A DNA stretch of 62,602 nucleotides from Desulfobotulus pelophilus (GTDB taxonomy: Bacteria > Desulfobacterota > Desulfobacteria > Desulfobacterales > ASO4-4): positions 1-62,602 of the forward strand of contig NZ_JAPFPW010000017.1 in NCBI RefSeq assembly GCF_026155325.1, read 5' to 3'. The position numbers and the translations under genes are program-made. This document shows, piece by piece, positions 1 to 62,602 of this stretch. Every line of letters begins with the position of its first letter. Within the stretch, counting starts at the first letter, position 1. The notes beneath the pieces are model-generated. The model saw nothing but the letters and a program-made list of their open reading frames with translations, was not told the DNA's origin and did not search any database.

Positions 1-54
1 ATTCTTTATCCCACAGATTGTATAGATAATAAAAATGGTCAATTTTTATCTCAA

Positions 55-79
55 TAACTCAAGTCCGAAACTTGAGTTA
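55..79. other. 10-bp hairpin in the leader of the first gene
   Basis: Perfect inverted repeat TAACTCAAGT / ACTTGAGTTA around a 5-nt CCGAA loop. No strong T-run follows on either strand, so it is not a convincing intrinsic terminator. A second short hairpin (CCCTG-ACA-CAGGG, 110-122) lies just downstream. Together they make 1-246 a structured leader; no known riboswitch consensus was recognised. Confidence 0.5.
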
Positions 80-131
80 CATTTTAGGCTCGCACGGAGG
101 TGACAACTACCCTGACACAGGGGGGTATGCT

Positions 132-236
132 ATGCAAGAAGCTTTATTTGGTAATAAAAATAACCGTCGTAGTGCTGTAAGGTGGGACAGGATTATGGAC
201 GGTGGGTCATTTATCATAGCCATTGACTGCAGGTGA
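132..236 (+). CDS. possible 34-residue leader peptide
   Basis: A 34-codon frame (begins MQEALFGNKN, ends FIIAIDCR) starts 6 nt after a G-rich stretch at 120-125 and stops 10 nt before the next gene. The peptide is basic in the middle and has no signal or membrane segment. It resembles nothing I recognise. The G-run could serve as a ribosome site, but the frame is short and the evidence weak; it may equally be untranslated leader. Confidence 0.2.
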   Translation: MQEALFGNKNNRRSAVRWDRIMDGGSFIIAIDCR

Positions 237-246
237 CTGAGAGTAA

Positions 247-723
247 ATGATAAATAAGCAGGAGTTACAGATTGTTGTTCTTTGGGCCTTGGTTGGTTTT
301 TTATCGTGGCTTTTCAGCGTACAGATTCTGTTTTCCATGAGTCATGGTATGGTTCACTCTGCTATAAATAAATATCCGGGGTCTGTATTCCCTAGAGAAA
401 TACTTTTGTTTATCAGTTCAAATTCTTTTGATATAATATCGCTTTTTATCGGAGCGTTTCTTTTGGGGTTTTTGTTCCGGCCAAAATTCGTACGTATGTT
501 GTCATTTTATATGGCGTATCGTGCTGTTGGGATTTATTTCCTGATGGAGTCCTTGTTTTTATCTCATTTTCAAAACTGGACTTATGGCTTAGAATTTATT
601 GAGTATATTTTTCTACTTATTGGCGCTTGTGTTGGAATGTTTGCCTTTGCAGCGGTTGCCTGTTTTGCTGGGAGGATGACTGGGCTTTTGCTGTTTGCCC
701 GCGCGAACCGAAGGATCCGTTGA
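247..723 (+). CDS. hypothetical small integral membrane protein
   Basis: 158 residues with about four hydrophobic segments (roughly residues 8-32, 60-78, 83-105 and 117-150) and a basic C-terminal tail ending in ANRRIR. I do not recognise a family. The start ATG has only a weak GAG-type ribosome site. Base use is more AT-rich than the GRE operon that follows. It is transcribed toward the converging sigma-54 regulator, with about 115 bp between the two stop codons. The long open frame, several membrane segments and positive C-terminus make it likely to be real, but its function is unknown. Confidence 0.55.
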   Translation: MINKQELQIVVLWALVGFLSWLFSVQILFSMSHGMVHSAINKYPGSVFPREILLFISSNSFDIISLFIGAFLLGFLFRPKFVRMLSFYMAYRAVGIYFLMESLFLSHFQNWTYGLEFIEYIFLLIGACVGMFAFAAVACFAGRMTGLLLFARANRRIR

Positions 724-837
724 GGTGACCGAAAAGAGGGCATCCATGCTTATCCTCATATATACCGGATGCAGCAGAACAAAAGACCTGCGGGATGTCT
801 GCGGACAAAAGTCATAACGGGCTATTCTTACGGACGA

Positions 838-2331
838 TTACAGTTGATATTTTTTTATTTTTTTATAAAGAAGGGGTCTCGATATTCCAAGCAGTTTGGC
901 TGCCTTGCTTTTATTCCCACCGCTTGTCTTCAGTGCCGAAGCAACAGCCTGTTTTTCTGTCTGCTTAACAAGCAGATCCAGCCCGAACCTTTCTTCGGAA
1001 TCGTCTTTTCTTGAGCCTGAACCGTAATCTGCATAGGAAATTAATCCGCGCTGTACGTCATTTTCACTGATCTGACTTTTTCGTACCATAATGAGCAAGC
1101 GTTCAAGGATATTTCGCAGTTCTCTGATATTGCCGGGCCAGTCATAGCTCTGCAGGGCAAGAACAGCTCCCTTGGAAAGGGTCTTATGAAAAATACCATG
1201 GGCTTTTGACAGCTCTTCCCATATTTTCCGGCTAAGAAATGGAATTTCTTCAGGAGTCTGTTTCAGCTCAGGAATAATGATGGGAATGACATTGAGCCGG
1301 TAGAACAGATCGGCCCTGAACCGGTTTTCCTCCACGAGTTTTTCCAGAGGCTGGTTGGTCGAGGCAATGATTCTCACATCCACAGGAATGTTTTTTTCAC
1401 TGCCAACGGGGGATATTTCCCTTTCCTGAATGGCTCTCAGCAGCTTGACCTGGGATGCTATGGGCATATCTCCAATCTCGTCAAGGAGAATGGTTCCCGT
1501 ATGGGCAAGTTCAAACTTACCTTTTTTCCCTCCTCTTCTCGCACCGGTAAACGCCCCTTCTTCATAGCCGAAAAGTTCGGATTCAATGAGGTTCTCCTGA
1601 ATGGCGCTGCAGTTGATCCGTATAAAAGGTTTGGAGCTGCGCGGGCTGAAGTTATGGATACTGTGGGCAAAAACTTCTTTCCCTGAACCGGAAGGGCCTC
1701 GTATCAATATGGTAGCATCGCTTGTGGCTGCCTGCATGGCTATTTCTTTCGCCATGGTCAGTTCTTCAGAAGAGCCGATAATGTCATCAAAGGTGTACTT
1801 GACATTCATGTTGACGGCCCTGATTTCCTTAAGGTTTTTAATTTTGGCATTCAGTTCCGCTATTTTTTCTGTGAGAAGCTTAACCTCTTCCACATATCGG
1901 AAACGTATCAGGCCCAGTGCGCCGACACAGTCACCGTTTTTGAGAATTGGAATTCTGGATACCACATAATGTTTTCCAGAAATGTCTTGAAAGCAGTCAT
2001 GCTGGGCAATACCGGACTCGGCTGCTTTATGGAGTTGCGTATTGTCCACAATTTTTGTGACATGCTGGCCGATGACCTTATGGGGACTGATATTGTGAAT
2101 TTCGCAGAAACTATCGTTTACATAGATAATTTGTCCCTCTGTATCCACGACCATGAGGCCGCATGCGCAATAATTGATAATGGTGCGCTGAAAATCGATA
2201 AGATTTTTTAAATCCGGGAAGGTCCCGATATTTTTTACTATCGCATAGGCTTCATTGGAAATGGCAAGGTTGCTGCCGCTCTGGTTATCGGAGCTTTTAA
2301 AGGCGCTTGTGGTATGATTGGCATCTTCCAT
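838..2331 (-). CDS. PAS-AAA+-Fis sigma-54-dependent transcriptional activator
   Basis: 497-residue enhancer-binding protein of the RocR/NtrC type. A PAS-like sensor domain lies at about residues 45-150, a short coiled coil at about 150-170, and the AAA+ domain at about 183-420. The AAA+ domain has Walker A GPSGSGKE (212-219), the sigma-54 contact loop GAFTGA (259-264) and Walker B ILLDEIGD (281-288). A Fis-type helix-turn-helix closes the protein (about 470-493). It is divergent from the hpdB operon, so it most likely activates that operon through sigma-54 RNA polymerase after sensing a small ligand through PAS. There is no receiver domain, so it is not phosphorelay-controlled in the usual way. 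The ligand (an arylacetate is the obvious candidate) is inference. Confidence 0.93.
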   Translation of the reverse strand: MEDANHTTSAFKSSDNQSGSNLAISNEAYAIVKNIGTFPDLKNLIDFQRTIINYCACGLMVVDTEGQIIYVNDSFCEIHNISPHKVIGQHVTKIVDNTQLHKAAESGIAQHDCFQDISGKHYVVSRIPILKNGDCVGALGLIRFRYVEEVKLLTEKIAELNAKIKNLKEIRAVNMNVKYTFDDIIGSSEELTMAKEIAMQAATSDATILIRGPSGSGKEVFAHSIHNFSPRSSKPFIRINCSAIQENLIESELFGYEEGAFTGARRGGKKGKFELAHTGTILLDEIGDMPIASQVKLLRAIQEREISPVGSEKNIPVDVRIIASTNQPLEKLVEENRFRADLFYRLNVIPIIIPELKQTPEEIPFLSRKIWEELSKAHGIFHKTLSKGAVLALQSYDWPGNIRELRNILERLLIMVRKSQISENDVQRGLISYADYGSGSRKDDSEERFGLDLLVKQTEKQAVASALKTSGGNKSKAAKLLGISRPLLYKKIKKYQL

Positions 2332-2736
2332 GTCCGCTCCATTTCGGGGTTCTATTGCCGTGTATGAACTGAGCGTTTTGATTTAAAGCAGGTCTCTTCC
2401 ATGAAGCAAAGTAAAAAATGGCATAATACCATATAGCCGTTGCCTGGCATGCTCGTGCGCAGCTTTGTAATGGAGCGTGACATATGTTCGTCTTTGTTAG
2501 CAGTTTCCCTATAACATCTCGAGTTTCAAAGCCTTTGCTTCTGATATGGCGGGTTCTGACAAAAGAAGAGTTTTTCTCTTCACTGACCCGTGGAAAGGGG
2601 GCAATGGTCTGGCTGCAGCCAGAGGTTTGTGCTGAATAGTGCATTGTTATTATAGTTTTTTTCCGAATCTCTTCCTTTTTGTCTTTCCTGCGTGAAAGCT
2701 CCTGCTGTCCTTGCGGATTTCTCTCCTCCTCCGTTT

Positions 2737-2753
2737 TTGAATGTTACATTCAA
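2737..2753. promoter_or_regulatory. candidate upstream activator site for the sigma-54 regulator
   Basis: Perfect 17-bp palindrome TTGAATGTTACATTCAA (8-bp arms, 1-bp centre) in the 617-bp divergent spacer. It lies about 105 bp upstream of the candidate -24 box and about 200 bp upstream of hpdB, a normal place for an enhancer-binding-protein site. No second perfect copy was seen nearby. Assignment to the neighbouring regulator is inference. Confidence 0.55.
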
Positions 2754-2858
2754 TTACATAAACCCTATAGTTTTTTTTGTCAAACAATCATCCTTGCCGA
2801 TTGATAAGGTACTCGTTTTAAAGGGTAATTGCTTGGTTTTATACCCTTGCGGTTTGGA

Positions 2859-2874
2859 TGGCACGGATACTGAA
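2859..2874 (+). promoter_or_regulatory. candidate sigma-54 (-24/-12) promoter of the hpd operon
   Basis: TGGCACG followed by four bases and CTGAA. The -24 element matches the TGGCAC consensus exactly. The -12 element is imperfect: it has TGA where TGC is expected. The predicted start near 2886 leaves a leader of about 60 nt before the GGGGAGG ribosome site of hpdB. The divergent sigma-54 activator supports the call; the weak -12 element limits confidence. Confidence 0.5.
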
Positions 2875-2948
2875 ATAGTTCAGGCTGCATGTCAGTGGAA
2901 AATGAATTCCAGTGATCTGAGCAGTCAACTTTTTTTGGGGAGGATTCA

Positions 2949-5663
2949 ATGGCTAAGACATTTAAAGAGGTCATGGCAGATGCCGGTATCTCCATGGGAT
3001 TTCAGGCGTGCGGTACGGCTCCTGAGGAGATGGTGGACCGGGAGGTGAAGCAGGAGCCCCATGAAAGGGTCAAAAAGCTGAAAAATATTTTCATGGAGAC
3101 CCTTTCTTCGGCAAACAATGAATTTTCATACTGGTATACCCGGGAGTACATGAAGCATGACAATGAAATTCCGGTTGTGAGAAGGGCCAAAGCACTGAAG
3201 TGTGCTTTCAGCCATCTTACCCCGGTTATTTATCCCGGAGAAAAGCTTGTCATGCACAAAGCTCATTTTTTCCGGGGCTCATTCCCCATGCCATGGCTTT
3301 CGGAAGGCTTTTATGTGGCCAAGGAAGATGAGCTGTATCAGGAAGCCATGAAAAGAGGTTCTGCCTCCGTGGATGAGCATTCCAAATTTGGCCAGGGCGG
3401 TGGCAACGTTGTGGCGAGTTTCGGAAATGTGGTTTCCATCGCAGGGAAATTTGGCATGAGAAAGGAAGAAATTCCTGTTCTTGTGGCACTGGCTAAAAAG
3501 TGGGTTGGCAAGTCTGTAGATGATCTGGGCCATAAGTACGAAATGATGGTCCCTGAGTATGAGATCAAAGAAAAAATCATGCGCAACATTGTATGCATGT
3601 TTGACTCAGGATTTACCCTTCCTCAGGGCCGTGAGGTCATCAATTATTACTACCCGCTGGAATATGGTTTTGACGGGATCATCAAAATAGCAAGGGAAAT
3701 GAAGGATACAGTAGCCGGGCGAGCCGACGGAGACGGTTTGATCGGCATGAACAGGCTGTACAACTATGAGGCGGTGATTCTTGCCATTGAAGGTGTACAG
3801 GCATGGATTCTGAATTATGCCAGAGAGGCCCGCAGGCTGGAAGCCATCGAAAAGGATACGGTTCAGCGGAAAGAATACGGCGAAATTGCCGATAGCCTTG
3901 AGTGGATTGCCCACCATCCTCCGCGGACATTCCGTGAGGCTTTTCAGCTGATTGAAACCGTGCACCTTTCGGTTCTGAATGAAGATGCCATTTCCGGTCT
4001 TTCTCCCGGTCGTATCGGTCAGATTCTGTATCCCTATTTTGAGCAGGATATGGAAGCGGGTCGCCTGACAGAAGATGAGGCGCTGGAACTGCTGGAGCTT
4101 GACAGGCTGGTCAAGACATCCATCGACTGCTTTGCTTCCGTGGGTGTTGTGGGAGGTGTTCTTTCCGGGAATACCTTTAACACCGTTTCCATAGGGGGGC
4201 TGGATAAATTCGGCAATTCTGCGGTAAACAGGCTTGAGTATCTCATTCTGAAAGCGGCGGCAAGCAATGCCATGCCCCAATCTACCCTCGCGCTCCTTTA
4301 TGATGAAAAGCTGCCGGAAGATTTTCTTATGCTCGCGGCAGAAGTCATTAAAACCGGGGCGGGCTATCCGGCCTTCATGAACAATGATGTTGCCGAACAC
4401 TTTCTGGTCTCCCATTACGGGCCTGAGGGCATGACCATTGAAGAATCCCGTGCCTGGGCCATTGGCGGCTGCCTTGAAACCTCTGCATGCTGCTGGAAGC
4501 CTCTTCACCTGAATGGCAGGGAATACTGGATTCCGGGTGGATGCGGTCAGCCAACGAGTGTGGGCGTTCACTTTATCTCCATGCCCAAGATACTGGAACT
4601 GACCCTCTATAACGGGGTGGATCAGCGTTCTGGCGAACAGGTTTTTGAACCCCATGGTGTGGAGCTGGATTCCTATGAAAAGATCTGGGATCAGTTCAAG
4701 GCATACTGGCAAAAAGCGGTAGAGGTTCTGACGCTTACCAACAATATTCAGCATGATGTCTGGCGAAAAAATAATATGGGCGTTTTCCACTCCGTACTGA
4801 AGCCGGACTGTCTTACCACGGGTCATCTGATCAATGAGCTGGGATATCGGTATAATGCAACCTTTAATGTGGAAAGCACGGGTACGGTCAATACGGTGAA
4901 CTCCCTGGCGGCCATTCGCCGACTCGTTTTTGATGAGAAGAAAACAGACCTTGAAACCCTGAAACAGGCAATGAAGGAAAACTTTGGCTTTAAAACCGCT
5001 GATGAGGTCAATTCCTTCTCCATCGCCGATCAGCAGAAAAGGGATGATGATAAAGGACGGTGGGACAAACTGCACTTTGCCTGCCTCCAGTCACCGAAAT
5101 ACGGTAATGACGAGCCCTATGCGGACAGTATTCTTCAGGACTGGGAATCCTTCTTCTGCGATGACTGCTACAATTATGAATCACTGTATGGCCATCCCCT
5201 TTATGCCTGCCAGATTTCCGTATCCACACACGGAGCCATGGGCTCTGCCACCATAGCCTCTGCAGACGGGCGCCTTTCCGGCACAACCTTTGCCGACGCC
5301 TCCATGTCCGCCTATCCGGGAACGGATAAAAACGGTCCCTTTGCCCTGATGACTTCGGCTGCCGTATGGGACCATGCTAAATCCCAGAACTCACAGCTCA
5401 ACATCAAGATTCATCCCACGGCCATCAAAGGCGAAGAGGGATCACGAAAACTGATTGATCTCACAAGGGCCTATATGCGGAAGGGTGGCTTCCATGTTCA
5501 GTATAATATTGTTGACTCAAAAATGCTGAAGGATGCTCAGGAACACCCTGAAAATTATCGTGATCTTATGGTCCGGGTCGCCGGATTCACGCAGTACTGG
5601 GTGGAAATCGGTAAATCGGTTCAGGACGAACTGATTGCCAGAACAGAATATGAAGGAGTGTAA
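2949..5663 (+). CDS. hpdB: 4-hydroxyphenylacetate decarboxylase, glycyl radical large subunit
   Basis: 904-residue glycyl radical enzyme; the family is about 900. The PFL-like barrel carries active-site GCLE (Cys508, Glu510), and the glycyl loop RVAGF has Gly879 near the C-terminus. From memory of the Clostridium scatologenes enzyme structure (Cys503, Glu505, Gly873, Arg223, Ser344, Phe405, His536, Glu637), a constant offset of +5 places Arg228, Ser349, Phe410, His541 and Glu642 at the same sites. The His/Glu pair that contacts the phenol hydroxyl is therefore kept. This favours decarboxylation of 4-hydroxyphenylacetate to p-cresol over phenylacetate or indoleacetate. Ribosome site GGGGAGG lies 6 nt before the ATG. 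The protein is cytosolic and oxygen-sensitive, and needs the activase at 7558. It starts the operon that includes the small subunit 2 bp downstream. Confidence 0.9.
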
Positions 5664-5665
5664 TC

Positions 5666-5926
5666 ATGACAATACCATACCGCGATACGCTTGAGTTTAT
5701 TCCCGTTGATGTGGATAAGGGCATTGACCGGCTGACGGGAAAAATGGTGAAGGCCGATGCCAGTGCGCCCGATGGCTATGGAATGGTTGCCAAGTGTAAA
5801 TTCTGTAAAAATTACACCGAGGAAAAAGACTATATAGGTATTTGTGAAGCAAGCGAGCAGACACCTAAGTTCATAGCCTACGGCGATATGTTGGCAGTAA
5901 CCTGTAATCAGTTCCAGAAAATTTAA
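5666..5926 (+). CDS. hpdC: HpdC-like small Fe-S subunit of the GRE decarboxylase, one cluster site only
   Basis: 86 residues, the usual HpdC length, starting 2 bp after hpdB with AAGGAG inside the hpdB end. In clostridial HpdC two [4Fe-4S] clusters are bound: an N-terminal one by His3, Cys6, Cys19 and Cys36, and a C-terminal one by four Cys (recalled from the family). Here the C-terminal set is present (Cys44, Cys47, Cys60, Cys80). The N-terminal set is absent: the protein starts MTIPYRDT, has Asp21 in the aligned GIDRL segment, and has no Cys or His before residue 44. The small subunit is thought to stabilise and regulate the large subunit in the heterooctamer. Loss of one cluster makes it resemble the single-cluster small subunits of benzylsuccinate-synthase-type enzymes in cofactor content. 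Confidence 0.82.
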   Translation: MTIPYRDTLEFIPVDVDKGIDRLTGKMVKADASAPDGYGMVAKCKFCKNYTEEKDYIGICEASEQTPKFIAYGDMLAVTCNQFQKI

Positions 5927-5937
5927 AGAATGGCTTG

Positions 5938-5957
5938 GCCGGGGCATAGGCCCCGGC
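5938..5957 (+). other. GC-rich hairpin after hpdC
   Basis: Perfect 8-bp stem GCCGGGGC / GCCCCGGC with an ATAG loop, 12 nt after the hpdC stop. There is no immediate T-run, so it is more likely a partial terminator or RNA-stabilising element. It would let hpdBC be more abundant than the downstream transporter and activase (inference). The rest of 5927-6141 shows no gene. Confidence 0.6.
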
Positions 5958-6141
5958 ACGAGAGGCTGTTTCAAAACTTTTTGTTCCATTGGCGGCCCGT
6001 GTGCCGCCATATGGAGCACAGCTCTGATGCTAGGGGTTTTGATTCCGCCTCTTTTTGTGCCCGTTTTTATCATTAAAAACGAGAGGGTGTTCTGCATTCA
6101 AAATTCGCCATGAGGTTTTTCGACTCTAAGGAGCTGATCAT

Positions 6142-7449
6142 ATGAATAATTCTGAAATCAAGGGGTGGTCTGTTGTTGCGGCGTCCTGGCTGGCTTTGTT
6201 CTGTCTTTTCGGATACAGGGCGACATTCTCCATACTGAAAGTACCCATGAGCGCAGATATGGGATGGTCCCAGACGGAGGTGACTCTGGGCTATTCCATT
6301 CTGATGATGTTTTATGCCATTGCCGCATTTTTCTGCGGAATGCTGTTGGATAAATGGGGAACCAAGCTGGTTTACGTCATTGGCGCTGTTTTTGGTGCGG
6401 CCGGGTTTATCGTAACCAGCCATGTGCATTCGCTGTACGCTTATTATGCTTCCTATGGGGTTCTGGCGGGTGTTGCCACGGGTATGCTCTGGGTTTCATC
6501 CACCATTTCCGTTCGCAAGTGGTACGTAGGCAAGAACTACGCCAAGATGTTCGGCATTGCCTTTATGGGAGCGCCCATGTCCCAGGTCATCATGAGCCTT
6601 TTTGTCAAGGAATCCCTGGCAGGTGCCCAGGGCGATGCCTGGCGAAGTGCCATGCAGCTTCTGGGCTGGCTTACCCTTGCCTGTCTTTTGCTGGCGGCTG
6701 CCGTAGCCAAGAAAAATCCTGAAGATTACGGTCTGAAAGCTTTTGGGGAAGCGCCCGCATCGGATCAGGGGCAGCAAAGTGAATATGTATGGGGTGTGAA
6801 AGAGGCCTTTGCCTCCTATCCCATATGGGGGGCGATCCTTACCTTTCTGACCAGTATGCTCGCGGAATTTCTCGTATGGACCCAGGTTGTCAGCTACTGG
6901 AAAGATGACCTCGGCTACAACCTGAGTACGGCCACCAATCTTTATGTCGCCATAGGAATTGTTGGGATTTTTTCTATGCCCATCATGGGCATTATTGCAG
7001 ATAAGGTTGTGGCCGTATCCAGCTGCGAATCCCAGGGGCGGAAGCGAATGCTGATTTTCGGTCCGGCAGCGGGGGCTGTAGCCTGTGCATTTCTTTTGAT
7101 TCAGTCCGGAACGGGTCCTGCTTCCATTCTTCTGGGCGTTATTTCCTGTTTTATCTTTGCCGTGTACTGGGCCGTGGTTCCGGGAGGAGTTGTTGGGTAT
7201 ACCGGAGCTGTTTACGGAAGACAGACCCTGGGTAAGATATGGGGCCTTGCCACCTTGATCGTTATGGGGATTGGCCCTTTTCTTGGACCGTTGATAGGAG
7301 GTTTTTTAAAAGATTCTACCGGCTCCTATACCTATTCCATTCTCTTTGCTCTGGTAGCCTTCATTGTTTCCGCGTGCATCGCCTCCACCCTGCCCCTTAA
7401 GGCGGATAATGCCGCCATCCGGAGTATGGGTACCCATGCCGTTCATTGA
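6142..7449 (+). CDS. MFS transporter, OFA (oxalate/formate antiporter-like) family
   Basis: 435 residues with about 12 hydrophobic segments, in two halves of six. Typical MFS/OFA features include the loop GMLLDKWGTK after the second segment and a TGMLWVSS segment. A ribosome site AAGGAG precedes the ATG by about 9 nt. It sits inside the GRE operon between the structural genes and the activase, so it probably moves the decarboxylase substrate (an arylacetate), its product, or exchanges the two. OFA members act on monocarboxylates and dicarboxylates, which fits an arylacetate. Direction and substrate cannot be read from the sequence. Confidence 0.85.
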   Translation: MNNSEIKGWSVVAASWLALFCLFGYRATFSILKVPMSADMGWSQTEVTLGYSILMMFYAIAAFFCGMLLDKWGTKLVYVIGAVFGAAGFIVTSHVHSLYAYYASYGVLAGVATGMLWVSSTISVRKWYVGKNYAKMFGIAFMGAPMSQVIMSLFVKESLAGAQGDAWRSAMQLLGWLTLACLLLAAAVAKKNPEDYGLKAFGEAPASDQGQQSEYVWGVKEAFASYPIWGAILTFLTSMLAEFLVWTQVVSYWKDDLGYNLSTATNLYVAIGIVGIFSMPIMGIIADKVVAVSSCESQGRKRMLIFGPAAGAVACAFLLIQSGTGPASILLGVISCFIFAVYWAVVPGGVVGYTGAVYGRQTLGKIWGLATLIVMGIGPFLGPLIGGFLKDSTGSYTYSILFALVAFIVSACIASTLPLKADNAAIRSMGTHAVH

Positions 7450-7478
7450 GAGGGATAGCCGTTTGTTATGAAGCATGC

Positions 7479-7511
7479 ATCCGGTTTCTCAAGTTTTGTG
7501 AGAAACCGGAT
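7479..7511 (+). other. 13-bp perfect hairpin between MFS gene and activase gene
   Basis: ATCCGGTTTCTCA / TGAGAAACCGGAT around a 7-nt AGTTTTG loop, lying 30 nt after the MFS stop and 47 nt before the activase. There is no T-run on the plus strand (CTGCAAAAATC follows). Likely an mRNA processing or stability element that sets a lower activase dose, or a partial terminator. Confidence 0.65.
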
Positions 7512-7557
7512 CTGCAAAAATCAAAGGGTGATGTAAGCCCGAAAGGAGCCGGGGAGA

Positions 7558-8508
7558 ATGATGATGGGGAGCCGTGCTAATCAAGATGCCATGGGATTGA
7601 TTTTCGATGTGCAGGGCCATTCTGTTCATGATGGGCCTGGAACCAGAACAACTGTTTTTTTAAGTGGTTGCCCGCTCCATTGTGTGTGGTGCAGCAACCC
7701 TGAAGGTTTGTACCGAAGTCCGGTAGTCATGCATAAGCTGTCCAGATGCCAACGTTGTGGGAACTGCCTCCGATCCTGCCCTAACGGGGCCGTTCGTGTA
7801 GATAATAACATTTTACTGCATGACAGGGAGATCTGCGCGAAATGTACAAGCTATAACTGCCTGGATACCTGTTATCAGGAAGCCCTTGAATTGAGCGGCC
7901 GGTATTATTCCGTTGATGAGCTGATGAGAATTTTCCAGAGGGACCGCCAGTTCTGGGGATCAAAGGGGGGTGTAACCTTCAGTGGCGGCGAACCTCTGCT
8001 TCAGAAAGAATTTATCATTGAAATACTGAAGGCTTGCAAAAGCAGCTTCATTCATACCTGCGTGGAGACAACTTCCTGCATGGATACGGATTTTTTCATG
8101 GAAGCCATGCAGTATGTGGATTGGGCTTTCACGGATATCAAACATATGGATTCCGGGGAACACAGGCGGCTTACGGGAGTTGGGAATGAGCTGATCCTGA
8201 ATAATATCAGAAAACTTGCATCGGCAAGCTGGAATGGTGTGATGGTACCCCGCGTTCCCGTAATTCCGGGAGAAAATGATTCCCCGGAGAATATGGAGCG
8301 CACGGTTCGATTTATAAAGGACATCGGTCTCGATGTGGTCAATCTGCTTCCTTTCCATCGGCTTGGTGAATCCAAATACCGGCAGCTTGGGCTGACATAT
8401 GCCATGGCGGATCAGTCGCCACCGTCGGATGAGGCCATGCGGGCGTTGCAGGCAATGGCCGAGTCCTATGGGCTTTATTGCTTCATCGGCTGGGAAACCC
8501 CGTTCTAA
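7558..8508 (+). CDS. hpdA: glycyl radical enzyme activase (radical SAM, two ferredoxin clusters)
   Basis: 316 residues, the length I recall for clostridial HpdA. The radical-SAM cluster motif CPLHCVWC gives Cys38, Cys42 and Cys45. A ferredoxin-like insert carries two Cys sets: C64-x2-C-x2-C-x3-C74 and C93-x2-C-x4-C-x3-C105. The GGVTFSGGEPL motif (137-147) is the SAM-contacting glycine-rich strand. The enzyme abstracts hydrogen from Gly879 of the large subunit using SAM. AAAGGAG lies about 10 nt before a run of three ATG codons; the first is taken as start. Its place downstream of the MFS gene and a strong hairpin suggests lower expression than hpdBC. Confidence 0.92.
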   Translation: MMMGSRANQDAMGLIFDVQGHSVHDGPGTRTTVFLSGCPLHCVWCSNPEGLYRSPVVMHKLSRCQRCGNCLRSCPNGAVRVDNNILLHDREICAKCTSYNCLDTCYQEALELSGRYYSVDELMRIFQRDRQFWGSKGGVTFSGGEPLLQKEFIIEILKACKSSFIHTCVETTSCMDTDFFMEAMQYVDWAFTDIKHMDSGEHRRLTGVGNELILNNIRKLASASWNGVMVPRVPVIPGENDSPENMERTVRFIKDIGLDVVNLLPFHRLGESKYRQLGLTYAMADQSPPSDEAMRALQAMAESYGLYCFIGWETPF

Positions 8509-8536
8509 TCTTTCCACCCGAATGAAGGAGAAGCCA

Positions 8537-9082
8537 ATGATATCACAGCGTGATCAGCTTATAGAAGAGATTATTCGTATAGAAATGGATATGTTCCGTA
8601 ATGTTAACTCAACCATCACCTCGCCCTGTCAGGAGTATCTGAAAACCTTCCGGGCCATGAGGTGGATGGCCCATTCGGTTTCTCCTGATGATATTCTGTT
8701 CTCCTGTTTCCATGATTTACAGGAAGGAGTTACGGAGGGACGGAATTTCATGCGGGAAAAATATGCGCGGATGGAAGGTCAGATTCCGCCCCTGAAAACC
8801 AGTGTTCTGATAGATGAGATTGTGGATGCGGAATGCGGCTGGATGGAAGATGTGTCCAGCCATTATCCCGATGTGTTTCAGCCCGGTGGCGATGGGTTCA
8901 GAATCTATCTTTCCTGTGAGCTGGAAACTTTTTCCGACAGGACCATTGAAAAAATACACCATTTTACCATGGCGGCTAAAAAGGCAGGCAGGAATCTTGT
9001 TGAGGAACGTTATCGGAATCTTTTTGGTAAGCTTGGTATGCCTTTCAGAAAGAAGGGAGGAAATAGGATGCCTGCAGAGTGA
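8537..9082 (+). CDS. DUF4125 family protein in the GRE operon
   Basis: 181 residues. The ATG at 8537 has AAGGAG 6 nt upstream and follows the activase stop by 28 nt; longer in-frame starts lie inside the activase gene and are rejected. The N-terminal block (EMDMFRNVN, PCQEYLKTFRAMR) and the EGRNFMREKYARM segment match what I remember of DUF4125. There is no signal peptide or membrane segment. Four Cys (31, 57, 100, 127) and several conserved-looking Glu/Tyr residues are present. The function is unknown; being the last gene of a GRE operon suggests a chaperone, repair or regulatory role for the radical enzyme (inference). Confidence 0.75.
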   Translation: MISQRDQLIEEIIRIEMDMFRNVNSTITSPCQEYLKTFRAMRWMAHSVSPDDILFSCFHDLQEGVTEGRNFMREKYARMEGQIPPLKTSVLIDEIVDAECGWMEDVSSHYPDVFQPGGDGFRIYLSCELETFSDRTIEKIHHFTMAAKKAGRNLVEERYRNLFGKLGMPFRKKGGNRMPAE

Positions 9083-9111
9083 GCCTGTGCTCCTTTTTGT
9101 AGACAGATCAT

Positions 9112-9140
9112 GCCAGGGAGTGGCCTCCCTGGCTTTTTTT
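9112..9140 (+). terminator. rho-independent terminator of the hpd operon
   Basis: Perfect 9-bp stem GCCAGGGAG / CTCCCTGGC, TGGC loop, followed directly by seven T. It lies 30 nt after the DUF4125 stop and closes hpdB-hpdC-MFS-hpdA-DUF4125. Confidence 0.93.
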
Positions 9141-9312
9141 GTTCCGTAAAAGGCCGCATGGTCTGCACGGGACCGCATTGATAGCGGCTGTTTTTTGATC
9201 CGTTTCCTATGGAAGCGGGGAGAGGGGATACAATGGTTTTAAGATAAATAAAAAAAATTTAACAATTCAAACAAAAAGGTTGAAAAGGCCCGGGTGAAGC
9301 CATAGAACCACA

Positions 9313-9366
9313 ATGGCAGCCAGAATAAGTGAGCTTGGGGCTGGTCGGGATAAAGAGGGCTGCCAT
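9313..9366 (+). promoter_or_regulatory. long-loop hairpin in the leader of the binding-protein gene
   Basis: ATGGCAGCC / GGCTGCCAT, perfect 9-bp arms around 36 nt, followed by CCTTTTGTTT. It lies about 58 nt before the start of the binding-protein gene and could act as an attenuator or leader structure. No known riboswitch consensus was recognised. The remainder of 9141-9424 shows no gene. Confidence 0.4.
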
Positions 9367-9424
9367 CCTTTTGTTTAGCCTCTTTTGACAAACTGTGCTG
9401 CGAAATGATGGGAAAGGAAAGGTT

Positions 9425-10177
9425 ATGAAAGTGAAAAAGATGTGGATTACGGTTGTTATGATGACCCTTTTTCTGCTGAGCTGGCAGGTGGCCATGGCTC
9501 AGGAGATGGCTATTTTCGGGAATGAAGCAAGGCCTCCTAAATTGTGGAAAGATGGCAGCGAGGCCAAGGGAACCCTGGTGGATATTTTCCGGTATGCGGA
9601 GCCGAAGCTGGGAGTTCATTTTGATTTTCAGCTTTCTCCCATGAGCCGGGCTCTGGATCATGCCATGAACCAGCTGGGGGGAATCACTGGTTTTTCTAAA
9701 ACGGAAGAACGATGCAAGGTCTATGATTATTCCGATGTGGTCTACAATGATGAAGTACTGCTTGTGGTCAAGAAGGGAAGGGAGTTTCCTTTTGAAAAGC
9801 TGGAAGATCTGAAAGGAAAGATCATTTCCTACCAGAGGGGAGCAAGCTATGGCTCTGATTTTGAAAAAGCCAAAGAATACTTCAAACCCCATGAAAGCAA
9901 CAGCCCCACGGCGGCTTTTCTCTTTCTGCATGCGGAAAGGGCGGATGCGGTTGTGATCAGCCCCGGCAGGGCTGCGATGCATACCATCCTTAAAGATCCG
10001 CAGCTTCAGGGAATTAAAGATGATTTTACCGCCCTTGCCAAGCCCCTGACCGTAGATCCTAACTACCTTGCCTTCCATAAAGGCATGGAAATGGGGGAAT
10101 TTATCGAACGGTTCAATGCGGTCATCGCAGAGGGTTATCGAAACGGTGACATCCCTAAGATTATTGACAACCAGTAA
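9425..10177 (+). CDS. periplasmic solute-binding protein, family 3 (amino-acid type)
   Basis: 250 residues. The signal peptide (MKVKKM, then a hydrophobic stretch ending AMAQ) is followed by a bacterial extracellular solute-binding family 3 fold, with segments such as EVLLVVKKGREF and DLKGKIISYQRG. The start at 9425 is chosen because GGAAAGGAAAGG precedes it and the signal peptide begins there; the upstream in-frame ATG at 9395 lacks both. There are no permease or ATPase genes next to it. The next gene is a chemoreceptor, so it may serve sensing, or a permease located elsewhere. The ligand cannot be assigned. Confidence 0.82.
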   Translation: MKVKKMWITVVMMTLFLLSWQVAMAQEMAIFGNEARPPKLWKDGSEAKGTLVDIFRYAEPKLGVHFDFQLSPMSRALDHAMNQLGGITGFSKTEERCKVYDYSDVVYNDEVLLVVKKGREFPFEKLEDLKGKIISYQRGASYGSDFEKAKEYFKPHESNSPTAAFLFLHAERADAVVISPGRAAMHTILKDPQLQGIKDDFTALAKPLTVDPNYLAFHKGMEMGEFIERFNAVIAEGYRNGDIPKIIDNQ

Positions 10178-10190
10178 GCCGTGACTGCTC

Positions 10191-10275
10191 AACCCGGTGC
10201 CTGTTCTGTGAAGATTCCCGCGGATGCAGAAAGCCTGCTTTTTCGTATCTTCATGCCGTGGGTCACCGGGTTTTT
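10191..10275 (+). terminator. nested three-tier stem-loop ending in a T-run
   Basis: Outer stem AACCCGGTG / CACCGGGTT (10191-10199 with 10264-10272), middle stem TGAAGAT / ATCTTCA (10209-10215 with 10247-10253), inner stem GCAG / CTGC (10226-10229 with 10235-10238). TTTTT follows the outer arm. This is an unusually elaborate terminator-like element between the binding-protein and chemoreceptor genes. Confidence 0.55.
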
Positions 10276-10324
10276 GTATGAGGAACAGGTTGTTTTGGTA
10301 TGATTTTTTTCCTAAGGAGTTCCC

Positions 10325-11911
10325 ATGGAGTCTGTTGCTCAGGCCGTTTCCCCGAAAAAACGAATCTTTATCCGCCTTATTTTCACCGTGCTGATGCTGA
10401 CTACAGCCATTCTGGTTCTGATGGGATGCTGGCAGTATTATGATGCCAAAAAAAGTCTGGAAGAGGATCTGAATGTGGGGGCAGATCAGGCCGTTCAGCG
10501 TTTGTCCCTGACCATTCAGGAACCTCTTTATAACTTTGATATGGGTACGGTAGAAGCTATTCTTCGTTCAGAAATGCAGAATCACAGGCTGCTGTCTCTG
10601 GCGCTATACGATTCTTCCGGAGAAAAAAGTATTCTGGTGCTGATCCGTGATGGTGAAAACGAAATCCGTATGGCGGATGCCCTGCCCGACAGCCGAGCTT
10701 TTGAAAGGCGTGCCATTCTTCAGCGAGACGAGGACGTTCTGGGATCCCTGACCGTTCTCATGGATCCGGATTCCTTCCGGGAACATCTTCAGCAGGTACT
10801 TGTGAACACCATTATCACCATTATGCTCCTGAATGTGCTGTTGCTGGCCGTGATGGCATTCTCTTTGAAAATGATGGTGTTCCAGCCCCTTACGGGTATG
10901 ATTTCCGCGGTTCGGGATATGGCGGAGGGTGAGGGAGATCTGACACGGAGACTTTCCGAAGAAAGGGGCGATGAGCTGAGTCTGGCAGCTCACTGGATCA
11001 ATGGTTTCATTTCTCAGATTCATGTTATTATGGGACAGATCCGGGAGAACGGCAGTACTTTGAAGGAGTCTTCCGCCTCCCTTCTTTCCATTTCTGAAAA
11101 GATGGCAGGAGATGCCCGGGGATCGGCGCAGCGTGCCACAGCCGTTGCAACGGCCACGGGTGATATGGGCCACAGCATGGAAAATGTGGTTTCCGCCATG
11201 GAAGAAGCTGCGTCCAATACGGGTATGGTGGCAGCAGCGGCGGAGGAAATGACTTCAACCATTGATGAGATTGCCCGGAACGCGGAAGAGGCCAGACAGA
11301 CAACGCAGAAGGCCGTGGAGAGATCCGAGGGTGCCTGGGAAAAAATGACAGAGCTGGGCGGTATTGCCGGTGAAATCGGAAAAGTCACGGAGTCTATCTC
11401 CGAAATATCCGCCCAGACCAATCTGCTGGCACTCAATGCCACCATTGAGGCGGCCCGTGCCGGTGAGGCAGGAAAGGGTTTTGCCGTTGTGGCCACGGAA
11501 ATTAAACATCTGGCCACTCAGACGGTGACAGCTACGGAAAATATCCGTACTATTATTGATGCTGCCCGCAGTATTATCGAGCAGGCCACAGGTGAGGTGA
11601 AGCAGGTGAGTGAGGCCATTCTTGCCACCAGTGACATTGTGGGGGGCATCGCCACGGCCGTGGAAGAACAGTCCGCCGCCACCCGTGAAATTTCCGGCAA
11701 TGTCCTTCAGGCTGCTCAGGGCATTCAGGAAGTCAATAAGAACATGGCTTCCATGAATGGTTTTGTCCGTAGTATCCGTCAGGATATTGAGGCGGTGGAT
11801 GAAATCAGTAAAAAGATGTATGCCGTAAGTGATGACGTGAATGGTCGGGCCAGAGATGTGGCCGATATGTCGGCGGCACTCCAGAATCTCATCGGCCGTT
11901 TTGTGCTCTAG
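10325..11911 (+). CDS. methyl-accepting chemotaxis protein
   Basis: 528 residues: first membrane helix at about 16-38, a periplasmic sensor of about 120 residues, second membrane helix at about 162-186, HAMP at about 187-240, then the cytoplasmic signalling domain. The hairpin tip contains the highly conserved EISAQTNLLALNATIEAARA block, and the methylation helices flank it. There is no C-terminal CheR-binding pentapeptide. AAGGAG lies 6 nt before the start. The adjacent periplasmic binding protein may present ligand to this receptor. It is membrane-bound and signals to CheA/CheW encoded elsewhere. Confidence 0.95.
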   Translation: MESVAQAVSPKKRIFIRLIFTVLMLTTAILVLMGCWQYYDAKKSLEEDLNVGADQAVQRLSLTIQEPLYNFDMGTVEAILRSEMQNHRLLSLALYDSSGEKSILVLIRDGENEIRMADALPDSRAFERRAILQRDEDVLGSLTVLMDPDSFREHLQQVLVNTIITIMLLNVLLLAVMAFSLKMMVFQPLTGMISAVRDMAEGEGDLTRRLSEERGDELSLAAHWINGFISQIHVIMGQIRENGSTLKESSASLLSISEKMAGDARGSAQRATAVATATGDMGHSMENVVSAMEEAASNTGMVAAAAEEMTSTIDEIARNAEEARQTTQKAVERSEGAWEKMTELGGIAGEIGKVTESISEISAQTNLLALNATIEAARAGEAGKGFAVVATEIKHLATQTVTATENIRTIIDAARSIIEQATGEVKQVSEAILATSDIVGGIATAVEEQSAATREISGNVLQAAQGIQEVNKNMASMNGFVRSIRQDIEAVDEISKKMYAVSDDVNGRARDVADMSAALQNLIGRFVL

Positions 11912-11930
11912 GTGCTGGAGACCGGAATAT

Positions 11931-13109
11931 ATGAAGAAAATGGTTCTGATTCTGCTGGGAGGGATCATGGTCGTGACAGGAATGATGCATGCCGGGGCAA
12001 AGGCAGTCGTGACCGGCCCTGTGGTCACCTTTGAAGGGGGATCTCTGTACCGTTCCGGCAAAGTACCCGTGCTGGATCTGCACGGTTCCTTTCATGCCAT
12101 GGGCAGGCAGTACGGATACCTTCTGGCCGAAGAGCTGCAGCTTCTTTACGGAGAAGCCATCGAGAATTATTTTCTGAAGGAAAAGGGGCTTTCTGCCGCT
12201 GTCATGGATCAGACGGCAGAGGCCCTTTATGATCTGTATCCCAGACGCTTCAAGGATATTCTTACGGGCATGGCGGAAACCTCAGGGCTTTCCCTGAAGC
12301 AGCAGATCCGCCTCAATGCCCTGGAGCTGTATGGGGTTCTGACGGGTTGTTCCGGGATTTTCGCCTGGGGAGAGTATGCGGGAAATGGCCCTCTGATTGC
12401 CGGTAGAAACTACGACTGGTTTGACTCTTATGCGGGCTTTGCCCGGAAGCTTGCGGTCACGGTCTGGCATCCCGATTCCGGTATCCCCACGGCCATGGTC
12501 ACCTTTGCGGGCGTGATGTACATGACCACAGGCATGAACGCGGAAGGGCTTTTTCTGGAGCTGAACAACGGCATGCCATCCGGCGGCGGGCTTACCTACA
12601 CGAACCGGGTGCCTGCCATTGTCAGTTTGATGGGTTTTCTGATGGATTATGAAAGGATTCCTCAGCTGGATGCGGCCTTTCACAGCACAAGGCCGGAGTT
12701 TGCCTTTATCATTACTGTTGCGGATAAAGAGGGGGCCTTTGCCTATGAGTGGGCACCCTTTGACCTGAAGCGGCGGGGGCCGGACAGGGAGGGGCTGCTG
12801 GTGGCCACCAACCATTTTGCAGACCCGGCATGGGGCCTTGCCCTGCAGCCGGGTACGGGGTTTGAGTCTCCCCTGCGGCGGGAGAATCTGTTGCACCTTG
12901 CTGAAGAGCATAAGGGCGTCATGGGGCTGGATACCATGGCGGCTGTGCTGGATACACCCATGGATCAGGGGGGAGCTACCTGGCCGCCGGAGGGAAATAT
13001 CCGAACGGTCTATCAGGTGATAGCCCTTCCGGGGGAGCGCATGTTCCGGATCAAGGTGCCGGGTTATCAGGAGTGGACGGATGTGGATCTGAAACCGTTT
13101 TTTCAATAA
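11931..13109 (+). CDS. exported C45-like Ntn hydrolase (acyl-CoA:6-APA acyltransferase/choloylglycine hydrolase type)
   Basis: 392 residues with an N-terminal signal segment (MKKMVLILLGGIMVV). The mature part has the Ntn-hydrolase hallmark LTGCSGIFAW followed by GRNYDWF. Cys140 would become the N-terminal nucleophile after autoproteolysis, as in C45 peptidases. The family cleaves or transfers amide-linked acyl groups, for example aryl-acetyl amides, N-acyl amino acids and bile-salt amides. The start at 11931 has GGAG about 10 nt upstream; the longer frame runs back into the chemoreceptor gene. It is followed within 15 bp by the ABC importer genes, so it may release an amino acid or arylacetate for uptake (inference). 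Confidence 0.8.
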   Translation: MKKMVLILLGGIMVVTGMMHAGAKAVVTGPVVTFEGGSLYRSGKVPVLDLHGSFHAMGRQYGYLLAEELQLLYGEAIENYFLKEKGLSAAVMDQTAEALYDLYPRRFKDILTGMAETSGLSLKQQIRLNALELYGVLTGCSGIFAWGEYAGNGPLIAGRNYDWFDSYAGFARKLAVTVWHPDSGIPTAMVTFAGVMYMTTGMNAEGLFLELNNGMPSGGGLTYTNRVPAIVSLMGFLMDYERIPQLDAAFHSTRPEFAFIITVADKEGAFAYEWAPFDLKRRGPDREGLLVATNHFADPAWGLALQPGTGFESPLRRENLLHLAEEHKGVMGLDTMAAVLDTPMDQGGATWPPEGNIRTVYQVIALPGERMFRIKVPGYQEWTDVDLKPFFQ

Positions 13110-13123
13110 AAGGATGGGGTCTT

Positions 13124-14113
13124 ATGGGAATGCGGAGTATGAGGTGCCTGCTGTCGGTTCTGCTGGTGATGCTGGCAGGCTTATCGTTTGCGGATATGCG
13201 GCCGGTGCGGATCGGTATATCCAAGATTGTGGCCCATCCGGCGCTGGATGCGCTGGAGCAGGGGGTGCAGGACGGCCTCCGGGAGAGCTGGCCCAATGCG
13301 GTGTTTGATCTGCAGAATGCCAATGGGGATCTGTCCACGGCCGCTTCCATTGCCCAGAAATTCAGAGCTCAGAAGGTGGATCTGGCGGTGGGTATTGCCA
13401 CTCCCACCTCACAGGCTCTGGTGAATCTTCTCCGGGATCAGCCCGTAATTTACTGTGCGGTCACGGATCCCGTGGATGCCGGGCTGGTGGATTCCTATGA
13501 TCAGGGCGGGGATAATGTAACCGGGTACTCGGATATGACCCCTGTGGCAGAACAGATTGATTTTTTGCTGAGGGTGCGGCCTATGAAGCGTCTGGGCCAT
13601 ATTTATGCCAGCGGCGAAGCCAATGCGGTGCGTCTTGCCGAAATTGCCCGCAGGGTATGTGAGGCAAGGGGAATAGAATTTGTGGAAAGCACCGTGGCTA
13701 ACAGTGCGGAGGTAAGGCAGGCCATTCAGGCCATCATCCGCAGGGTGGATGGAGTGTATCTCAGTAACGACAATACGGTATTTGCGGCCCTGCCTGCCGT
13801 ATCGGAAGTATGCATGCGTCACAGGGTGCCGCTGGTGACGGCGGATCCCAGCTCCGCACGCAACATCCCTGTGCTGGCCGCCTGGGGGTTTGACTATTAC
13901 CGCATGGGGCTGGCCACGGGGCGGCTGGCCGGAGAGGTCCTTTCCGGTACTCCTACGGCGGATATTCCTACCCAGTATATGAAGGATCCATCGGACATGG
14001 AGCTTCTGGTGAATCTGGATGTGGCTGCCATGCTGGGCGTGGAGATCCCGGCCGATTTGCTGGAACAGGCCAGTATCCTAATTAAAAACGGACAGGTGAC
14101 AGAGGTTCGCTAG
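13124..14113 (+). CDS. ABC transporter substrate-binding protein, Trp/Tyr (TrpX) type
   Basis: 329 residues with an N-terminal signal segment and the two-lobe periplasmic-binding fold of the PF04392 type (VRIGISKIVAHPALD at the mature N-terminus, later YLSNDNTVFAALPAV). Members bind tryptophan or tyrosine in the best-known cases. The ATG at 13124 is preferred because AGGATGGGG precedes it; the upstream ATG at 13073 overlaps the hydrolase gene. No lipobox Cys was seen after the signal. It is the first gene of a three-gene importer cassette, 3 bp before the permease. Confidence 0.85.
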   Translation: MGMRSMRCLLSVLLVMLAGLSFADMRPVRIGISKIVAHPALDALEQGVQDGLRESWPNAVFDLQNANGDLSTAASIAQKFRAQKVDLAVGIATPTSQALVNLLRDQPVIYCAVTDPVDAGLVDSYDQGGDNVTGYSDMTPVAEQIDFLLRVRPMKRLGHIYASGEANAVRLAEIARRVCEARGIEFVESTVANSAEVRQAIQAIIRRVDGVYLSNDNTVFAALPAVSEVCMRHRVPLVTADPSSARNIPVLAAWGFDYYRMGLATGRLAGEVLSGTPTADIPTQYMKDPSDMELLVNLDVAAMLGVEIPADLLEQASILIKNGQVTEVR

Positions 14114-14116
14114 GCT

Positions 14117-15007
14117 ATGATAGAAGGTATTTTTGTGGAGGGCCTGATTTACGGCATTATGGCTCTGGGTGTTTTTTTCACGTTCCGGATTCTGAATTTT
14201 CCGGATCTCACGGTGGATGGCTCCTTTCCTCTGGGGGCCGCCGTGATGGCTGCATGTCTTGCCGGTGGCGCCGGTATCGTCTGGGGCCTGAGCCTTGCTG
14301 TTATTGCCGGGTGGCTTGCCGGTGCGGTTACGGCTGTTATTCATAACCGGCTGAAGGTGCCCCATCTCCTTGCCGGTATCCTGACCATGACCATGCTCTA
14401 TTCCATCAATATCCGTATCATGGGTAACAGGGCCAACCTGCCTCTGGTACGGACGGACACTCTTTTTTCCATGGTTACAGGAGTCTTTCCCGGCCTGGAT
14501 CCCTCCTGGGTACTGCTGATTTTTTTTCTGCTGCTGGTCCTTCTGATCAAATTGCTGCTGGATCTTTTTTTTCTTACGGATATGGGGCTTATTTTCGGTG
14601 CTCTGGGCAATAACGAGCAGATGGTCGTGTCCGCAGGGGTGAATCCTGCCACGTATAAAGTGATCGGTGTGGGGATCTCCAATGCACTGGTGGCCCTTTC
14701 CGGAGCGCTGGTGGCCCAGTATCAGGGCTTTGCCGATGTGAATCTGGGGCTGGGCATGGTGGTGTTCGGGCTGGCTGCGGTGATGATAGGAGAATTTCTT
14801 ATACCCTCCAACCGTATCTGGGTGCTTACCCTCCGGGTGCTTCTGGGGGCCATCCTTTATAAGGCCATTCTGTATCTGGGGCGGTATTATGGTTACGCCA
14901 TCCACATGACTCCCAATGACCTTAAGCTGATTTCAGGCCTTCTGATTATTGCCGCACTCATGCTGACCCGAAGGGGCCAAAAGGGTGGAAAGGGGCTTTT
15001 TTCATGA
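14117..15007 (+). CDS. ABC transporter permease (LivH-like, Trp/Tyr-type importer)
   Basis: 296 residues, about eight or nine hydrophobic segments across the whole length, typical of the branched-chain type permease fold paired with PF04392 binding proteins. The segment RILNFPDLTVDGSFPLGAA near the N-terminus is characteristic. It starts 3 bp after the binding-protein stop and overlaps the ATPase start by 4 nt (ATGA), so the three are translated together. The substrate is probably an aromatic amino acid or a close analogue. Confidence 0.87.
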   Translation: MIEGIFVEGLIYGIMALGVFFTFRILNFPDLTVDGSFPLGAAVMAACLAGGAGIVWGLSLAVIAGWLAGAVTAVIHNRLKVPHLLAGILTMTMLYSINIRIMGNRANLPLVRTDTLFSMVTGVFPGLDPSWVLLIFFLLLVLLIKLLLDLFFLTDMGLIFGALGNNEQMVVSAGVNPATYKVIGVGISNALVALSGALVAQYQGFADVNLGLGMVVFGLAAVMIGEFLIPSNRIWVLTLRVLLGAILYKAILYLGRYYGYAIHMTPNDLKLISGLLIIAALMLTRRGQKGGKGLFS

Positions 15008-15801
15008 TACGCCTTGAAGGAATCGTGAAAACCTTTCATGGGGGAACAGCGGATGAAAATCCGGTTTTTTCGGGTCTGGAACTTGCCATACCGGAGGGTT
15101 CGTTCGTTACGGTGATTGGCTCCAATGGAGCGGGTAAGTCCACTCTTCTGAACCTCATATCCGGTAAAATATTTGCGGATGCGGGGCGGGTTGTGATCAA
15201 CGGAATGGATATGGGGCGGGAGCCTGAGCATCGGCGGGCCCGGTATATAGGAAGAATTTTTCAGGATCCCCTGGCAGGAACTGCTGCCACCATGAGCGTG
15301 GAAGATAATCTGATGATAGCTGCCAGAAAGGGGTTTCGCGGGCTTCGTATCAGTTTGAATGCCAAGAGACGGGTTCTGTTCCGGGACCATCTTTCCCGTC
15401 TTGGTATGGGGCTGGAAAACAGAATGCGGGACAACGTGGGCCTTCTTTCCGGTGGACAGCGTCAGGCTCTTACCCTTCTGATGATGGTCATGTCGCGACC
15501 TTCCCTGATTCTGCTGGATGAGCACACGGCGGCACTGGATCCAAGAAATGCGGCACGTGTGATGGATCTTACCTGTTCTTTTGTGCAGGATTACGGCTTA
15601 ACTACCCTGATGGTCACCCATAATATGGCCCACGCCATCCGCTATGGTAACCGTCTTCTCATGATGGACGGGGGAAAGATTGTGCTGGATATTGCCGGTG
15701 AAGAAAAGACCTCCCTTACGGTGGAAGGTCTTGTGAAACGGTTTGCGGATCTGGGGGCAACGGCTTCCGATGCACTTCTGCTGGCCCGCTCCGGCGCATG
15801 A
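15004..15801 (+). CDS. ABC transporter ATPase of the Trp/Tyr-type importer
   Basis: 265 residues with Walker A GSNGAGKST, signature LLSGGQRQA and Walker B LILLDEHTAALDP. Glu is replaced by a DEH form common in this subfamily. It overlaps the permease stop by 4 nt and ends the cassette. The closest functional analogy is the TrpXYZ/TptABC-type uptake system. Together with the hydrolase upstream it forms a co-directional uptake unit that ends at the convergent pot operon. Confidence 0.9.
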   Translation: MIRLEGIVKTFHGGTADENPVFSGLELAIPEGSFVTVIGSNGAGKSTLLNLISGKIFADAGRVVINGMDMGREPEHRRARYIGRIFQDPLAGTAATMSVEDNLMIAARKGFRGLRISLNAKRRVLFRDHLSRLGMGLENRMRDNVGLLSGGQRQALTLLMMVMSRPSLILLDEHTAALDPRNAARVMDLTCSFVQDYGLTTLMVTHNMAHAIRYGNRLLMMDGGKIVLDIAGEEKTSLTVEGLVKRFADLGATASDALLLARSGA

Positions 15802-15824
15802 TCCCGTGGAGGTCGGCATGATAA

Positions 15825-15849
15825 CGGGAGAGGGGTGCTCCCTCTCCCG
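15825..15849. terminator. bidirectional terminator-like hairpin between convergent units
   Basis: Perfect 10-bp stem CGGGAGAGGG / CCCTCTCCCG with a GTGCT loop, midway between the ABC ATPase stop (15801) and the potD stop (15856). T-runs are short on both sides, but position and stability fit a shared terminator. Confidence 0.7.
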
Positions 15850-15855
15850 CCCGTT

Positions 15856-16893
15856 TCAGCGCCCGGTCTTCAGTCGTTCCCAATATCTCTGGTAAATCAG
15901 AATGGCATCTCCCACGTCGGTCTGAAACTCTCCTGTTTCCACCAGTTCGGCATCGGGATACACCGTAGGATTGGAGGCCACTTCAGGGCTGAGAAGAGCT
16001 TTGGCGGCCTTGTTGGGTGTGGCGTATCCGATTTCTTCCGTAATCATCCGGGCAATTTCCGGCCTGAGTACAAAGTCGATGAAGCGATGGGCCGCTTCGG
16101 GGTTGGCGGCGCCCTTTGGAATGACCATGGAGTCTACCCAGAAAACAGCTCCTTCCTTCGGGTAAATGTAACGGATATCGGGATTCTCCTCGGCAGCCAT
16201 ATAGGCTTCTCCGTTCCAGATGGCGCCGATGACCGCTTCTCCGCTGAGCAACACCTGTTTCTGATTTTCCGCAGCAAAGACCCGCAGGCTGGGCATGAGT
16301 GCCCGGAGTTTCTCATAGGCAGCGGCAATTTCCGACTCTTCTGTGCTGTTGCCGGAAAATCCCAGTACATGGAGGGCCACGCCAAATACCTCGCGCATGT
16401 CATTGGTCAGCATCACCCGGCCCCGGTATATGGGATTCCAGAAGTCTTCAAAAGCGCTGACCCCGGAGGCATCGGTCATGCCTGCGTGTACGCCGATGGC
16501 TGTAGAGCCCCAGAGATAGGGGATGGAGTACCGGTTTTCCGGGTCATAGGGCTTGTTCAGCAGGGAAGGATCCAGATTGCTCATGCCGGGGAGCCGGGTT
16601 TTGTCCAGAGGCATGAGCAGGCCTTCCTGACGCATTTTATCCACAAAATAGGTGGAGGGAAAAATGAGATCATAGCCTTTGCCGTCCAGCAGTTTGATGC
16701 GGGCATACATGGTCTCATTGGCATCATAGGTTGTGTAGATCACACGGATGCCCGTTTCCTTCTCAAAAAGGGAAATGACGGCATTGGGCATGTATTCCGA
16801 CCAGTTGTAGACGTAAAGGGTCTGCCGGGCCTGGGCGGAACCGGTAAATATCAGGCAAAACACCAGCAGCAGGGTGACAGCCATTTTTTTCAT
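15856..16893 (-). CDS. potD: spermidine/putrescine-binding periplasmic protein
   Basis: 345 residues with an N-terminal signal peptide (MKKMAVTLLLVFC to AQA). The mature protein starts with the PotD/PotF signature LYVYNWSEYMP. The start at 16893 forms an ATGA overlap with potC, with AAGGAG 8-9 nt before it; the ATG 24 nt further upstream is inside potC. It delivers polyamines to the PotABC complex. It is the last gene of a minus-strand potABCD operon in the classical order. Confidence 0.93.
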   Translation of the reverse strand: MKKMAVTLLLVFCLIFTGSAQARQTLYVYNWSEYMPNAVISLFEKETGIRVIYTTYDANETMYARIKLLDGKGYDLIFPSTYFVDKMRQEGLLMPLDKTRLPGMSNLDPSLLNKPYDPENRYSIPYLWGSTAIGVHAGMTDASGVSAFEDFWNPIYRGRVMLTNDMREVFGVALHVLGFSGNSTEESEIAAAYEKLRALMPSLRVFAAENQKQVLLSGEAVIGAIWNGEAYMAAEENPDIRYIYPKEGAVFWVDSMVIPKGAANPEAAHRFIDFVLRPEIARMITEEIGYATPNKAAKALLSPEVASNPTVYPDAELVETGEFQTDVGDAILIYQRYWERLKTGR

Positions 16894-17672
16894 TGTCGTC
16901 GCTCCTTGATCATCCATTGTGAAGCCAGCACGGAAACCAGCGTGATGGCGAACATCAGTGTGGAAAGGGCGTTCACCTCCGGTTTTACACCGAGGCGAAC
17001 CATGGAGTAGATACGCAAAGGCAGAATTTCATAGGATGGGCTGGTAACAAAAAAGCTGACAATAACATCATCTACCGAAAGGGTGAAGGACAGGAGCCAG
17101 CCGGAAAGAACCGCAGGCATGATCATGGGCAGAATCACCCGGCGGAAGGTCTGAAACTCATCCGCTCCCAGATCCTTGGCCGCCTCAATGACATGATGGT
17201 CAAAGCCGGAAATCCGTGCGTAGACCGTTACCACCACAAAGGGCAGGCAGAAGGTGACATGGGCAATGACCAGAGTGATGAAGCCCACGGGAATTCCGAG
17301 GAGGATAAAAAGAATGAGAAGGGAAATGCCCATGACAATATCCGGACTCATCATCACAATATACACCATTGTGTAGAGAACCTTACGGCCTGCAAAACGG
17401 TAGCGGTAAAAAGCCAGTGCCGCAAGGGTGCCGATAAAGGTGGCAATACAACTGGAAACCAGTGCCACCTCCAGAGTATGCATGGCAGCTTTCAGCAGCA
17501 TGGGGTTGGCCGCAAGGGCTTTGTACCAGTCCAGGGTGAATCCCTGCCACTGGCTTCCGTAGCGGGCGGCGTTGAAGGAATAGATGATGAGAATCACCAG
17601 AGGTGTGTACAGAAATCCATAGACCATTACCATATACAGGGTGCGGCCGAGGCGTTGATCCCGGTTTGCCAT
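16890..17672 (-). CDS. potC: spermidine/putrescine ABC transporter permease PotC
   Basis: 260 residues, six membrane segments, with the permease coupling motif around EAAKDLGADEFQTFRRVILP (about 145-165). The ATG at 17672 is preceded by GGAGGAGGTG. It overlaps potD by 4 nt and begins 16 nt after the potB stop, so the operon is tightly packed. It forms the membrane channel with PotB. Confidence 0.93.
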   Translation of the reverse strand: MANRDQRLGRTLYMVMVYGFLYTPLVILIIYSFNAARYGSQWQGFTLDWYKALAANPMLLKAAMHTLEVALVSSCIATFIGTLAALAFYRYRFAGRKVLYTMVYIVMMSPDIVMGISLLILFILLGIPVGFITLVIAHVTFCLPFVVVTVYARISGFDHHVIEAAKDLGADEFQTFRRVILPMIMPAVLSGWLLSFTLSVDDVIVSFFVTSPSYEILPLRIYSMVRLGVKPEVNALSTLMFAITLVSVLASQWMIKERRQ

Positions 17673-17688
17673 TATTCACCTCCTCCGC

Positions 17689-18546
17689 TCATCGGATGAT
17701 GCTTTCGTTGAAGCGTTTCATGCTGCGCCAGTAGGCCAGAAGCATGAGGGCCATGGTAAGGGTGAGCATGACGCTGGCTGCGGATCCGAAGGGCCAGTTT
17801 CTTGCAGTAAGAAACTGGTCCCGGATGAGATTACCCACCAGAATGCTGCGGGAACCACCCAGAATATCGGGGATGTAGAAAAGTCCCATGGCAGGCAGGA
17901 AGACCAGGATGGATCCGGCAATAATACCCGGCAGGGTCAGGGGAATGACGATGCGGGTAAAACGCTGGAAACGGTTGGCCCCCAGATCTTCGGCGGCCTC
18001 AAGGAGTTTGGGGTCCATTTTTTCAATGGCGGCAAAGAGGGGCAGAATCATGAAGGGGAGCAGGTTATACACAAGCCCCAGAAGAACGGCTCCTTCTGTA
18101 TACAGCATGGGAAGGGGAGTCTCTATGAGGCCAAGGTTCATCAGCCAGGTATTGATCAGGCCATTGGCCCGCATGAGCATCATCAGGGCATAGGTGCGGA
18201 CAAGGGAGCTGGTCCAGAAGGGGATAATCACCAGCACCAGCAGCAGTCGGCGCCATTGCCGGGGCGCCCGTGCAATGCCATAGGCAAAGGGATAGCCTGC
18301 CACCAGGCAGATCAGGGTTACGATCATGGAAATTCGGAACGATTCCAGAAAAATACTCAAAAATACCGGATCAATGAGGGTCTGGTAGGCCTCCAGACTG
18401 AAGCGGATGCGTACAAAATTACCGGCATCCCTTTCCAGAAAGCTTGTGAACAGAACCAGCATATTCGGTGTGAAAACAAAGAGCCCCAGCCAGGTGCAGA
18501 CCAGCAGGATGACTCCGTTTTTAAAGAAACTCTTTTCACTCTTCAT
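17689..18546 (-). CDS. potB: spermidine/putrescine ABC transporter permease PotB
   Basis: 285 residues, six membrane segments, with the coupling motif EAAEDLGANRFQRFTRIVIP. The ATG at 18546 is chosen because GGAGGTGG lies 8 nt upstream; a longer in-frame start (18573) lies inside potA without a ribosome site. It overlaps the potA end by 11 nt. It pairs with PotC and takes energy from PotA. Confidence 0.93.
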   Translation of the reverse strand: MKSEKSFFKNGVILLVCTWLGLFVFTPNMLVLFTSFLERDAGNFVRIRFSLEAYQTLIDPVFLSIFLESFRISMIVTLICLVAGYPFAYGIARAPRQWRRLLLVLVIIPFWTSSLVRTYALMMLMRANGLINTWLMNLGLIETPLPMLYTEGAVLLGLVYNLLPFMILPLFAAIEKMDPKLLEAAEDLGANRFQRFTRIVIPLTLPGIIAGSILVFLPAMGLFYIPDILGGSRSILVGNLIRDQFLTARNWPFGSAASVMLTLTMALMLLAYWRSMKRFNESIIR

Positions 18547-19630
18547 GGGAAAAGACCACCTCCCATCCCTCAATCCAGCTCACACAGACCTTTTCGCCCC
18601 CGGCATAGAAGATGTGTTCCGCATCTTCATTGAAAAATTCCGTAACAAAGATCTGTTCTCCGGAATCCAAACGGATTACCAGATCCACGGTGGAGCCTTT
18701 ATAAAGGAGTTCTTCCACCACTCCGGGCAGATAGGGTGGAATGCAGCCATCGGAAAGACGTTCGATTTTGAGATCCTCAGGACGGAGCAGTATGCGAACC
18801 GGTTGGTTTCTCTGGAAGGATTTCCGGGTGTTCAGGGGGAAATCCGTTTTGCCAAGGCGGCAGATGTAGCCCCCTTCCGGCCTTGCCGTAAGGATATGGC
18901 CTTCAAACACATTGATCTGGCCCACAAATCGGGCCACAAACATGTTCACCGGCTCTTCATAGATTTCCTGGGGTGCGCCTACCTGTTCGATGTGTCCTCC
19001 GTTCATCACCACAACCCGGTCGCTCATAAAGAGGGCTTCCTCCTGATCATGGGTAACGAAGATAAAAGTGATGCCGAGGTGACGCTGGAGGCGTTTCAGT
19101 TCCAGCTGCATGGTTTTTCTGAGCTGATAGTCCAGGGCCGAAAGGGGCTCGTCCAGGAGCAGTACCAGGGGGCGGTTGACAATGGCCCGGGCCATGGCCA
19201 CCCGCTGCTGCTGACCTCCGGAGAGCTGGTGCACCCTGCGATGGGCATATTCCGCAAGTTTGACCATGGACAGGGCTTCCTGCACCCGCTGACGGATTTC
19301 CTTTTTGGGAGTTTTTTTCAGCTGAAGACCAAAGGCCACATTATCAAACACGCTCATATGGGGAAAGAGGGCGTAGGACTGGAAAACCGTATTGACATCC
19401 CTCTGGTTGGGCGGCACCTCGTTCACACAGCGGCCTGCGAGGATGACCTCTCCGGTCGTGGGTTGTTCAAATCCGGCCAGGAGCCGCAGTATGGTGGTTT
19501 TGCCGCAGCCTGATGGACCCAGAAGGGTGAGAAATTCTCCGGGATGGACATCCAGGCTGAAATTTTCCACAGCGGTTTCATCATGGAACCGCTTTGTTAC
19601 GTTTTTAAGTTGAAGAACCGGCTGTGTCAT
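18536..19630 (-). CDS. potA: spermidine/putrescine ABC transporter ATPase PotA
   Basis: 364 residues. Walker A GPSGCGKTT, signature LSGGQQQRVAMARA, Walker B LLLDEPLSALD and H-loop FVTHDQEE are all present. A C-terminal TOBE-like regulatory domain covers about 240-364. The ATG at 19630 has AGGAGG about 12 nt upstream; the frame open to 19741 has no supporting site. First gene of potABCD. Confidence 0.94.
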   Translation of the reverse strand: MTQPVLQLKNVTKRFHDETAVENFSLDVHPGEFLTLLGPSGCGKTTILRLLAGFEQPTTGEVILAGRCVNEVPPNQRDVNTVFQSYALFPHMSVFDNVAFGLQLKKTPKKEIRQRVQEALSMVKLAEYAHRRVHQLSGGQQQRVAMARAIVNRPLVLLLDEPLSALDYQLRKTMQLELKRLQRHLGITFIFVTHDQEEALFMSDRVVVMNGGHIEQVGAPQEIYEEPVNMFVARFVGQINVFEGHILTARPEGGYICRLGKTDFPLNTRKSFQRNQPVRILLRPEDLKIERLSDGCIPPYLPGVVEELLYKGSTVDLVIRLDSGEQIFVTEFFNEDAEHIFYAGGEKVCVSWIEGWEVVFSHEE

Positions 19631-19735
19631 AGGGCATGGGGCCCTCCTTTCGGACAGAACATCAAACAGCATAAGGGGGAATCCCCCAATCCCGTCATCA
19701 CCTTTCTGAGGGCTCCAACAGGCCGAAAAGCAGGA

Positions 19736-19768
19736 CGCCAAAAGCCTTTTTCATAAAAGCTTTTGGCG
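19736..19768. other. 10-bp hairpin upstream of potA
   Basis: CGCCAAAAGC / GCTTTTGGCG with inner TTTT / AAAA pairing, in the 276-bp spacer between the radical SAM gene stop and potA (both minus). No T-run follows on the minus strand, so it is a weak terminator candidate for the radical SAM gene or a leader structure of potA. Nothing else clear was seen in 19631-19906. Confidence 0.45.
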
Positions 19769-19906
19769 CACCGTCATATAGATAAGAAGAAGGTAGCTGT
19801 CAATGATAACAGGACTTTTAATGGAAAAAAGAAATGTTTTTCTGCAAGAAGTACCCATGAAAGGCTTCCATATCCTGCGGGATGGCATGCAGAGCATGGC
19901 TGATGG

Positions 19907-20812
19907 TCAGCAGATTATGGTTTCCGGCCGGGAGTGTGCCACCCGTTTTCGTTTGAGCGTTCTGGAAGAAAATCTCCGGATATAGGTGCACCTTCTGCAG
20001 AGATCTTCGGAGAGGAACCCTTGGGAAAACCCCTGGCGTATATTCTCTGCCCGCCTGCCGCTGATGATATGGGAAAGGGATTCCGTAAAGGCATTGCCAA
20101 GGTGAATGATTCCTTCCGCATCCAGACAGCATGGCGTGACAACCCCATTGGACAGAATGGCGATCTGATCTCTGAGTCCGTAGCAGAATCCCCGGTCACC
20201 GATGAACGGATCCTTCATGGAGGGCCACCGGAACTCCGTATCAAAATGAAGATAGGTTCTGCCGGAAAGGAGAAAGCTTTTTTTCTTCCGCACGTCAACT
20301 TCTCCCAGCCTGAAACCGTACAGGTCTTCCAGCTTTTGCAGGATGGGATTGCGGGGAAGCTCCTCCGGCCTGCCCATATCCCAGAAACGGAAGTTGATAT
20401 AGAGGTCGGGACGTACAATGCCTGCTTTACGGGCAAAGGCAAGCACTGTTTCCACTTTCAGGGGGAGGTTTTCCACTTCATTGGCAAGCAGGGCATGCAG
20501 GGAAAAGTTGATCTGAACCACGGAGGAGGCAAGAAGAGCCTCTTCCTTGCCTTCCAGAAGAAGACCGTTGGTTGTGATTTCAAAGCGGGCACCCGTCTGC
20601 TGGCCCAGCTGAATGAGGCGGGAAAAATCCGGATGCAGCAGGGGTTCTCCTTTGACATGCAGCAGAATCCGCTGGCTGAGGCAGGAGGCTTCTGTCAGTA
20701 TTTTTTGGAAATGATCCGGAGAGAGAAAGGTATTGTCCCTCCGGATGGGGGAGCAGAAAGGGCAGGCCAGGTTGCAGACACTGGTAATCTCTAAAAAAAT
20801 CTTCCTGAACAT
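19907..20812 (-). CDS. radical SAM/SPASM-type protein of unknown substrate
   Basis: 301 residues. The radical SAM motif CNLACPFC lies near the N-terminus, with a GEPLLHPDF segment and TTNGLLL. A C-terminal Cys-rich region (TPCCLDAEG and LCRRCTY) resembles a SPASM auxiliary cluster site. The start at 20812 is supported by GGGAAGGAACC; the longer frame extends into a structured spacer. Substrate unknown; no precursor peptide was seen next to it. The bacterioferritin gene lies 123 bp upstream, which may be chance or an iron-linked pair. Basic, Arg-rich C-terminus. Confidence 0.8.
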   Translation of the reverse strand: MFRKIFLEITSVCNLACPFCSPIRRDNTFLSPDHFQKILTEASCLSQRILLHVKGEPLLHPDFSRLIQLGQQTGARFEITTNGLLLEGKEEALLASSVVQINFSLHALLANEVENLPLKVETVLAFARKAGIVRPDLYINFRFWDMGRPEELPRNPILQKLEDLYGFRLGEVDVRKKKSFLLSGRTYLHFDTEFRWPSMKDPFIGDRGFCYGLRDQIAILSNGVVTPCCLDAEGIIHLGNAFTESLSHIISGRRAENIRQGFSQGFLSEDLCRRCTYIRRFSSRTLKRKRVAHSRPETIIC

Positions 20813-20821
20813 ACCAAGGTT

Positions 20822-20856
20822 CCTTCCCTTTGCCGGCCCGGACGACAAAGGGAAGG
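20822..20856 (-). promoter_or_regulatory. 11-bp hairpin that covers the ribosome site of the radical SAM gene
   Basis: CCTTCCCTTTG / CAAAGGGAAGG with a 13-nt GC-rich loop. On the minus strand the downstream arm is the ribosome-binding sequence AAAGGGAAGG, 10 nt before the start at 20812. Pairing would hide the ribosome site, suggesting translational control. Confidence 0.55.
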
Positions 20857-20935
20857 GTCCGTTTCTGGCATGGTTCTTTTTTGGCAGACGGTGTGCGGAG
20901 TGGACCGGGTACCGTGGGCGACCACTCCGCTTTGG

Positions 20936-21475
20936 TCAGGCGCCGCCCTGATTTCCGATGAATCCGCCGGACATGGTTCCTGCCTCTGCCGGAGTTCCGG
21001 CAATGCGGGCAAGATAGGATGCACCCAGTTTTTTGATGTGATCGCTCACATTGTCGAAATAATTGAAATGGGCCTGCTCTTCCTCAATGATGGTTTCAAA
21101 AAGCTTCATGCTGATGGCATCGCCGTTTTCCCGGCAGACCAGAAGAAACTGGTTGTAAATGTCCAGAGTTTCGTCTTCCACATTGGCGTCAAAGGGAAAT
21201 ATCACCTCCACGTCCTGCCCCTTTTCCACTCCACCGGCGGGTGAAACCGTGGGCTCACCGCCCAGCTCTTTGATTCTTTCCGCAAACATTTCTGCATGGC
21301 GCATTTCATCAATGGCAATGAGCTTCAGCTTGGCCGCCAGCTCACCAAAATCCATGTCATCCAGATTGTAATGCTGGTTCATGTACTGATGAATGGCCTG
21401 TAGTTCCATGGACCGTGCCTGATTGAGAACCTCAATCACCTTTGCCCGTCTCTCTTCTTTGGCACCTTGTGTCAT
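20936..21475 (-). CDS. bfr: bacterioferritin-type ferritin
   Basis: 179 residues, four-helix ferritin-like fold. Di-iron ligands are in the expected order: Glu24 (SMELQAIHQY), Glu57 and His60 (IDEMRHAEM), Glu100/102, and Glu133 and His136 (EEEQAHFNY). Met58 occupies the place of the bacterioferritin haem ligand (Met52 in E. coli). It stores iron and limits oxidative damage. GGAGG lies 6 nt before the start. The Gly-rich tail after residue 165 is longer than usual. A Dps- or rubrerythrin-like protein is less likely because there is no rubredoxin domain. Confidence 0.85.
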   Translation of the reverse strand: MTQGAKEERRAKVIEVLNQARSMELQAIHQYMNQHYNLDDMDFGELAAKLKLIAIDEMRHAEMFAERIKELGGEPTVSPAGGVEKGQDVEVIFPFDANVEDETLDIYNQFLLVCRENGDAISMKLFETIIEEEQAHFNYFDNVSDHIKKLGASYLARIAGTPAEAGTMSGGFIGNQGGA

Positions 21476-21660
21476 TTCTGCCTCCAGGATTGAATCAGCG
21501 GTTAACGGGTCCCTGTGTTCCCGTAAGGGAGAACCCTGTGCAGGCTTTTTTCAGGTCATTGTTATCATCCTGCATGGGACATCATACCATGAAGGGGCAG
21601 AAAAATAAAAGCTGCAAGTCTCAGGACTCAGCCGACGGGCGCTGTTCTTTTGGGCCTGTT

Positions 21661-23118
21661 TCAGAAAATCACACTGGCCCGGAGAAAGGCAAAGTCCTTG
21701 TCTCTGAACTGGCCGAAGGTGTCATGGTTATCTCCCCCGCTGTAGATGAAGGCACCCAGAGTCAGAAGGGTGTTTCTTGCCGGTTTCCAGGATGCCTCCA
21801 GCTGATGCTGCCTGTCCTGAGAGTTCAGCCATGTGAAGACCCGCCAGAGGGTGTTGAATCGGGAGTCAAAGGCAGAGTATTTCATGGTGAAACTGACACC
21901 GTGGGTATAGGCATCGCTTTCCAGATAAGGTTCGTGGTCGTGTATATAGACGGCCATGTACTGGAGATTGACGAAAAGATTCCGGAAAAAAAGATCGTTT
22001 CTGTCCATGCCGATGAGCAGCTCGCCCTTCTGTTTTTCTTCAATACCTTCGGAAAAAACGTTGAGCAGGGAAAGATTGTCTTCAAAGGCTACGCGTTCAT
22101 AGTGCCCTTTTGTCTGCCAGGCCCCCTCCATACGGAACACATAGGCTCCGGCCGTAAGCTCCATATCGGCTCCGAAGACCACGGCATCGCTGTGAACCCA
22201 TGAGAGTTCCGCAGGCAGGGGCAGGGCATGGGGTGGATAAGGAAGGGGAATCTGGTGAATGGCCGATACCCTCAGATGGGGCATGGGATCTTTTCCCCGC
22301 CAGGCATAGAGGGAAGCGTCGGCACGGCGCAGGGGAAAGGCCAGCTTCAGGCCCATGGATGCATCCCCGTCCCATGTCCAGTCCTCATCACTGTTTCGGA
22401 TACGGCCCCCCATCTCCTTGAATTCTTCAAGGCGGGCAGGGGTAAAATAGCTTCCGTAGTCTGGCATGTCGTTGCCCACAAAAAGGGGGGACCAGAAGGC
22501 TTCCACGCGCAGACCGCCTGGCAGGGAAGATTCCATAAAAAGACCGGTGATACCGGTTTTCCGCTCGTTTTTATCGTAATAGAGAAAGCTTGTCATATCT
22601 TCCGGGGAAACACGGTCCATGGGACGGATTTCATCTCCCTTGCCCCAGTGCAGAATTTTTCTGCCCGCACTGAGGGATAAAAAGGTTTGGCTCAGGTGCC
22701 AATGATGTTCGAGGTAGAGCTCCCGCACATCGGCCTTCCATCCTTCATCTTTGTCAAGATCCTGATAATCCAAACGGAATCTTGTCATGAAGCTGGTGTT
22801 CCCCATGTGCTTTTCCAGGAGCATATCCAGCCGGTTGGTGGTCTGCAGGTCATGGGGAGACTGCATGGGGTACCATACGGAAGGCCTGAGCTCTCCTTCA
22901 AACCGGAAGGTCTCCCTCAGCCCTGTGGAGGAAAGAGGTTCCGTACTTCCGGGCAGGGAGGTTCCCAGAAGATCCGTAAAGTCAAGATCATCCTCATCCA
23001 GACTCGCCCCATGGACCGTCAGGGGAAGGCAGAACATCAGAATGAGGGCGGGAATGGAGCCGAGTCTGGAAACCACTATCCTGTAACAGGTCTTAATGCC
23101 GGGAATGTTTATCGCCAT
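21661..23118 (-). CDS. outer-membrane beta-barrel protein of the RND exporter operon
   Basis: 485 residues with an N-terminal export signal (to about residue 37) and many alternating amphipathic strands. It ends in a C-terminal Phe (ASVIF), the hallmark of BAM-inserted barrels. It overlaps the LolA-like gene by 10 nt, with GGATGGGGG before the start. I do not recognise a precise family; DUF1302-like barrels are found in this gene order. It probably forms the outer-membrane part of a lipid or hydrophobic-substrate export system with the two upstream genes (inference). Spacer 21476-21660 shows only the bfr leader. Confidence 0.75.
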   Translation of the reverse strand: MAINIPGIKTCYRIVVSRLGSIPALILMFCLPLTVHGASLDEDDLDFTDLLGTSLPGSTEPLSSTGLRETFRFEGELRPSVWYPMQSPHDLQTTNRLDMLLEKHMGNTSFMTRFRLDYQDLDKDEGWKADVRELYLEHHWHLSQTFLSLSAGRKILHWGKGDEIRPMDRVSPEDMTSFLYYDKNERKTGITGLFMESSLPGGLRVEAFWSPLFVGNDMPDYGSYFTPARLEEFKEMGGRIRNSDEDWTWDGDASMGLKLAFPLRRADASLYAWRGKDPMPHLRVSAIHQIPLPYPPHALPLPAELSWVHSDAVVFGADMELTAGAYVFRMEGAWQTKGHYERVAFEDNLSLLNVFSEGIEEKQKGELLIGMDRNDLFFRNLFVNLQYMAVYIHDHEPYLESDAYTHGVSFTMKYSAFDSRFNTLWRVFTWLNSQDRQHQLEASWKPARNTLLTLGAFIYSGGDNHDTFGQFRDKDFAFLRASVIF

Positions 23119-23912
23119 GTGTCCCCCATCCTGTCCGGGTCAAAACTCATGCTGTCCACGCCCGTGTTGACAAGGGCCTGCCTCGCCTCAATGATGGTGG
23201 TGTGATTGGCTTTCAGATCCTTGGCAACGGTGCGGAATGGAATGTGAATGCCTTCTATTTTCTGGACCTCACCTGCCACGATGACCCGCTCCAGACTGCC
23301 GTCCCTGCCGAAAAAACGGACCTGCAGGGGAAGAAAATTTTCCTTGTCTATCCAGCTGAGCTGCCTTGGGTAGCGTGCGGAGGCGTCTTTGGATATGGCC
23401 TCCACCCGGTAGCACTCCCTGCCGTTGAACAGGGCGTCGCTTCGCCGCTCATGGAGATAATCGTCTATCTTGCGGCCTCCGAGATCTTCGTAGGAAAAGT
23501 CCGTATCCTCAAAAGCGTTCTGCCTGTCGTTTACGGCTACTTTTCTGGCTCTTCCAAGGGCGGGGATATAAAGGTACTGATCATTATCCGTGTGTTCATT
23601 CTCTATGGTGAGAAAGGTGACTCCCCGTTTGATAGAATCCAGAAAGCGCAGCACATAGCGGTCCGTGGGACCGTAGGCTTTCTGGCGGATGGCCACCTGC
23701 CGGGTGTCCGTGGTCCTTTCTCCGGAAAGAAGGGTCATGGTACCCAGTATGGAAAGATCCTGTTCCGGCCGGTTGAAATCTTCCACTATTTCGGCCAGCT
23801 GACGGCCATCGTCCTTTGTGGTTTCCGGGTTGAAGGGACCGATTTCTGCCATTGCGCTTCCGGCCATAATGAAGGCGGAGCTGATAAGGGGGAGCAGGAT
23901 TTTATGCAGCAT
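23109..23912 (-). CDS. LolA-like outer membrane lipoprotein-sorting family protein
   Basis: 267 residues with a signal peptide (MLHKILLPLISSAFIMAGSAMA). The mature part resembles the LolA-like PF17131 family (RQVAIRQKAYG, ENEHTDNDQYLYIPALGRARKV, FSYEDLGGRKIDDY). Such proteins are periplasmic lipid or lipoprotein carriers coupled to MMPL-type exporters. AAAGGAG precedes the start. It overlaps the exporter stop by 11 nt and the barrel start by 10 nt, so all three are translationally linked. Confidence 0.85.
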   Translation of the reverse strand: MLHKILLPLISSAFIMAGSAMAEIGPFNPETTKDDGRQLAEIVEDFNRPEQDLSILGTMTLLSGERTTDTRQVAIRQKAYGPTDRYVLRFLDSIKRGVTFLTIENEHTDNDQYLYIPALGRARKVAVNDRQNAFEDTDFSYEDLGGRKIDDYLHERRSDALFNGRECYRVEAISKDASARYPRQLSWIDKENFLPLQVRFFGRDGSLERVIVAGEVQKIEGIHIPFRTVAKDLKANHTTIIEARQALVNTGVDSMSFDPDRMGDTWR

Positions 23913-26883
23913 GGGATTCTCCTTTCTGATGAAGATTCTGTGGATGAGAGGAAGGGCTGTGGCTTTTGCCGGACCTGGGTGTGTGGAGTCTGGATGCGGC
24001 CAGGGTCAGGGCCGCAGGCAGCAGAGTCATGGCTGCAAGGGCGGCGCTGATCATGGTGATGGAAATCAGGATGCCAAGGTTGATCAGGGGAATGAAGGCC
24101 GAGGCCAGCAGTACGAGAAAGCCGGAGGTGACTGCGGCGGCATTGAGGAAAATGGCCCTCCCCGTCCCGGATGCCGTGTGCAGAATGGCTTCTTCGTGGC
24201 AAAGTCCCCGGAATCTGGCTTCCCTGTAGTGTACGAGATAGTGGATGCCGTAATCAATACCGATACCGATGGCCACACAGGCCGTAATGGCCGTGGCCAC
24301 ATCCAGGGCAATACCCGCAAATCCCATAATGCCGAAGGTCCCCATGATGGTGACGGCCAGGGGAATGAGGCTGAACAGGCCATAAAGAAGCGACTTCATG
24401 ATCCATGCCACCACAATGAATACCAGAACAAAGGAAATGGCGATGGACCAGAGCTGGCCTTTTACAATGAGCTGGTTGGCTTCCAGATAGAGGGTGCCCG
24501 GACCTGTGGTGTGCGTCGTAATGCCCCTGTCCCGGAGAATCTGTCCTTCCGGTCCCTGCAGAAAGGCCAGTGCCGTGTTGCTGACGGACCGGACCGCCGT
24601 GCTGCAGGCTGTTTTCATCTGGATACCGATGGCGGCCTCTTTTTTAAGGGGATCCATGAGGCTTTCCGTGTCCTTGCGCTGGTATTTGTCCATGTAGGCT
24701 TCATACTGGGCATGAAGCGCTTTGGCACTTTTTTCTCCGGAAAGATCGTCTATTCCCGGCAGCCTGTACCAGGCAGGATCATTGTCAAAAAAAGCCTGAT
24801 TCATTTTTTTGATAAAGTCCGCACTACTGATCACCTTGCCGATTTCCTCATGTTCGGCCATGAGGTGATCTCCCAGCCTTTCCATGACACCCACCACATC
24901 GGGATCCAGTGCATCTCCGGGTTTTTTACCGGAAAAAATAACGGAAACCCCGGTGGTCCCGGCAAAATGATCATTGATAAAGGTATCCGCCGTTCGGATG
25001 GGCGCATCCTTTTTGAAAAAGGTGATGTTGTTCATTTCCACCCTGAGCAGGGAAAGGCCGGTCAGGGAAAGGATGAAAATGATGAGAAAAAGAGTCAGTA
25101 CGGTCCGGGGTTTGCGGCAGCAGAAAAGGGAGAGGGCCGCCGCTGGCCGGAAAGGTTGCGGCCCTTTGGCAGCTATGCTGCCCGGCTTGCCGCTGAAACG
25201 GATCATGAGGGCTGGAATCAGGCAGAGGGCAAGGAGCAGGGCGAACACAACGCCAAGACCGATAAATACGCCAAAATCACGTAAGGGTACGATTTCATTG
25301 GCCGTAAGGGAGGCAAACCCTGCCACTGTGGTAAGCCCTGCCATGAGAACGCCACCACCCGTCAGGTTCAGCACCCTGCCAGCCAGCTGATCCGGAGTGA
25401 GGCCCATGCCCTGTCCCTGCTGGAAGGCATGGGTAAGGTGAATGGCATAGGCCGTTCCCACGGCCACCAGAAGGACGGGAAGGGCGGAGGAAACGATGGA
25501 TACGGGAACACCGGTATAGCCCATGACGCCAAAGCACCAGACAAGGGAAATCATTACTGTGAGCATGGGGTAGAGCACACCGGGCAGATTGCGGAACATG
25601 AGGAAAAGGCATGCCATGACCACAAGGGTCACCACGGGGAACAGCCAGCGGATATCCCGGATCATGAGGCTGCCGATTTCATTATCCACCACGGGTTCTC
25701 CGGCCATGTGGACCCGAAAGCCTGAATCCCTGAACACATCTTCCAGTATGATGCGCACCTCATCCAGCAGAAGGGCCTTGTTTTCCTTGTTCAGGTTGGG
25801 GGCGGTTTTCACCAGAAGGAGGGTGGCATTTTCCTCCTGATTGTAGAGACCCTTATCAAAAAGGGACCAGTTGTGCAGCCGCAGGCGGAGTTCCGCAAGA
25901 CTGCTGCTTTCCGGGCGGTACATGCGTCCCGTGCGAATCTGCTTGGGCGAGGCAAGGATGGCCTCCTGCAGGGCAGGAAGAAATGCCGGGTCTTCCCGGT
26001 CCTTCTGGCGGAGAGAGTGGAAAAATGCAGGTGGTATGCCCGTATCCGTTTCGGTGCTGGTCTCTTCGCTGAAAAGGGTCCGGATGGCGGAGGTATCCCT
26101 CGGGCCTGTTTCCAGAATCAGACTGATCAGTTTTCTGGCGGAAGCCGTATCGGAGAATCCATGGGAGCGGAAAAAGGTATCCATGTCTTCCAGAAAGTAA
26201 AATTCGGGCCATACCGTATCGCTTTCCATGAGCGATGAGATCTGATCCACCCATATGCCACGGTTGAAGCCCCGGTTGTCCGTAGGCCGGGTGACGGCGG
26301 TCATAAGGGCTTTGGGAAGGCTGGGATCGCTCCGCACGGCACGGGCAAGGCGGTCGGCTGTCTGGGAAAGGATCTCGGGTGTCAGTCTTCCATGGAGATA
26401 ATGGGGAGTCGCTTCTTCCAGTTCCTCCAGCAGCATGTCCCTGTCTGAAAAATGGCTGGCATCGGGCAGGAAGTCCGGGCCTTCCAGCCGTGTGAGATTT
26501 TGGAGGTAGGCCGTTATCACAAGGGCCTGTTCATGCTGCATGTCCAGTATGGATTGTATACGGCGGGCAGGAATGATCTGGTTGACCCTCAGGATCTGCT
26601 GGCCTGCCCTGTCCACCCTGTCCAGCAGTGAGGGGTCGTAGATGCTGTTTTGGGATGCAATGGCTATGACGATGCCAGTGGTGGAACCAAAGGTTTCCTG
26701 AGTATCCAGAAAAAAGTTTTTGGCCCGGTTGCTGTCCGGCAGCATGAACATGATGTCGTTTTCGATTTGCAGCCGGGTCATTCCCCAGGCAAAAAAGAGG
26801 GTAAGGAGGAAAATGGCAGCGACCAGCATCCGGAAATTCCGGGCCAGGGGCAGGATAATTCGGGCCAGAGTCAGGTTTTTCAT
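23902..26883 (-). CDS. MMPL/RND-superfamily exporter
   Basis: 993 residues with two repeats: one membrane helix, a large periplasmic loop, then five helices. The N-terminal helix is at about 14-32, and the second repeat begins near residue 595 with a loop up to about 800. It belongs to the predicted exporters of the RND superfamily (MMPL/HpnN type), which move lipids or hydrophobic compounds with the proton gradient. GAAGGAAGG precedes the start. First gene of a three-gene operon; no periplasmic adaptor (HlyD type) gene is present, so this is not a drug-efflux AcrAB type. Control by the upstream TetR gene is shown by an operator at 26960. Confidence 0.9.
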   Translation of the reverse strand: MKNLTLARIILPLARNFRMLVAAIFLLTLFFAWGMTRLQIENDIMFMLPDSNRAKNFFLDTQETFGSTTGIVIAIASQNSIYDPSLLDRVDRAGQQILRVNQIIPARRIQSILDMQHEQALVITAYLQNLTRLEGPDFLPDASHFSDRDMLLEELEEATPHYLHGRLTPEILSQTADRLARAVRSDPSLPKALMTAVTRPTDNRGFNRGIWVDQISSLMESDTVWPEFYFLEDMDTFFRSHGFSDTASARKLISLILETGPRDTSAIRTLFSEETSTETDTGIPPAFFHSLRQKDREDPAFLPALQEAILASPKQIRTGRMYRPESSSLAELRLRLHNWSLFDKGLYNQEENATLLLVKTAPNLNKENKALLLDEVRIILEDVFRDSGFRVHMAGEPVVDNEIGSLMIRDIRWLFPVVTLVVMACLFLMFRNLPGVLYPMLTVMISLVWCFGVMGYTGVPVSIVSSALPVLLVAVGTAYAIHLTHAFQQGQGMGLTPDQLAGRVLNLTGGGVLMAGLTTVAGFASLTANEIVPLRDFGVFIGLGVVFALLLALCLIPALMIRFSGKPGSIAAKGPQPFRPAAALSLFCCRKPRTVLTLFLIIFILSLTGLSLLRVEMNNITFFKKDAPIRTADTFINDHFAGTTGVSVIFSGKKPGDALDPDVVGVMERLGDHLMAEHEEIGKVISSADFIKKMNQAFFDNDPAWYRLPGIDDLSGEKSAKALHAQYEAYMDKYQRKDTESLMDPLKKEAAIGIQMKTACSTAVRSVSNTALAFLQGPEGQILRDRGITTHTTGPGTLYLEANQLIVKGQLWSIAISFVLVFIVVAWIMKSLLYGLFSLIPLAVTIMGTFGIMGFAGIALDVATAITACVAIGIGIDYGIHYLVHYREARFRGLCHEEAILHTASGTGRAIFLNAAAVTSGFLVLLASAFIPLINLGILISITMISAALAAMTLLPAALTLAASRLHTPRSGKSHSPSSHPQNLHQKGESHAA

Positions 26884-26959
26884 GGCAGACCTTCCTTCAA
26901 AACATGGAGTAAACTGGGATACAGCCCTGTCTTTTGTGTGATGATCCCTCTGCTTTTCG

Positions 26960-26977
26960 TGACTGACTTGTCAGTCA
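26960..26977. promoter_or_regulatory. TetR-type operator upstream of the RND exporter
   Basis: Perfect palindrome TGACTGACTTGTCAGTCA (8-bp arms, 2-bp centre), 77 nt before the exporter start. A near-identical site lies at the start of the TetR gene, so both are probably bound by the same repressor. Confidence 0.8.
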
Positions 26978-27033
26978 TTTGGTCTCTTAAAAAAAAATCC
27001 CGAAAGGGAACGGTCCGGTGTTTTGATGCAGAG

Positions 27034-27660
27034 TCAGGGCAGTGGTGCCGGGTCCAGCCCCTTCAGGATAAAGGCGCTCATATCGGCGGCAATGGTATCA
27101 ATGTCCAGTTCCTTTTTCATGATCATGAAGAAGAAAAAGCTGCGTTCCACAAGCCCGACAATGAAAACAGCTGTAGTATGGGGATCCCGTATGCCGAGAA
27201 TGTTCCGGCTGGCCCCCATGGAAATTTTTTCCCGCAGCAGTTCAATGAAGCTCAGAATCAGATCTTCGTACAATTCCTTGAAAAGTCCCCCCTGTCCAAT
27301 GCCTTCCCGGAGAACAATTTCCGCAGCATTGGCATCTTCCTTCAGTGTTTTCAGGGCGGAGTGTATCATTTTACGAATGCGCACATGCAGTTCTGAAAGG
27401 GATGTACTGTCAAAGACCTCGTGATCTTCTTCAAAAATTCGGGTGAAGCGGTCCATAAATTTTTTACAGATCTGGCGGGCTATGTCTTCCTTGGATCGGA
27501 AATAGAGGTAGAAAGTACCCTGAGCCAGGCCTGCCGCCGAGACAATATCCGAGACCCGGGCTTTTTGGAAGCCCTTTTCCCTGAAGATGCGTACGGCGGC
27601 ATCCAGGATATTTTGCCGTGTGGTGGCTTTATCGGGTGCGGTGACTGACATGTCATTCAT
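27034..27660 (-). CDS. TetR/AcrR family transcriptional repressor
   Basis: 208 residues. The N-terminal helix-turn-helix (ARVSDIVSAAGLAQGTFYLYFRS) is typical of the TetR family, followed by a helical ligand domain. The start at 27660 is preferred to the open frame reaching 27753, because it gives the usual TetR length and its first codons overlap the operator. The gene is upstream of, and co-directional with, the RND operon. It probably represses itself and the exporter until a hydrophobic ligand binds (inference). Confidence 0.9.
   Translation of the reverse strand: MNDMSVTAPDKATTRQNILDAAVRIFREKGFQKARVSDIVSAAGLAQGTFYLYFRSKEDIARQICKKFMDRFTRIFEEDHEVFDSTSLSELHVRIRKMIHSALKTLKEDANAAEIVLREGIGQGGLFKELYEDLILSFIELLREKISMGASRNILGIRDPHTTAVFIVGLVERSFFFFMIMKKELDIDTIAADMSAFILKGLDPAPLP
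27642..27659. promoter_or_regulatory. second TetR-type operator, overlapping the tetR start codon
   Basis: TGACTGACATGTCATTCA matches the 26960 site in the left half exactly and differs by one base in the right half. It covers the first six codons of the TetR gene, consistent with autorepression. Confidence 0.7.
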
Positions 27661-27760
27661 ATAGGCCCGCCCGTTTTTTCTGTCAAGAAAAAAGAGAGGG
27701 CGGTAAAGGCAAAGATGGACACCCACCTGTTTTGCCTTGCCTCCTTTTCCCACAGCCCCC

Positions 27761-29878
27761 TTAGCGGAAGTAAGAAAGAAGCTTCTGCTCGGGGAGGGGT
27801 CTGGAAAAGAGGTAGCCCTGTCCCAGCGAGCAGGAAAAATCCTGCAGTATTTTTTTCTGGGCTTCGGTCTCTATGCCTTCAGCCACTACGGAAAACCCCA
27901 TGCAGGAGGAAAGTTCCATGACGCTGCGAACAATTTCCATGCACTCGGGCTGATCCGGAAGCCCTGCCACAAAGCTTTTGTCGATTTTAATCTGTTGCAG
28001 GCTGAAGTCCCTCAGATAGGCCAGGTTCGCATAGCCTGTGCCAAAATCATCAATGGCAATGGAGATACCCAGTCTCTGCAGCCTCTGCAGGGTTGCCATG
28101 GCCCTTTCTGATCGGGAAAAGAGAAGGCTTTCCGTTATTTCTATGTGCAGCCTTTTAGCGGGAAAACCGTTGGTTGTCAGGCAGTCTGCCACCATGTCGG
28201 CAAAATCAGGCTCTTCAAACTGAGGTGCGGACACATTCACTGCCAGATAAGGCGTTTGCCGGGTGCAGGGCCAGGTAGTGGCGGCGGCGATGGCTTTTTC
28301 CAGTACCAGCTTTCCTAAGGGAACAATCAGGCCGGTTTCTTCGGCCATGGGAATGAAATCCGCAGGCGATATCATGGTGCCATCGGCCTGCTGCCAGCGG
28401 ACCAGGGCTTCACACCCTGCCACGCGGCCGGTCTGCATATCCACGATGGGCTGAAACCATACGGGAAAGGATTTCTCCTCAAGGGCTTTCCGGAGGGAAG
28501 ATTCCATTTCCATGGCATTGACGGCAAGGTTGTGAAAATCTTTATGGAAAATTTCAAACCGCCCCTTTCCCATGGATTTGGCTCTATACATGGCAAGGTC
28601 CGCATCCCTCATAACCGATTCTGATGCGGCGTAGCCGTCCAGTGGGTAGACAATGCCGATGCTGGCTCCGATGTGAACGGTTTTTTCTTCCACCCTAAAA
28701 GGCATGGCCGCCGCATCCAGAATGCGGCGGGTGATATCATGGACTTCTGTTTCATGGTGAATGCCCTGAACCAGCAGGGCAAATTCATCTCCGCCCATGC
28801 GGGCGACCAGATCCCAGGGACGAACTTTTTCACGGAAGCGGCATGCCACCTCGCAGAGCAGGCGATCTCCGGCGGAATGCCCCAGAGTATCATTGACGGC
28901 TTTGAATCGGTCCAGATCCACAAAAAGAACGGCACTTTGCCCGCGTTGTTCCTTGTCACCCAGCAGGGTGTTGAGTTTTCTGGCAAAGAGATTGCGGTTG
29001 GCAAGGTTGGTGAGTGCATCATGGGAGGCCTGATGACGGAGGTCGTCTTCCAGCCGTTTTCTTCTGGAAATGTCTTCCATAACGAGAAAAATATCGGAAA
29101 AGCCGGCAGAGTCCGTGGGTACAGGGTAGCCCACCATGGAAACGGGAACGCTGTGACCGCTGGCATGGAGGGATGAAGTCTCGCAGTGAATGGTCTCCCC
29201 GGAACCGATGCGGGAAAAAAGTTCTTTCACTTCATGGGCCTTTTCTTTGTCCAGGCAGGGCAGGGGTCTGCCGGAGAGGCTGTCGCTGGCGTAGCCGAGA
29301 ATACGCTCTACACCCGGGTTGGCTTCCATGACCCTGCCTTCTGCGTCCATGAGAAAAATGGCCTGGGGAGCATGGGTGAAAAGCTGGCGAAAATATGTTT
29401 CATGGCGGATACGGTGGCGGTTTTCTTCGTGCAAGGCTTCGGCCATGTTCCGGCAGGCCTTCCGGTGTTTGGCGATGATGCGGTCCTGATAGCGTTTGAG
29501 AGCCACATGATTGTCCACCCGTCTGCGGGTGATGGCCGGTGCAATGGGTTTTCGTATGTAATCCACCGCGCCCAGGGAAAGTCCTTCGGCCTCATCCGCC
29601 ACATCGCATTTGGCCGTGACAAAAATCACCGGAATGTCACGGGTTTCTTCGTTTTTCTTCAGTTCCCTGCATACGGTGAAGCCATCCATCCCCGGCATCA
29701 TTACATCCAGAAGAATGAGATCGGGTTTTCTGTCATGGCTCTGGACCAGCTGAAGGGCCTGCTGTCCGCTGGTGGCAACCTGTATGGCATAGTTGTCCAT
29801 GAGCAGATTACCCAGAATATCAATGTTGGCAGGGGTATCATCCACGATAAGCAGGGTTGCCTGTTCTTTCTGAGTCAT
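27761..29878 (-). CDS. REC-PAS-GGDEF-EAL response regulator (c-di-GMP turnover)
   Basis: 705 residues. Receiver domain at about 5-125 with the phosphorylatable Asp in LILLDVMMPGMDG. PAS at about 165-280 (AIFLMDAEGRVMEANPGVERILGY). The GGDEF domain has intact RMGGDEFALL, and the EAL domain has intact CEALVRW. Both enzyme motifs look complete, so synthesis, hydrolysis or both are possible. The start overlaps the kinase stop by 1 nt (TAATG), so it is almost certainly the output partner of that kinase. Confidence 0.94.
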   Translation of the reverse strand: MTQKEQATLLIVDDTPANIDILGNLLMDNYAIQVATSGQQALQLVQSHDRKPDLILLDVMMPGMDGFTVCRELKKNEETRDIPVIFVTAKCDVADEAEGLSLGAVDYIRKPIAPAITRRRVDNHVALKRYQDRIIAKHRKACRNMAEALHEENRHRIRHETYFRQLFTHAPQAIFLMDAEGRVMEANPGVERILGYASDSLSGRPLPCLDKEKAHEVKELFSRIGSGETIHCETSSLHASGHSVPVSMVGYPVPTDSAGFSDIFLVMEDISRRKRLEDDLRHQASHDALTNLANRNLFARKLNTLLGDKEQRGQSAVLFVDLDRFKAVNDTLGHSAGDRLLCEVACRFREKVRPWDLVARMGGDEFALLVQGIHHETEVHDITRRILDAAAMPFRVEEKTVHIGASIGIVYPLDGYAASESVMRDADLAMYRAKSMGKGRFEIFHKDFHNLAVNAMEMESSLRKALEEKSFPVWFQPIVDMQTGRVAGCEALVRWQQADGTMISPADFIPMAEETGLIVPLGKLVLEKAIAAATTWPCTRQTPYLAVNVSAPQFEEPDFADMVADCLTTNGFPAKRLHIEITESLLFSRSERAMATLQRLQRLGISIAIDDFGTGYANLAYLRDFSLQQIKIDKSFVAGLPDQPECMEIVRSVMELSSCMGFSVVAEGIETEAQKKILQDFSCSLGQGYLFSRPLPEQKLLSYFR

Positions 29879-32535
29879 TATGCGGAAGCTTTCTCATGGG
29901 TAGCTGGAAGGGGTTTGGGTAAACTGATCCGGATATCCTGCAGAATATGGCGGGCTTTCTGAAAATCGTAGCATTCCGCAGCGTCCATGAGCCTACGGAA
30001 ATCTCTGGCCCTGCCGCAGTCTGCCAGTGCGCCTTCCAGCTCCGCGGTTCTGGCCTTGGCACTCATGCTGCTGGCTGCCAGAAGGGTGTCCAGCTCTTCC
30101 AGTTCCGAAGACAGGCAGGTGGAGTAACGATCCCCATGCCCGCAAAGTGGAGAGATCTGGGGATCATTTTGCACGGCATGGAGCAACGTATCCATGGTTT
30201 TGTCCAGAAAGCTCAGATGATGGGGAAGATCTTCTTCGCCGCACCCTTTGCGGATCTGTTGCTCTACTTTCTTTGCGGCATCGGCCAGAAGGCGGGCACC
30301 GATGTTGGCAGCACTTCCTTTTAGTGTATGGGCCAGCAGGCGGGCCTCGTCCGTCTCTCCCCGTCGCAGTGCCCTGCGGATAGCACCGGGCAGACCTGCC
30401 TGATGCCGCCTGAATTCATCCAGCACTTTCCCATAAAGTTTTTCGTTGCCGGTAAAACGCGAGAGAGCTCCTTTTTTATCCAGAATATCCGCTTCTATAT
30501 GGTTTTCATGTATTTGGAAGCGGTGAGGGCTGTGGATGGACAGGAGGTTAAAAAGGGTTTGACTGTGCAGGGGTTTGGTCAGGTGGGCATTCATACCCGC
30601 CATTCTGGAAATGGCCTCTTCTTCCGGACCCGCATCGGCGGTGAGTGCAATGACAGGAATTGTCTCCATGCCGGGAATGCGGCGGATTCTACGGGTTGTT
30701 TCCCGTCCGTCCATACCCCGCATGCGGATATCCATTAGAATGATATCCACGGATTGTTTTGCGAGAATGTCCAGAGCTTCCGGGCCACTGGCGGCGCATA
30801 GCACCTCAATCCCGGCAGGCTGCAGCAGTTCTTCGGCCACCATGCGGTTGACGCTGTTATCCTCCACAAGGAGTACACGAAGCCCTTTCATCCCCATACC
30901 AGGATTCTGAGACGGGCAGGGATGGATGCGGGCATCGGAACCGAAAATTTCCATGATGGTGTCAAAAAGAGTGGACTGGCGCAGGGGTTTGGGAAGAAAG
31001 GCAAGGCAGCCGGGGCAGGCCATGGCAAGGCCTTCTTCTCCGGGCCTTCCTCCCATGAGAATAACGGGAGGATGTCTTTCCATGGATGCCAGCTCGCGGC
31101 AGAGGGTCAGTCCGTCGGTATCTTTCAGGCTGATGTCCATAAGAATGAGATCGGGCAGCGGAGTCTGGCTGATTGCCCGGCGCAGGCCTTCGGCTGACTC
31201 GCTGTGCTGTTCCGTAAAACCGAAATCCCTCAGGTAACGGCAGAGTACCCTTGCGGTTACGGGATGATCTTCTACCACAAGGCAGTGGAGGCTTTGTATG
31301 GATTCCGGCACATCCGGCCGGTTCTGGCAAAGGAGCAGGGGCGAAAGGGGCAGGGAAAAATAAAAATGACTTCCTTTTCCTTCACAGCTTTCCATGTCCA
31401 TGGTTCCGCCCATATGGTCAATCATGCCCCTGCAGATGGCAAGGCCCAGCCCCGTACCTCCATAACGGCGGGTAATGGAACCGTCTGCCTGTGTGAAAGG
31501 CAGAAAGATATCGGCTCGGCATTCCGGTGCGATGCCGATACCTGTATCGCGTACGCCGAAATGGAGTGCGCCGGGGCTGAGGGTGCGGACTTCCAGACAG
31601 ATTTCTCCGGACTCGGTGAACTTGAGGGCATTCCCCAGCAGATTGATGAGCACCTGACGTATTTTGGGTCCGTCGCCTGACAGGGTGCTGGGAACCTTTT
31701 CATCCACGTCGGCGATGAGCTCCAGGTCTTTTTTCCCCGCCTCTGCCGAGAACATGGAACAGACCTCCTCCACCATTTCCCGGATACGGAAAGGGGCTTC
31801 GTGAATGGGCAGGCGACCCGCACTGATGCGGGTGAAGTCCAGCGTGGCTGTCATCTGATCCAGCAGCGACTGGCTGGCAGTCTGGATCACCCGCAGGTGC
31901 TCTGACTGGGAGGAGGTGAGGGGGGTGCGGAGCAGGACATCACACATCCCTGAAATGGCATGGATGGGAGTGCGGATTTCATGGCTCATGGTGGCAAGAA
32001 AGGCATCTTTGGCCCTGTTGGATGCTTCGGCAGCATCGCGGGCCTGTTCCAGATGATGGTAGGCATCTTCCAGTGCGAGGGTCCGTTCTTTAACCCTCTC
32101 TGCCAGTTCCGACTCCCGGATGCGGATTTTTCTGGCCATCCAGTTCATGTGGCGCATCAGGGTGATGAATTCATTTTCATCATCGTTTTGTGGGGGCAGG
32201 CTGAAATAGGGGTCTCTGTTTTCCTGTACTTTGCAGCAGAAGGCCATGACTCTGTTCAGGGGCGTTCTGACCAGCCAGGCTAACGTTGGGCCATAAGGGC
32301 TTAAGAAGATAATAAAAAAGGCTGCAATACAGGCAATGCCCAGACTGTCCTGAAACTGGCTGTGTATCAGCAGACCGGATTTGCCTGAGGCCAGAGTCAG
32401 CGTCAGCAGAGGAAGGAGGGCATGGATGGCTGTAATCAGTCTGAACCTGTTGGCAAGTCGCATGGGGATCCGATTTTTTGCGGGTTTTATGGCTGGGTAT
32501 TTTTTAGTCTTGGCTAAAAGATTTGTCAAGGACAT
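29878..32535 (-). CDS. hybrid sensor histidine kinase with two receivers and an HPt domain
   Basis: 885 residues. Two membrane segments near the N-terminus (about 34-55 and 65-90), a HAMP-like linker and coiled coil, then HisKA with ATMSHEIRTP. The HATPase follows with N-box NLLGNALKF and G-boxes DTGIGIA and GGTGLGLAI. Two receiver domains contain LILMDISLKDTDG and IILMDIRMRGMDG. An HPt domain (AHTLKGSAANIG) precedes a C-terminal extension. There is almost no periplasmic sensor. A shorter start at 32463 (MRLANRFRL) is possible; neither start has a strong ribosome site. It likely feeds the downstream c-di-GMP regulator. Confidence 0.92.
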   Translation of the reverse strand: MSLTNLLAKTKKYPAIKPAKNRIPMRLANRFRLITAIHALLPLLTLTLASGKSGLLIHSQFQDSLGIACIAAFFIIFLSPYGPTLAWLVRTPLNRVMAFCCKVQENRDPYFSLPPQNDDENEFITLMRHMNWMARKIRIRESELAERVKERTLALEDAYHHLEQARDAAEASNRAKDAFLATMSHEIRTPIHAISGMCDVLLRTPLTSSQSEHLRVIQTASQSLLDQMTATLDFTRISAGRLPIHEAPFRIREMVEEVCSMFSAEAGKKDLELIADVDEKVPSTLSGDGPKIRQVLINLLGNALKFTESGEICLEVRTLSPGALHFGVRDTGIGIAPECRADIFLPFTQADGSITRRYGGTGLGLAICRGMIDHMGGTMDMESCEGKGSHFYFSLPLSPLLLCQNRPDVPESIQSLHCLVVEDHPVTARVLCRYLRDFGFTEQHSESAEGLRRAISQTPLPDLILMDISLKDTDGLTLCRELASMERHPPVILMGGRPGEEGLAMACPGCLAFLPKPLRQSTLFDTIMEIFGSDARIHPCPSQNPGMGMKGLRVLLVEDNSVNRMVAEELLQPAGIEVLCAASGPEALDILAKQSVDIILMDIRMRGMDGRETTRRIRRIPGMETIPVIALTADAGPEEEAISRMAGMNAHLTKPLHSQTLFNLLSIHSPHRFQIHENHIEADILDKKGALSRFTGNEKLYGKVLDEFRRHQAGLPGAIRRALRRGETDEARLLAHTLKGSAANIGARLLADAAKKVEQQIRKGCGEEDLPHHLSFLDKTMDTLLHAVQNDPQISPLCGHGDRYSTCLSSELEELDTLLAASSMSAKARTAELEGALADCGRARDFRRLMDAAECYDFQKARHILQDIRISLPKPLPATHEKASA

Positions 32536-32673
32536 TCATCCTGTTTGCCCATCATTAACAAAAGAGGGAATAGGCAAAAATGGGGTGAAAAAGCCACTCT
32601 GGGAGGGATTGCGTTGTTTGGGTATTTTATTTTTTTAAATCAATTGGTTACATCGTTTTGATAGGAGGTTTCT

Positions 32674-32802
32674 GTGGCAGGGTCTCCCCGTTTTTGGGGG
32701 ACGGAGCCCTGGCTTCGCAGACAGAATGGGGCAGATATTCCTGAGGGCCTGCCAGTTGGTTCCTGTCATTCATGGAAGCCTGCCCGTTTTTTTTCGTGTT
32801 GA
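32674..32802 (+). CDS. possible 42-residue protein with GTG start
   Basis: A GTG start 5 nt after a perfect AGGAGG opens a 42-codon frame (MAGSPRFWGTEPWLRRQNGA then an IPEGLPVG segment, ending RFFSC). It contains three Trp and two Cys. It stops 12 nt before a rho-independent terminator. Ribosome site, frame and terminator form a compact gene in the 400-bp spacer between divergent genes. I do not recognise the product. The DNA also forms hairpins (see terminator entry), so a regulatory RNA is the alternative. Confidence 0.4.
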   Translation: MAGSPRFWGTEPWLRRQNGADIPEGLPVGSCHSWKPARFFSC

Positions 32803-32814
32803 GAATGTGCCGGT

Positions 32815-32844
32815 CTCCCGGAAAATTCGGGAGGTCTTTTTTTT
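32815..32844 (+). terminator. rho-independent terminator after the small gene
   Basis: CTCCCG / CGGGAG stem with a GAAAATT loop, then GTC and eight T. A second T8 run (32787-32794) follows a CCTGCC that can pair with upstream GGCAGG (32676-32681), competing with a first CCTGCC copy at 32748-32753. The region may therefore switch between two folds. Confidence 0.75.
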
Positions 32845-32935
32845 GCATGCAAAATAAGCAGTGAAAAGCTGGTTGATTGAAAAAGCCTGCCGTTTGTATG
32901 CTCCGTAAATGTTGATGCCAGAAAGGAAGGTCAGG

Positions 32936-33679
32936 ATGATGGATACGATGGATGAAGGGGAAAGTGCTGAATTGAATGCAGCCAGAATACTGGATCTTTT
33001 TCACCGAAGCATGGTTCATTATGGTCTCTGGTTTGCCGAGGTACGGCATCAGCTGGGACCTGAGGTGGGGCATGAGGTTCTGGAAGCGGTGAGTGGCAGG
33101 GTTCTGGAAGCCCATATCCGGCGTCTGGCAGGGGTGCTGGGCTTTTCTCTGAAAAATGGTCTGCCCGCCCCCCTTGTGGATCTGCCGAAAGAAAAGCAGA
33201 AGGCCCTTCAGGAAGCCGTTTCCCTGAACTGGCTGGCCCTGGATGGCCTTTGGTTTCAGGGGGTTGAATTTACCCATGGAATGAACGATGCCAAACGGTG
33301 CAACGATTCCTGCTGGGCTCATTTTTCACCCTTTGAGGCGGCCATGATCCGTAAAGAACTGCAGCTGGGAAAACAATCCGGACTGGAAGGCTTGAAAAAG
33401 GCTCTGGGAAGACGGCTCTATGCCTTTATCAATGAACAGAGCATGGAGGATACGGGGCTGGATCGCTTTGTTTTCCGCATGCATAAATGCCGGGTGCAGG
33501 ATGCCAGAAAACGGAAGGGCCTTGCGGATTATCCCTGTAAAAGTGCGGGTATGGTGGAGTATCCCTATTTTGCGAAGGAAATAGACAGCCGTATCCGGAC
33601 CCGCTGCATTGGGTGCCCGCCGGACGCCCATCCCGAAGAATGGTGGTGTGCCTGGGAGTTTATTCTTGATGAAGGCTGA
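32936..33679 (+). CDS. DUF6125-like cytosolic protein
   Basis: 247 residues, no signal or membrane segment. The HYGLWFAEVRHQLG motif near residue 30 and the C-terminal Cys cluster (TRCIGCPPDAHPEEWWCAWEF) match what I remember of the DUF6125 family, which may bind a metal through the C-terminal Cys and His. GAAAGGAAGG lies 5 nt before the ATG at 32936; the in-frame ATG at 32909 lacks a site. It follows the small gene and terminator, so it probably has its own promoter. Function unknown. Confidence 0.75.
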   Translation: MMDTMDEGESAELNAARILDLFHRSMVHYGLWFAEVRHQLGPEVGHEVLEAVSGRVLEAHIRRLAGVLGFSLKNGLPAPLVDLPKEKQKALQEAVSLNWLALDGLWFQGVEFTHGMNDAKRCNDSCWAHFSPFEAAMIRKELQLGKQSGLEGLKKALGRRLYAFINEQSMEDTGLDRFVFRMHKCRVQDARKRKGLADYPCKSAGMVEYPYFAKEIDSRIRTRCIGCPPDAHPEEWWCAWEFILDEG

Positions 33680-33687
33680 TGCCGGAC

Positions 33688-33716
33688 CCTCCGGCCCTGC
33701 CTTTTTTTGCCGGAGG
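33688..33716. terminator. hairpin between convergent genes
   Basis: CCTCCGG / CCGGAGG with a 15-nt loop that contains TTTTTTT, between the DUF6125 gene and the convergent lipoprotein gene. Terminator-like, possibly used from both sides. Confidence 0.45.
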
Positions 33717-33761
33717 AATGTGTGGCCCGGGGGGAAGGCAGGGGGAATGGAAAGCGAAAGG

Positions 33762-34220
33762 TCAGTTGCCGTGGAAGGTTCTGGGGAGCTGGCTTTCTCC
33801 TTCCGTTTCACCACTGCCCGGTGTTCTTTGCAGGTCTTCTCTGAAAATTACTTCGTATTGAGAAATGTGGATGCGCTTCACGGGTGTCTGCAGGAGGGTA
33901 TCGGACACGCGTTTGATGATTCTCCGCATCCGCTTTCCTTTGTCGTTAAGCTGTTTACCTGTATAGGGGCGGACAATGAGGTCCGTTGCGTACCGCATGC
34001 GTTCCAGCTGTCTTCTGGCTTCCAGAACGCCGTCCTGAGAAGAAAAACCAAGGGTTATTTCTGCTTTGACAAGGGATTGATCGGCCAGCGGGCCGGTATA
34101 GGTGTAGGTATAGGAGAAGGGCGGTTCGCCAAGGATGAAAGCAAGCTTTTCACAGCCAAAGAAGAGAAGGGGAATGAAAAGAAGCAGAAGATATCTGAAT
34201 GCGGGTAGTCTGTGGGGCAT
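33762..34220 (-). CDS. small lipoprotein of unknown function
   Basis: 152 residues. The signal (MPHRLPAFRYLLLLFIPLL) ends in lipobox LFFGC, so Cys would be lipidated. The mature part has one compact domain (YTYTYTGPLADQ, later KRIHISQYEVIFRED) and a basic central region. AAGGAGA lies 6 nt before the start at 34220; the longer frame to 34454 is rejected. Family not recognised. It sits downstream of the large FAD/Fe-S gene on the same strand, with a hairpin between them. Confidence 0.75.
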   Translation of the reverse strand: MPHRLPAFRYLLLLFIPLLFFGCEKLAFILGEPPFSYTYTYTGPLADQSLVKAEITLGFSSQDGVLEARRQLERMRYATDLIVRPYTGKQLNDKGKRMRRIIKRVSDTLLQTPVKRIHISQYEVIFREDLQRTPGSGETEGESQLPRTFHGN

Positions 34221-34349
34221 GGTTTCTCCTTGTGGGCGGAAGGAGACAGGGTGCAGGCAGCATTCCTGTGATTGGCAGAATGACTTTGCCATGTTCTTCC
34301 CTCTGCCATTTCGGGCCACTTCCGGAAGGGGAGGGAACCCTTGGGGTTT

Positions 34350-34384
34350 CCGGAATGAGACATCGTTTTGATGCCCCATTCCGG
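34350..34384 (-). terminator. terminator-like hairpin after the FAD/Fe-S gene
   Basis: CCGGAATG / CATTCCGG with an inner CATC / GATG stem, immediately after the stop of the minus-strand oxidoreductase. There is no clear T-run on the minus strand. Confidence 0.5.
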
Positions 34385-34389
34385 CCTTC

Positions 34390-37300
34390 TCAGATGTTGA
34401 TGGCATCCGTATTGGCAAGCAGCCGGATGAATTCTTTTTCCCACTGGGGTCCACCGGTACGCAGGGCTATTTCTTCGGTGATATGCCTGGGTAAGATGCC
34501 CAGATCCATATTGCGGCCGAGGCCCTGAATGCAGGAGGGACAATTAGTAAGTAACACGGGTGGTTCATGGCTGTCCAGCCCCTGAAGCGTCCTTTTCAGG
34601 GTGGCATGTTTGCGCAGCCGCATGCGGTTGGTAATATCCGTGCGGCTTAAGGCCATGGTACCTGCTTCCGAACAGCAGTGGGGAGTGTTGATCAGCTTTT
34701 CCCCTGTGGTTTCCTGGAAAAGGCGCTGGGCAGTGCCTTCGAGAGAGTCGTGGCAGGGAGCGTGGTAGAGGCGGAGTTCCGCTGATTCAGGTACAGGAAG
34801 TCCTTTTTCCATGACAAAACGGGAGACATCCGTAACGTTGCAGTCGAAAATATGTCCCGTTCCCAGTTCTTCCAGCGCCTCCTTACAGGTACCGCAGGTC
34901 ACTACACAGGCGTCGAAGCTGAGGTAGCGGAGCATTTCCCTTGTCTGGTTGAACAGGATGGTGTTGCGCAGATGCAGGTGATCCCGTTGCAGGGTTTCCG
35001 CATTGACGGTGGCAGGAAAACTGCAGCAGAGATAGGGAGGCGGCAGCACCACCCGGACTCCGGCTTTCAGAAGAATGTAAATTCCCGCACGGCTTATCAC
35101 ACTGTGCAGCCTCTCTGAACCGCAGCCGGGGAAGTAAAATACCGTGGCACTGGCTTCTCCGGGAGGTTCCATGAGCAGTACCTGGTTGGGGCCGCAGGCA
35201 GGCAGCCCATCGCGCAGGGTTTCTTTGGGCAGAGAGGGCATGGGTGCATCCAGCAGCTGCATGGGTTTCAGGTTTTTGATCCATGCAGGGCTCAGGGGAG
35301 AAATGCGGAAGCTGCCAATGCGGAAAGGACTTTTTTTCCGGATGCGGCCCACGATGGCAGCACCCAGGCGCTGGGCTTCACCCCCATAACGCAGCACACC
35401 CTTGCGGAAGATGGTGTTGGGAAGCGGGGCATTGGTTTTGAGATAGGCCAGCACCATACGGGTGGGCAGCACCTTCCGTTTGTATTTCAGGGCCGCCAGA
35501 ATCTCCCGTTCCAGTATGGACACCTCGCCCGTGTCTATGTCCACAGGGCAGGGGATTTTACATTTGTGGCAGATGGTGCAGTGGTCTGCAATCTCTTCCA
35601 GATGGCGAAGAGCGCGGAAACGACCCGTATGGGTACGCTGAGCATCATAGAGGATGGCCTCGATGAGGGCGGCAACAGCCAGGTTTTTATTTCGGGGGTG
35701 ATAGAAAAGATTCTGCTGGGGATAAAAGGTACAGCAGTCTGCCTTGCATTTACCGCAGCGGACGCATTTGGCTATTTTATCGGAAAGCTCCTTGAGGGAC
35801 CCGTGCTGCAGAATTTTGGCTTCAATGCCCAGAAGATTGAAGGATGGGGTAAACACCTTTTCCGGAACGGAAGGGTCTTCCAGCTTGCCGGGGTTCATAA
35901 CATTTTTAGGGTCCACTTTCTGGCGGTACTGGCTCAGGGCAAGAATCTGCTCTTTATCAAAATACTTCATTTTTGTGATGCCGATACCATGTTCCCCGGA
36001 TACCACACCGCCCAGGGCCACAGCCTTTTCCATCACATCATCGGCTGTTTTATTGGCTCTGGCCATCATTTCCAGATCATTGGAGAAGACGGGAATGTTG
36101 ACATGGATATTGCCGTCTCCCGCATGCATGTGGGTGGCAAGAATAATCTGTCTGGATCTGACAGCGGTAATGAGTTCGGCAATTTCTGCCGATATTTTTT
36201 TATACCCCTGGAACAGTTCAAGGATATCTTCTTGAAATTCCTTGAGCAGACTTTCGGCAGCCAGTTCTTCGTGGGTGGCGGAGCTTATGGCCAGAAGGGC
36301 ATCTTCGCAGAGTTGAACCGCCGTGGAGGCCTTGCTCTTTACCCAGTCTCTGTCTTCGGCATCCGCAGGCTGGGCGGTATCCAGATACATGCGAACCGCT
36401 TCCACGGCAGCCCGCTGATTGTAGCGGTTTTCCTCGCCATTGTAGTCCTCGGCAAAGCGGGCAAAGGCGGCCAGCTTTGGCAGGGGCAGCACAATATCCT
36501 CATTGAGCTTGAAGGCATTGGTGCGCGCCGCAATGGCACCAAAGCGTTTGCGGTCCTGCCAGAAGCGTGTGGCTTCCGTTTTATCTTTGGCAAAGAAGAT
36601 TTCTGTGTTGGGGTAAGGCTCAAGGAGCAGGGCCAGATTCTCTTTTCCCCGTTCCAGCTGTTCCGGTCTGTGGGCCACCATGTCCACCAGCAGTACGGCC
36701 TTGGGAATTTCACTGCGGGCCGCCTTGACCTTATACCCTATGGCTTTTATGTATTCATCATCAAAGTGTTCCAGGGCCATGAGGGCTTCTTCGCCCCTGT
36801 TTTCAAAGGTTTCGGACAGGGCGACGATTACCCGGCTGGCCTCTTCCATGTCTTTGCCGAAAAACTCCAGACAGCAGGTGGCCTTTTCCTCATAGGCTTC
36901 ATAAAGGATGAATTCTGCGGATGTGATGACACCGTCGCAGCCTTCCTTCTGGATACCGGGAACCCCTGCCAGTGCCTTATTGGTGATATCCTTCCAAAGG
37001 CCGGGCTTACGGATTTCACTGCCCAGTATGCGGATTTCCTCGGTGTCACGGGTTTTGAGATCTTTTACCGCATAGGCCACCACATCTTCTGGCTGAATTT
37101 TCCGCATGGGGTGGTTGGTCCGGCGGACCTCCAGAAAACGACCATCGGGCATGGCGATTTTGAAGGCAATAAGATTGTCGATGGCCGTACCCCAGAGCAC
37201 GGCGGTTTTACCACCAGCGTTTTCCGCAATATTACCGCCGATGGTGCAGGCCCAGGCAGAGGTGGGGTCCGTTGCAAAGACAAGATTTCTGGCTTCTGCC

Positions 37301-38061
37301 GCTTTCATGGCTGCTTCCGTGACCACACCGGCTTCAAGACGGATGACGGGCATGCTTGTTTCCGTGCCATCGTCTCCGGTAAAGGTCTGTTCATCGATGC
37401 CGTGGATGTGGTTGAGTTTTTCCGTATTCACCATGATGCAGCGATCCCGTACGGGGACAGATCCGCCGGTAAGACCTGTTCCGGCACCTCTGGGAATGGC
37501 ATGCATGCCCATCTCTCCGATGGCGGCAAGAATCCGGGGAACCTGATGTTCCTCGGAAGGCCGCACCACGGCAAAGGGCAGACAGAGCCGCCAGTCCGTT
37601 GCATCCGTGGCGTGGCTGTTCAGACTGAAAGGGTCAAAATAAATGCTTTCCTCTCCCGTGATGGGGGCAAGGCGTTTTTTTACCTTGCGACGCAGGGCCT
37701 TGATCTCGCGGATTTCCTTCTGGAGCTCTTCAAGGCGGATATGGCAGCGGTCCAGTACGATCTGCACATCGGAATTGAGGGCCGCTTCGGCAACGGCCTT
37801 GAGATCTTTTCCCGCATTGGTAAAGAATTCCTTCTGTCTGCGGCGGGAATTGATGAGATCCTCGTAGACAAAGGGATTGCGACGGAGAATGAAAAGATCG
37901 CCTGCAAAGCGCATGAGTAGCTGGGCAGATCGGCCTGTAACCCTTTGATCTCTAAGGTTTTCAAGCACATGCCAGATGTCATTGCCAAGAATCTGGCAGA
38001 TGATCTGCCTGTCATCGGCGGAAGTGTAATTGTACGGGATTTCCCGGTAATTGACGTTCAT
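34390..38061 (-). CDS. DUF3683-FAD oxidase-Fe-S-CCG fusion oxidoreductase (D-2-hydroxyacid dehydrogenase type)
   Basis: 1223 residues. The N-terminal DUF3683-like region (about 1-130) is followed by a FAD-binding GlcD/D-lactate dehydrogenase domain, with PP-loop PRGAGTGLTGGSVP at about 190-205 and C-terminal HMHAGDGNIHVN. Next come two 4Fe-4S motifs (CVRCGKCKADC and CTICHKCKIPC), then CCG domains (CCSFPATVN, CGTCKEAL, CCSEAG) as in heterodisulfide-reductase subunits and LutA. It probably oxidises a 2-hydroxyacid such as D-lactate or glycolate and passes electrons to the quinone pool or another acceptor. GGGAGG precedes the start. Fused forms like this are common in sulfate-reducing deltaproteobacteria (my recollection). 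Confidence 0.88.
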   Translation of the reverse strand: MNVNYREIPYNYTSADDRQIICQILGNDIWHVLENLRDQRVTGRSAQLLMRFAGDLFILRRNPFVYEDLINSRRRQKEFFTNAGKDLKAVAEAALNSDVQIVLDRCHIRLEELQKEIREIKALRRKVKKRLAPITGEESIYFDPFSLNSHATDATDWRLCLPFAVVRPSEEHQVPRILAAIGEMGMHAIPRGAGTGLTGGSVPVRDRCIMVNTEKLNHIHGIDEQTFTGDDGTETSMPVIRLEAGVVTEAAMKAAEARNLVFATDPTSAWACTIGGNIAENAGGKTAVLWGTAIDNLIAFKIAMPDGRFLEVRRTNHPMRKIQPEDVVAYAVKDLKTRDTEEIRILGSEIRKPGLWKDITNKALAGVPGIQKEGCDGVITSAEFILYEAYEEKATCCLEFFGKDMEEASRVIVALSETFENRGEEALMALEHFDDEYIKAIGYKVKAARSEIPKAVLLVDMVAHRPEQLERGKENLALLLEPYPNTEIFFAKDKTEATRFWQDRKRFGAIAARTNAFKLNEDIVLPLPKLAAFARFAEDYNGEENRYNQRAAVEAVRMYLDTAQPADAEDRDWVKSKASTAVQLCEDALLAISSATHEELAAESLLKEFQEDILELFQGYKKISAEIAELITAVRSRQIILATHMHAGDGNIHVNIPVFSNDLEMMARANKTADDVMEKAVALGGVVSGEHGIGITKMKYFDKEQILALSQYRQKVDPKNVMNPGKLEDPSVPEKVFTPSFNLLGIEAKILQHGSLKELSDKIAKCVRCGKCKADCCTFYPQQNLFYHPRNKNLAVAALIEAILYDAQRTHTGRFRALRHLEEIADHCTICHKCKIPCPVDIDTGEVSILEREILAALKYKRKVLPTRMVLAYLKTNAPLPNTIFRKGVLRYGGEAQRLGAAIVGRIRKKSPFRIGSFRISPLSPAWIKNLKPMQLLDAPMPSLPKETLRDGLPACGPNQVLLMEPPGEASATVFYFPGCGSERLHSVISRAGIYILLKAGVRVVLPPPYLCCSFPATVNAETLQRDHLHLRNTILFNQTREMLRYLSFDACVVTCGTCKEALEELGTGHIFDCNVTDVSRFVMEKGLPVPESAELRLYHAPCHDSLEGTAQRLFQETTGEKLINTPHCCSEAGTMALSRTDITNRMRLRKHATLKRTLQGLDSHEPPVLLTNCPSCIQGLGRNMDLGILPRHITEEIALRTGGPQWEKEFIRLLANTDAINI

Positions 38062-38166
38062 GGGGCAGACCTCCCGGATATTGCAGTACGGATGCAGAGC
38101 ATCCTGCTTGTTTTAAAAAGGAAAAAAAGGGAAACAAACCCGCATAGGGGACGTTTCCCGGCAGGA

Positions 38167-38192
38167 GAATCCGGCCTGAATCTGCCGGATTC
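38167..38192. other. 9-bp hairpin between RF3 gene and FAD/Fe-S gene
   Basis: GAATCCGGC / GCCGGATTC with an 8-nt loop in the 188-bp spacer; both flanking genes are minus. Possible terminator of prfC without a strong T-run. Confidence 0.45.
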
Positions 38193-38249
38193 CGACTTTA
38201 CAGCCCGTATGTTCCTATCATTTTATACAGGGAAAAGGCAAGGAGAGGT

Positions 38250-39845
38250 CTAGTCCGCTTCCCTTGTTTTCAAGAAGAGAACATCCGGCCACTGTTCCTC
38301 CACAAATCCCAGCTGCCATTCCGTTGTGGTGAGGAATGTGAGGTGCCCTTCGGCGTCTCTTGCAAGGTTGTGGCTGTGTTTTTTTTCAAATTCCGCAAAT
38401 TTTTTGGGATCTTCACAGCGGATCCAGCGGGCTATGCCAAAGCTGACATTTTCATAGATGGCATCCACGCTGTATTCTGCCTTGAGACGGTGCATGGTCA
38501 CGTCAAACTGCAGGGAACCCACAGCCCCCAGAATGTAATCCGGAGCATTGAGAGGGCGGAAAAACTGGACCGCACCTTCTTCGGCCAGCTGGGTAAGGCC
38601 TTTCTGCAGCTGTTTCAGCTTTAAGGGATTCTTCAGGATGACCCTGCGGAATATTTCCGGGGCAAAGTTGGGAATGCCTGTGAATTTCAGCGGTTCTCTG
38701 GCGGAAAAGGTGTCTCCGATTTTCACGGTTCCGTGGTTGTGCACACCAATGATGTCTCCGGGCCAGGCTTCATCCACATGGCTTCTGTCCTGGGCCATGA
38801 AGATGGTGGCATTGCTGATGGTGATTTCCTTGCCAAGGCGGTGGTGCATGACCTTCATACCCCGGGTGAATTTTCCGGAACAAATGCGTACAAAGGCAAT
38901 ACGGTCTCTGTGGGCCGGGTCCATGTTGGCCTGAATTTTAAAGGCAAACCCAGAGAAGTTTTCTTCATCGGGAGAAACCATACGTGTGGTCGTGGCTCTG
39001 GGAGAAGGGGCGGGTGCCATTTCCACAAAGGCGTCCAGCAGTTCGCGCACACCAAAGTTGTTGATGGCGGAGCCGAAGAAAACCGGTGTCTGGGAGCCGG
39101 AGAGATAGTGGTGCATCTCAAAGGGGCTGGCCGCTCCTTCCAACAGCTCGATGTCTTCCCGCAGTTCATCGGCCTGTGACCCTAAAAGCTTATCCAGCAC
39201 GGGATCGCTGAGGTCTTTGATGGTAACGACTTCCTTTGGTTTGTTGTCTTCGCCCGGGTTGAAAAGGGAAATCTCTTTTTTGTAAAGATTGTACACACCT
39301 TTAAACCGTTTGCCCATACCGATGGGCCAGGACATGGGTACGCACTCGATCTGCAGTTTGTCCTCGATATCCGAGAGAATATCAAGGGGGAACATCCCTT
39401 CCCGGTCCAGCTTGTTGATGAAGGTGATGATGGGGGTGTTGCGCATGCGGCAGACGGCCATGAGTTTTTCCGTCTGGGTTTCAACCCCCCTTGCGGAATC
39501 AATGACCATAAGGGCGGAGTCCACGGCGGTGAGTACCCGGTAGGTATCTTCGGAAAAGTCCTGATGGCCGGGGGTGTCCAGCAGATTCACCTCATAATCC
39601 CTGTAATTGAATTTCATGACAGAGGTGGTCACGGAAATGCCGCGTTCCTGTTCAATGGCCATCCAGTCCGAGGTGGCATGGCGCTGGGCTTTTTTGGCTT
39701 TTACGGCACCAGCCGTCTGGATGGCACCGCCAAAGAGCAGCAGTTTTTCCGTCAGGGTGGTTTTCCCGGCATCGGGATGGCTGATAATACCAAAGGTGCG
39801 GCGCATGGCCACTTCCTGGGCGATTTTGCTGTTGGGTCGTGTCAT
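38250..39845 (-). CDS. prfC: peptide chain release factor 3
   Basis: 531 residues, the usual RF3 length. GTPase motifs SHPDAGKTT (G1), DTPGHQDF (G3) and NKLDRE (G4) are present, with the long switch region [20 protein letters not shown]. It recycles RF1/RF2 from the ribosome after termination. The start at 39845 (MTRPNSK) has AGGAAT 6 nt upstream; the frame to 39929 lies in the upstream transporter gene. It begins 4 nt after the EamA-type transporter stop, so the two are probably co-transcribed. Confidence 0.95.
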
Positions 39846-39849
39846 GGTT

Positions 39850-40773
39850 TTATTCCTGTGGAGTTTGGGCCGCAGGGATAAGGGGCGGCACAGAGGGTTC
39901 CGGGAGACGATGCTGGCTGACGGCAACACCGGAAAGAACCAGGGCAGCGCAGAGATATTGGGGCATGGTAAACTGTTCGCCCAGAATCAGCCAGCCGAAA
40001 AAAACGGTGAATACGGGTATGAGGTTGACATAGGCCGAAGCCTGGGAGGCAGGAATACGGCTGACCCCGTAATTATAGAGTCCGTAGGCTCCTAAGGTGA
40101 TGCAGACCCCGAGGTAAAAAACGGAGAGGGCCGGAATGGGGATAAAGGCCTGGGGCAGGGGGGTTGCCGGGAAAAAGAGTACGGGAAAAAAGAAAATACT
40201 GCCGCAGAAAGCCTGAAAACCGGTCAGCAGAAAAACCGGGTAACGTGCGGATAGCCGTTTTAAAAGCAGGGTATAGGCCGCTGCACAGACCATGGCCATG
40301 AATTCAAAGGAGTTGCCCAGAAGGGGATTGGGTGCGTTTTCGGACACGGTTCCTGTCAGGGAGAGTCCCACCGCACCGGCCATGGCCAGGGCAAAACCGC
40401 AGAAAGTCCGGGTACTCACTTTTTCATTCAGGGTGAGCATGGCACCGATGGCTACCAGAAGGGGCAGCACAGCTGTTATCATGCTGGCCTGAGAGGCTGT
40501 GGTCAGGGTAAGGGCTTTGGCCTCAAAAATGAAGTAGAGGCAGGGCTCACAGAGAACCATGATGCCAAGGAGTTTCCAGTCTCCGTTCCGGTAACGGATC
40601 TGTGGAAGCAGGCGAAAGACAAAGGGCAGAAAACAGAGGCTGGCAATGGCCATACGGGCAAAGATGACCACCATGGGGTCATAGCTTGTAAATGCCAGTT
40701 TCAGGGCGATGAAGCTTGTGGCCCAGAGCAGCATGGCCGTAACAAGGGCAACATAGGGAAACATACTGACCAC
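39850..40773 (-). CDS. EamA/DMT-family transporter
   Basis: 307 residues with about ten membrane helices in two EamA repeats ([13 protein letters not shown] near the N-terminus; [20 protein letters not shown] in the second). The GTG at 40773 is chosen because AAAGGA lies 7 nt upstream; the ATG at 40764 is the alternative, and the longer frame to 40911 contains a hairpin spacer. The substrate is unknown: amino acids, nucleotides and metabolites are all known for the family. Confidence 0.85.
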
Positions 40774-40841
40774 TGCGGTTCCTTTCAGCCTTTCTTCGGT
40801 ATCGGCTGCCTGTGCCGATAAAGCCAAAGTCCAGCAAGAAA

Positions 40842-40878
40842 GCCGGAGCCGCGCAAAGAATCTTTCCGCGGTTCCGGC
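40842..40878. other. long hairpin upstream of the EamA gene
   Basis: GCCGGAGCCGCG / CGCGGTTCCGGC with one G-T pair, extended by AAAGA / TCTTT inside. On the minus strand it is followed by TTTCTTG. It could terminate transcripts coming from ettA or act as a leader of the transporter gene. Confidence 0.5.
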
Positions 40879-41043
40879 TTGTAATTCTCTTCCGGACGGA
40901 TTTTTTAGCATATCCTGTAAAGAAAGAAAACGATTTTGATGGAAGCAGCAGGGACTGCTTTTTTATCTGACAAAGCAGGTTTTTTTACAGCGTTACAATG
41001 GCAGACTCCGGGCTTTATGGGCTGACCCGTTTTCCTCGCCCCA

Positions 41044-41074
41044 GCAGCCCGTCTCCCGGAGAGAGACGGGCTGC
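41044..41074. terminator. 12-bp perfect hairpin after ettA
   Basis: GCAGCCCGTCTC / GAGACGGGCTGC with a CCGGAGA loop, 64 nt after the ettA stop on the minus strand. There is no T-run. The 364-bp spacer 40774-41137 holds this and the preceding hairpin and no gene. Confidence 0.5.
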
Positions 41075-41137
41075 CATGTGGTGGCTGCCGGGTGTGGAGA
41101 AGAAAAAGGGTGAAGGTATGTGGGGTTTCAGGCCCTG

Positions 41138-42823
41138 TTACTGCCGGGTCAGCCTTCTGTATTTCATGCGTTTGGGAATCAGGGCATCGGCTCCCAGGCG
41201 GCGTTTTTTGTCTTCCTCGTATTCCGTGAAATTGCCGTCAAAGAAGACTACTTCCGCATCTCCCTCAAAGGCGAGGATGTGGGTGCAGGTTCTGTCCAGG
41301 AACCAGCGGTCATGGCTGATGATGAGGGCACAGCCCGCAAAATTGGCAAGGCCCTCTTCCAGTGCACGGATGGTGTTTACGTCCAGATCGTTGGTGGGTT
41401 CGTCAAGGAGCAGGACGTTGGCTTCGGATTTGAGCATCTGGGCCAGATGCACCCGGTTGCGCTCCCCGCCGGAAAGGACTTCCACCTTTTTCTGCTGATC
41501 TGCTCCCGAGAAGTTAAAGCGGGCCACATAGGCACGGGAGTTGACTTCCCGGCCACCCACCATCACGATATCCTGACCACCAGAAATGACTTCCCAGATA
41601 CTTTTGCCGGATTCAAGGGATCCCCTGTGCTGGTCCGCATATCCCAGCTTTACGGTTTCTCCCACCCGTATGTTCCCTTTATCCGGCGTCTCTTCCCCGG
41701 AAATCATGCGGAAAAGGGTGGTTTTACCGGCTCCGTTGGGGCCGATGATGCCCACGATGCTGCCGGGCTGCAGGTTGAAGCTCATGTCTTCCACAAGGAG
41801 TTTATCTTCAAAGGCCTTGCTGACGCCATCGGTTTCAATGACGAGATTACCGAGACGGGGACCGGAGGGAATGAAAATCTGAAGATCACGGTCCATCTGT
41901 TCGTTGCTGCGGCCCAGCATTTCCTCATAGGCACTGATGCGGGCCTTGGATTTGGCATGGCGTCCCTTGGGGCTCATGCGGATCCAGTCCAGCTCCCGTT
42001 CCAGGGTTTTCTGACGCTGGGATTCCTGTTTTTCCTCATCCGCAAGGCGTTTTTGTTTCTGTTCCAGCCATGAGGAGTAATTGCCCTTCCAGGGAATGCC
42101 TTCTCCCCTGTCCAGTTCCAGAATCCAGCCGGCCACATTGTCGAGGAAATAGCGGTCATGGGTAACGGCAATGATGGTTCCCGCATACTGTTTCAGGTGT
42201 TGTTCCAGCCATGCCACGGATTCCGCATCCAGATGGTTGGTGGGTTCGTCGAGAAGCAGGATATCGGGTTTCTGCAGAAGCAGTTTGCACAGTGCCACTC
42301 TGCGACGCTCACCACCGGAGAGTACGGCCACCTTTGCGTCCGGCGGCGGGCAGCGCAGCGCATCCATGGCCATTTCCAGCCGGGCGTCAATGTCCCAGCC
42401 GTCCATGCGGTCCAGCAGATCCTGTACCTCGCCCTGACGCTCAATCAGTTTGTTCATGGCGTCATCATCCATGGGTTCTGCAAATTTTTCGTTGATGGCA
42501 TTGTATTCCTTCATCAGGGCAGCCACCTGACCGGCACCTTCCTCCACCAGTTCCAGTACGGTACGGTTTTCGTCCAGCAGGGGTTCCTGAGGCAGGTAGC
42601 CGATGGAGTAACCGTCGGAAAGGATGGTTTCTCCGGCAAACTCATTGTCCACACCAGCCATGATGCGCAGAAGGGTACTTTTACCGGATCCGTTCAAACC
42701 CAGTACGCCAATTTTGGCACCATAATAATAGGAAAGGGAAATATCCTTCAGCACGGTTTTGGTGCCATGCCGTTTGCTTACCTGCATCATTGTGTAGATG
42801 ACCTTTTTGGTATCCACGCTCAT
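41138..42823 (-). CDS. ettA: energy-dependent translational throttle protein EttA (ABC-F)
   Basis: 561 residues; EttA is about 555. Two ABC cassettes without membrane domains: Walker A GLNGSGKST and GPNGAGKTT, signatures LSGGERRRVALC and LSGGERNRVHLAQ, Walker B LLLDEPTNHLD and LLLDEPTNDLD. The arm insert and the linker between cassettes (WLEQKQKRLADEEKQ) are typical. It binds the ribosomal E site and gates the first elongation step according to ATP/ADP. AAGGAG lies 8 nt before the start. Confidence 0.94.
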   Translation of the reverse strand: MSVDTKKVIYTMMQVSKRHGTKTVLKDISLSYYYGAKIGVLGLNGSGKSTLLRIMAGVDNEFAGETILSDGYSIGYLPQEPLLDENRTVLELVEEGAGQVAALMKEYNAINEKFAEPMDDDAMNKLIERQGEVQDLLDRMDGWDIDARLEMAMDALRCPPPDAKVAVLSGGERRRVALCKLLLQKPDILLLDEPTNHLDAESVAWLEQHLKQYAGTIIAVTHDRYFLDNVAGWILELDRGEGIPWKGNYSSWLEQKQKRLADEEKQESQRQKTLERELDWIRMSPKGRHAKSKARISAYEEMLGRSNEQMDRDLQIFIPSGPRLGNLVIETDGVSKAFEDKLLVEDMSFNLQPGSIVGIIGPNGAGKTTLFRMISGEETPDKGNIRVGETVKLGYADQHRGSLESGKSIWEVISGGQDIVMVGGREVNSRAYVARFNFSGADQQKKVEVLSGGERNRVHLAQMLKSEANVLLLDEPTNDLDVNTIRALEEGLANFAGCALIISHDRWFLDRTCTHILAFEGDAEVVFFDGNFTEYEEDKKRRLGADALIPKRMKYRRLTRQ

Positions 42824-42861
42824 GGGTAATGCTCCTTTGTTGATGGGGTTTCATAAAAGGG

Positions 42862-42887
42862 AAGCGCACCATGGGGTGCGCTTTTTT
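42862..42887 (+). terminator. terminator-like hairpin with a plus-strand T-run
   Basis: AAGCGCACC / GGTGCGCTT, ATGG loop, then TTTT. The T-run is on the plus strand although both neighbours are on the minus strand. A second hairpin with a plus-strand T-run (AGCCCGG / CCGGGCT, 42994-43016) lies nearby. No gene was found in 42824-43071. Confidence 0.5.
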
Positions 42888-43071
42888 GTCCATATGTCAG
42901 TGTGCCAGAAGGTTTCATCAGGCACTCATTTCAGTCCGTATCTAAAGGAAGACGGCCGGAATGGCAAGGGCTGGTTCCCGGAAAGTTTTTCTCAGCCCGG
43001 ACAAGATGCCCGGGCTTTTGGTGAGTGACCTGATAGCTACGGTTTCGGATCAGAGCTTTCAGCCCCTCCAT

Positions 43072-43665
43072 TCAGGGCAGTTTTTTTACGGAAAGAATCT
43101 TTATGGCTTCTCTGGGTACATTCTGGTGTCCTTTTGAAAGACCTGTGGTCACCCGTTCTATTCTGCTCAGCACATCCATGCCCTCCACTACCCGACCGAA
43201 TACGCAGTATCCGAAGCCCTGGGCGGTGGAAGCCTTGTAGTTGAGAAATTCGTTATCCACCGTATTGATGAAGAACTGGCTGGTGGCGGAATGGGGAGCA
43301 TTGGTACGGGCCATGGCAATGGTCCCTTTCTGGTTTTTTAATCCGTTGGCCGCTTCATTGGCAATGGGGTCTTGTGTGGGTTTTTGCTGCATATTTTCTG
43401 TGAATCCGCCGCCCTGTACCATAAAGCCGTGGATTACCCGGTGAAAAATGGTGCCGTTATAAAAACCCGTGGATGCATAGGAAAGAAAGTTCTGTACGGT
43501 TTCCGGGGCTTTGTCAGGATACAGTTCAAGAATCATGGTACCCATGCTGGTTTCCATGGCAATGCGGACGGTTTCAGGTTGGGACGCCGCCGCTGTTTTT
43601 TCGGCAAAGGCCGGAGAGGCCGTAATAAAGGCAAGGCAGATGGCAAGGGTGAGAATGCGCCGCAT
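43072..43665 (-). CDS. periplasmic cyclophilin-type peptidyl-prolyl isomerase
   Basis: 197 residues with signal peptide MRRILTLAICLAFITASPAFA. The catalytic core has FHRVIHGFMVQGGGF (Arg of the active site) and MARTNAPHSATSQFFIN, as in PpiA/PpiB. It speeds proline isomerisation in exported proteins. AAGGAGA precedes the start by 7 nt. It follows tamB at a distance of 23 nt, so it may belong to an outer-membrane biogenesis operon with tamA and tamB. Confidence 0.93.
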   Translation of the reverse strand: MRRILTLAICLAFITASPAFAEKTAAASQPETVRIAMETSMGTMILELYPDKAPETVQNFLSYASTGFYNGTIFHRVIHGFMVQGGGFTENMQQKPTQDPIANEAANGLKNQKGTIAMARTNAPHSATSQFFINTVDNEFLNYKASTAQGFGYCVFGRVVEGMDVLSRIERVTTGLSKGHQNVPREAIKILSVKKLP

Positions 43666-43688
43666 GTGAGAATCTCCTTATTGATCTT

Positions 43689-46600
43689 TTAATAGTCTTT
43701 TTTCCAGAAAAGTCCCATGCCGCCACCCTTGGGGCCAATTTTACTTTCAAGGGTGATGCGGCGGGATAGTTCCACATCCGCGGAAACAAGGTCATCGTTG
43801 GTTCTCAGATCTTTTTCAACGCGCAGGTATACCTTTTCGTGTACATATTTACCGGCACGAAGGCGGATGTCGTCATTGTCATCGCCATCGGAAACGATGT
43901 TGAGATCATCCAGTCCGAAGAAGCTCCGGGCCGTGTCCATGGCACCGGGACCACCACCATAGCCTGCCAGTTCCCTTGCGGCAAGGGCAAGTTGAGCTGC
44001 CTGTATGGGCGTTATGGTTGCCAGAGACCGGCCGAAGAGCATCTGGGCCAGTACTTCGTCCTGGGGAAGGGCAGGTTCTGAGGAAAGGGTGAAATCCAGC
44101 TGAGGGGGCTGGCCTTCCACGCGGAGAATGGAAACAACTTCCCGGCCTTCCTGTCTGGCTTCAAAGGAGACAAAGGGGCTGGGCGGCTGGCTTCCGTCCA
44201 GCATAATGGTTCCCTGAGAAAGGGTGAGCCGTTTTCCCAGAAAGTCCAGTCGGCCCCGGATGAGCCGTATATCGCCCCGAACCACCGGATCCTTTGCCTG
44301 GCCCGTGATATCCAGGTTGCCTCCCCATTCGGAGTCAAGGCCCCGCCCCCGTACAAAAATGCGGGAAGGAAAATGCAGCTGGAGGTTCAGGCGGGTATCC
44401 ATGGGTGGCCTTGTCCGCGGGGGAGGCTCATCCTCTTCCCCCGGACCGTGGATTTCTACCACGGTAAGTTCGGCTATATCCGGCCCGCCGAATTCTTTAA
44501 GAAAGATCTCCACGCGTTCGAAGCGGATGTCTCCCGTTACTTCCTGCTGCAGGTGCGTACCCTGTATGTTCAGGGAGCCTTGGGCAATGGCAGCCATAAG
44601 CGATGGGTTATCCACAACCCGGAAGCGTTCTGTGTTCAGGGACAGCTGAAAGGGGAAATTATTGTTACTTGAAAGGCTAATCTCTCCCGTTCCCTGGGCG
44701 AGTCCCCGGAAGCCGTCACTGGCGGTAAAGCTGTCCAGCCGGATGGCTCCGCCCGTCATGGAGACGGAGGCCGCCATATCCCGGATCAGCAGCCCCTGTT
44801 CCAGATGTTGATACACTCCGTCTTCCAGCGTCAGGGTTCCTGATGGCCGGGGAGCATGGAGAGGACCTTCTATTTGAAGGTTCAGAAGGGCTTTGCCTTC
44901 AAGAAGCTGATGATCCGGCATGAAGAGAAAACCCAGACGTGCAAGGTCCAGCTCTCCTCGGATGGCCGCCTGAACCGGGGTGTCCTGAGGAAGGAGGAAC
45001 CGGAAGGGAGCAAGGGAAAGCTTCACGGGAAGGCTGCCTTTTCCTGTGAGAATAGGTTTGTTCCCGTGCATTTCCCTGGCGTGAATGGCAATGGAAAAAA
45101 CCTGATGGTGGAATGTAGCATCGGTTTTCACTTCCATTTCAGGCAGGGCCTGCTCATGGGAGGTTCGGGTTGAAAGCTGACTGGCTGTAAGGGAAACGTG
45201 CCCTTCCGGGTTGGAAGGAGAGCCACTTAGGCTCATGCGGGCATCGACCGTTCCCTTGGCGGCAGGCAGCAAAAGAGAGATGGGCAGTTTCTGGAGCTGG
45301 CTTGTCAGCTCAATTCTTTCAGGGCTCCATATGCCTTTTGCCTGCAGTTCTCCCTTGTCCAGAGCAAGGTTCAGGGAGCGGAGAGTGAAGGTATCCCCTT
45401 TCTGGTGGAGTTCTATGGGAGACAGGGCGGACAGGGTGTGTCCGTCCAGCTGTGCATAGAGGCTGTGGAGGGTGAAAGATCGTTTCTGTTTTTCTTCATT
45501 GTACAGGGCTTCAAAATCCAGATAAAAGGGCAGATCATTTTGTTTTCCCTGACTTTCAAAGAAAAGGGAAAGGTCCTTCAGCGATCCCCGGGCCGAAGCC
45601 CTTGTATGTTCCAGTAAACTGGTTCCGGAAGCCAGGTTGTCTGCCAGCAGAGTGGCATCCAGGGTCGCTTGCCCGGTGAGGTCATGGGCCGTTCCTTCAA
45701 AAAGAAGATGACCCAGACTGGCAACGTCCGTTTTCCAGTGGTTCATGCTGAGAAGAAGGGTGGCATCCTGCTGCCCCTGATGGGACAGAAGACGCAGATC
45801 CAGAGTTGCCGTACCTGCGGCATTCAGACCGGCGAGGCTGGCCAGGGGAGCGGCATCGCTGATATGGGCTTTGATGTCTGCAAGCACATCCATGGTGGAC
45901 AGATGGATTCCTGCATTACCCGCTACATCGGCGCCGGGGAGGCGGAAGGTAATTTCATTCAGCATCAGCTCGCCGTTATCACGGAAAAAGGCGATGTCGG
46001 CTGAAAAGGGAAGTTTTTCCGGCCCGCCGGAAAGGGTGAGGTTGCCTGTGGGCCTTCGGGGAATGTCTGTGATCGCAAGATCAAGGGAAAAGGGCATGGG
46101 GCTTGTGGGCAGGGTCAAGGTGGTGCTGGTAAGGGTGGCGGAAAGGGAAAGCTCGTCCAGCCTGCCCTGCAGGGTTGCGCCAAGATTCAGTGCACCGCTG
46201 ACGCCTTTATCCGGCAAAAGATCGGCGGTTTCATGGAGAAGCATGTCTCCCCGGCTTTCCATGTGGCGGCTCATGGGGAAAAGATTCATGTGACCGCTTA
46301 ATTCGGCAAGGGCGGTGGTAAGCCGGGCTCCCCGTATGTGAATTCCCAGTTCACTCCCTTCGGTATGGCGGTAGCCGAGTTCCAGTTCGCCCGTAAGGTT
46401 TGCCCGCTCGCCCGCAAGGATGTCCAGGGGAGCGGGCAGGCCTGTCATTTCCGTGAGGCTGGTTTCTATGTCAAAATGAAGATCCAGAGGGTAGAAAACG
46501 CCCTGCATGTGGGTTGTCAGGGTCCCCGCAGCACCAAGGTCTGCCATACCGTAGGGAGCAATCCAGGGGGTAAGCTGGTTGAGATTCAGACGAGCGGAAA

Positions 46601-48083
46601 AATTGTTGCGGAGATTTTTGGTGTTCATGCTGCCATGGCCCTGAAAGGCAAGTCCTTCTCCTGTAATGGAGAGATCATTGACCAGAAGGTCTCCGGAAGA
46701 AAGGGCATAGTGGAGGTCGAAATCCGCTTCCAGACGGTCGGGCAGGGGAGCGTATACATACAGAAAGTCCTTGCCCGTAATGCGTCCGCTGGCAACAAGG
46801 TCTGGCAGGCCTTTTTTGTTTTCTCTGAGAGAAAGTTCTCCTTTGAGAGAGAGATCTGAAAAGGAAATACCTACAACATCCGGATTTGTCAGTTGAAGCT
46901 CCAGCCGGGTATGGGGAGAGGTGAAGGAGCCGGAGACATTGGCATGCAGGGTGACTTCCGAACCGGGGTTGACATGGATCCACCGGGCTATGGTTTCCGT
47001 ATCCCGGAGATGAACGGACAGGTCCGTATCCATTTCCTGCTTAGTCGGGTGGAGGTGGCCTTTGGCCCGGATGTCCAGGGCCTTGTTACCAAGGGCAAGA
47101 TCGGAGATGAAAATATCCCCGGATTGTTCTCTGGAAAGGGCCGTTGCAAAATGACCCGATGCCATATGGCCTGCAAGGGGGGCGGGAAGGAGGTTTTCAT
47201 CCAGCTCCCATCGGCCGTCCAGAAGAAGGGTGGGAAGATCTTCCCATGAAAGGTGAATGCTTGTTTGGATTTTGTTTCTGTCTCCTGCCTGCACATGAAG
47301 ATCTCCGGACCAGGCACCGCTGAGGGCTTCTCCCCCGAGGCTTGCGGACAGCGGCATTTTTTCCGCCAGTCCCAGCATCAGAGCCAGAGCGCCGCTGCTC
47401 TCTTCCAGCTGCAGGTTCATATTGAGAAGTCGGGTTGCCGGAAAATATCCGGCGTCCAGCTGCAGGGTACCGGGAGGCCCTTCGAATACTCTGGCATGCA
47501 GTCCTGCCTGCCAGGTGGTATCATCGGCACCGAGAAAGGCTTCCACCCGAAAGCGGATATCTTCTCCTGCCACAGTATCTGCCAGATAGACCTCTTCCAG
47601 CAGCAGCTGATCCAGCAGAATGGCCGGGAGGTTCGGGGGAAAGGCCTTTTCCTTTCCGGGTTTTTCGGCAGGTGCTTTTCCGGGTGGCAGTCCGGGCAGG
47701 CGGTAGAGGCCCAGATAGCGGCTGTGAATTTCTGTGATGTGGATGCGTCCGGAAAGAAGATCGGCTGGGGAAAGGACCAATCGCAGGTCTTTTCCCTCAA
47801 AGAAGGTTCCCTCGGGGTCTGAAAGACGGAGCCCGCTTATGCCAATGGCAAAGGGAAGGGCACCGTGCAGGCCCTGAATATGCACACGGAGGCCTTCTTC
47901 CGAATGGAGCAGGCGGTTGATGCCGGATTCCAGCAATTTATGGCCCGTATGGGTTCGCAGGAGAACAAGGCTTGCCGTGGAAAGGGTGAAGATCAGGCCA
48001 AGGAATATCCATAACAGGATAAGAAACAGCCCTCTGATTCGGCGGGATTGCGGAGTGGCTTGTGGTGCGGTTTCCCCGGTCAT
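43689..48083 (-). CDS. tamB: translocation and assembly module protein TamB
   Basis: 1464 residues. N-terminal signal anchor (about 17-42), a very long region of beta-strand repeats typical of AsmA-like/TamB lipid-transfer bridges, and the C-terminal TamB domain (DUF490) at about 1080-1464. It ends in GLFWKKDY with an aromatic terminus. It spans the periplasm and works with TamA in outer-membrane protein or phospholipid delivery. AGGAAA lies 8 nt before the start. It is downstream of tamA on the same strand, as usual. Confidence 0.93.
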   Translation of the reverse strand: MTGETAPQATPQSRRIRGLFLILLWIFLGLIFTLSTASLVLLRTHTGHKLLESGINRLLHSEEGLRVHIQGLHGALPFAIGISGLRLSDPEGTFFEGKDLRLVLSPADLLSGRIHITEIHSRYLGLYRLPGLPPGKAPAEKPGKEKAFPPNLPAILLDQLLLEEVYLADTVAGEDIRFRVEAFLGADDTTWQAGLHARVFEGPPGTLQLDAGYFPATRLLNMNLQLEESSGALALMLGLAEKMPLSASLGGEALSGAWSGDLHVQAGDRNKIQTSIHLSWEDLPTLLLDGRWELDENLLPAPLAGHMASGHFATALSREQSGDIFISDLALGNKALDIRAKGHLHPTKQEMDTDLSVHLRDTETIARWIHVNPGSEVTLHANVSGSFTSPHTRLELQLTNPDVVGISFSDLSLKGELSLRENKKGLPDLVASGRITGKDFLYVYAPLPDRLEADFDLHYALSSGDLLVNDLSITGEGLAFQGHGSMNTKNLRNNFSARLNLNQLTPWIAPYGMADLGAAGTLTTHMQGVFYPLDLHFDIETSLTEMTGLPAPLDILAGERANLTGELELGYRHTEGSELGIHIRGARLTTALAELSGHMNLFPMSRHMESRGDMLLHETADLLPDKGVSGALNLGATLQGRLDELSLSATLTSTTLTLPTSPMPFSLDLAITDIPRRPTGNLTLSGGPEKLPFSADIAFFRDNGELMLNEITFRLPGADVAGNAGIHLSTMDVLADIKAHISDAAPLASLAGLNAAGTATLDLRLLSHQGQQDATLLLSMNHWKTDVASLGHLLFEGTAHDLTGQATLDATLLADNLASGTSLLEHTRASARGSLKDLSLFFESQGKQNDLPFYLDFEALYNEEKQKRSFTLHSLYAQLDGHTLSALSPIELHQKGDTFTLRSLNLALDKGELQAKGIWSPERIELTSQLQKLPISLLLPAAKGTVDARMSLSGSPSNPEGHVSLTASQLSTRTSHEQALPEMEVKTDATFHHQVFSIAIHAREMHGNKPILTGKGSLPVKLSLAPFRFLLPQDTPVQAAIRGELDLARLGFLFMPDHQLLEGKALLNLQIEGPLHAPRPSGTLTLEDGVYQHLEQGLLIRDMAASVSMTGGAIRLDSFTASDGFRGLAQGTGEISLSSNNNFPFQLSLNTERFRVVDNPSLMAAIAQGSLNIQGTHLQQEVTGDIRFERVEIFLKEFGGPDIAELTVVEIHGPGEEDEPPPRTRPPMDTRLNLQLHFPSRIFVRGRGLDSEWGGNLDITGQAKDPVVRGDIRLIRGRLDFLGKRLTLSQGTIMLDGSQPPSPFVSFEARQEGREVVSILRVEGQPPQLDFTLSSEPALPQDEVLAQMLFGRSLATITPIQAAQLALAARELAGYGGGPGAMDTARSFFGLDDLNIVSDGDDNDDIRLRAGKYVHEKVYLRVEKDLRTNDDLVSADVELSRRITLESKIGPKGGGMGLFWKKDY

Positions 48084-48141
48084 TGTGGGTTTCCTACGGT
48101 TGCTTTCAGGGTGAGGGTTGCATGTGTTGCGGGCCGGAAGG

Positions 48142-49938
48142 CTAAAAGGCCTGGCCTATACTGATGTAAAGCTGGAATGCGTCATCATTGGGTCGGGAGT
48201 TCAGTGGAAAGGCCACATCCAGACGGAAAGGCGCAAAATCCGTATAATAGCGCAGGCCCAGCCCTGCTCCCCAGTGGAACTCATCTTCCAGCTGAAGCTG
48301 AGACTGGGTGAAAACCTGGCCGCCATCCAGAAAAGCCACCAGACCCAGATTGTTTTTCATGCGCCAGCGAAGTTCCAGCCCTGTTTCCACCATGCTTCTG
48401 CCGCCCACCACTTCGCCCTTTTCTTCCGGGCCGATGGACTGGTAGGCATAGCCGCGGATGGAGCCGCCACCGCCTCCGTAAAAGCGTTCATCCGCAGGGA
48501 TATTGAGGTTGGATTCACCAATGATGGAGCCCACACCCCCCCTTGCGGAAAGAACCAGCCGGTCTTCCCCGATGAGGGGGAGATGGCCCGAGAGAGAGCC
48601 GTACAGTTTGTAGAACCACAGACCCGTATCCAGAGAATCCCAGAAAGGCTCCCCCTTGATCTGCATGCGGAAACCGCGGGTGGGATTGAGTACGTCATTG
48701 CGTTTGTCCCATGTCAGTTCATGGGGAAAGGAGAGGAGGCCGTAAGTCTGGGTCTCCTGCAGCTGGGTGATACTGCTGACCCGGTACTGAACCCCAATGC
48801 CACCGGACCATGAATGGTTGAGCTGACGGAACAGCTTGGCTCCCACGGCACCTTCTTCACTTTCATAAGCCTCGCTTTCCTCCTGGCCTGCCCATCCTGT
48901 GAGGGTAAGAGACTGACGTTTATCCAGAAAATCCGGAATGCGGTATTCCGATGATATGCGCTGCTGTTTTTCCGCCACGGTGAGACCCGTGGAAAGGCGT
49001 TCGCCCATCCCCCTGAGGTTGCGGTGTTCCCATTCCAGCTTGGTACCGGCTCCGGTGTCTGTTTCATAAAAGAGACCGGTTCGTATGGTTCGGGGGCTTC
49101 GTTCCAGAAGGGAGACATGAACGGGCAGGCTGAGGTCTTCATTGGGTTCTGCCGGGTGCTCAATATCCACAATGGCAAAGAGTCCGTCCTGCATGAGCTG
49201 GCTTCGCAGCCGGTTCAGGCGGGAGGCCTGAAACAGCTCTCCCTTTCTCCATGGAATACGGTTTTCCACATAAAGGGAATGGACCCGTTCGTTGCCCTCT
49301 ATGATGGTGTCACCAAAAAAAGCCTGGGGTTCGGCAGCATAGGTATAGTGAAGATTCACTGTTCGCTCGGCGTGGTTGACAAGGGTTCTCTGCAGATCTG
49401 AACGCGGGGAGGGATAGCCTCGCTCCCTGAAAAATGATTTCAGGTGTTCTTTTGCCTGCAGAATTTCCGGAGCCCGTGCCCGGGTACCGGGAGTGAGGCG
49501 GAGATCGGATGCCACGGGCAGGGCATGCAGGGGAATCTGGGTATCTTCGGTGGTGATGATAATGTCATTGATCATGTAGGCAGGCCCTGTATCCACATAA
49601 AAAATAACTTCCGGCAGACTGCGTTCCAGATTCACTTCCCTTGTGATACGGCTGTTGTAAAAACCTTCGGAGCGCAAGGCCCGGGTCATGTCGGGTATAT
49701 CATTGGCCGCCCGTCTGCGCAGCATTTCTGTTGTGGGGACCGGGCGGTCTTTCATGGAAAAGGTGTCGGAGACGGCTTCCAGAATATTCCGGATTTCCGG
49801 AGGAACGTCTCCCTGAATGCTTACCCTGTAGGCATCCTGATACAGAAAGGGCAGCAGGTTGGCCGCTGCGGAAAAGGGCAGGAGAACCATAAGAATGAGA
49901 ACCTGGATTGTTCTGACAGAAAAGACAGAAGCATTCAT
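48142..49938 (-). CDS. tamA: TamA, Omp85-family outer-membrane assembly factor
   Basis: 598 residues with a signal peptide (about 1-28 from the start at 49938), three POTRA-like domains to about residue 270, then a 16-strand Omp85 barrel. The barrel has the lid-lock-like motif GGGGSIRGYAYQS and ends in Phe (ISIGQAF). The start at 49938 has AGGA 6 nt upstream; the open frame to 50004 overlaps the helicase end. It lies 58 bp before tamB, and the two form the TAM complex. Confidence 0.93.
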   Translation of the reverse strand: MNASVFSVRTIQVLILMVLLPFSAAANLLPFLYQDAYRVSIQGDVPPEIRNILEAVSDTFSMKDRPVPTTEMLRRRAANDIPDMTRALRSEGFYNSRITREVNLERSLPEVIFYVDTGPAYMINDIIITTEDTQIPLHALPVASDLRLTPGTRARAPEILQAKEHLKSFFRERGYPSPRSDLQRTLVNHAERTVNLHYTYAAEPQAFFGDTIIEGNERVHSLYVENRIPWRKGELFQASRLNRLRSQLMQDGLFAIVDIEHPAEPNEDLSLPVHVSLLERSPRTIRTGLFYETDTGAGTKLEWEHRNLRGMGERLSTGLTVAEKQQRISSEYRIPDFLDKRQSLTLTGWAGQEESEAYESEEGAVGAKLFRQLNHSWSGGIGVQYRVSSITQLQETQTYGLLSFPHELTWDKRNDVLNPTRGFRMQIKGEPFWDSLDTGLWFYKLYGSLSGHLPLIGEDRLVLSARGGVGSIIGESNLNIPADERFYGGGGGSIRGYAYQSIGPEEKGEVVGGRSMVETGLELRWRMKNNLGLVAFLDGGQVFTQSQLQLEDEFHWGAGLGLRYYTDFAPFRLDVAFPLNSRPNDDAFQLYISIGQAF

Positions 49939-49987
49939 GACTGTCCTGAAAAGGTGGCGTACGGTTTCGCCCTGTTTTTTTTGGGGT

Positions 49988-52147
49988 CTACAGGGTGTAG
50001 GCATCCGTAACGGGTTCCCGGAGTATGGCGTTGACAGCGGCTATGGCATTCTTGGAAACACCGGGAAAAACATGGGCAAGATTACCCACATGGCGGAGAT
50101 TTTCCGCCGTGCGCATCAGGAGACGAACCAGATCCCCTTCGGCAAGGGGGCTGTTTTTATGCACTTCTTCCCAGCTTATTCCCGATGTCCAGTGGTACAC
50201 GGTAACCGCAGGCGTAAGGTAAAGCGGAAAAACAGGAAACCCCTTTGCCACCATTTCCTTGGCAAAGGGTTGCAGCTGCTTGCGCAGGTGGAGAAAGGCC
50301 TTGAGCAGTTTTTCAGGAATAAGGTGCTCCGGAATTTCCTGATCATCCGCTTCCCGTTCATTGACAAAACAGGCCATGAGAGCGGCCATGACAGCGGGCT
50401 CCTTTTCGGGAAAGAGCCTGCGCCGGAATCCTTCGGCCACAAGAACGGGCTGGTCGATGCGCAGCTGGGCGGCCCAGAGACCGTCATCGCTGAGGCGGTC
50501 ATCGTTGTTTACAAAGCCCTTTTCCTTGAGAAAGCGTAAATGACGGTTGAAATCGGCAAAGAGCAGTTCCGCTGCTCCGGCACTGGCCTTTCGGGAACTT
50601 TTACCCGTAAGCCTGTGGGCAATGCGGAAGGCGGCAAAGCTTCGGTTCATGATAGCTTTTACCATGGCAGGGGTGTGGGATAAAAGAAGATTCAGTGCCA
50701 TGGAAAAATCGATGCGGATCTGGCTTTCCACTTCCGTGGGCGGCGCATTGATCATGCGGCCGAAATGGCGCAGGTCCATGAATTTTCCCGGAAGAGCCAC
50801 GGCAAAACCGATTCGGTCCTTGCCCCTGCGTCCGGCTCTGCCTGTCATCTGATGAAATTCCGTGGAGGAAAGGGGCATGAATTCCGTGCCGTTGAAGCGG
50901 TCTGAGTTAGCCACAAGAACGGTACGTGCGGGAAAGTTGACCCCGGCAGCAACGGTGGAAGTGGCAAAAACCGCATCCAGCAGTCCTTCGGACATCAGGG
51001 TTTCCACCACCATTTTCCATGCGGGCAGATGGCCTGAATGATGGGCGGCCACTCCCCTTCGTTCAATGTGCATCCGCTGGGGATGGCGGGCTGCATGGGG
51101 CCAGAACCGGGTGAGCTCGTCCATGCGGTTCCGCAGGGCGCTGGCCCGTTCCGGATCCGCCAGAAGGCCTGCTTCATCACAGAGGGTAATGGCCGCGTCA
51201 CAATCTGCCCTTGATTTGAGAAAGAAAATGGCGGGCAGAAGGTTGTAATGACGGAGAACCGCCAGAATATCCGCCATATTGGGCAGTCTGCGGGGCGGGG
51301 CCAGCAGGGGAGGTTTATCGGCGGAAAGATACTGGAGTACTTTTTTGTGCAGCCCTTTTCGGCCAATGTGAAGGCTGGCATCGTATTCTGCCAGAAAGGG
51401 AAAAAGGGTACCGCTGGGATGAAAAAACAGGGGCTGGAGGGGAACGGGTCTGCGTTTGGCCCGTATGATGGTGCAGGTCTGGCTGCGCATGGATTCCAGC
51501 CATCCGGCAATTTCTTCCGCATTCCCGATGGTGGCGGAAAGCAGCAGCAGGGGTACCCTTGGTGGCATATAAATAATGGTTTCTTCCCACACAACACCCC
51601 TGTCGGGGTCTCCCAGATAGTGGGCTTCATCCAGAATAACCAGGTCGCAGCGGATATCCTCGCCCGTATGCATGGCATCATAGAGCTGGTTTCTGAGGAT
51701 TTCCGTGGTGCCGATGATCAGCGGAGCATCTGGATTTTCCTTTCGGTCACCCGTGAGGATTCCCACGTTCTTTTCCCCGAACTGGCGGCAGAAAGCGGTA
51801 TGAATGGCATTGGTGAGCGCTTTCAGGGGAGAGGCATACCAGGCTCTTTTCCCTTCGCTGAATACCTTTTCAATGGCTTTTTCCGCAATATAGGTTTTTC
51901 CGGAACCCGTGGGAGCCATGACCAGGCAATCACCTTTACCCACGGCCTCTATGGCCTTCTCCTGAAAGGGATCGGCTTGGAAGGGTTTGGATTCCGGCAC
52001 CCCTATTTTGGCAAATACGGGTTTGAGCCTGGGGTCTGAGCCGGGCTTCATTGTCCGGCCTGCGGGCGATTTGTCCGCGCTGTGACGTTTTTTGCGGAAG
52101 TGAGGTTTGGCACCGGGTTTTCCGGATGGCTTGTGGGATGAGTTCAT
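49988..52147 (-). CDS. Ski2-like DEAD/DEAH-box helicase
   Basis: 719 residues. Walker A APTGSGKT, DEAH box (VILDEAHYLGD), motif III LLSATIG, and a second RecA domain with AAGVNFPARTVLVAN and motif VI QMTGRAGRRGKDR. The C-terminal part (about 520-719) is helical, as in Ski2/Mtr4-like proteins. The N-terminal about 60 residues are basic and low-complexity. The start at 52147 is the first ATG but lacks a clear ribosome site, so the true start is uncertain. It probably acts on RNA; the substrate is unknown. Gene order helicase-tamA-tamB-cyclophilin is co-directional. Confidence 0.88.
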   Translation of the reverse strand: MNSSHKPSGKPGAKPHFRKKRHSADKSPAGRTMKPGSDPRLKPVFAKIGVPESKPFQADPFQEKAIEAVGKGDCLVMAPTGSGKTYIAEKAIEKVFSEGKRAWYASPLKALTNAIHTAFCRQFGEKNVGILTGDRKENPDAPLIIGTTEILRNQLYDAMHTGEDIRCDLVILDEAHYLGDPDRGVVWEETIIYMPPRVPLLLLSATIGNAEEIAGWLESMRSQTCTIIRAKRRPVPLQPLFFHPSGTLFPFLAEYDASLHIGRKGLHKKVLQYLSADKPPLLAPPRRLPNMADILAVLRHYNLLPAIFFLKSRADCDAAITLCDEAGLLADPERASALRNRMDELTRFWPHAARHPQRMHIERRGVAAHHSGHLPAWKMVVETLMSEGLLDAVFATSTVAAGVNFPARTVLVANSDRFNGTEFMPLSSTEFHQMTGRAGRRGKDRIGFAVALPGKFMDLRHFGRMINAPPTEVESQIRIDFSMALNLLLSHTPAMVKAIMNRSFAAFRIAHRLTGKSSRKASAGAAELLFADFNRHLRFLKEKGFVNNDDRLSDDGLWAAQLRIDQPVLVAEGFRRRLFPEKEPAVMAALMACFVNEREADDQEIPEHLIPEKLLKAFLHLRKQLQPFAKEMVAKGFPVFPLYLTPAVTVYHWTSGISWEEVHKNSPLAEGDLVRLLMRTAENLRHVGNLAHVFPGVSKNAIAAVNAILREPVTDAYTL

Positions 52148-52363
52148 GGGGTTCGCATTCGTTGGGCCGGAAAGCCCGGAAAGGGTATAAGTCTTGAAAA
52201 AGGCACAAAAAACATCATTGGCTATACCATTGAAGTGGCGGCCGGGCAAGGGGTTTACCGGTTTATGTGTTGAAACAGCACGGATTGGTACCGTACGGCC
52301 ATGGAAGAATGCCGGGGTGCAGGGTGTGGGGTGATGCCTTCTGTTCCGGCCGGAATGCGGTTT

Positions 52364-52849
52364 TTAGGAGAGCCGCTTTTCTTCTTTTTTTGCATGAAGC
52401 TTCCACAGAAATCTGGCGATTCCCCAGATGGCCAGAGCCGTTCCCCATCCGATGGCGGAGTTGTAAAAATCCTGCAGGCAGCCGTGTCTGTGGGGAATGA
52501 TGCTCTGGATCCATTCGTCCAGCGCAAAGACTGTGAGGATGGCGGCGAACAGAAAGCCCTGCCCCCACCACGGCCACCGGTGTACCCGGCACAGCCAGAC
52601 CACGGAAAGGGTAAACACCGCCCCGGCCACCCGGTGCAGAATAACGTACCCGCCTACAAAGGCTTCGGCACGCAGGGCCAGCGCCTGATGGTTGGGCATG
52701 TATTTGCTGGTGACCAGAGTGGCTATGACAAGGCAGACCGTAAGGGCAAGAAGATCTGCCATGCGCAGACAAGGGCTCCGGTCGGAGGGCCGGGAAGGAA
52801 CAGGGATGTTGTTACGGGTTCCGTATGGGGAGGGTGGTGCAGGTTTCAT
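52364..52849 (-). CDS. VanZ-like membrane protein
   Basis: 161 residues, four hydrophobic segments. The FALDEWIQSIIPHRHGCLQDFYNSAIG segment matches the VanZ-like consensus (Asp-Glu-x-x-Gln, then Asp and Asn-x-x-Gly). The start is uncertain: 52849 gives a GGAT-type site, 52762 a shorter form and 52930 a longer form. It is separated from the helicase by 216 bp. VanZ-like proteins are often of unknown function in non-resistant bacteria. Confidence 0.65.
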   Translation of the reverse strand: MKPAPPSPYGTRNNIPVPSRPSDRSPCLRMADLLALTVCLVIATLVTSKYMPNHQALALRAEAFVGGYVILHRVAGAVFTLSVVWLCRVHRWPWWGQGFLFAAILTVFALDEWIQSIIPHRHGCLQDFYNSAIGWGTALAIWGIARFLWKLHAKKEEKRLS

Positions 52850-53447
52850 ATCCGTACAGTTCCGGGTCAAGATATCCGGCAACAGCGCCGTGGCGCAGCA
52901 TAGCTTTTTCCCTCCATGAGTTCCAGTCATTTTATGCTGCCAGCGAACTTGTACCCGTTGATGACGTTCTGCTTGGTTTTAAGGAAAGGTGTGTTTGTAT
53001 TTTTTCGTTTTGGTGAAAAAACCCGTTGCCATTTTTGCAGGCGGGGAGTATGGTTTTGAAAAATTCAGATAACTGTTGTGATACACTCGTTTTGTGTAAA
53101 AAAATTAAATTATGTTTTTCGTCGTGCATAGCGGTTGTTTCATAGCGTTGGCGGAGGCGTAAACCTTTCTGCAGGGATTGCTGCTTGGGCTCTATAGCTT
53201 CTTGGTTGTTACTTATCTGTCTGTTGAGATGAGGCAGCATTGCTCCAGCCCTTTATTTTGATTCTTATCGTGGGTTTTGTGATGCAGGATGTTGCGTTAA
53301 GTTTATGATGTTTGCGAAACAGCTTGCGCTAAACAACGCGGGTTTATGTCCTTTCTGTTGCCCTTTGCAATAAGCCATATGAGTATGCCTGTGGGTAATA
53401 TGGCCTGTTTTTGGAGTGTTAGGCAGCGTGGCTTTTCTTCTGTATGG

Positions 53448-53453
53448 TATAAT
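53448..53453 (+). promoter_or_regulatory. extended -10 promoter of the polysaccharide cluster
   Basis: TATAAT preceded by TGG, forming an extended -10 (TGnTATAAT), about 70 nt before rmlB. No good -35 box was seen, which is common for extended -10 promoters. It lies in the AT-rich 674-bp spacer 52850-53523, which has no convincing gene. Confidence 0.55.
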
Positions 53454-53523
53454 GGTTAACAACAATCGGTTTTTATTTTTAATCAGGCTTGTGGTAAGAT
53501 CGCGAAAGACGGTGTTCCATAAC

Positions 53524-54621
53524 ATGAGGATTCTCGTTACAGGTGGCGCGGGGTTTATTGGCTCTGCACTGATCCGTTATATTATCGAAAACACCACAGA
53601 CAGCGTTGTTAATGTGGATAAGCTTACCTATGCGGCGAACCTGGAATCCCTCGGACAGGCTGCCCATAATCCAAGGTATGCCTTTGAGCAAGTGGATATC
53701 GGCAATGGCAGTGAGCTTCAGCGGGTTTTTGACACCCACAGGCCGGATGCGGTGATGCACCTTGCTGCGGAAAGCCATGTGGACAGATCCATAGACGGGC
53801 CAGCGGCCTTCATTGAAACCAACTTGGTGGGTACGGCTACCCTCCTCGAAGTATGCAGGGCCTTCTGGATGACCCTCCCTGAGGAGGCGAAGATCGCCTT
53901 TCGCTTTCATCATATTTCAACGGATGAGGTTTTTGGCGATCTTGACGAAAGCGAAGCTGCCTTCACGGAGACCACTTCCTATGCGCCCAGTTCCCCCTAT
54001 TCAGCCAGCAAGGCCGGTTCCGATCATCTGGTACGAGCATGGCACAGAACCTACGGCCTTCCCGTTCTGGTGACAAACTGCTCCAACAATTACGGGCCGT
54101 ATCATTTTCCGGAAAAGCTCATTCCCCACATGATTCTCAACGCTCTGCACGGAAAATCCCTTCCCGTTTACGGAGACGGCCGGCAGATACGGGACTGGCT
54201 GTATGTGGAAGATCATGTCCGCGCCCTCTACCTTGTATTATGCCGTGGCCCTGTTGGTGAAACCTTCAATATCGGCGGCCACAACGAAAAGAGAAATATG
54301 GAGGTGGTGGAAACCATCTGTGATCTTTTGGAGGAAATGGCACCGGAAAACCCCAACAGCCTGAAAAGCGGCAATCCTTACGGATTCAGAGGCCTTATCC
54401 GTTTTGTGACGGACAGGCCGGGTCATGATCTGCGCTATGCCATGGATGCCTCAAAAATGGAAAGGGATCTTGGCTGGAAGCCGGAGGAAAGCTTTGAAAC
54501 GGGGCTGAGAAAGACAGTACGCTGGTACCTTGATAATGAAGACTGGTGGCAACGGGTACTGAATGGGGCATACAGGCTGGAAAGACTGGGCTGCGACAGC
54601 CCCATGGAGGCATGGGTATGA
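53524..54621 (+). CDS. rmlB: dTDP-glucose 4,6-dehydratase
   Basis: 365 residues. N-terminal nucleotide motif GGAGFIGS, catalytic STDEVFGD (Asp-Glu) and YSASK (Tyr-x3-Lys) are all present. It converts dTDP-glucose to dTDP-4-keto-6-deoxyglucose with NAD+ recycled in the active site. The start at 53524 is the normal SDR N-terminus ([10 protein letters not shown]); the longer frame to 53416 covers the promoter. Stop and rmlA start overlap (ATGA). First gene of the dTDP-amino-sugar operon. Confidence 0.96.
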
Positions 54622-55496
54622 CAATGAAAGGCATTCTGCTGGCTGGCGGATCCGGAACAAGGCTCTACCCCATCACAAGAGGCGTATCCAAGCAGCTTTT
54701 GCCCATCTACGATAAGCCCATGATCTACTATCCCCTTTCCGTTCTCATGCTGGCGAGTATCCGGGATATCCTTGTGATTACAACCCAGGAAGATCAGTCT
54801 TCTTACCAAAGGCTGCTGGGTGATGGTTCGGATTTTGGTATCTCTTTGAGCTATGCCGTGCAGCCCAGCCCGGATGGTCTGGCCCAGGCCTTCATCATTG
54901 GTGAAGACTTTATCGGAAAAGACGGGGTATGCCTCATTCTGGGAGACAACATCTTTTACGGTCAGGGCTTTTCACCTAAGCTCAAAGAGGCCGCAGCCAG
55001 AGAAAATGGAGCCACTGTATTCGGATATCAGGTGAAAGATCCGGAACGCTTTGGCGTTGTCGCCTTTGATAAGAACAGGCGGGCGGTTTCCATTGACGAA
55101 AAACCCGTAAAGCCGAAATCCAATTATGCTGTTACAGGCCTTTATTTCTACGACAATGATGTCGTGAGTATTGCAAAAGAGGTAAAGCCATCGGACAGGG
55201 GAGAACTTGAGATTACCAGCATCAATCAGGAATATCTGAAGCGTAAGACGCTGCATGTGGAGCTTTTGGGCAGGGGTTTTGCCTGGCTGGATACGGGGAC
55301 CCATGAAAGTCTTTTGGATGCTGGCATGTTTGTGCAGACCTTAGAGACGCGGCAGGGTCTGAAGCTTGCATGTCTTGAAGAAATTGCCCTGAACAATGGC
55401 TGGCTTGATCGGGTGGCAATTCAAAGAACTGGCGAGAGTCTTGAGAAGACAGGATATGGTAAGTATTTGTTGAGTCTTTGTGGGGAAAGAACATGA
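54618..55496 (+). CDS. rmlA: glucose-1-phosphate thymidylyltransferase
   Basis: 292 residues with [20 protein letters not shown] near the start, [10 protein letters not shown], and catalytic GDNIFYG and DTGTHESL segments. It makes dTDP-glucose from dTTP and glucose-1-phosphate. GGAGG lies 7 nt before ATG 54618, which overlaps the rmlB stop. It feeds the rmlB product pathway. rmlC and rmlD are absent here, so rhamnose is not the product of this cluster. Confidence 0.96.
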
Positions 55497-55891
55497 CCCT
55501 GTTTCGCTGGATTGATTTTGCCGTTCGTGGTGATGAAAGAGGCTTTCTTGTGGTTATTGAAGAGGGCAAGAATATCCCCTTTGAGATAAAGCGGGTATAC
55601 TATATTTTTGGAACCGAAGAAGGCGTTGCCAGAGGGTTCCATGCCCATAAATCCTTGCAGCAGGTGGCGGTCTGTGTCCGTGGGAAATGCAGAATGATTC
55701 TGGATAATGGCAGAGTCCGTGGAGAAGCATGGCTGGATTCACCGTCAAAGGGTCTTCTGGTTGGGGATATGGTCTGGCGCGAGATGCATGATTTCAGTCC
55801 GGACTGTGTGCTGATAGTCTTTGCGAATGAGTATTATGATGAAGGGGATTATATTAGGGATTATCAGAATTTTTTGGAGCTACTATTATGA
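55493..55891 (+). CDS. fdtA: FdtA/QdtA-like sugar 3,4-ketoisomerase (cupin)
   Basis: 132 residues, WxcM-like cupin. The [23 protein letters not shown] region supplies the metal-independent catalytic His, and the [16 protein letters not shown] tail is typical. It isomerises dTDP-4-keto-6-deoxyglucose to the 3-keto sugar, either galacto or gluco form, which cannot be told from sequence alone. The ATG at 55493 overlaps the rmlA stop (ATGA). It is followed by a transferase and an FdtB-like aminotransferase, together giving a 3-amino-3,6-dideoxyhexose. Confidence 0.87.
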
Positions 55892-56643
55892 CTATTCATT
55901 CAACAGCCATTGTCTCTTCTGCTGCCAGAATAGGAAAAAATGTCCATATTGGGCCGTTTACAATAGTTTATGATAATGTGAGTATTGCCGATAATGTGAT
56001 CATAGAAAGTCATTGTGAGATTGGGGTTTCCAATCATCTGTCAGAAGGGAAAAACTTATTTATAGGTGGCGATTCTCATATTCGGTCACATTCTATTTTC
56101 TATGAAGGTTCAATTTTTGAGGAAAAGCTTGTTACGGGTCACAGGGTAACTGTCAGAGAAAATACTAAATCAGGTAAAAACCTTCAGATTGGTACATTGA
56201 GCGATATTCAAGGGTACTGTAGCTTTGGGAACTATGTTCGTTTACACAGCAATGTTCATATAGGACAGCAAAGCATTATAGGGGATTTTGTATGGATTTT
56301 TCCCTATAGTGTATTAACCAATGATCCGCATCCCCCCAGTAATATTATGCAGGGCGTAACAGTAGATGATTTTGCTGTCATCGCCACAATGTCCGTAATC
56401 CTTCCGGGAGCACATGTTTCAAAGGGTGTACTCGTTGGAGCGCATTCTTTACTGAAAGGTTCTACGGAAGAAGATTTTGTTTATGCGGGCTCTCCTGCTA
56501 AAAAAACTTGTAAGACATTAGTAATAAAACTCCAGGATGGCTCCCAAAAGGCAGCCTATCCGTGGAGAAAGCATTTTTTTCGTGGATATCCGGTAGATGT
56601 TGTAAAAAACTGGGAAAAAATTGCTTCTGAAACATTAAGGTAG
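55888..56643 (+). CDS. left-handed beta-helix (hexapeptide) acyltransferase, FdtC-like candidate
   Basis: 251 residues with regular hexapeptide repeats (ARIGKNVHIGPFTIVYDN, and IGDFVWIFPYSVLTNDPHPP) that build a left-handed helix. The C-terminal GAHVSKGVLVGAHSLLKG repeat is followed by SPAKK and a helical tail. The best fit is an N- or O-acetyltransferase that acts on the 3-amino sugar. The DNA is clearly more AT-rich than rmlA/rmlB. The start overlaps the fdtA stop by 4 nt. Confidence 0.8.
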   Translation: MTIHSTAIVSSAARIGKNVHIGPFTIVYDNVSIADNVIIESHCEIGVSNHLSEGKNLFIGGDSHIRSHSIFYEGSIFEEKLVTGHRVTVRENTKSGKNLQIGTLSDIQGYCSFGNYVRLHSNVHIGQQSIIGDFVWIFPYSVLTNDPHPPSNIMQGVTVDDFAVIATMSVILPGAHVSKGVLVGAHSLLKGSTEEDFVYAGSPAKKTCKTLVIKLQDGSQKAAYPWRKHFFRGYPVDVVKNWEKIASETLR

Positions 56644-56671
56644 TTTTTTGTAAAGGACAGGAATCAGAAAG

Positions 56672-56962
56672 ATGAAGGTTAAAGTCATAAAACAGGGTTC
56701 GAGTTATGTCCTTCCGATTCTGGAAAATACGGATCTGGAGCTGGATTCTTTTTATGTGGAGATAGACCCTTCCCTTGAAGTCATGCTGCCCCGGGTTGGT
56801 CAGAGCAATACCATCCATAAGCTCAGGGAGCTCAATGATACCTTGGGCGTGAATGATTATCTTTCCTTCAAATTGAATAATTTGTCTTTGCACTATACAT
56901 ATGCGGCTTCACGGAATGAATCTGACGGTCTTTTTGATGCATTGAGATCAAAACATCTTTAA
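56672..56962 (+). CDS. small unknown protein in the sugar operon
   Basis: 96 residues, start MKVKVIKQGSSYVLPILENT. GGACAGGAATCAGAAAG precedes the ATG. No signal or membrane segment. The N-terminus (Lys-Val-Ile-Lys-x-Gly-x-Ser-Tyr) has the look of an AbrB-type or antitoxin-like beta hairpin, but I cannot confirm a family. It lies between the acyltransferase and an antitoxin-like gene, and may belong to the inserted module rather than to the sugar pathway. Confidence 0.6.
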   Translation: MKVKVIKQGSSYVLPILENTDLELDSFYVEIDPSLEVMLPRVGQSNTIHKLRELNDTLGVNDYLSFKLNNLSLHYTYAASRNESDGLFDALRSKHL

Positions 56963-56980
56963 ATAAAAAAGGCGGATCCC

Positions 56981-57280
56981 ATGCATGCTATAAAATTCAA
57001 GGCCCAGATAAAAAGCGGCCGAATAGATGTGCCTGAAGCCTATCGTTATCTTGAATCCAGAACCATTGAAGTTATTGCCCTGTGCATAGAAGAAACTCCT
57101 GCGCTTTCAGGCGCAAACTCCCTTTCTCCCACAGATAGTGGGGTTATTTCCGATGAAGAACTTAATATAAACTGGAAAAAGCTTGCATCGGAAGGGTTGG
57201 CTGGCCTGAATGATGCTGGTTGTAAAATGACCCGTTACACTGAGGACCGGGGCCGGTATCTGGCGGAGAAATATCAATGA
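56981..57280 (+). CDS. antitoxin-like protein next to PIN domain
   Basis: 99 residues. The first 37 ([20 protein letters not shown] then [10 protein letters not shown]) resemble the beta-rich N-terminus of DUF2281/AbrB-type antitoxins. The C-terminal part ([20 protein letters not shown]) is the helical toxin-binding type segment seen in partners of PIN toxins. It ends in an ATGA overlap with the PIN-containing gene, the usual antitoxin-toxin arrangement. It would repress its own operon and neutralise the PIN ribonuclease (family knowledge, not shown here). Confidence 0.7.
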
Positions 57281-58824
57281 AAAAATTTGTTCTGGATAAC
57301 AATCTCATCATTGATTTTTTATCCGATGAAAGACTTGTAAAATATCCGGAATCCGGGAAAGTTTTTGAATTTCTGCAAAAGCCTGGATTTTCTTTTTATA
57401 TTAGTTCTTCTTCTCTGAATAATATCAGCGTTATTTTATTCCATGAATTTAAAGTAAGGCTTGGTAACAGGCTGTCTGCGAGGCAGATCAAAAAGCTAAT
57501 GGAACTTTGTATAAGAGATCTTCTGCTGAAAGTTTCTATTGCAAAAACGCCTTCCTACATGGAAATTGACTACGAAGATATCGAAGGTGCTCAGGTTGTT
57601 GCATCCGCGAAGGCGATCCATGCCTTTGTTCTTACCAGAGATAAGGGCATGCTCGAGAAATATCCGGACATAGCCATGCACCCAGAGATTTTTTTGCAGA
57701 AGCATGGTCAGTATGGAAAGTCAAATATCTCATTTATGGATCTGAAAGCCATTAACGAAATTCATGCTTCCGGTCTTGAAAGGGCCTTTGACGAGGTGCT
57801 GCACAGCGGCTGGTACATTCAGGGCCAGCAGGTGAAAGCTTTTGAGTCAGAATTTGCCGCATATTGTGGAACGCCCTTCTGTATTGGCGTTGCTAATGGG
57901 CTGGATGCGCTGATCCTGACCCTCAGGGCCTGGAAGGAAATGGGTAGGCTTAAGGATTGGGATAAAATCCTTGTACCGGCCAATACCTACATTGCCAGCA
58001 TTCTTGCCATAACGGAAAACCGTCTGATCCCCGTTTTGGTGGAGCCGGATCCTGCAACTTTTAATATCAGCCCTTCAGAAGTTCTTAAATCTCTGGATTC
58101 AAAAACAAAGGCCATTCTGCCAGTACATCTTTACGGACAGATGGCGGATATGTCTGCCATCCTGGAAATTGCGAGAAAGCATGATCTGCTGGTACTGGAA
58201 GATGCAGCCCAGGCCCATGGTGCTGTTATCGGTGGTAAAAAGGCAGGAAGCTGGGGGCATGCTGCATGCTTCAGTTTTTATCCGGGTAAAAACCTTGGGG
58301 CCTTAGGCGATGCCGGAGCCGTTACCACCCATGATGAAGAGCTGGCCCTCACCATCCGTGCCCTCGGCAATTATGGCAGCCATAAAAAGTATGAAAACCT
58401 TTATCAGGGAGTGAACAGCAGGCTGGATGAGATGCAGGCCGCCCTCTTGAGGGTGAAACTTCCCTCTTTGGATAGGGATATTAAAAAAAGACAGGTTGTG
58501 ACGAGGCTGTACATGGAAGGTATTACCCACCCTGAAATCTTGCTTCCAGCCTGGAAGGGAGATGCTTCCCATGTTTTTCATCTTTTTGTGCTGCGTTGTC
58601 AGAGACGGGAAGTCCTGCAGGCATATCTCGCTGAAAAGGGTATTCAGACCCTGATCCATTATCCTGTTCCGCCCCATAAGCAAAAAGCTTATGGGGTATG
58701 GAGCGGGATGGATCTGCCCGTTACGGAGCAGATTCACAGGGAGGTTTTGAGTCTGCCCATGGGGCCGACAATTCCTGATGATGAAGTATTTGAGGTGATA
58801 AAGGTTCTCAATGAATTTAATTAA
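57277..58824 (+). CDS. fdtB: PIN-domain::FdtB-like aminotransferase fusion ORF
   Basis: 515 residues in one frame. Residues 1-145 are a PIN domain: Asp7 ([12 protein letters not shown]), [11 protein letters not shown], then [14 protein letters not shown] and LTRDKGML with Asp101 and Asp122. Residues about 151-515 are a DegT/DnrJ/EryC1 aminotransferase of FdtB type: [24 protein letters not shown], Asp309 (LEDAAQAHG) and PLP Lys338 ([14 protein letters not shown]). Normal FdtB is about 365 residues. It would aminate the 3-keto sugar to give dTDP-Fuc3N or Qui3N. Base composition is AT-rich in the PIN part and GC-richer after about 57740. Adding one A to the AAA run at 57723-57725 would stop the PIN frame at CAT-TAA and open a separate frame from ATG 57713, so a frameshift or assembly error is possible. 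Confidence 0.85.
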
Positions 58825-60055
58825 GACTTCCCTTCTTGCCTTTATCGCTACAGCCGTAAAAATGATTGCAGGCCTTGTGATCAACAAGGCGGTTTCCATC
58901 TATATCGGCCCGTCCGGACTTGCCTTGGTCGGGCAGTTTCAGAATTTTATGCAATTAACGATGGCTCTTGCCAAAGGGCCTATAAATAGCGGTGTGACAA
59001 AATACACTGCAGAATATGGTAAGGAGAGTCCTAAAATACCCCTGTTGTTCAGTACAGCGTCCCAAATAAGCCTTATATGTTCAGTGGTGGTTGGTGCTGT
59101 AACCATTGCAGCGGCGCCATGGGCGTCAGAGTGGTTTTTAAAATCAGGAGACTTTTCATACATTTTTGTGCTTTTTGGTTTTACCGTTGTGCTTTTTGTT
59201 TTCAACAATCTGCTGCTGTCCATTGTCAACGGCCTTAAAGAGATAAAAACCTTTGTAAGTATAAATATCATACAAAGCCTTTACAGCCTTGTTTTTACAT
59301 CTCTACTTATCGTTTTTATGGGGCTTCACGGTGCTTTGCTAGCCTTTGCAACCAATCAGTCCGTAGTTTTTTTTGTAGTTTTATACGTTCTGCGAAAACA
59401 TTCCACCATCCGCTTTCATAATTTCCGTAAGGGTTTCAGTAGGCCGGAAGGTAAGAAACTTTTGGGTTACGCAGTCATGTCCCTGACTTCTGCTGCAACG
59501 GTTCCTGTCTCCCATCTGCTTATACGAAATTTTTTGGGAGAAACCCTTGGGTGGGATCAGGCTGGTTACTGGCAGGCTATCTGGTATATTTCCACCATGT
59601 ACCTCATGGTTGTGACCACATCTTTGAGTATTTATTACCTGCCAAGGCTTTCGGAGATTAAAGAAAGGGCTGAGCTCCGTAGAGAAATTCTAAATGGATA
59701 CAGCATTATTCTTCCCATAGTGATACTTCTGTCCGCGGGAATTTTTACCCTGAAAGATTTTATTGTTTGGCTTTTGTTTACCCCTGATTTTTATTCCATG
59801 CGGGAGCTTTTTCTGGTGCAGCTTGTGGGGGATGTTGTGAAAATTATAGCTTGGCTTCTTTCATACCTGATGCTGGCTAAGGCTATGGCCAGAGCGTTTA
59901 TCTGTACGGAAATTATTTTTTCTGCATCTTTTGTGGGTTTAACCTTTTATTTTGTCAGTTTTTATGGGCTGGTTGGAGTTACATATGCTTATGCAACTAA
60001 TTATATACTGTATTTATTGATACTGGTTTGGATTGTTAAGGGAGAAATTATATGA
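58811..60055 (+). CDS. wzx: Wzx-type polysaccharide flippase
   Basis: 414 residues, about twelve membrane helices, MATE-like O-antigen translocase of the WzxE-type ([29 protein letters not shown]). It moves lipid-linked oligosaccharide across the inner membrane. It overlaps the aminotransferase stop by 14 nt and the glycosyltransferase start by 4 nt. Substrate specificity is expected to follow the 3-amino sugar repeat unit. Confidence 0.88.
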
Positions 60056-60957
60056 GCAGTATGTATAAGGACCAGCCTCTTGTAAGTATTGCCATTATAA
60101 CCTACAATCAAAAAAAATACCTTCGTAAATGTATAGAGTCTGTTCTTGTTCAGGATTATCCCAATATGGAAATCGTTGTGGCGGATGATTGTTCAACGGA
60201 TGGTACGCAGGATATGCTCAGGAAATATAATGAGCAATATCCCGGTAAATTTGTTTTGAAGCTAGCAGAAAAAAATCTTGGTATCACAGGGAACTCCAAT
60301 GTTGCCTTGTTTGCATGCAGCGGTAAATATATTGCTCTGACAGGGGGGGATGATGTTTTTTTACCTGGGAAAATAAGCAAGCAGGTCTCTATTATGGAGG
60401 GTTGTCCTGAAGTCTCGCTCTGTGGAACCTATACAAAGTTAATTGACTCTTCCAGTAGTGAAATAGCAATTAGGAAAGACCTCAAAAAAAGAAGTAACCC
60501 TTTTTATTCATTATGTGAATTGCTTGAATCCGCAAATAGCTTGATACCCGTTGTGAGTTATATCTTTAGGTCTAAGGATATCCCAAAGAATGGGTTTGAT
60601 TACCGCTTGCCAGTGGCTTCGGATAGCCTGTTTTATTACCATATCGGTAGCAAGGGCAAGATCTATGTTCTTCCGGATATTTTAACCTGTTATCGTATTC
60701 ATGAAAGTCATGCAAAAAATAAAGGCTACGTGGATGATAGTTTTGTATCCTTAGCATTAGCAGAGTTTTTTTTCCCACATTGCTATAAAGAGATAAAGAA
60801 GGCAAGAAGTAAATCGTATTACACAGCAGGAAGATACCACCATCGGGAGCTGGACTATCATTTGGCGCAATTAAGATTTAAAGCTAGTCTTAACTTATCT
60901 TTTACTACTAAAGCGCTAGTTGCTTATGTTTTATCTCGTTTTAGGATTGGCCTATAG
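60052..60957 (+). CDS. family 2 glycosyltransferase
   Basis: 301 residues. GT-A fold start SIAIITYNQKKYLRKCIESV, Asp motif VVADDCSTDGT, and the metal-binding Asp-Asp in TGGDDVFLPGK. It probably transfers the next sugar onto undecaprenyl-linked carrier on the cytosolic side. Acceptor and donor cannot be told. AT-rich, like most O-antigen transferases. Start overlaps wzx by 4 nt (ATGA). Confidence 0.88.
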   Translation: MSSMYKDQPLVSIAIITYNQKKYLRKCIESVLVQDYPNMEIVVADDCSTDGTQDMLRKYNEQYPGKFVLKLAEKNLGITGNSNVALFACSGKYIALTGGDDVFLPGKISKQVSIMEGCPEVSLCGTYTKLIDSSSSEIAIRKDLKKRSNPFYSLCELLESANSLIPVVSYIFRSKDIPKNGFDYRLPVASDSLFYYHIGSKGKIYVLPDILTCYRIHESHAKNKGYVDDSFVSLALAEFFFPHCYKEIKKARSKSYYTAGRYHHRELDYHLAQLRFKASLNLSFTTKALVAYVLSRFRIGL

Positions 60958-61386
60958 GCTTTTATATTCTGGTATTTTTTATTAGATAGTGTACTCTGAT
61001 TTTTCATCAAAAAAATAAAAAGCGATGATCCTGTAAAAACAGGACGATCTATTGATTGCGTCGAGCAAAATCTGTCACCAGCGGGGGGCGATCAATATGA
61101 CGCAAGGCAGTCGTGCAGCGCTTTAGCTGTTTGGGATGCCTTGTTATTTTTACGATTTGGTAGCTCTTATTGGAATAAATGTTGCTTGGGCTCAATCTGT
61201 AGGCGACTTCTGCGAGTTGATTGATCTGCCGCTTTACCGTTCAGTTTTTGGCCTTCACGCAAGGTTTTAAGAGTACAGCTCCTATATCCAAGGGGCTTTT
61301 GGACTGGGACATGTGTCGTTCCTTTTATTTTGACGATAGTAGCAGAATGACACAAAATTCTTGAACTTTACCGAATTGTGTTAACA
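60958..61386. other. gene-poor spacer with decayed coding traces
   Basis: No intact gene was found in this 429-bp stretch. On the minus strand two frames read like fragments: 61167-61355 ends SRLQIEPKQHLFQ, and a second frame near 61060-61160 reads KRCTTALRHIDRPPLVTDF. A hairpin (CCTGT-AAAA-ACAGG) is near 61030, and TTGCGTC / GACGCAA is inverted around 61056-61106. These may be remains of a mobile element or gene; identity not established. Confidence 0.4.
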
Positions 61387-62556
61387 ATGATTATTTTTGT
61401 ACGAAAAAAACGCATTGTATGGTTGCTTTTTTTTATTGCGTTTGCATTTTGTTTGAAATTAATCTTCAGCATTCAAGGAATGCCAGATTTGTATGTATAT
61501 TCAGGTGATATTCTGTTTGCGTTCATTTTACTATATTCTTATTTTAAAGAAGGCGTAAAAAAAGAGGATGTAAATCTTTTAACTGCAATAGCTACGTTTA
61601 TTTTGATTTATGCCATTTCGTCGTACTGGTCCGGTTCGAGCATGTTTGGTGCTTTTAAGGCATCTGCTAGGATTTTTTTGCCTATAATGGTGTGCCATAG
61701 GCTTTTATTTTATTCTAATACAAATATTTTTTATCCACTTATATTTAAGCTGGCTTGCCTTGTCATTCTGTTGGGTATTCTTCTTCTTCATTTTGGTTTT
61801 GTGTATCTTGAACCTATGTATGAACGATATCAGTGGTGGCCTCCAGCTTATTTTCAGAATCGGCATAGCACTGCATATGTAGTATTGTCTATGTATATAT
61901 TGTTTTGTGCTTTGTTTTGGAATACGTCACGGTATCGGTATTCGTATGATGCATTGGTTTTAATAGTAACCTTTTATTATATAAATAACTTACTTGGAGT
62001 TAGGACTGCAGTCGTTGCCTTGTTTGTATTTATAGCAATGCGGTTATTTAAGGAGTTAGCACTATCGTATTTTATAGTTATCAATTATTTGCTCATGTGT
62101 ATTATGGTGTTTTATATATTAGAAGATCCATTTAATGCTGGTTTCTCAGAGTATAGCAATTTGAGCTCTGGGCGTTTATCGATTTATTTAGAAAAAATGA
62201 ATCAATTGGCCAACAATGCTTTTTTGAATTGGTTTATAGGTAATGGATATGGTTCAGACTTGACTCCTTCACTTGCGTTGGGGAATGTGTATCTTAACGC
62301 GCATAATGATTTTTTGTCGTTGTTTATTGAAGTTGGTTTTATCGGCGTACTTACATTTTTGATAGCAATGCTGTCGTTATATGAACGTGCAAAAGCACAA
62401 AGTAGAGATCCAAATTTTTGTTTTGTCTTGTTTGTTGTGTTTTTATCAACGAGTATTATAAGTAACGGTATTATGGTTAGGCCGATTGCCTCATACTTGT
62501 TTTTTCTATCAATTGTTGCACTTGCTAAACAGCCTGGGCTTGTATCTGTTAAGTAG
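61387..62556 (+). CDS. wzy: O-antigen polymerase-like membrane protein (Wzy candidate)
   Basis: 389 residues, about ten to eleven membrane segments, with a large periplasmic loop toward the C-terminal part (SSGRLSIYLEKMNQLANNAF, then GNGYGSD and AHNDFLSLFIEVGF). The HNDFLxxxxExG motif is typical of Wzy/WaaL-type proteins. ATG 61387 is chosen; a GTG at 61378 is possible, and neither has a strong ribosome site. Very AT-rich. It lies outside the tightly overlapping operon, after the decayed spacer. Confidence 0.75.
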   Translation: MIIFVRKKRIVWLLFFIAFAFCLKLIFSIQGMPDLYVYSGDILFAFILLYSYFKEGVKKEDVNLLTAIATFILIYAISSYWSGSSMFGAFKASARIFLPIMVCHRLLFYSNTNIFYPLIFKLACLVILLGILLLHFGFVYLEPMYERYQWWPPAYFQNRHSTAYVVLSMYILFCALFWNTSRYRYSYDALVLIVTFYYINNLLGVRTAVVALFVFIAMRLFKELALSYFIVINYLLMCIMVFYILEDPFNAGFSEYSNLSSGRLSIYLEKMNQLANNAFLNWFIGNGYGSDLTPSLALGNVYLNAHNDFLSLFIEVGFIGVLTFLIAMLSLYERAKAQSRDPNFCFVLFVVFLSTSIISNGIMVRPIASYLFFLSIVALAKQPGLVSVK

Positions 62557-62602
62557 AGTGAGGTAAGTTGAAATATCGGACACCAAAGTTGTCATCCAAT
62601 CA

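What the first reader, a model, noticed from the sequence alone, without database searches (positions are those of the whole stretch)
5666..5926. HpdC-type subunit reduced to one Fe-S cluster
The large subunit keeps the residues recalled for 4-hydroxyphenylacetate decarboxylase, yet the small subunit lacks all N-terminal cluster ligands (no His or Cys before Cys44) and keeps only Cys44, Cys47, Cys60 and Cys80. This may define a distinct subgroup of arylacetate decarboxylases, with different regulation or substrate.
Basis: partly seen in the sequence, partly recalled or inferred. Interest (0 to 1): 0.78.

Follow-up and report, generated by a model that had tools for sequence, protein, structure and literature searches.

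The report
One-cluster 4-hydroxyphenylacetate decarboxylase small subunit
The small helper protein of a cresol-making bacterial enzyme appears to have lost one of its two iron-sulfur clusters while keeping its shape; related enzymes seem to have lost the same cluster at least twice more, so nature may already have run the experiment that would show what this unexplained cluster is for.

Summary
Window 5666-5926 encodes an 86-residue HpdC with no His or Cys before Cys44; Cys44, 47, 60 and 80 are its only cysteines, and an in-frame stop (5651-5653) rules out a longer N-terminus. It sits in an hpdB-hpdC-MFS-hpdA gene cluster whose large subunit keeps all nine 4-hydroxyphenylacetate decarboxylase (HPAD) positions I checked. 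Among 30 distinct HpdB/HpdC pairs, 19 HpdC keep all four N-terminal ligands (His is Cys in one) and 11 have lost three or four; the four C-terminal cysteines are present in 30 of 30. On HpdB trees the losses fall in three separate places: the window clade (six sequences), four sequences and one further sequence from the order of Collinsella; a single origin is rejected. Cys19 became Asp in all three. The window clade's N-terminal lobe is as conserved as the C lobe and predicted to fold like the crystal HpdC. Best reading: an ordinary HPAD with one [4Fe-4S] cluster per heterodimer, the N-terminal HiPIP-like lobe kept as a cluster-free scaffold. "Different substrate" is not supported; "different regulation" is untested. 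Recent papers call the small subunit's function unknown, so these natural knock-outs are useful. No metal was measured; the claim rests on sequence.

The parts
5666..5926 (+). hpdC-like small subunit, 86 aa; HiPIP-like N lobe without cluster ligands, C lobe with CxxC-x12-C-x19-C
   Evidence: NF033716 72.3 bits (cut-off 50); PF18671 31.7 (25) and PF18524 37.0 (28.1); model matches 2y8n_B over nearly its whole length
5678..5680 (+). codon of Tyr5, at the column of ligand His3
   Evidence: alignment column table
5687..5689 (+). codon of Thr8, at the column of ligand Cys6
5726..5728 (+). codon of Asp21, at the column of ligand Cys19
5768..5770 (+). codon of Pro35, at the column of ligand Cys36
5795..5905 (+). 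C-terminal cluster ligands Cys44 (5795), Cys47 (5804), Cys60 (5843), Cys80 (5903)
   Evidence: present in 30 of 30 HpdC; positions
2949..5663 (+). hpdB, 904-aa glycyl radical large subunit
   Evidence: NF033715 1580 bits (cut-off 1150); 2y8n_A E 1.6e-301; catalytic residues
6142..7449 (+). MFS transporter between hpdC and hpdA, putative arylacetate uptake
   Evidence: PF07690; best NCBIfam match an L-lactate MFS model, 138 bits, below its cut-off of 320; same position in L041, L042, L043, L001, L003
7558..8508 (+). hpdA, radical SAM activase with both auxiliary 4-Cys sets
   Evidence: NF033717 396.7 bits (cut-off 420, so just under); cysteines
838..2331 (-). divergent PAS/AAA+/Fis sigma54-dependent regulator
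8525..9082 (+). DUF4125 protein, possibly co-transcribed; role unknown
   Evidence: PF13526 E 1.6e-38; also beside hpdA in L041

Best explanation
A working 4-hydroxyphenylacetate decarboxylase (p-cresol-forming) whose HpdC subunit carries one [4Fe-4S] cluster instead of two. HpdA puts the radical on the glycine of HpdB, and HpdB decarboxylates 4-hydroxyphenylacetate in the usual way through its Cys/Glu1/Glu2 site. HpdC stays bound as a two-lobed HiPIP-like cap: the C-terminal lobe holds the remaining cluster, the N-terminal lobe keeps its fold and probably its HpdB contact but holds no cluster, its ligand positions filled by Tyr, Thr, Asp and Pro. The N-terminal cluster is therefore dispensable for the complex and was discarded at least three times in the sampled family. 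SHOWN here: ligand loss, its conservation, three separate losses, intact C-terminal ligands, intact HpdB and HpdA residues, predicted fold. INFERRED: absence of the metal, activity, substrate, one-cluster stoichiometry, and that the lobe is structural.
For: No Cys or His in the N lobe in all six clade members. 19 of 30 HpdC keep all four ligands (His replaced by Cys in one, L006) and 11 of 30 lack three or four, with none lacking one or two: the ligands come and go as a set. C-terminal cysteines 30 of 30. All nine HPAD active-site positions are unchanged in the 10 ligand-poor rows where all can be read, the window among them; the truncated L009 agrees at its three readable positions. HpdA keeps both auxiliary cysteine sets in the six clade loci. 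N lobe 44-86% identical within the clade, C lobe 44-77%. Omega of the N lobe 0.08-0.37 in the 10 of 15 clade pairs where it could be computed. Model pLDDT 93.8 and Z 12.9, 1.5 A over 82 residues to 2y8n_B, as for the two-cluster control L002. Three changes in both careful trees; single origin rejected, p-AU 1.9e-57.
Against: No metal or activity data. The identity of the N-terminal ligands (His3, Cys6, Cys19, Cys36) is recalled from the crystal-structure paper, which is not held; one search shows Cys6, Cys19 and Cys36 in 2y8n_B, and the conservation in 19 relatives agrees. The structure model used an alignment that includes ligand-complete relatives, so it leans towards their fold. dS in the clade is high: 1.0 or more in the computable N-lobe pairs and saturated in 13 of 15 C-lobe pairs, so omega is rough. 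In L031 the N lobe gives omega 0.74-0.76 against its neighbours, 0.52 between those neighbours, as if relaxed. HpdC as a whole is reported as essential for activity (title of Andrei 2004 in the reference list of PMC12358834), which warns against calling any part of it idle. The window HpdA falls just under its family cut-off.
Confidence: 0.85

Rival explanations
1. The N-terminal lobe still holds a cluster or another metal, using Asp21, Tyr5 or residues lent by HpdB.
For: Cys19 is replaced by Asp, a possible iron ligand, in all three losses. HpdB of the window clade has three His absent or rare elsewhere (window residues H38, H144, H626). Group b keeps Cys at the Cys6 column plus an early Cys and three His.
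Against: In the window clade there is no Cys or His at all before the C lobe, and Thr, Pro and (in L020) Ala cannot stand in for thiolates. The place of the three HpdB His relative to HpdC is unknown, and whether three such columns exceed drift was not tested.
Confidence: 0.08
2. The clade decarboxylates a different arylacetate, and the cluster loss goes with a new substrate.
For: The clade is a distinct HpdB branch. A relative with a truly changed active site exists (L027), so the family can change substrate.
Against: Glu637 (Glu2, which IAD lacks; PMC6181972 passages), Leu400, His536 and the other positions are unchanged. The clearly changed enzyme L027 has a ligand-complete HpdC, so the two traits do not go together in this sample.
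Confidence: 0.05
3. Artefact or decaying gene: wrong start, frameshift, or a subunit on its way out.
For: Many relatives come from draft or metagenome assemblies; L031 shows a fast N lobe.
Against: Upstream stop; nearly the same four replacements in six sequences from five genomes; conserved length, N lobe and C-terminal ligands; an hpdC beside each of the 30 distinct hpdB loci.
Confidence: 0.02

Closest known systems
HpdC (HPAD gamma) of the PDB entries 2Y8N/2YAJ (Clostridium scatologenes)
   Same: Same two-lobe fold (Z 12.9, 1.5 A over 82 residues), gene next to hpdB, same C-terminal four cysteines.
   Different: The crystal protein binds two [4Fe-4S] clusters (stated for HPAD in PMC12358834, passages); the window lacks all four N-terminal ligands. 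27-29% identity in structural alignments.
BSS gamma and beta, MASS gamma and beta (fumarate-adding glycyl radical enzymes)
   Same: Small HiPIP-like accessory subunits with one [4Fe-4S] cluster (PMC12358834 and PMC12590467 passages); the window's C lobe aligns with 9o8u_C, by its length MASS gamma (Z 5.9), and with BSS chain 9pzj_B (Z 4.6).
   Different: In those rows only the window's C lobe is matched; the window keeps a second, cluster-free lobe and partners an HPAD large subunit.
Indoleacetate decarboxylase (IAD)
   Same: Sister glycyl radical arylacetate decarboxylase (PMC6181972, passages).
   Different: No small subunit in the IAD gene neighbourhoods shown there, and no Glu2 (PMC6181972); the IAD model NF033718 gives 685 bits against a cut-off of 1100 for the window HpdB.

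Membership tests
4-hydroxyphenylacetate decarboxylase, large subunit HpdB | NCBIfam equivalog NF033715 above its cut-off | tested here: met
   1580 bits against 1150
4-hydroxyphenylacetate decarboxylase, large subunit HpdB | Radical Gly873, thiyl Cys503, Glu505 (Glu1), Glu637 (Glu2), Leu400; also F214, S344, F405, H536 (C. scatologenes numbering, in part recalled; the last four recalled altogether) | tested here: met
   all nine present; the radical Gly and Cys, Glu1, Glu2, Leu400 and Glu637 are named in PMC6181972 passages
4-hydroxyphenylacetate decarboxylase, large subunit HpdB | Decarboxylates 4-hydroxyphenylacetate to p-cresol | not testable with these tools
   needs the protein
HpdC small subunit | NCBIfam equivalog NF033716 above its cut-off and gene next to hpdB | tested here: met
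   72.3 bits against 50; two bases lie between the hpdB stop codon and the ATG
HpdC small subunit | C-terminal HiPIP-like [4Fe-4S] site, four Cys | tested here: met
   C44, C47, C60, C80; PF18524
HpdC small subunit, two-cluster type | N-terminal [4Fe-4S] site: His3, Cys6, Cys19, Cys36 | tested here: not met
   Tyr, Thr, Asp, Pro; hence filed as a one-cluster variant, not as a two-cluster HpdC
HpdC small subunit | Whole-chain fold of 2y8n_B | tested here: met
   predicted model only: Z 12.9, 1.5 A, 82 residues
HpdA activase | NCBIfam equivalog NF033717 above its cut-off; ferredoxin-like insert with two 4-Cys sets | tested here: inconclusive
   396.7 bits against 420, best hit though under cut-off; both 4-Cys sets present

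The most novel reading that the evidence does not exclude
The N-terminal HpdC cluster is an optional redox or radical-control element (for example a sink that returns the glycyl radical to glycine, or a redox-driven assembly switch) that lineages discard when it is no longer useful, with selected replacement of the ligands (Cys19 to Asp three times, Cys36 to Pro twice, His3 to Tyr twice). One-cluster HPADs would then differ in radical lifetime or assembly, not in chemistry.
Probability: 0.3. Interest if true: 0.72.

Novelty: new variant of a known kind. Interest (0 to 1): 0.56.

Why it matters
Recent papers still call the function of HPAD's small subunit unknown or unclear (PMC12358834, PMC11194802; passages). 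Three natural lineages without one of its two clusters, each with a two-cluster relative beside it on the tree, give pairs to test what that cluster does: stability, assembly or control of the glycyl radical. It also warns that profile annotation (NCBIfam, Pfam) calls these proteins ordinary HpdC, so cofactor content should not be copied from the family name.

Tried and rejected
Upstream start supplying ligands: excluded by an in-frame stop. One origin of the loss: rejected, p-AU 1.9e-57 for all 11 rows; pairs of loss groups also rejected, p-AU 1.95e-66 (a+b), 4.4e-4 (a+c), 2.7e-6 (b+c) after leaving out two long rows (L037, L027) and the truncated L009 (the pairs were named after the first tree was seen). 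Compensating change in HpdB: a scan for residues shared by all three loss groups and in at most 6 two-cluster rows gave three unremarkable columns (window residues E238, I356, H520, whose printed numbers run 11 higher because its rows start before the ATG). A sigma54 promoter for the operon: 12 matches in the window against 10.3 expected by shuffling, none in the gap 2332-2948. Plasmid-borne copies of P0002: no match in PLSDB. The heterodimer could not be predicted with the tool at hand (single chains). Tannerella forsythia HpdC, a characterised HPAD, was not examined: the sample of the class of L006 (262 genomes) gave only the known L006 genome. In the passages and listings I saw from eight searches no HpdC without the N-terminal ligands is described; the three papers most likely to tell (Martins 2011, Yu 2006, Selvaraj 2016) are not held, so this is not proof that none is in print.

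Limits of the genome searches: looked at samples drawn from larger groups; the number of first-look candidates scored per genome was small (at most two in the rows shown, up to five, three); with the strict threshold the 14 control genomes gave no match, and itself says that nothing rang anywhere, so it does not show absence.

Rows left out of the 30-row counts: the window's own copies L012 and L017, duplicates L019 (of L008), L026 (of L004), L036 (of L007), L039 (of L006), L040 (of L001), re-fetched stretches L041-L046, and the two other glycyl radical enzymes of the genome (L013, L014; their second pieces L015, L016), of which L013 and L014 served as outgroup only. L030 was also left out of alignments A1 and A2 because its HpdC equals that of L029.

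Full report
WHAT IS THERE. The window holds, on the + strand, hpdB (2949-5663), hpdC (5666-5926), an MFS transporter (6142-7449), hpdA (7558-8508) and a DUF4125 gene (8525-9082), with a sigma54-dependent regulator divergently upstream (838-2331, -). HpdB scores 1580 bits on NCBIfam's HPAD large-subunit model (cut-off 1150), HpdC 72.3 on the small-subunit model (cut-off 50), HpdA 396.7 on the activase model, slightly under its cut-off of 420 though it is the best hit. The search of the window's genome found one place over the large-subunit cut-off and two other glycyl-radical-enzyme loci far below it. Two other genomes of its genus gave no HpdC match.

THE OBSERVATION. HpdC reads MTIPYRDTLEFIPVDVDKGIDRLTGKMVKADASAPDGYGMVAKCKFCKNYTEEKDYIGICEASEQTPKFIAYGDMLAVTCNQFQKI. 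It has four cysteines, C44, C47, C60, C80, and no histidine. An in-frame stop lies at 5651-5653, with four codons between it and the ATG. In an alignment of 30 HpdC the four N-terminal ligand columns (His3, Cys6, Cys19, Cys36 of the C. scatologenes protein; the list is recalled, and one search shows the three cysteines in 2y8n_B) hold Tyr5, Thr8, Asp21 and Pro35 in the window.

RELATIVES. One scan of genome contigs gave 11 loci with HpdB relatives. Whole-genome searches with the large-subunit model at E <= 1e-290 gave matches in 5 of 389 genomes of the window's class, the window's own included, 3 of 86 of one family (all seen before), 5 of 391 of the class of L004, one seen before, 0 of 4 of the order of L009 (L009's own hpdB is cut by the contig end), 1 of 36 of another family (seen), 10 of 149 of the order of L007, one seen before, 1 of 262 of the class of L006 (seen) and 1 of 264 of the class of L001 (seen). 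A small-subunit search over 395 genomes drawn from the phylum matched only the window's genome. After removing duplicates there are 30 distinct hpdB loci, and each had an hpdC next to it.

LIGAND PATTERN. 19 of 30 HpdC keep all four N-terminal ligands (His is Cys in L006); 11 of 30 have lost three or four. None has lost just one or two, so the set behaves as a unit. The four C-terminal cysteines are present in 30 of 30. The ligand-poor ones are: (a) window, L008, L022, L018, L020, L009, with no Cys or His at all before the C lobe; (b) L028, L029, L030, L032, which keep Cys at the Cys6 column, an early Cys and three His, so another metal there is not excluded; (c) L031, with Asn, Ser, Asp, Pro and one His and one Cys elsewhere in the lobe. 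Asp replaces Cys19 in all three groups; Pro replaces Cys36 in a and c (Ala or Asp in b); Tyr replaces His3 in a and b.

THREE SEPARATE LOSSES. A careful maximum-likelihood tree of the 30 HpdB (HpdC not used) places a, b and c apart, each beside ligand-complete relatives: a is sister to L002 (node 99/99), b lies with L007, L033 and L034 (100/100), c is sister to L038 (99/97). The label needs three changes, forced by starred branches, and 0 of 200 bootstrap trees need only one; holding all 11 together is rejected (p-AU 1.9e-57). In that tree group a including L009 has 94/91. A tree without two long rows and the truncated L009 gives the same three changes, with group a at 100/100. A tree with an outgroup puts a two-cluster row, L037, deepest, on a long branch whose place is unsure. 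The likeliest history is three losses from a two-cluster ancestor; three changes could also be one gain and two losses, which I think unlikely because ligand-complete HpdC are spread over the whole tree. Group c is one sequence from one genome. Loss follows the HpdB clade and not simply the taxon: G216 (L021), in the same order as the window, has a two-cluster HpdC on another branch.

CATALYSIS. Nine active-site positions (F214, S344, L400, F405, C503, E505, H536, E637, G873, C. scatologenes numbering) are unchanged in the window and in the other ligand-poor rows (L009 readable at three). Of the 19 ligand-complete rows 17 also keep all nine; L037 has Ala at F214 and L027 is changed at seven. 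The paper on indoleacetate decarboxylase names Glu1 and Glu2, gives Leu616 in IAD for Glu637 and Ala396 for Leu400, and says that the small subunit is needed for active HPAD and absent beside IAD (PMC6181972, passages). So a 4-hydroxyphenylacetate decarboxylase is the plain expectation. The activase keeps both auxiliary four-cysteine sets in the six clade loci; an HPAD activase without its auxiliary clusters still activated the enzyme but the radical did not last, as told in PMC10239695 (passages).

THE CLUSTER-FREE LOBE IS KEPT. Within group a the N lobe is 44-86% identical between pairs, the C lobe 44-77%. Asp15 and Gly19 of the N lobe are invariant in the 29 aligned HpdC, Lys18 nearly so. 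In group a omega of the N lobe is 0.08-0.37 in the 10 of 15 pairs where it could be computed, with dS of 1.0 or more; for the C lobe only two pairs could be computed (0.09 and 0.11); the closest pair, L008 and L022, gives 0.08 and 0.11. In group b the N lobe gives 0.01-0.04 within the group. L031 against its neighbours gives 0.74-0.76 for the N lobe, higher than 0.52 between those neighbours, a hint of relaxation after a recent loss (all). AlphaFold2 predicts the window HpdC with mean pLDDT 93.8, 91-97 over the first 40 residues; it superposes on 2y8n_B over 82 residues at 1.5 A, Z 12.9, the same as the ligand-complete control L002 (83 residues, 1.5 A, Z 12.9). HiPIP entries align with the window's N lobe only weakly (three rows, Z 2.5-2.7) and with the control's N lobe better (ten rows, Z 3.6-4.6), so the N lobe may have drifted from the HiPIP pattern without losing the fold (such low Z values are rough). 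The alignment behind the model included ligand-complete relatives, so this is support, not proof.

MECHANISM. Shown: ligand loss as a set, three times, with the rest of the system intact. Inferred: the window's HPAD has one [4Fe-4S] cluster per heterodimer; the N lobe serves as a structural cap on HpdB; the lost cluster is not needed for catalysis. What the cluster does where it is kept is open: recent papers call the small subunit's function unknown or unclear apart from soluble expression, or suppose a structural role (PMC12358834, PMC11194802, PMC12590467; passages), although an older paper says in its title that HpdC is essential for activity (Andrei 2004, seen only in a reference list). 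For benzylsuccinate synthase a cluster has been proposed, without proof, as a sink that quenches the radical (PMC12590467, passages). The MFS gene fits uptake of 4-hydroxyphenylacetate, as hypothesised for Olsenella (PMC6181972, passages). A proton gradient from decarboxylation has been proposed as the benefit, and the physiological role is called unknown (PMC13285125, passages).

NOVELTY. Filed as a new variant of a known kind: HpdC by profile, fold and gene order, but the N-terminal cluster, a feature of the characterised subunit, was tested by its ligands and is not met. In the passages and listings that I saw from the searches no such variant is described; key subscription papers are not held.

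Noticed in passing
L047:7236-14428 (G893:C16; hpdB copy also in L027): An HpdB relative that scores over the HPAD cut-off (1313 vs 1150) but is changed at seven of nine active-site positions (Asp at F214, Cys at S344, Asn at L400, Tyr at F405, Ala at E505, Leu at H536, Ile at E637), with thiyl Cys and radical Gly kept and a ligand-complete HpdC. Nearby genes: an ABC transporter ATPase with an NMT1-like binding protein, HAD phosphatase, APH-like kinase, URO-D/MtaA-type methyltransferase and an HpdA-type activase (437 vs 420 bits). Probably a glycyl radical enzyme with another substrate that pipelines would misname.
   Followed up: partly
window 8525-9082; L041:13532-14092; L007:12343-12957 (weak): A DUF4125 gene directly after hpdA in the window and in G213, and a weak match further from hpdB in L007; possibly functionally tied to HPAD.
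   Followed up: no
L043 and L044 (G115 contigs 41 and 77): One genome with two HPAD operons, both with ligand-free HpdC; one has the MFS gene between hpdC and hpdA, the other does not.
   Followed up: no
L006:8698-8949: An HpdC whose N-terminal site has Cys in place of the His ligand, an all-cysteine version of the His-ligated cluster.
   Followed up: no
L005:2257-6186: A complete hpdBCA set on a contig assigned to a Methanomicrobiales MAG: archaeal HPAD or contamination.
   Followed up: no
L046:1378-2114: The hpdA match of the Lake Pavin MAG (L009's contig) is split over two overlapping frames, a likely assembly error or broken gene.
   Followed up: no
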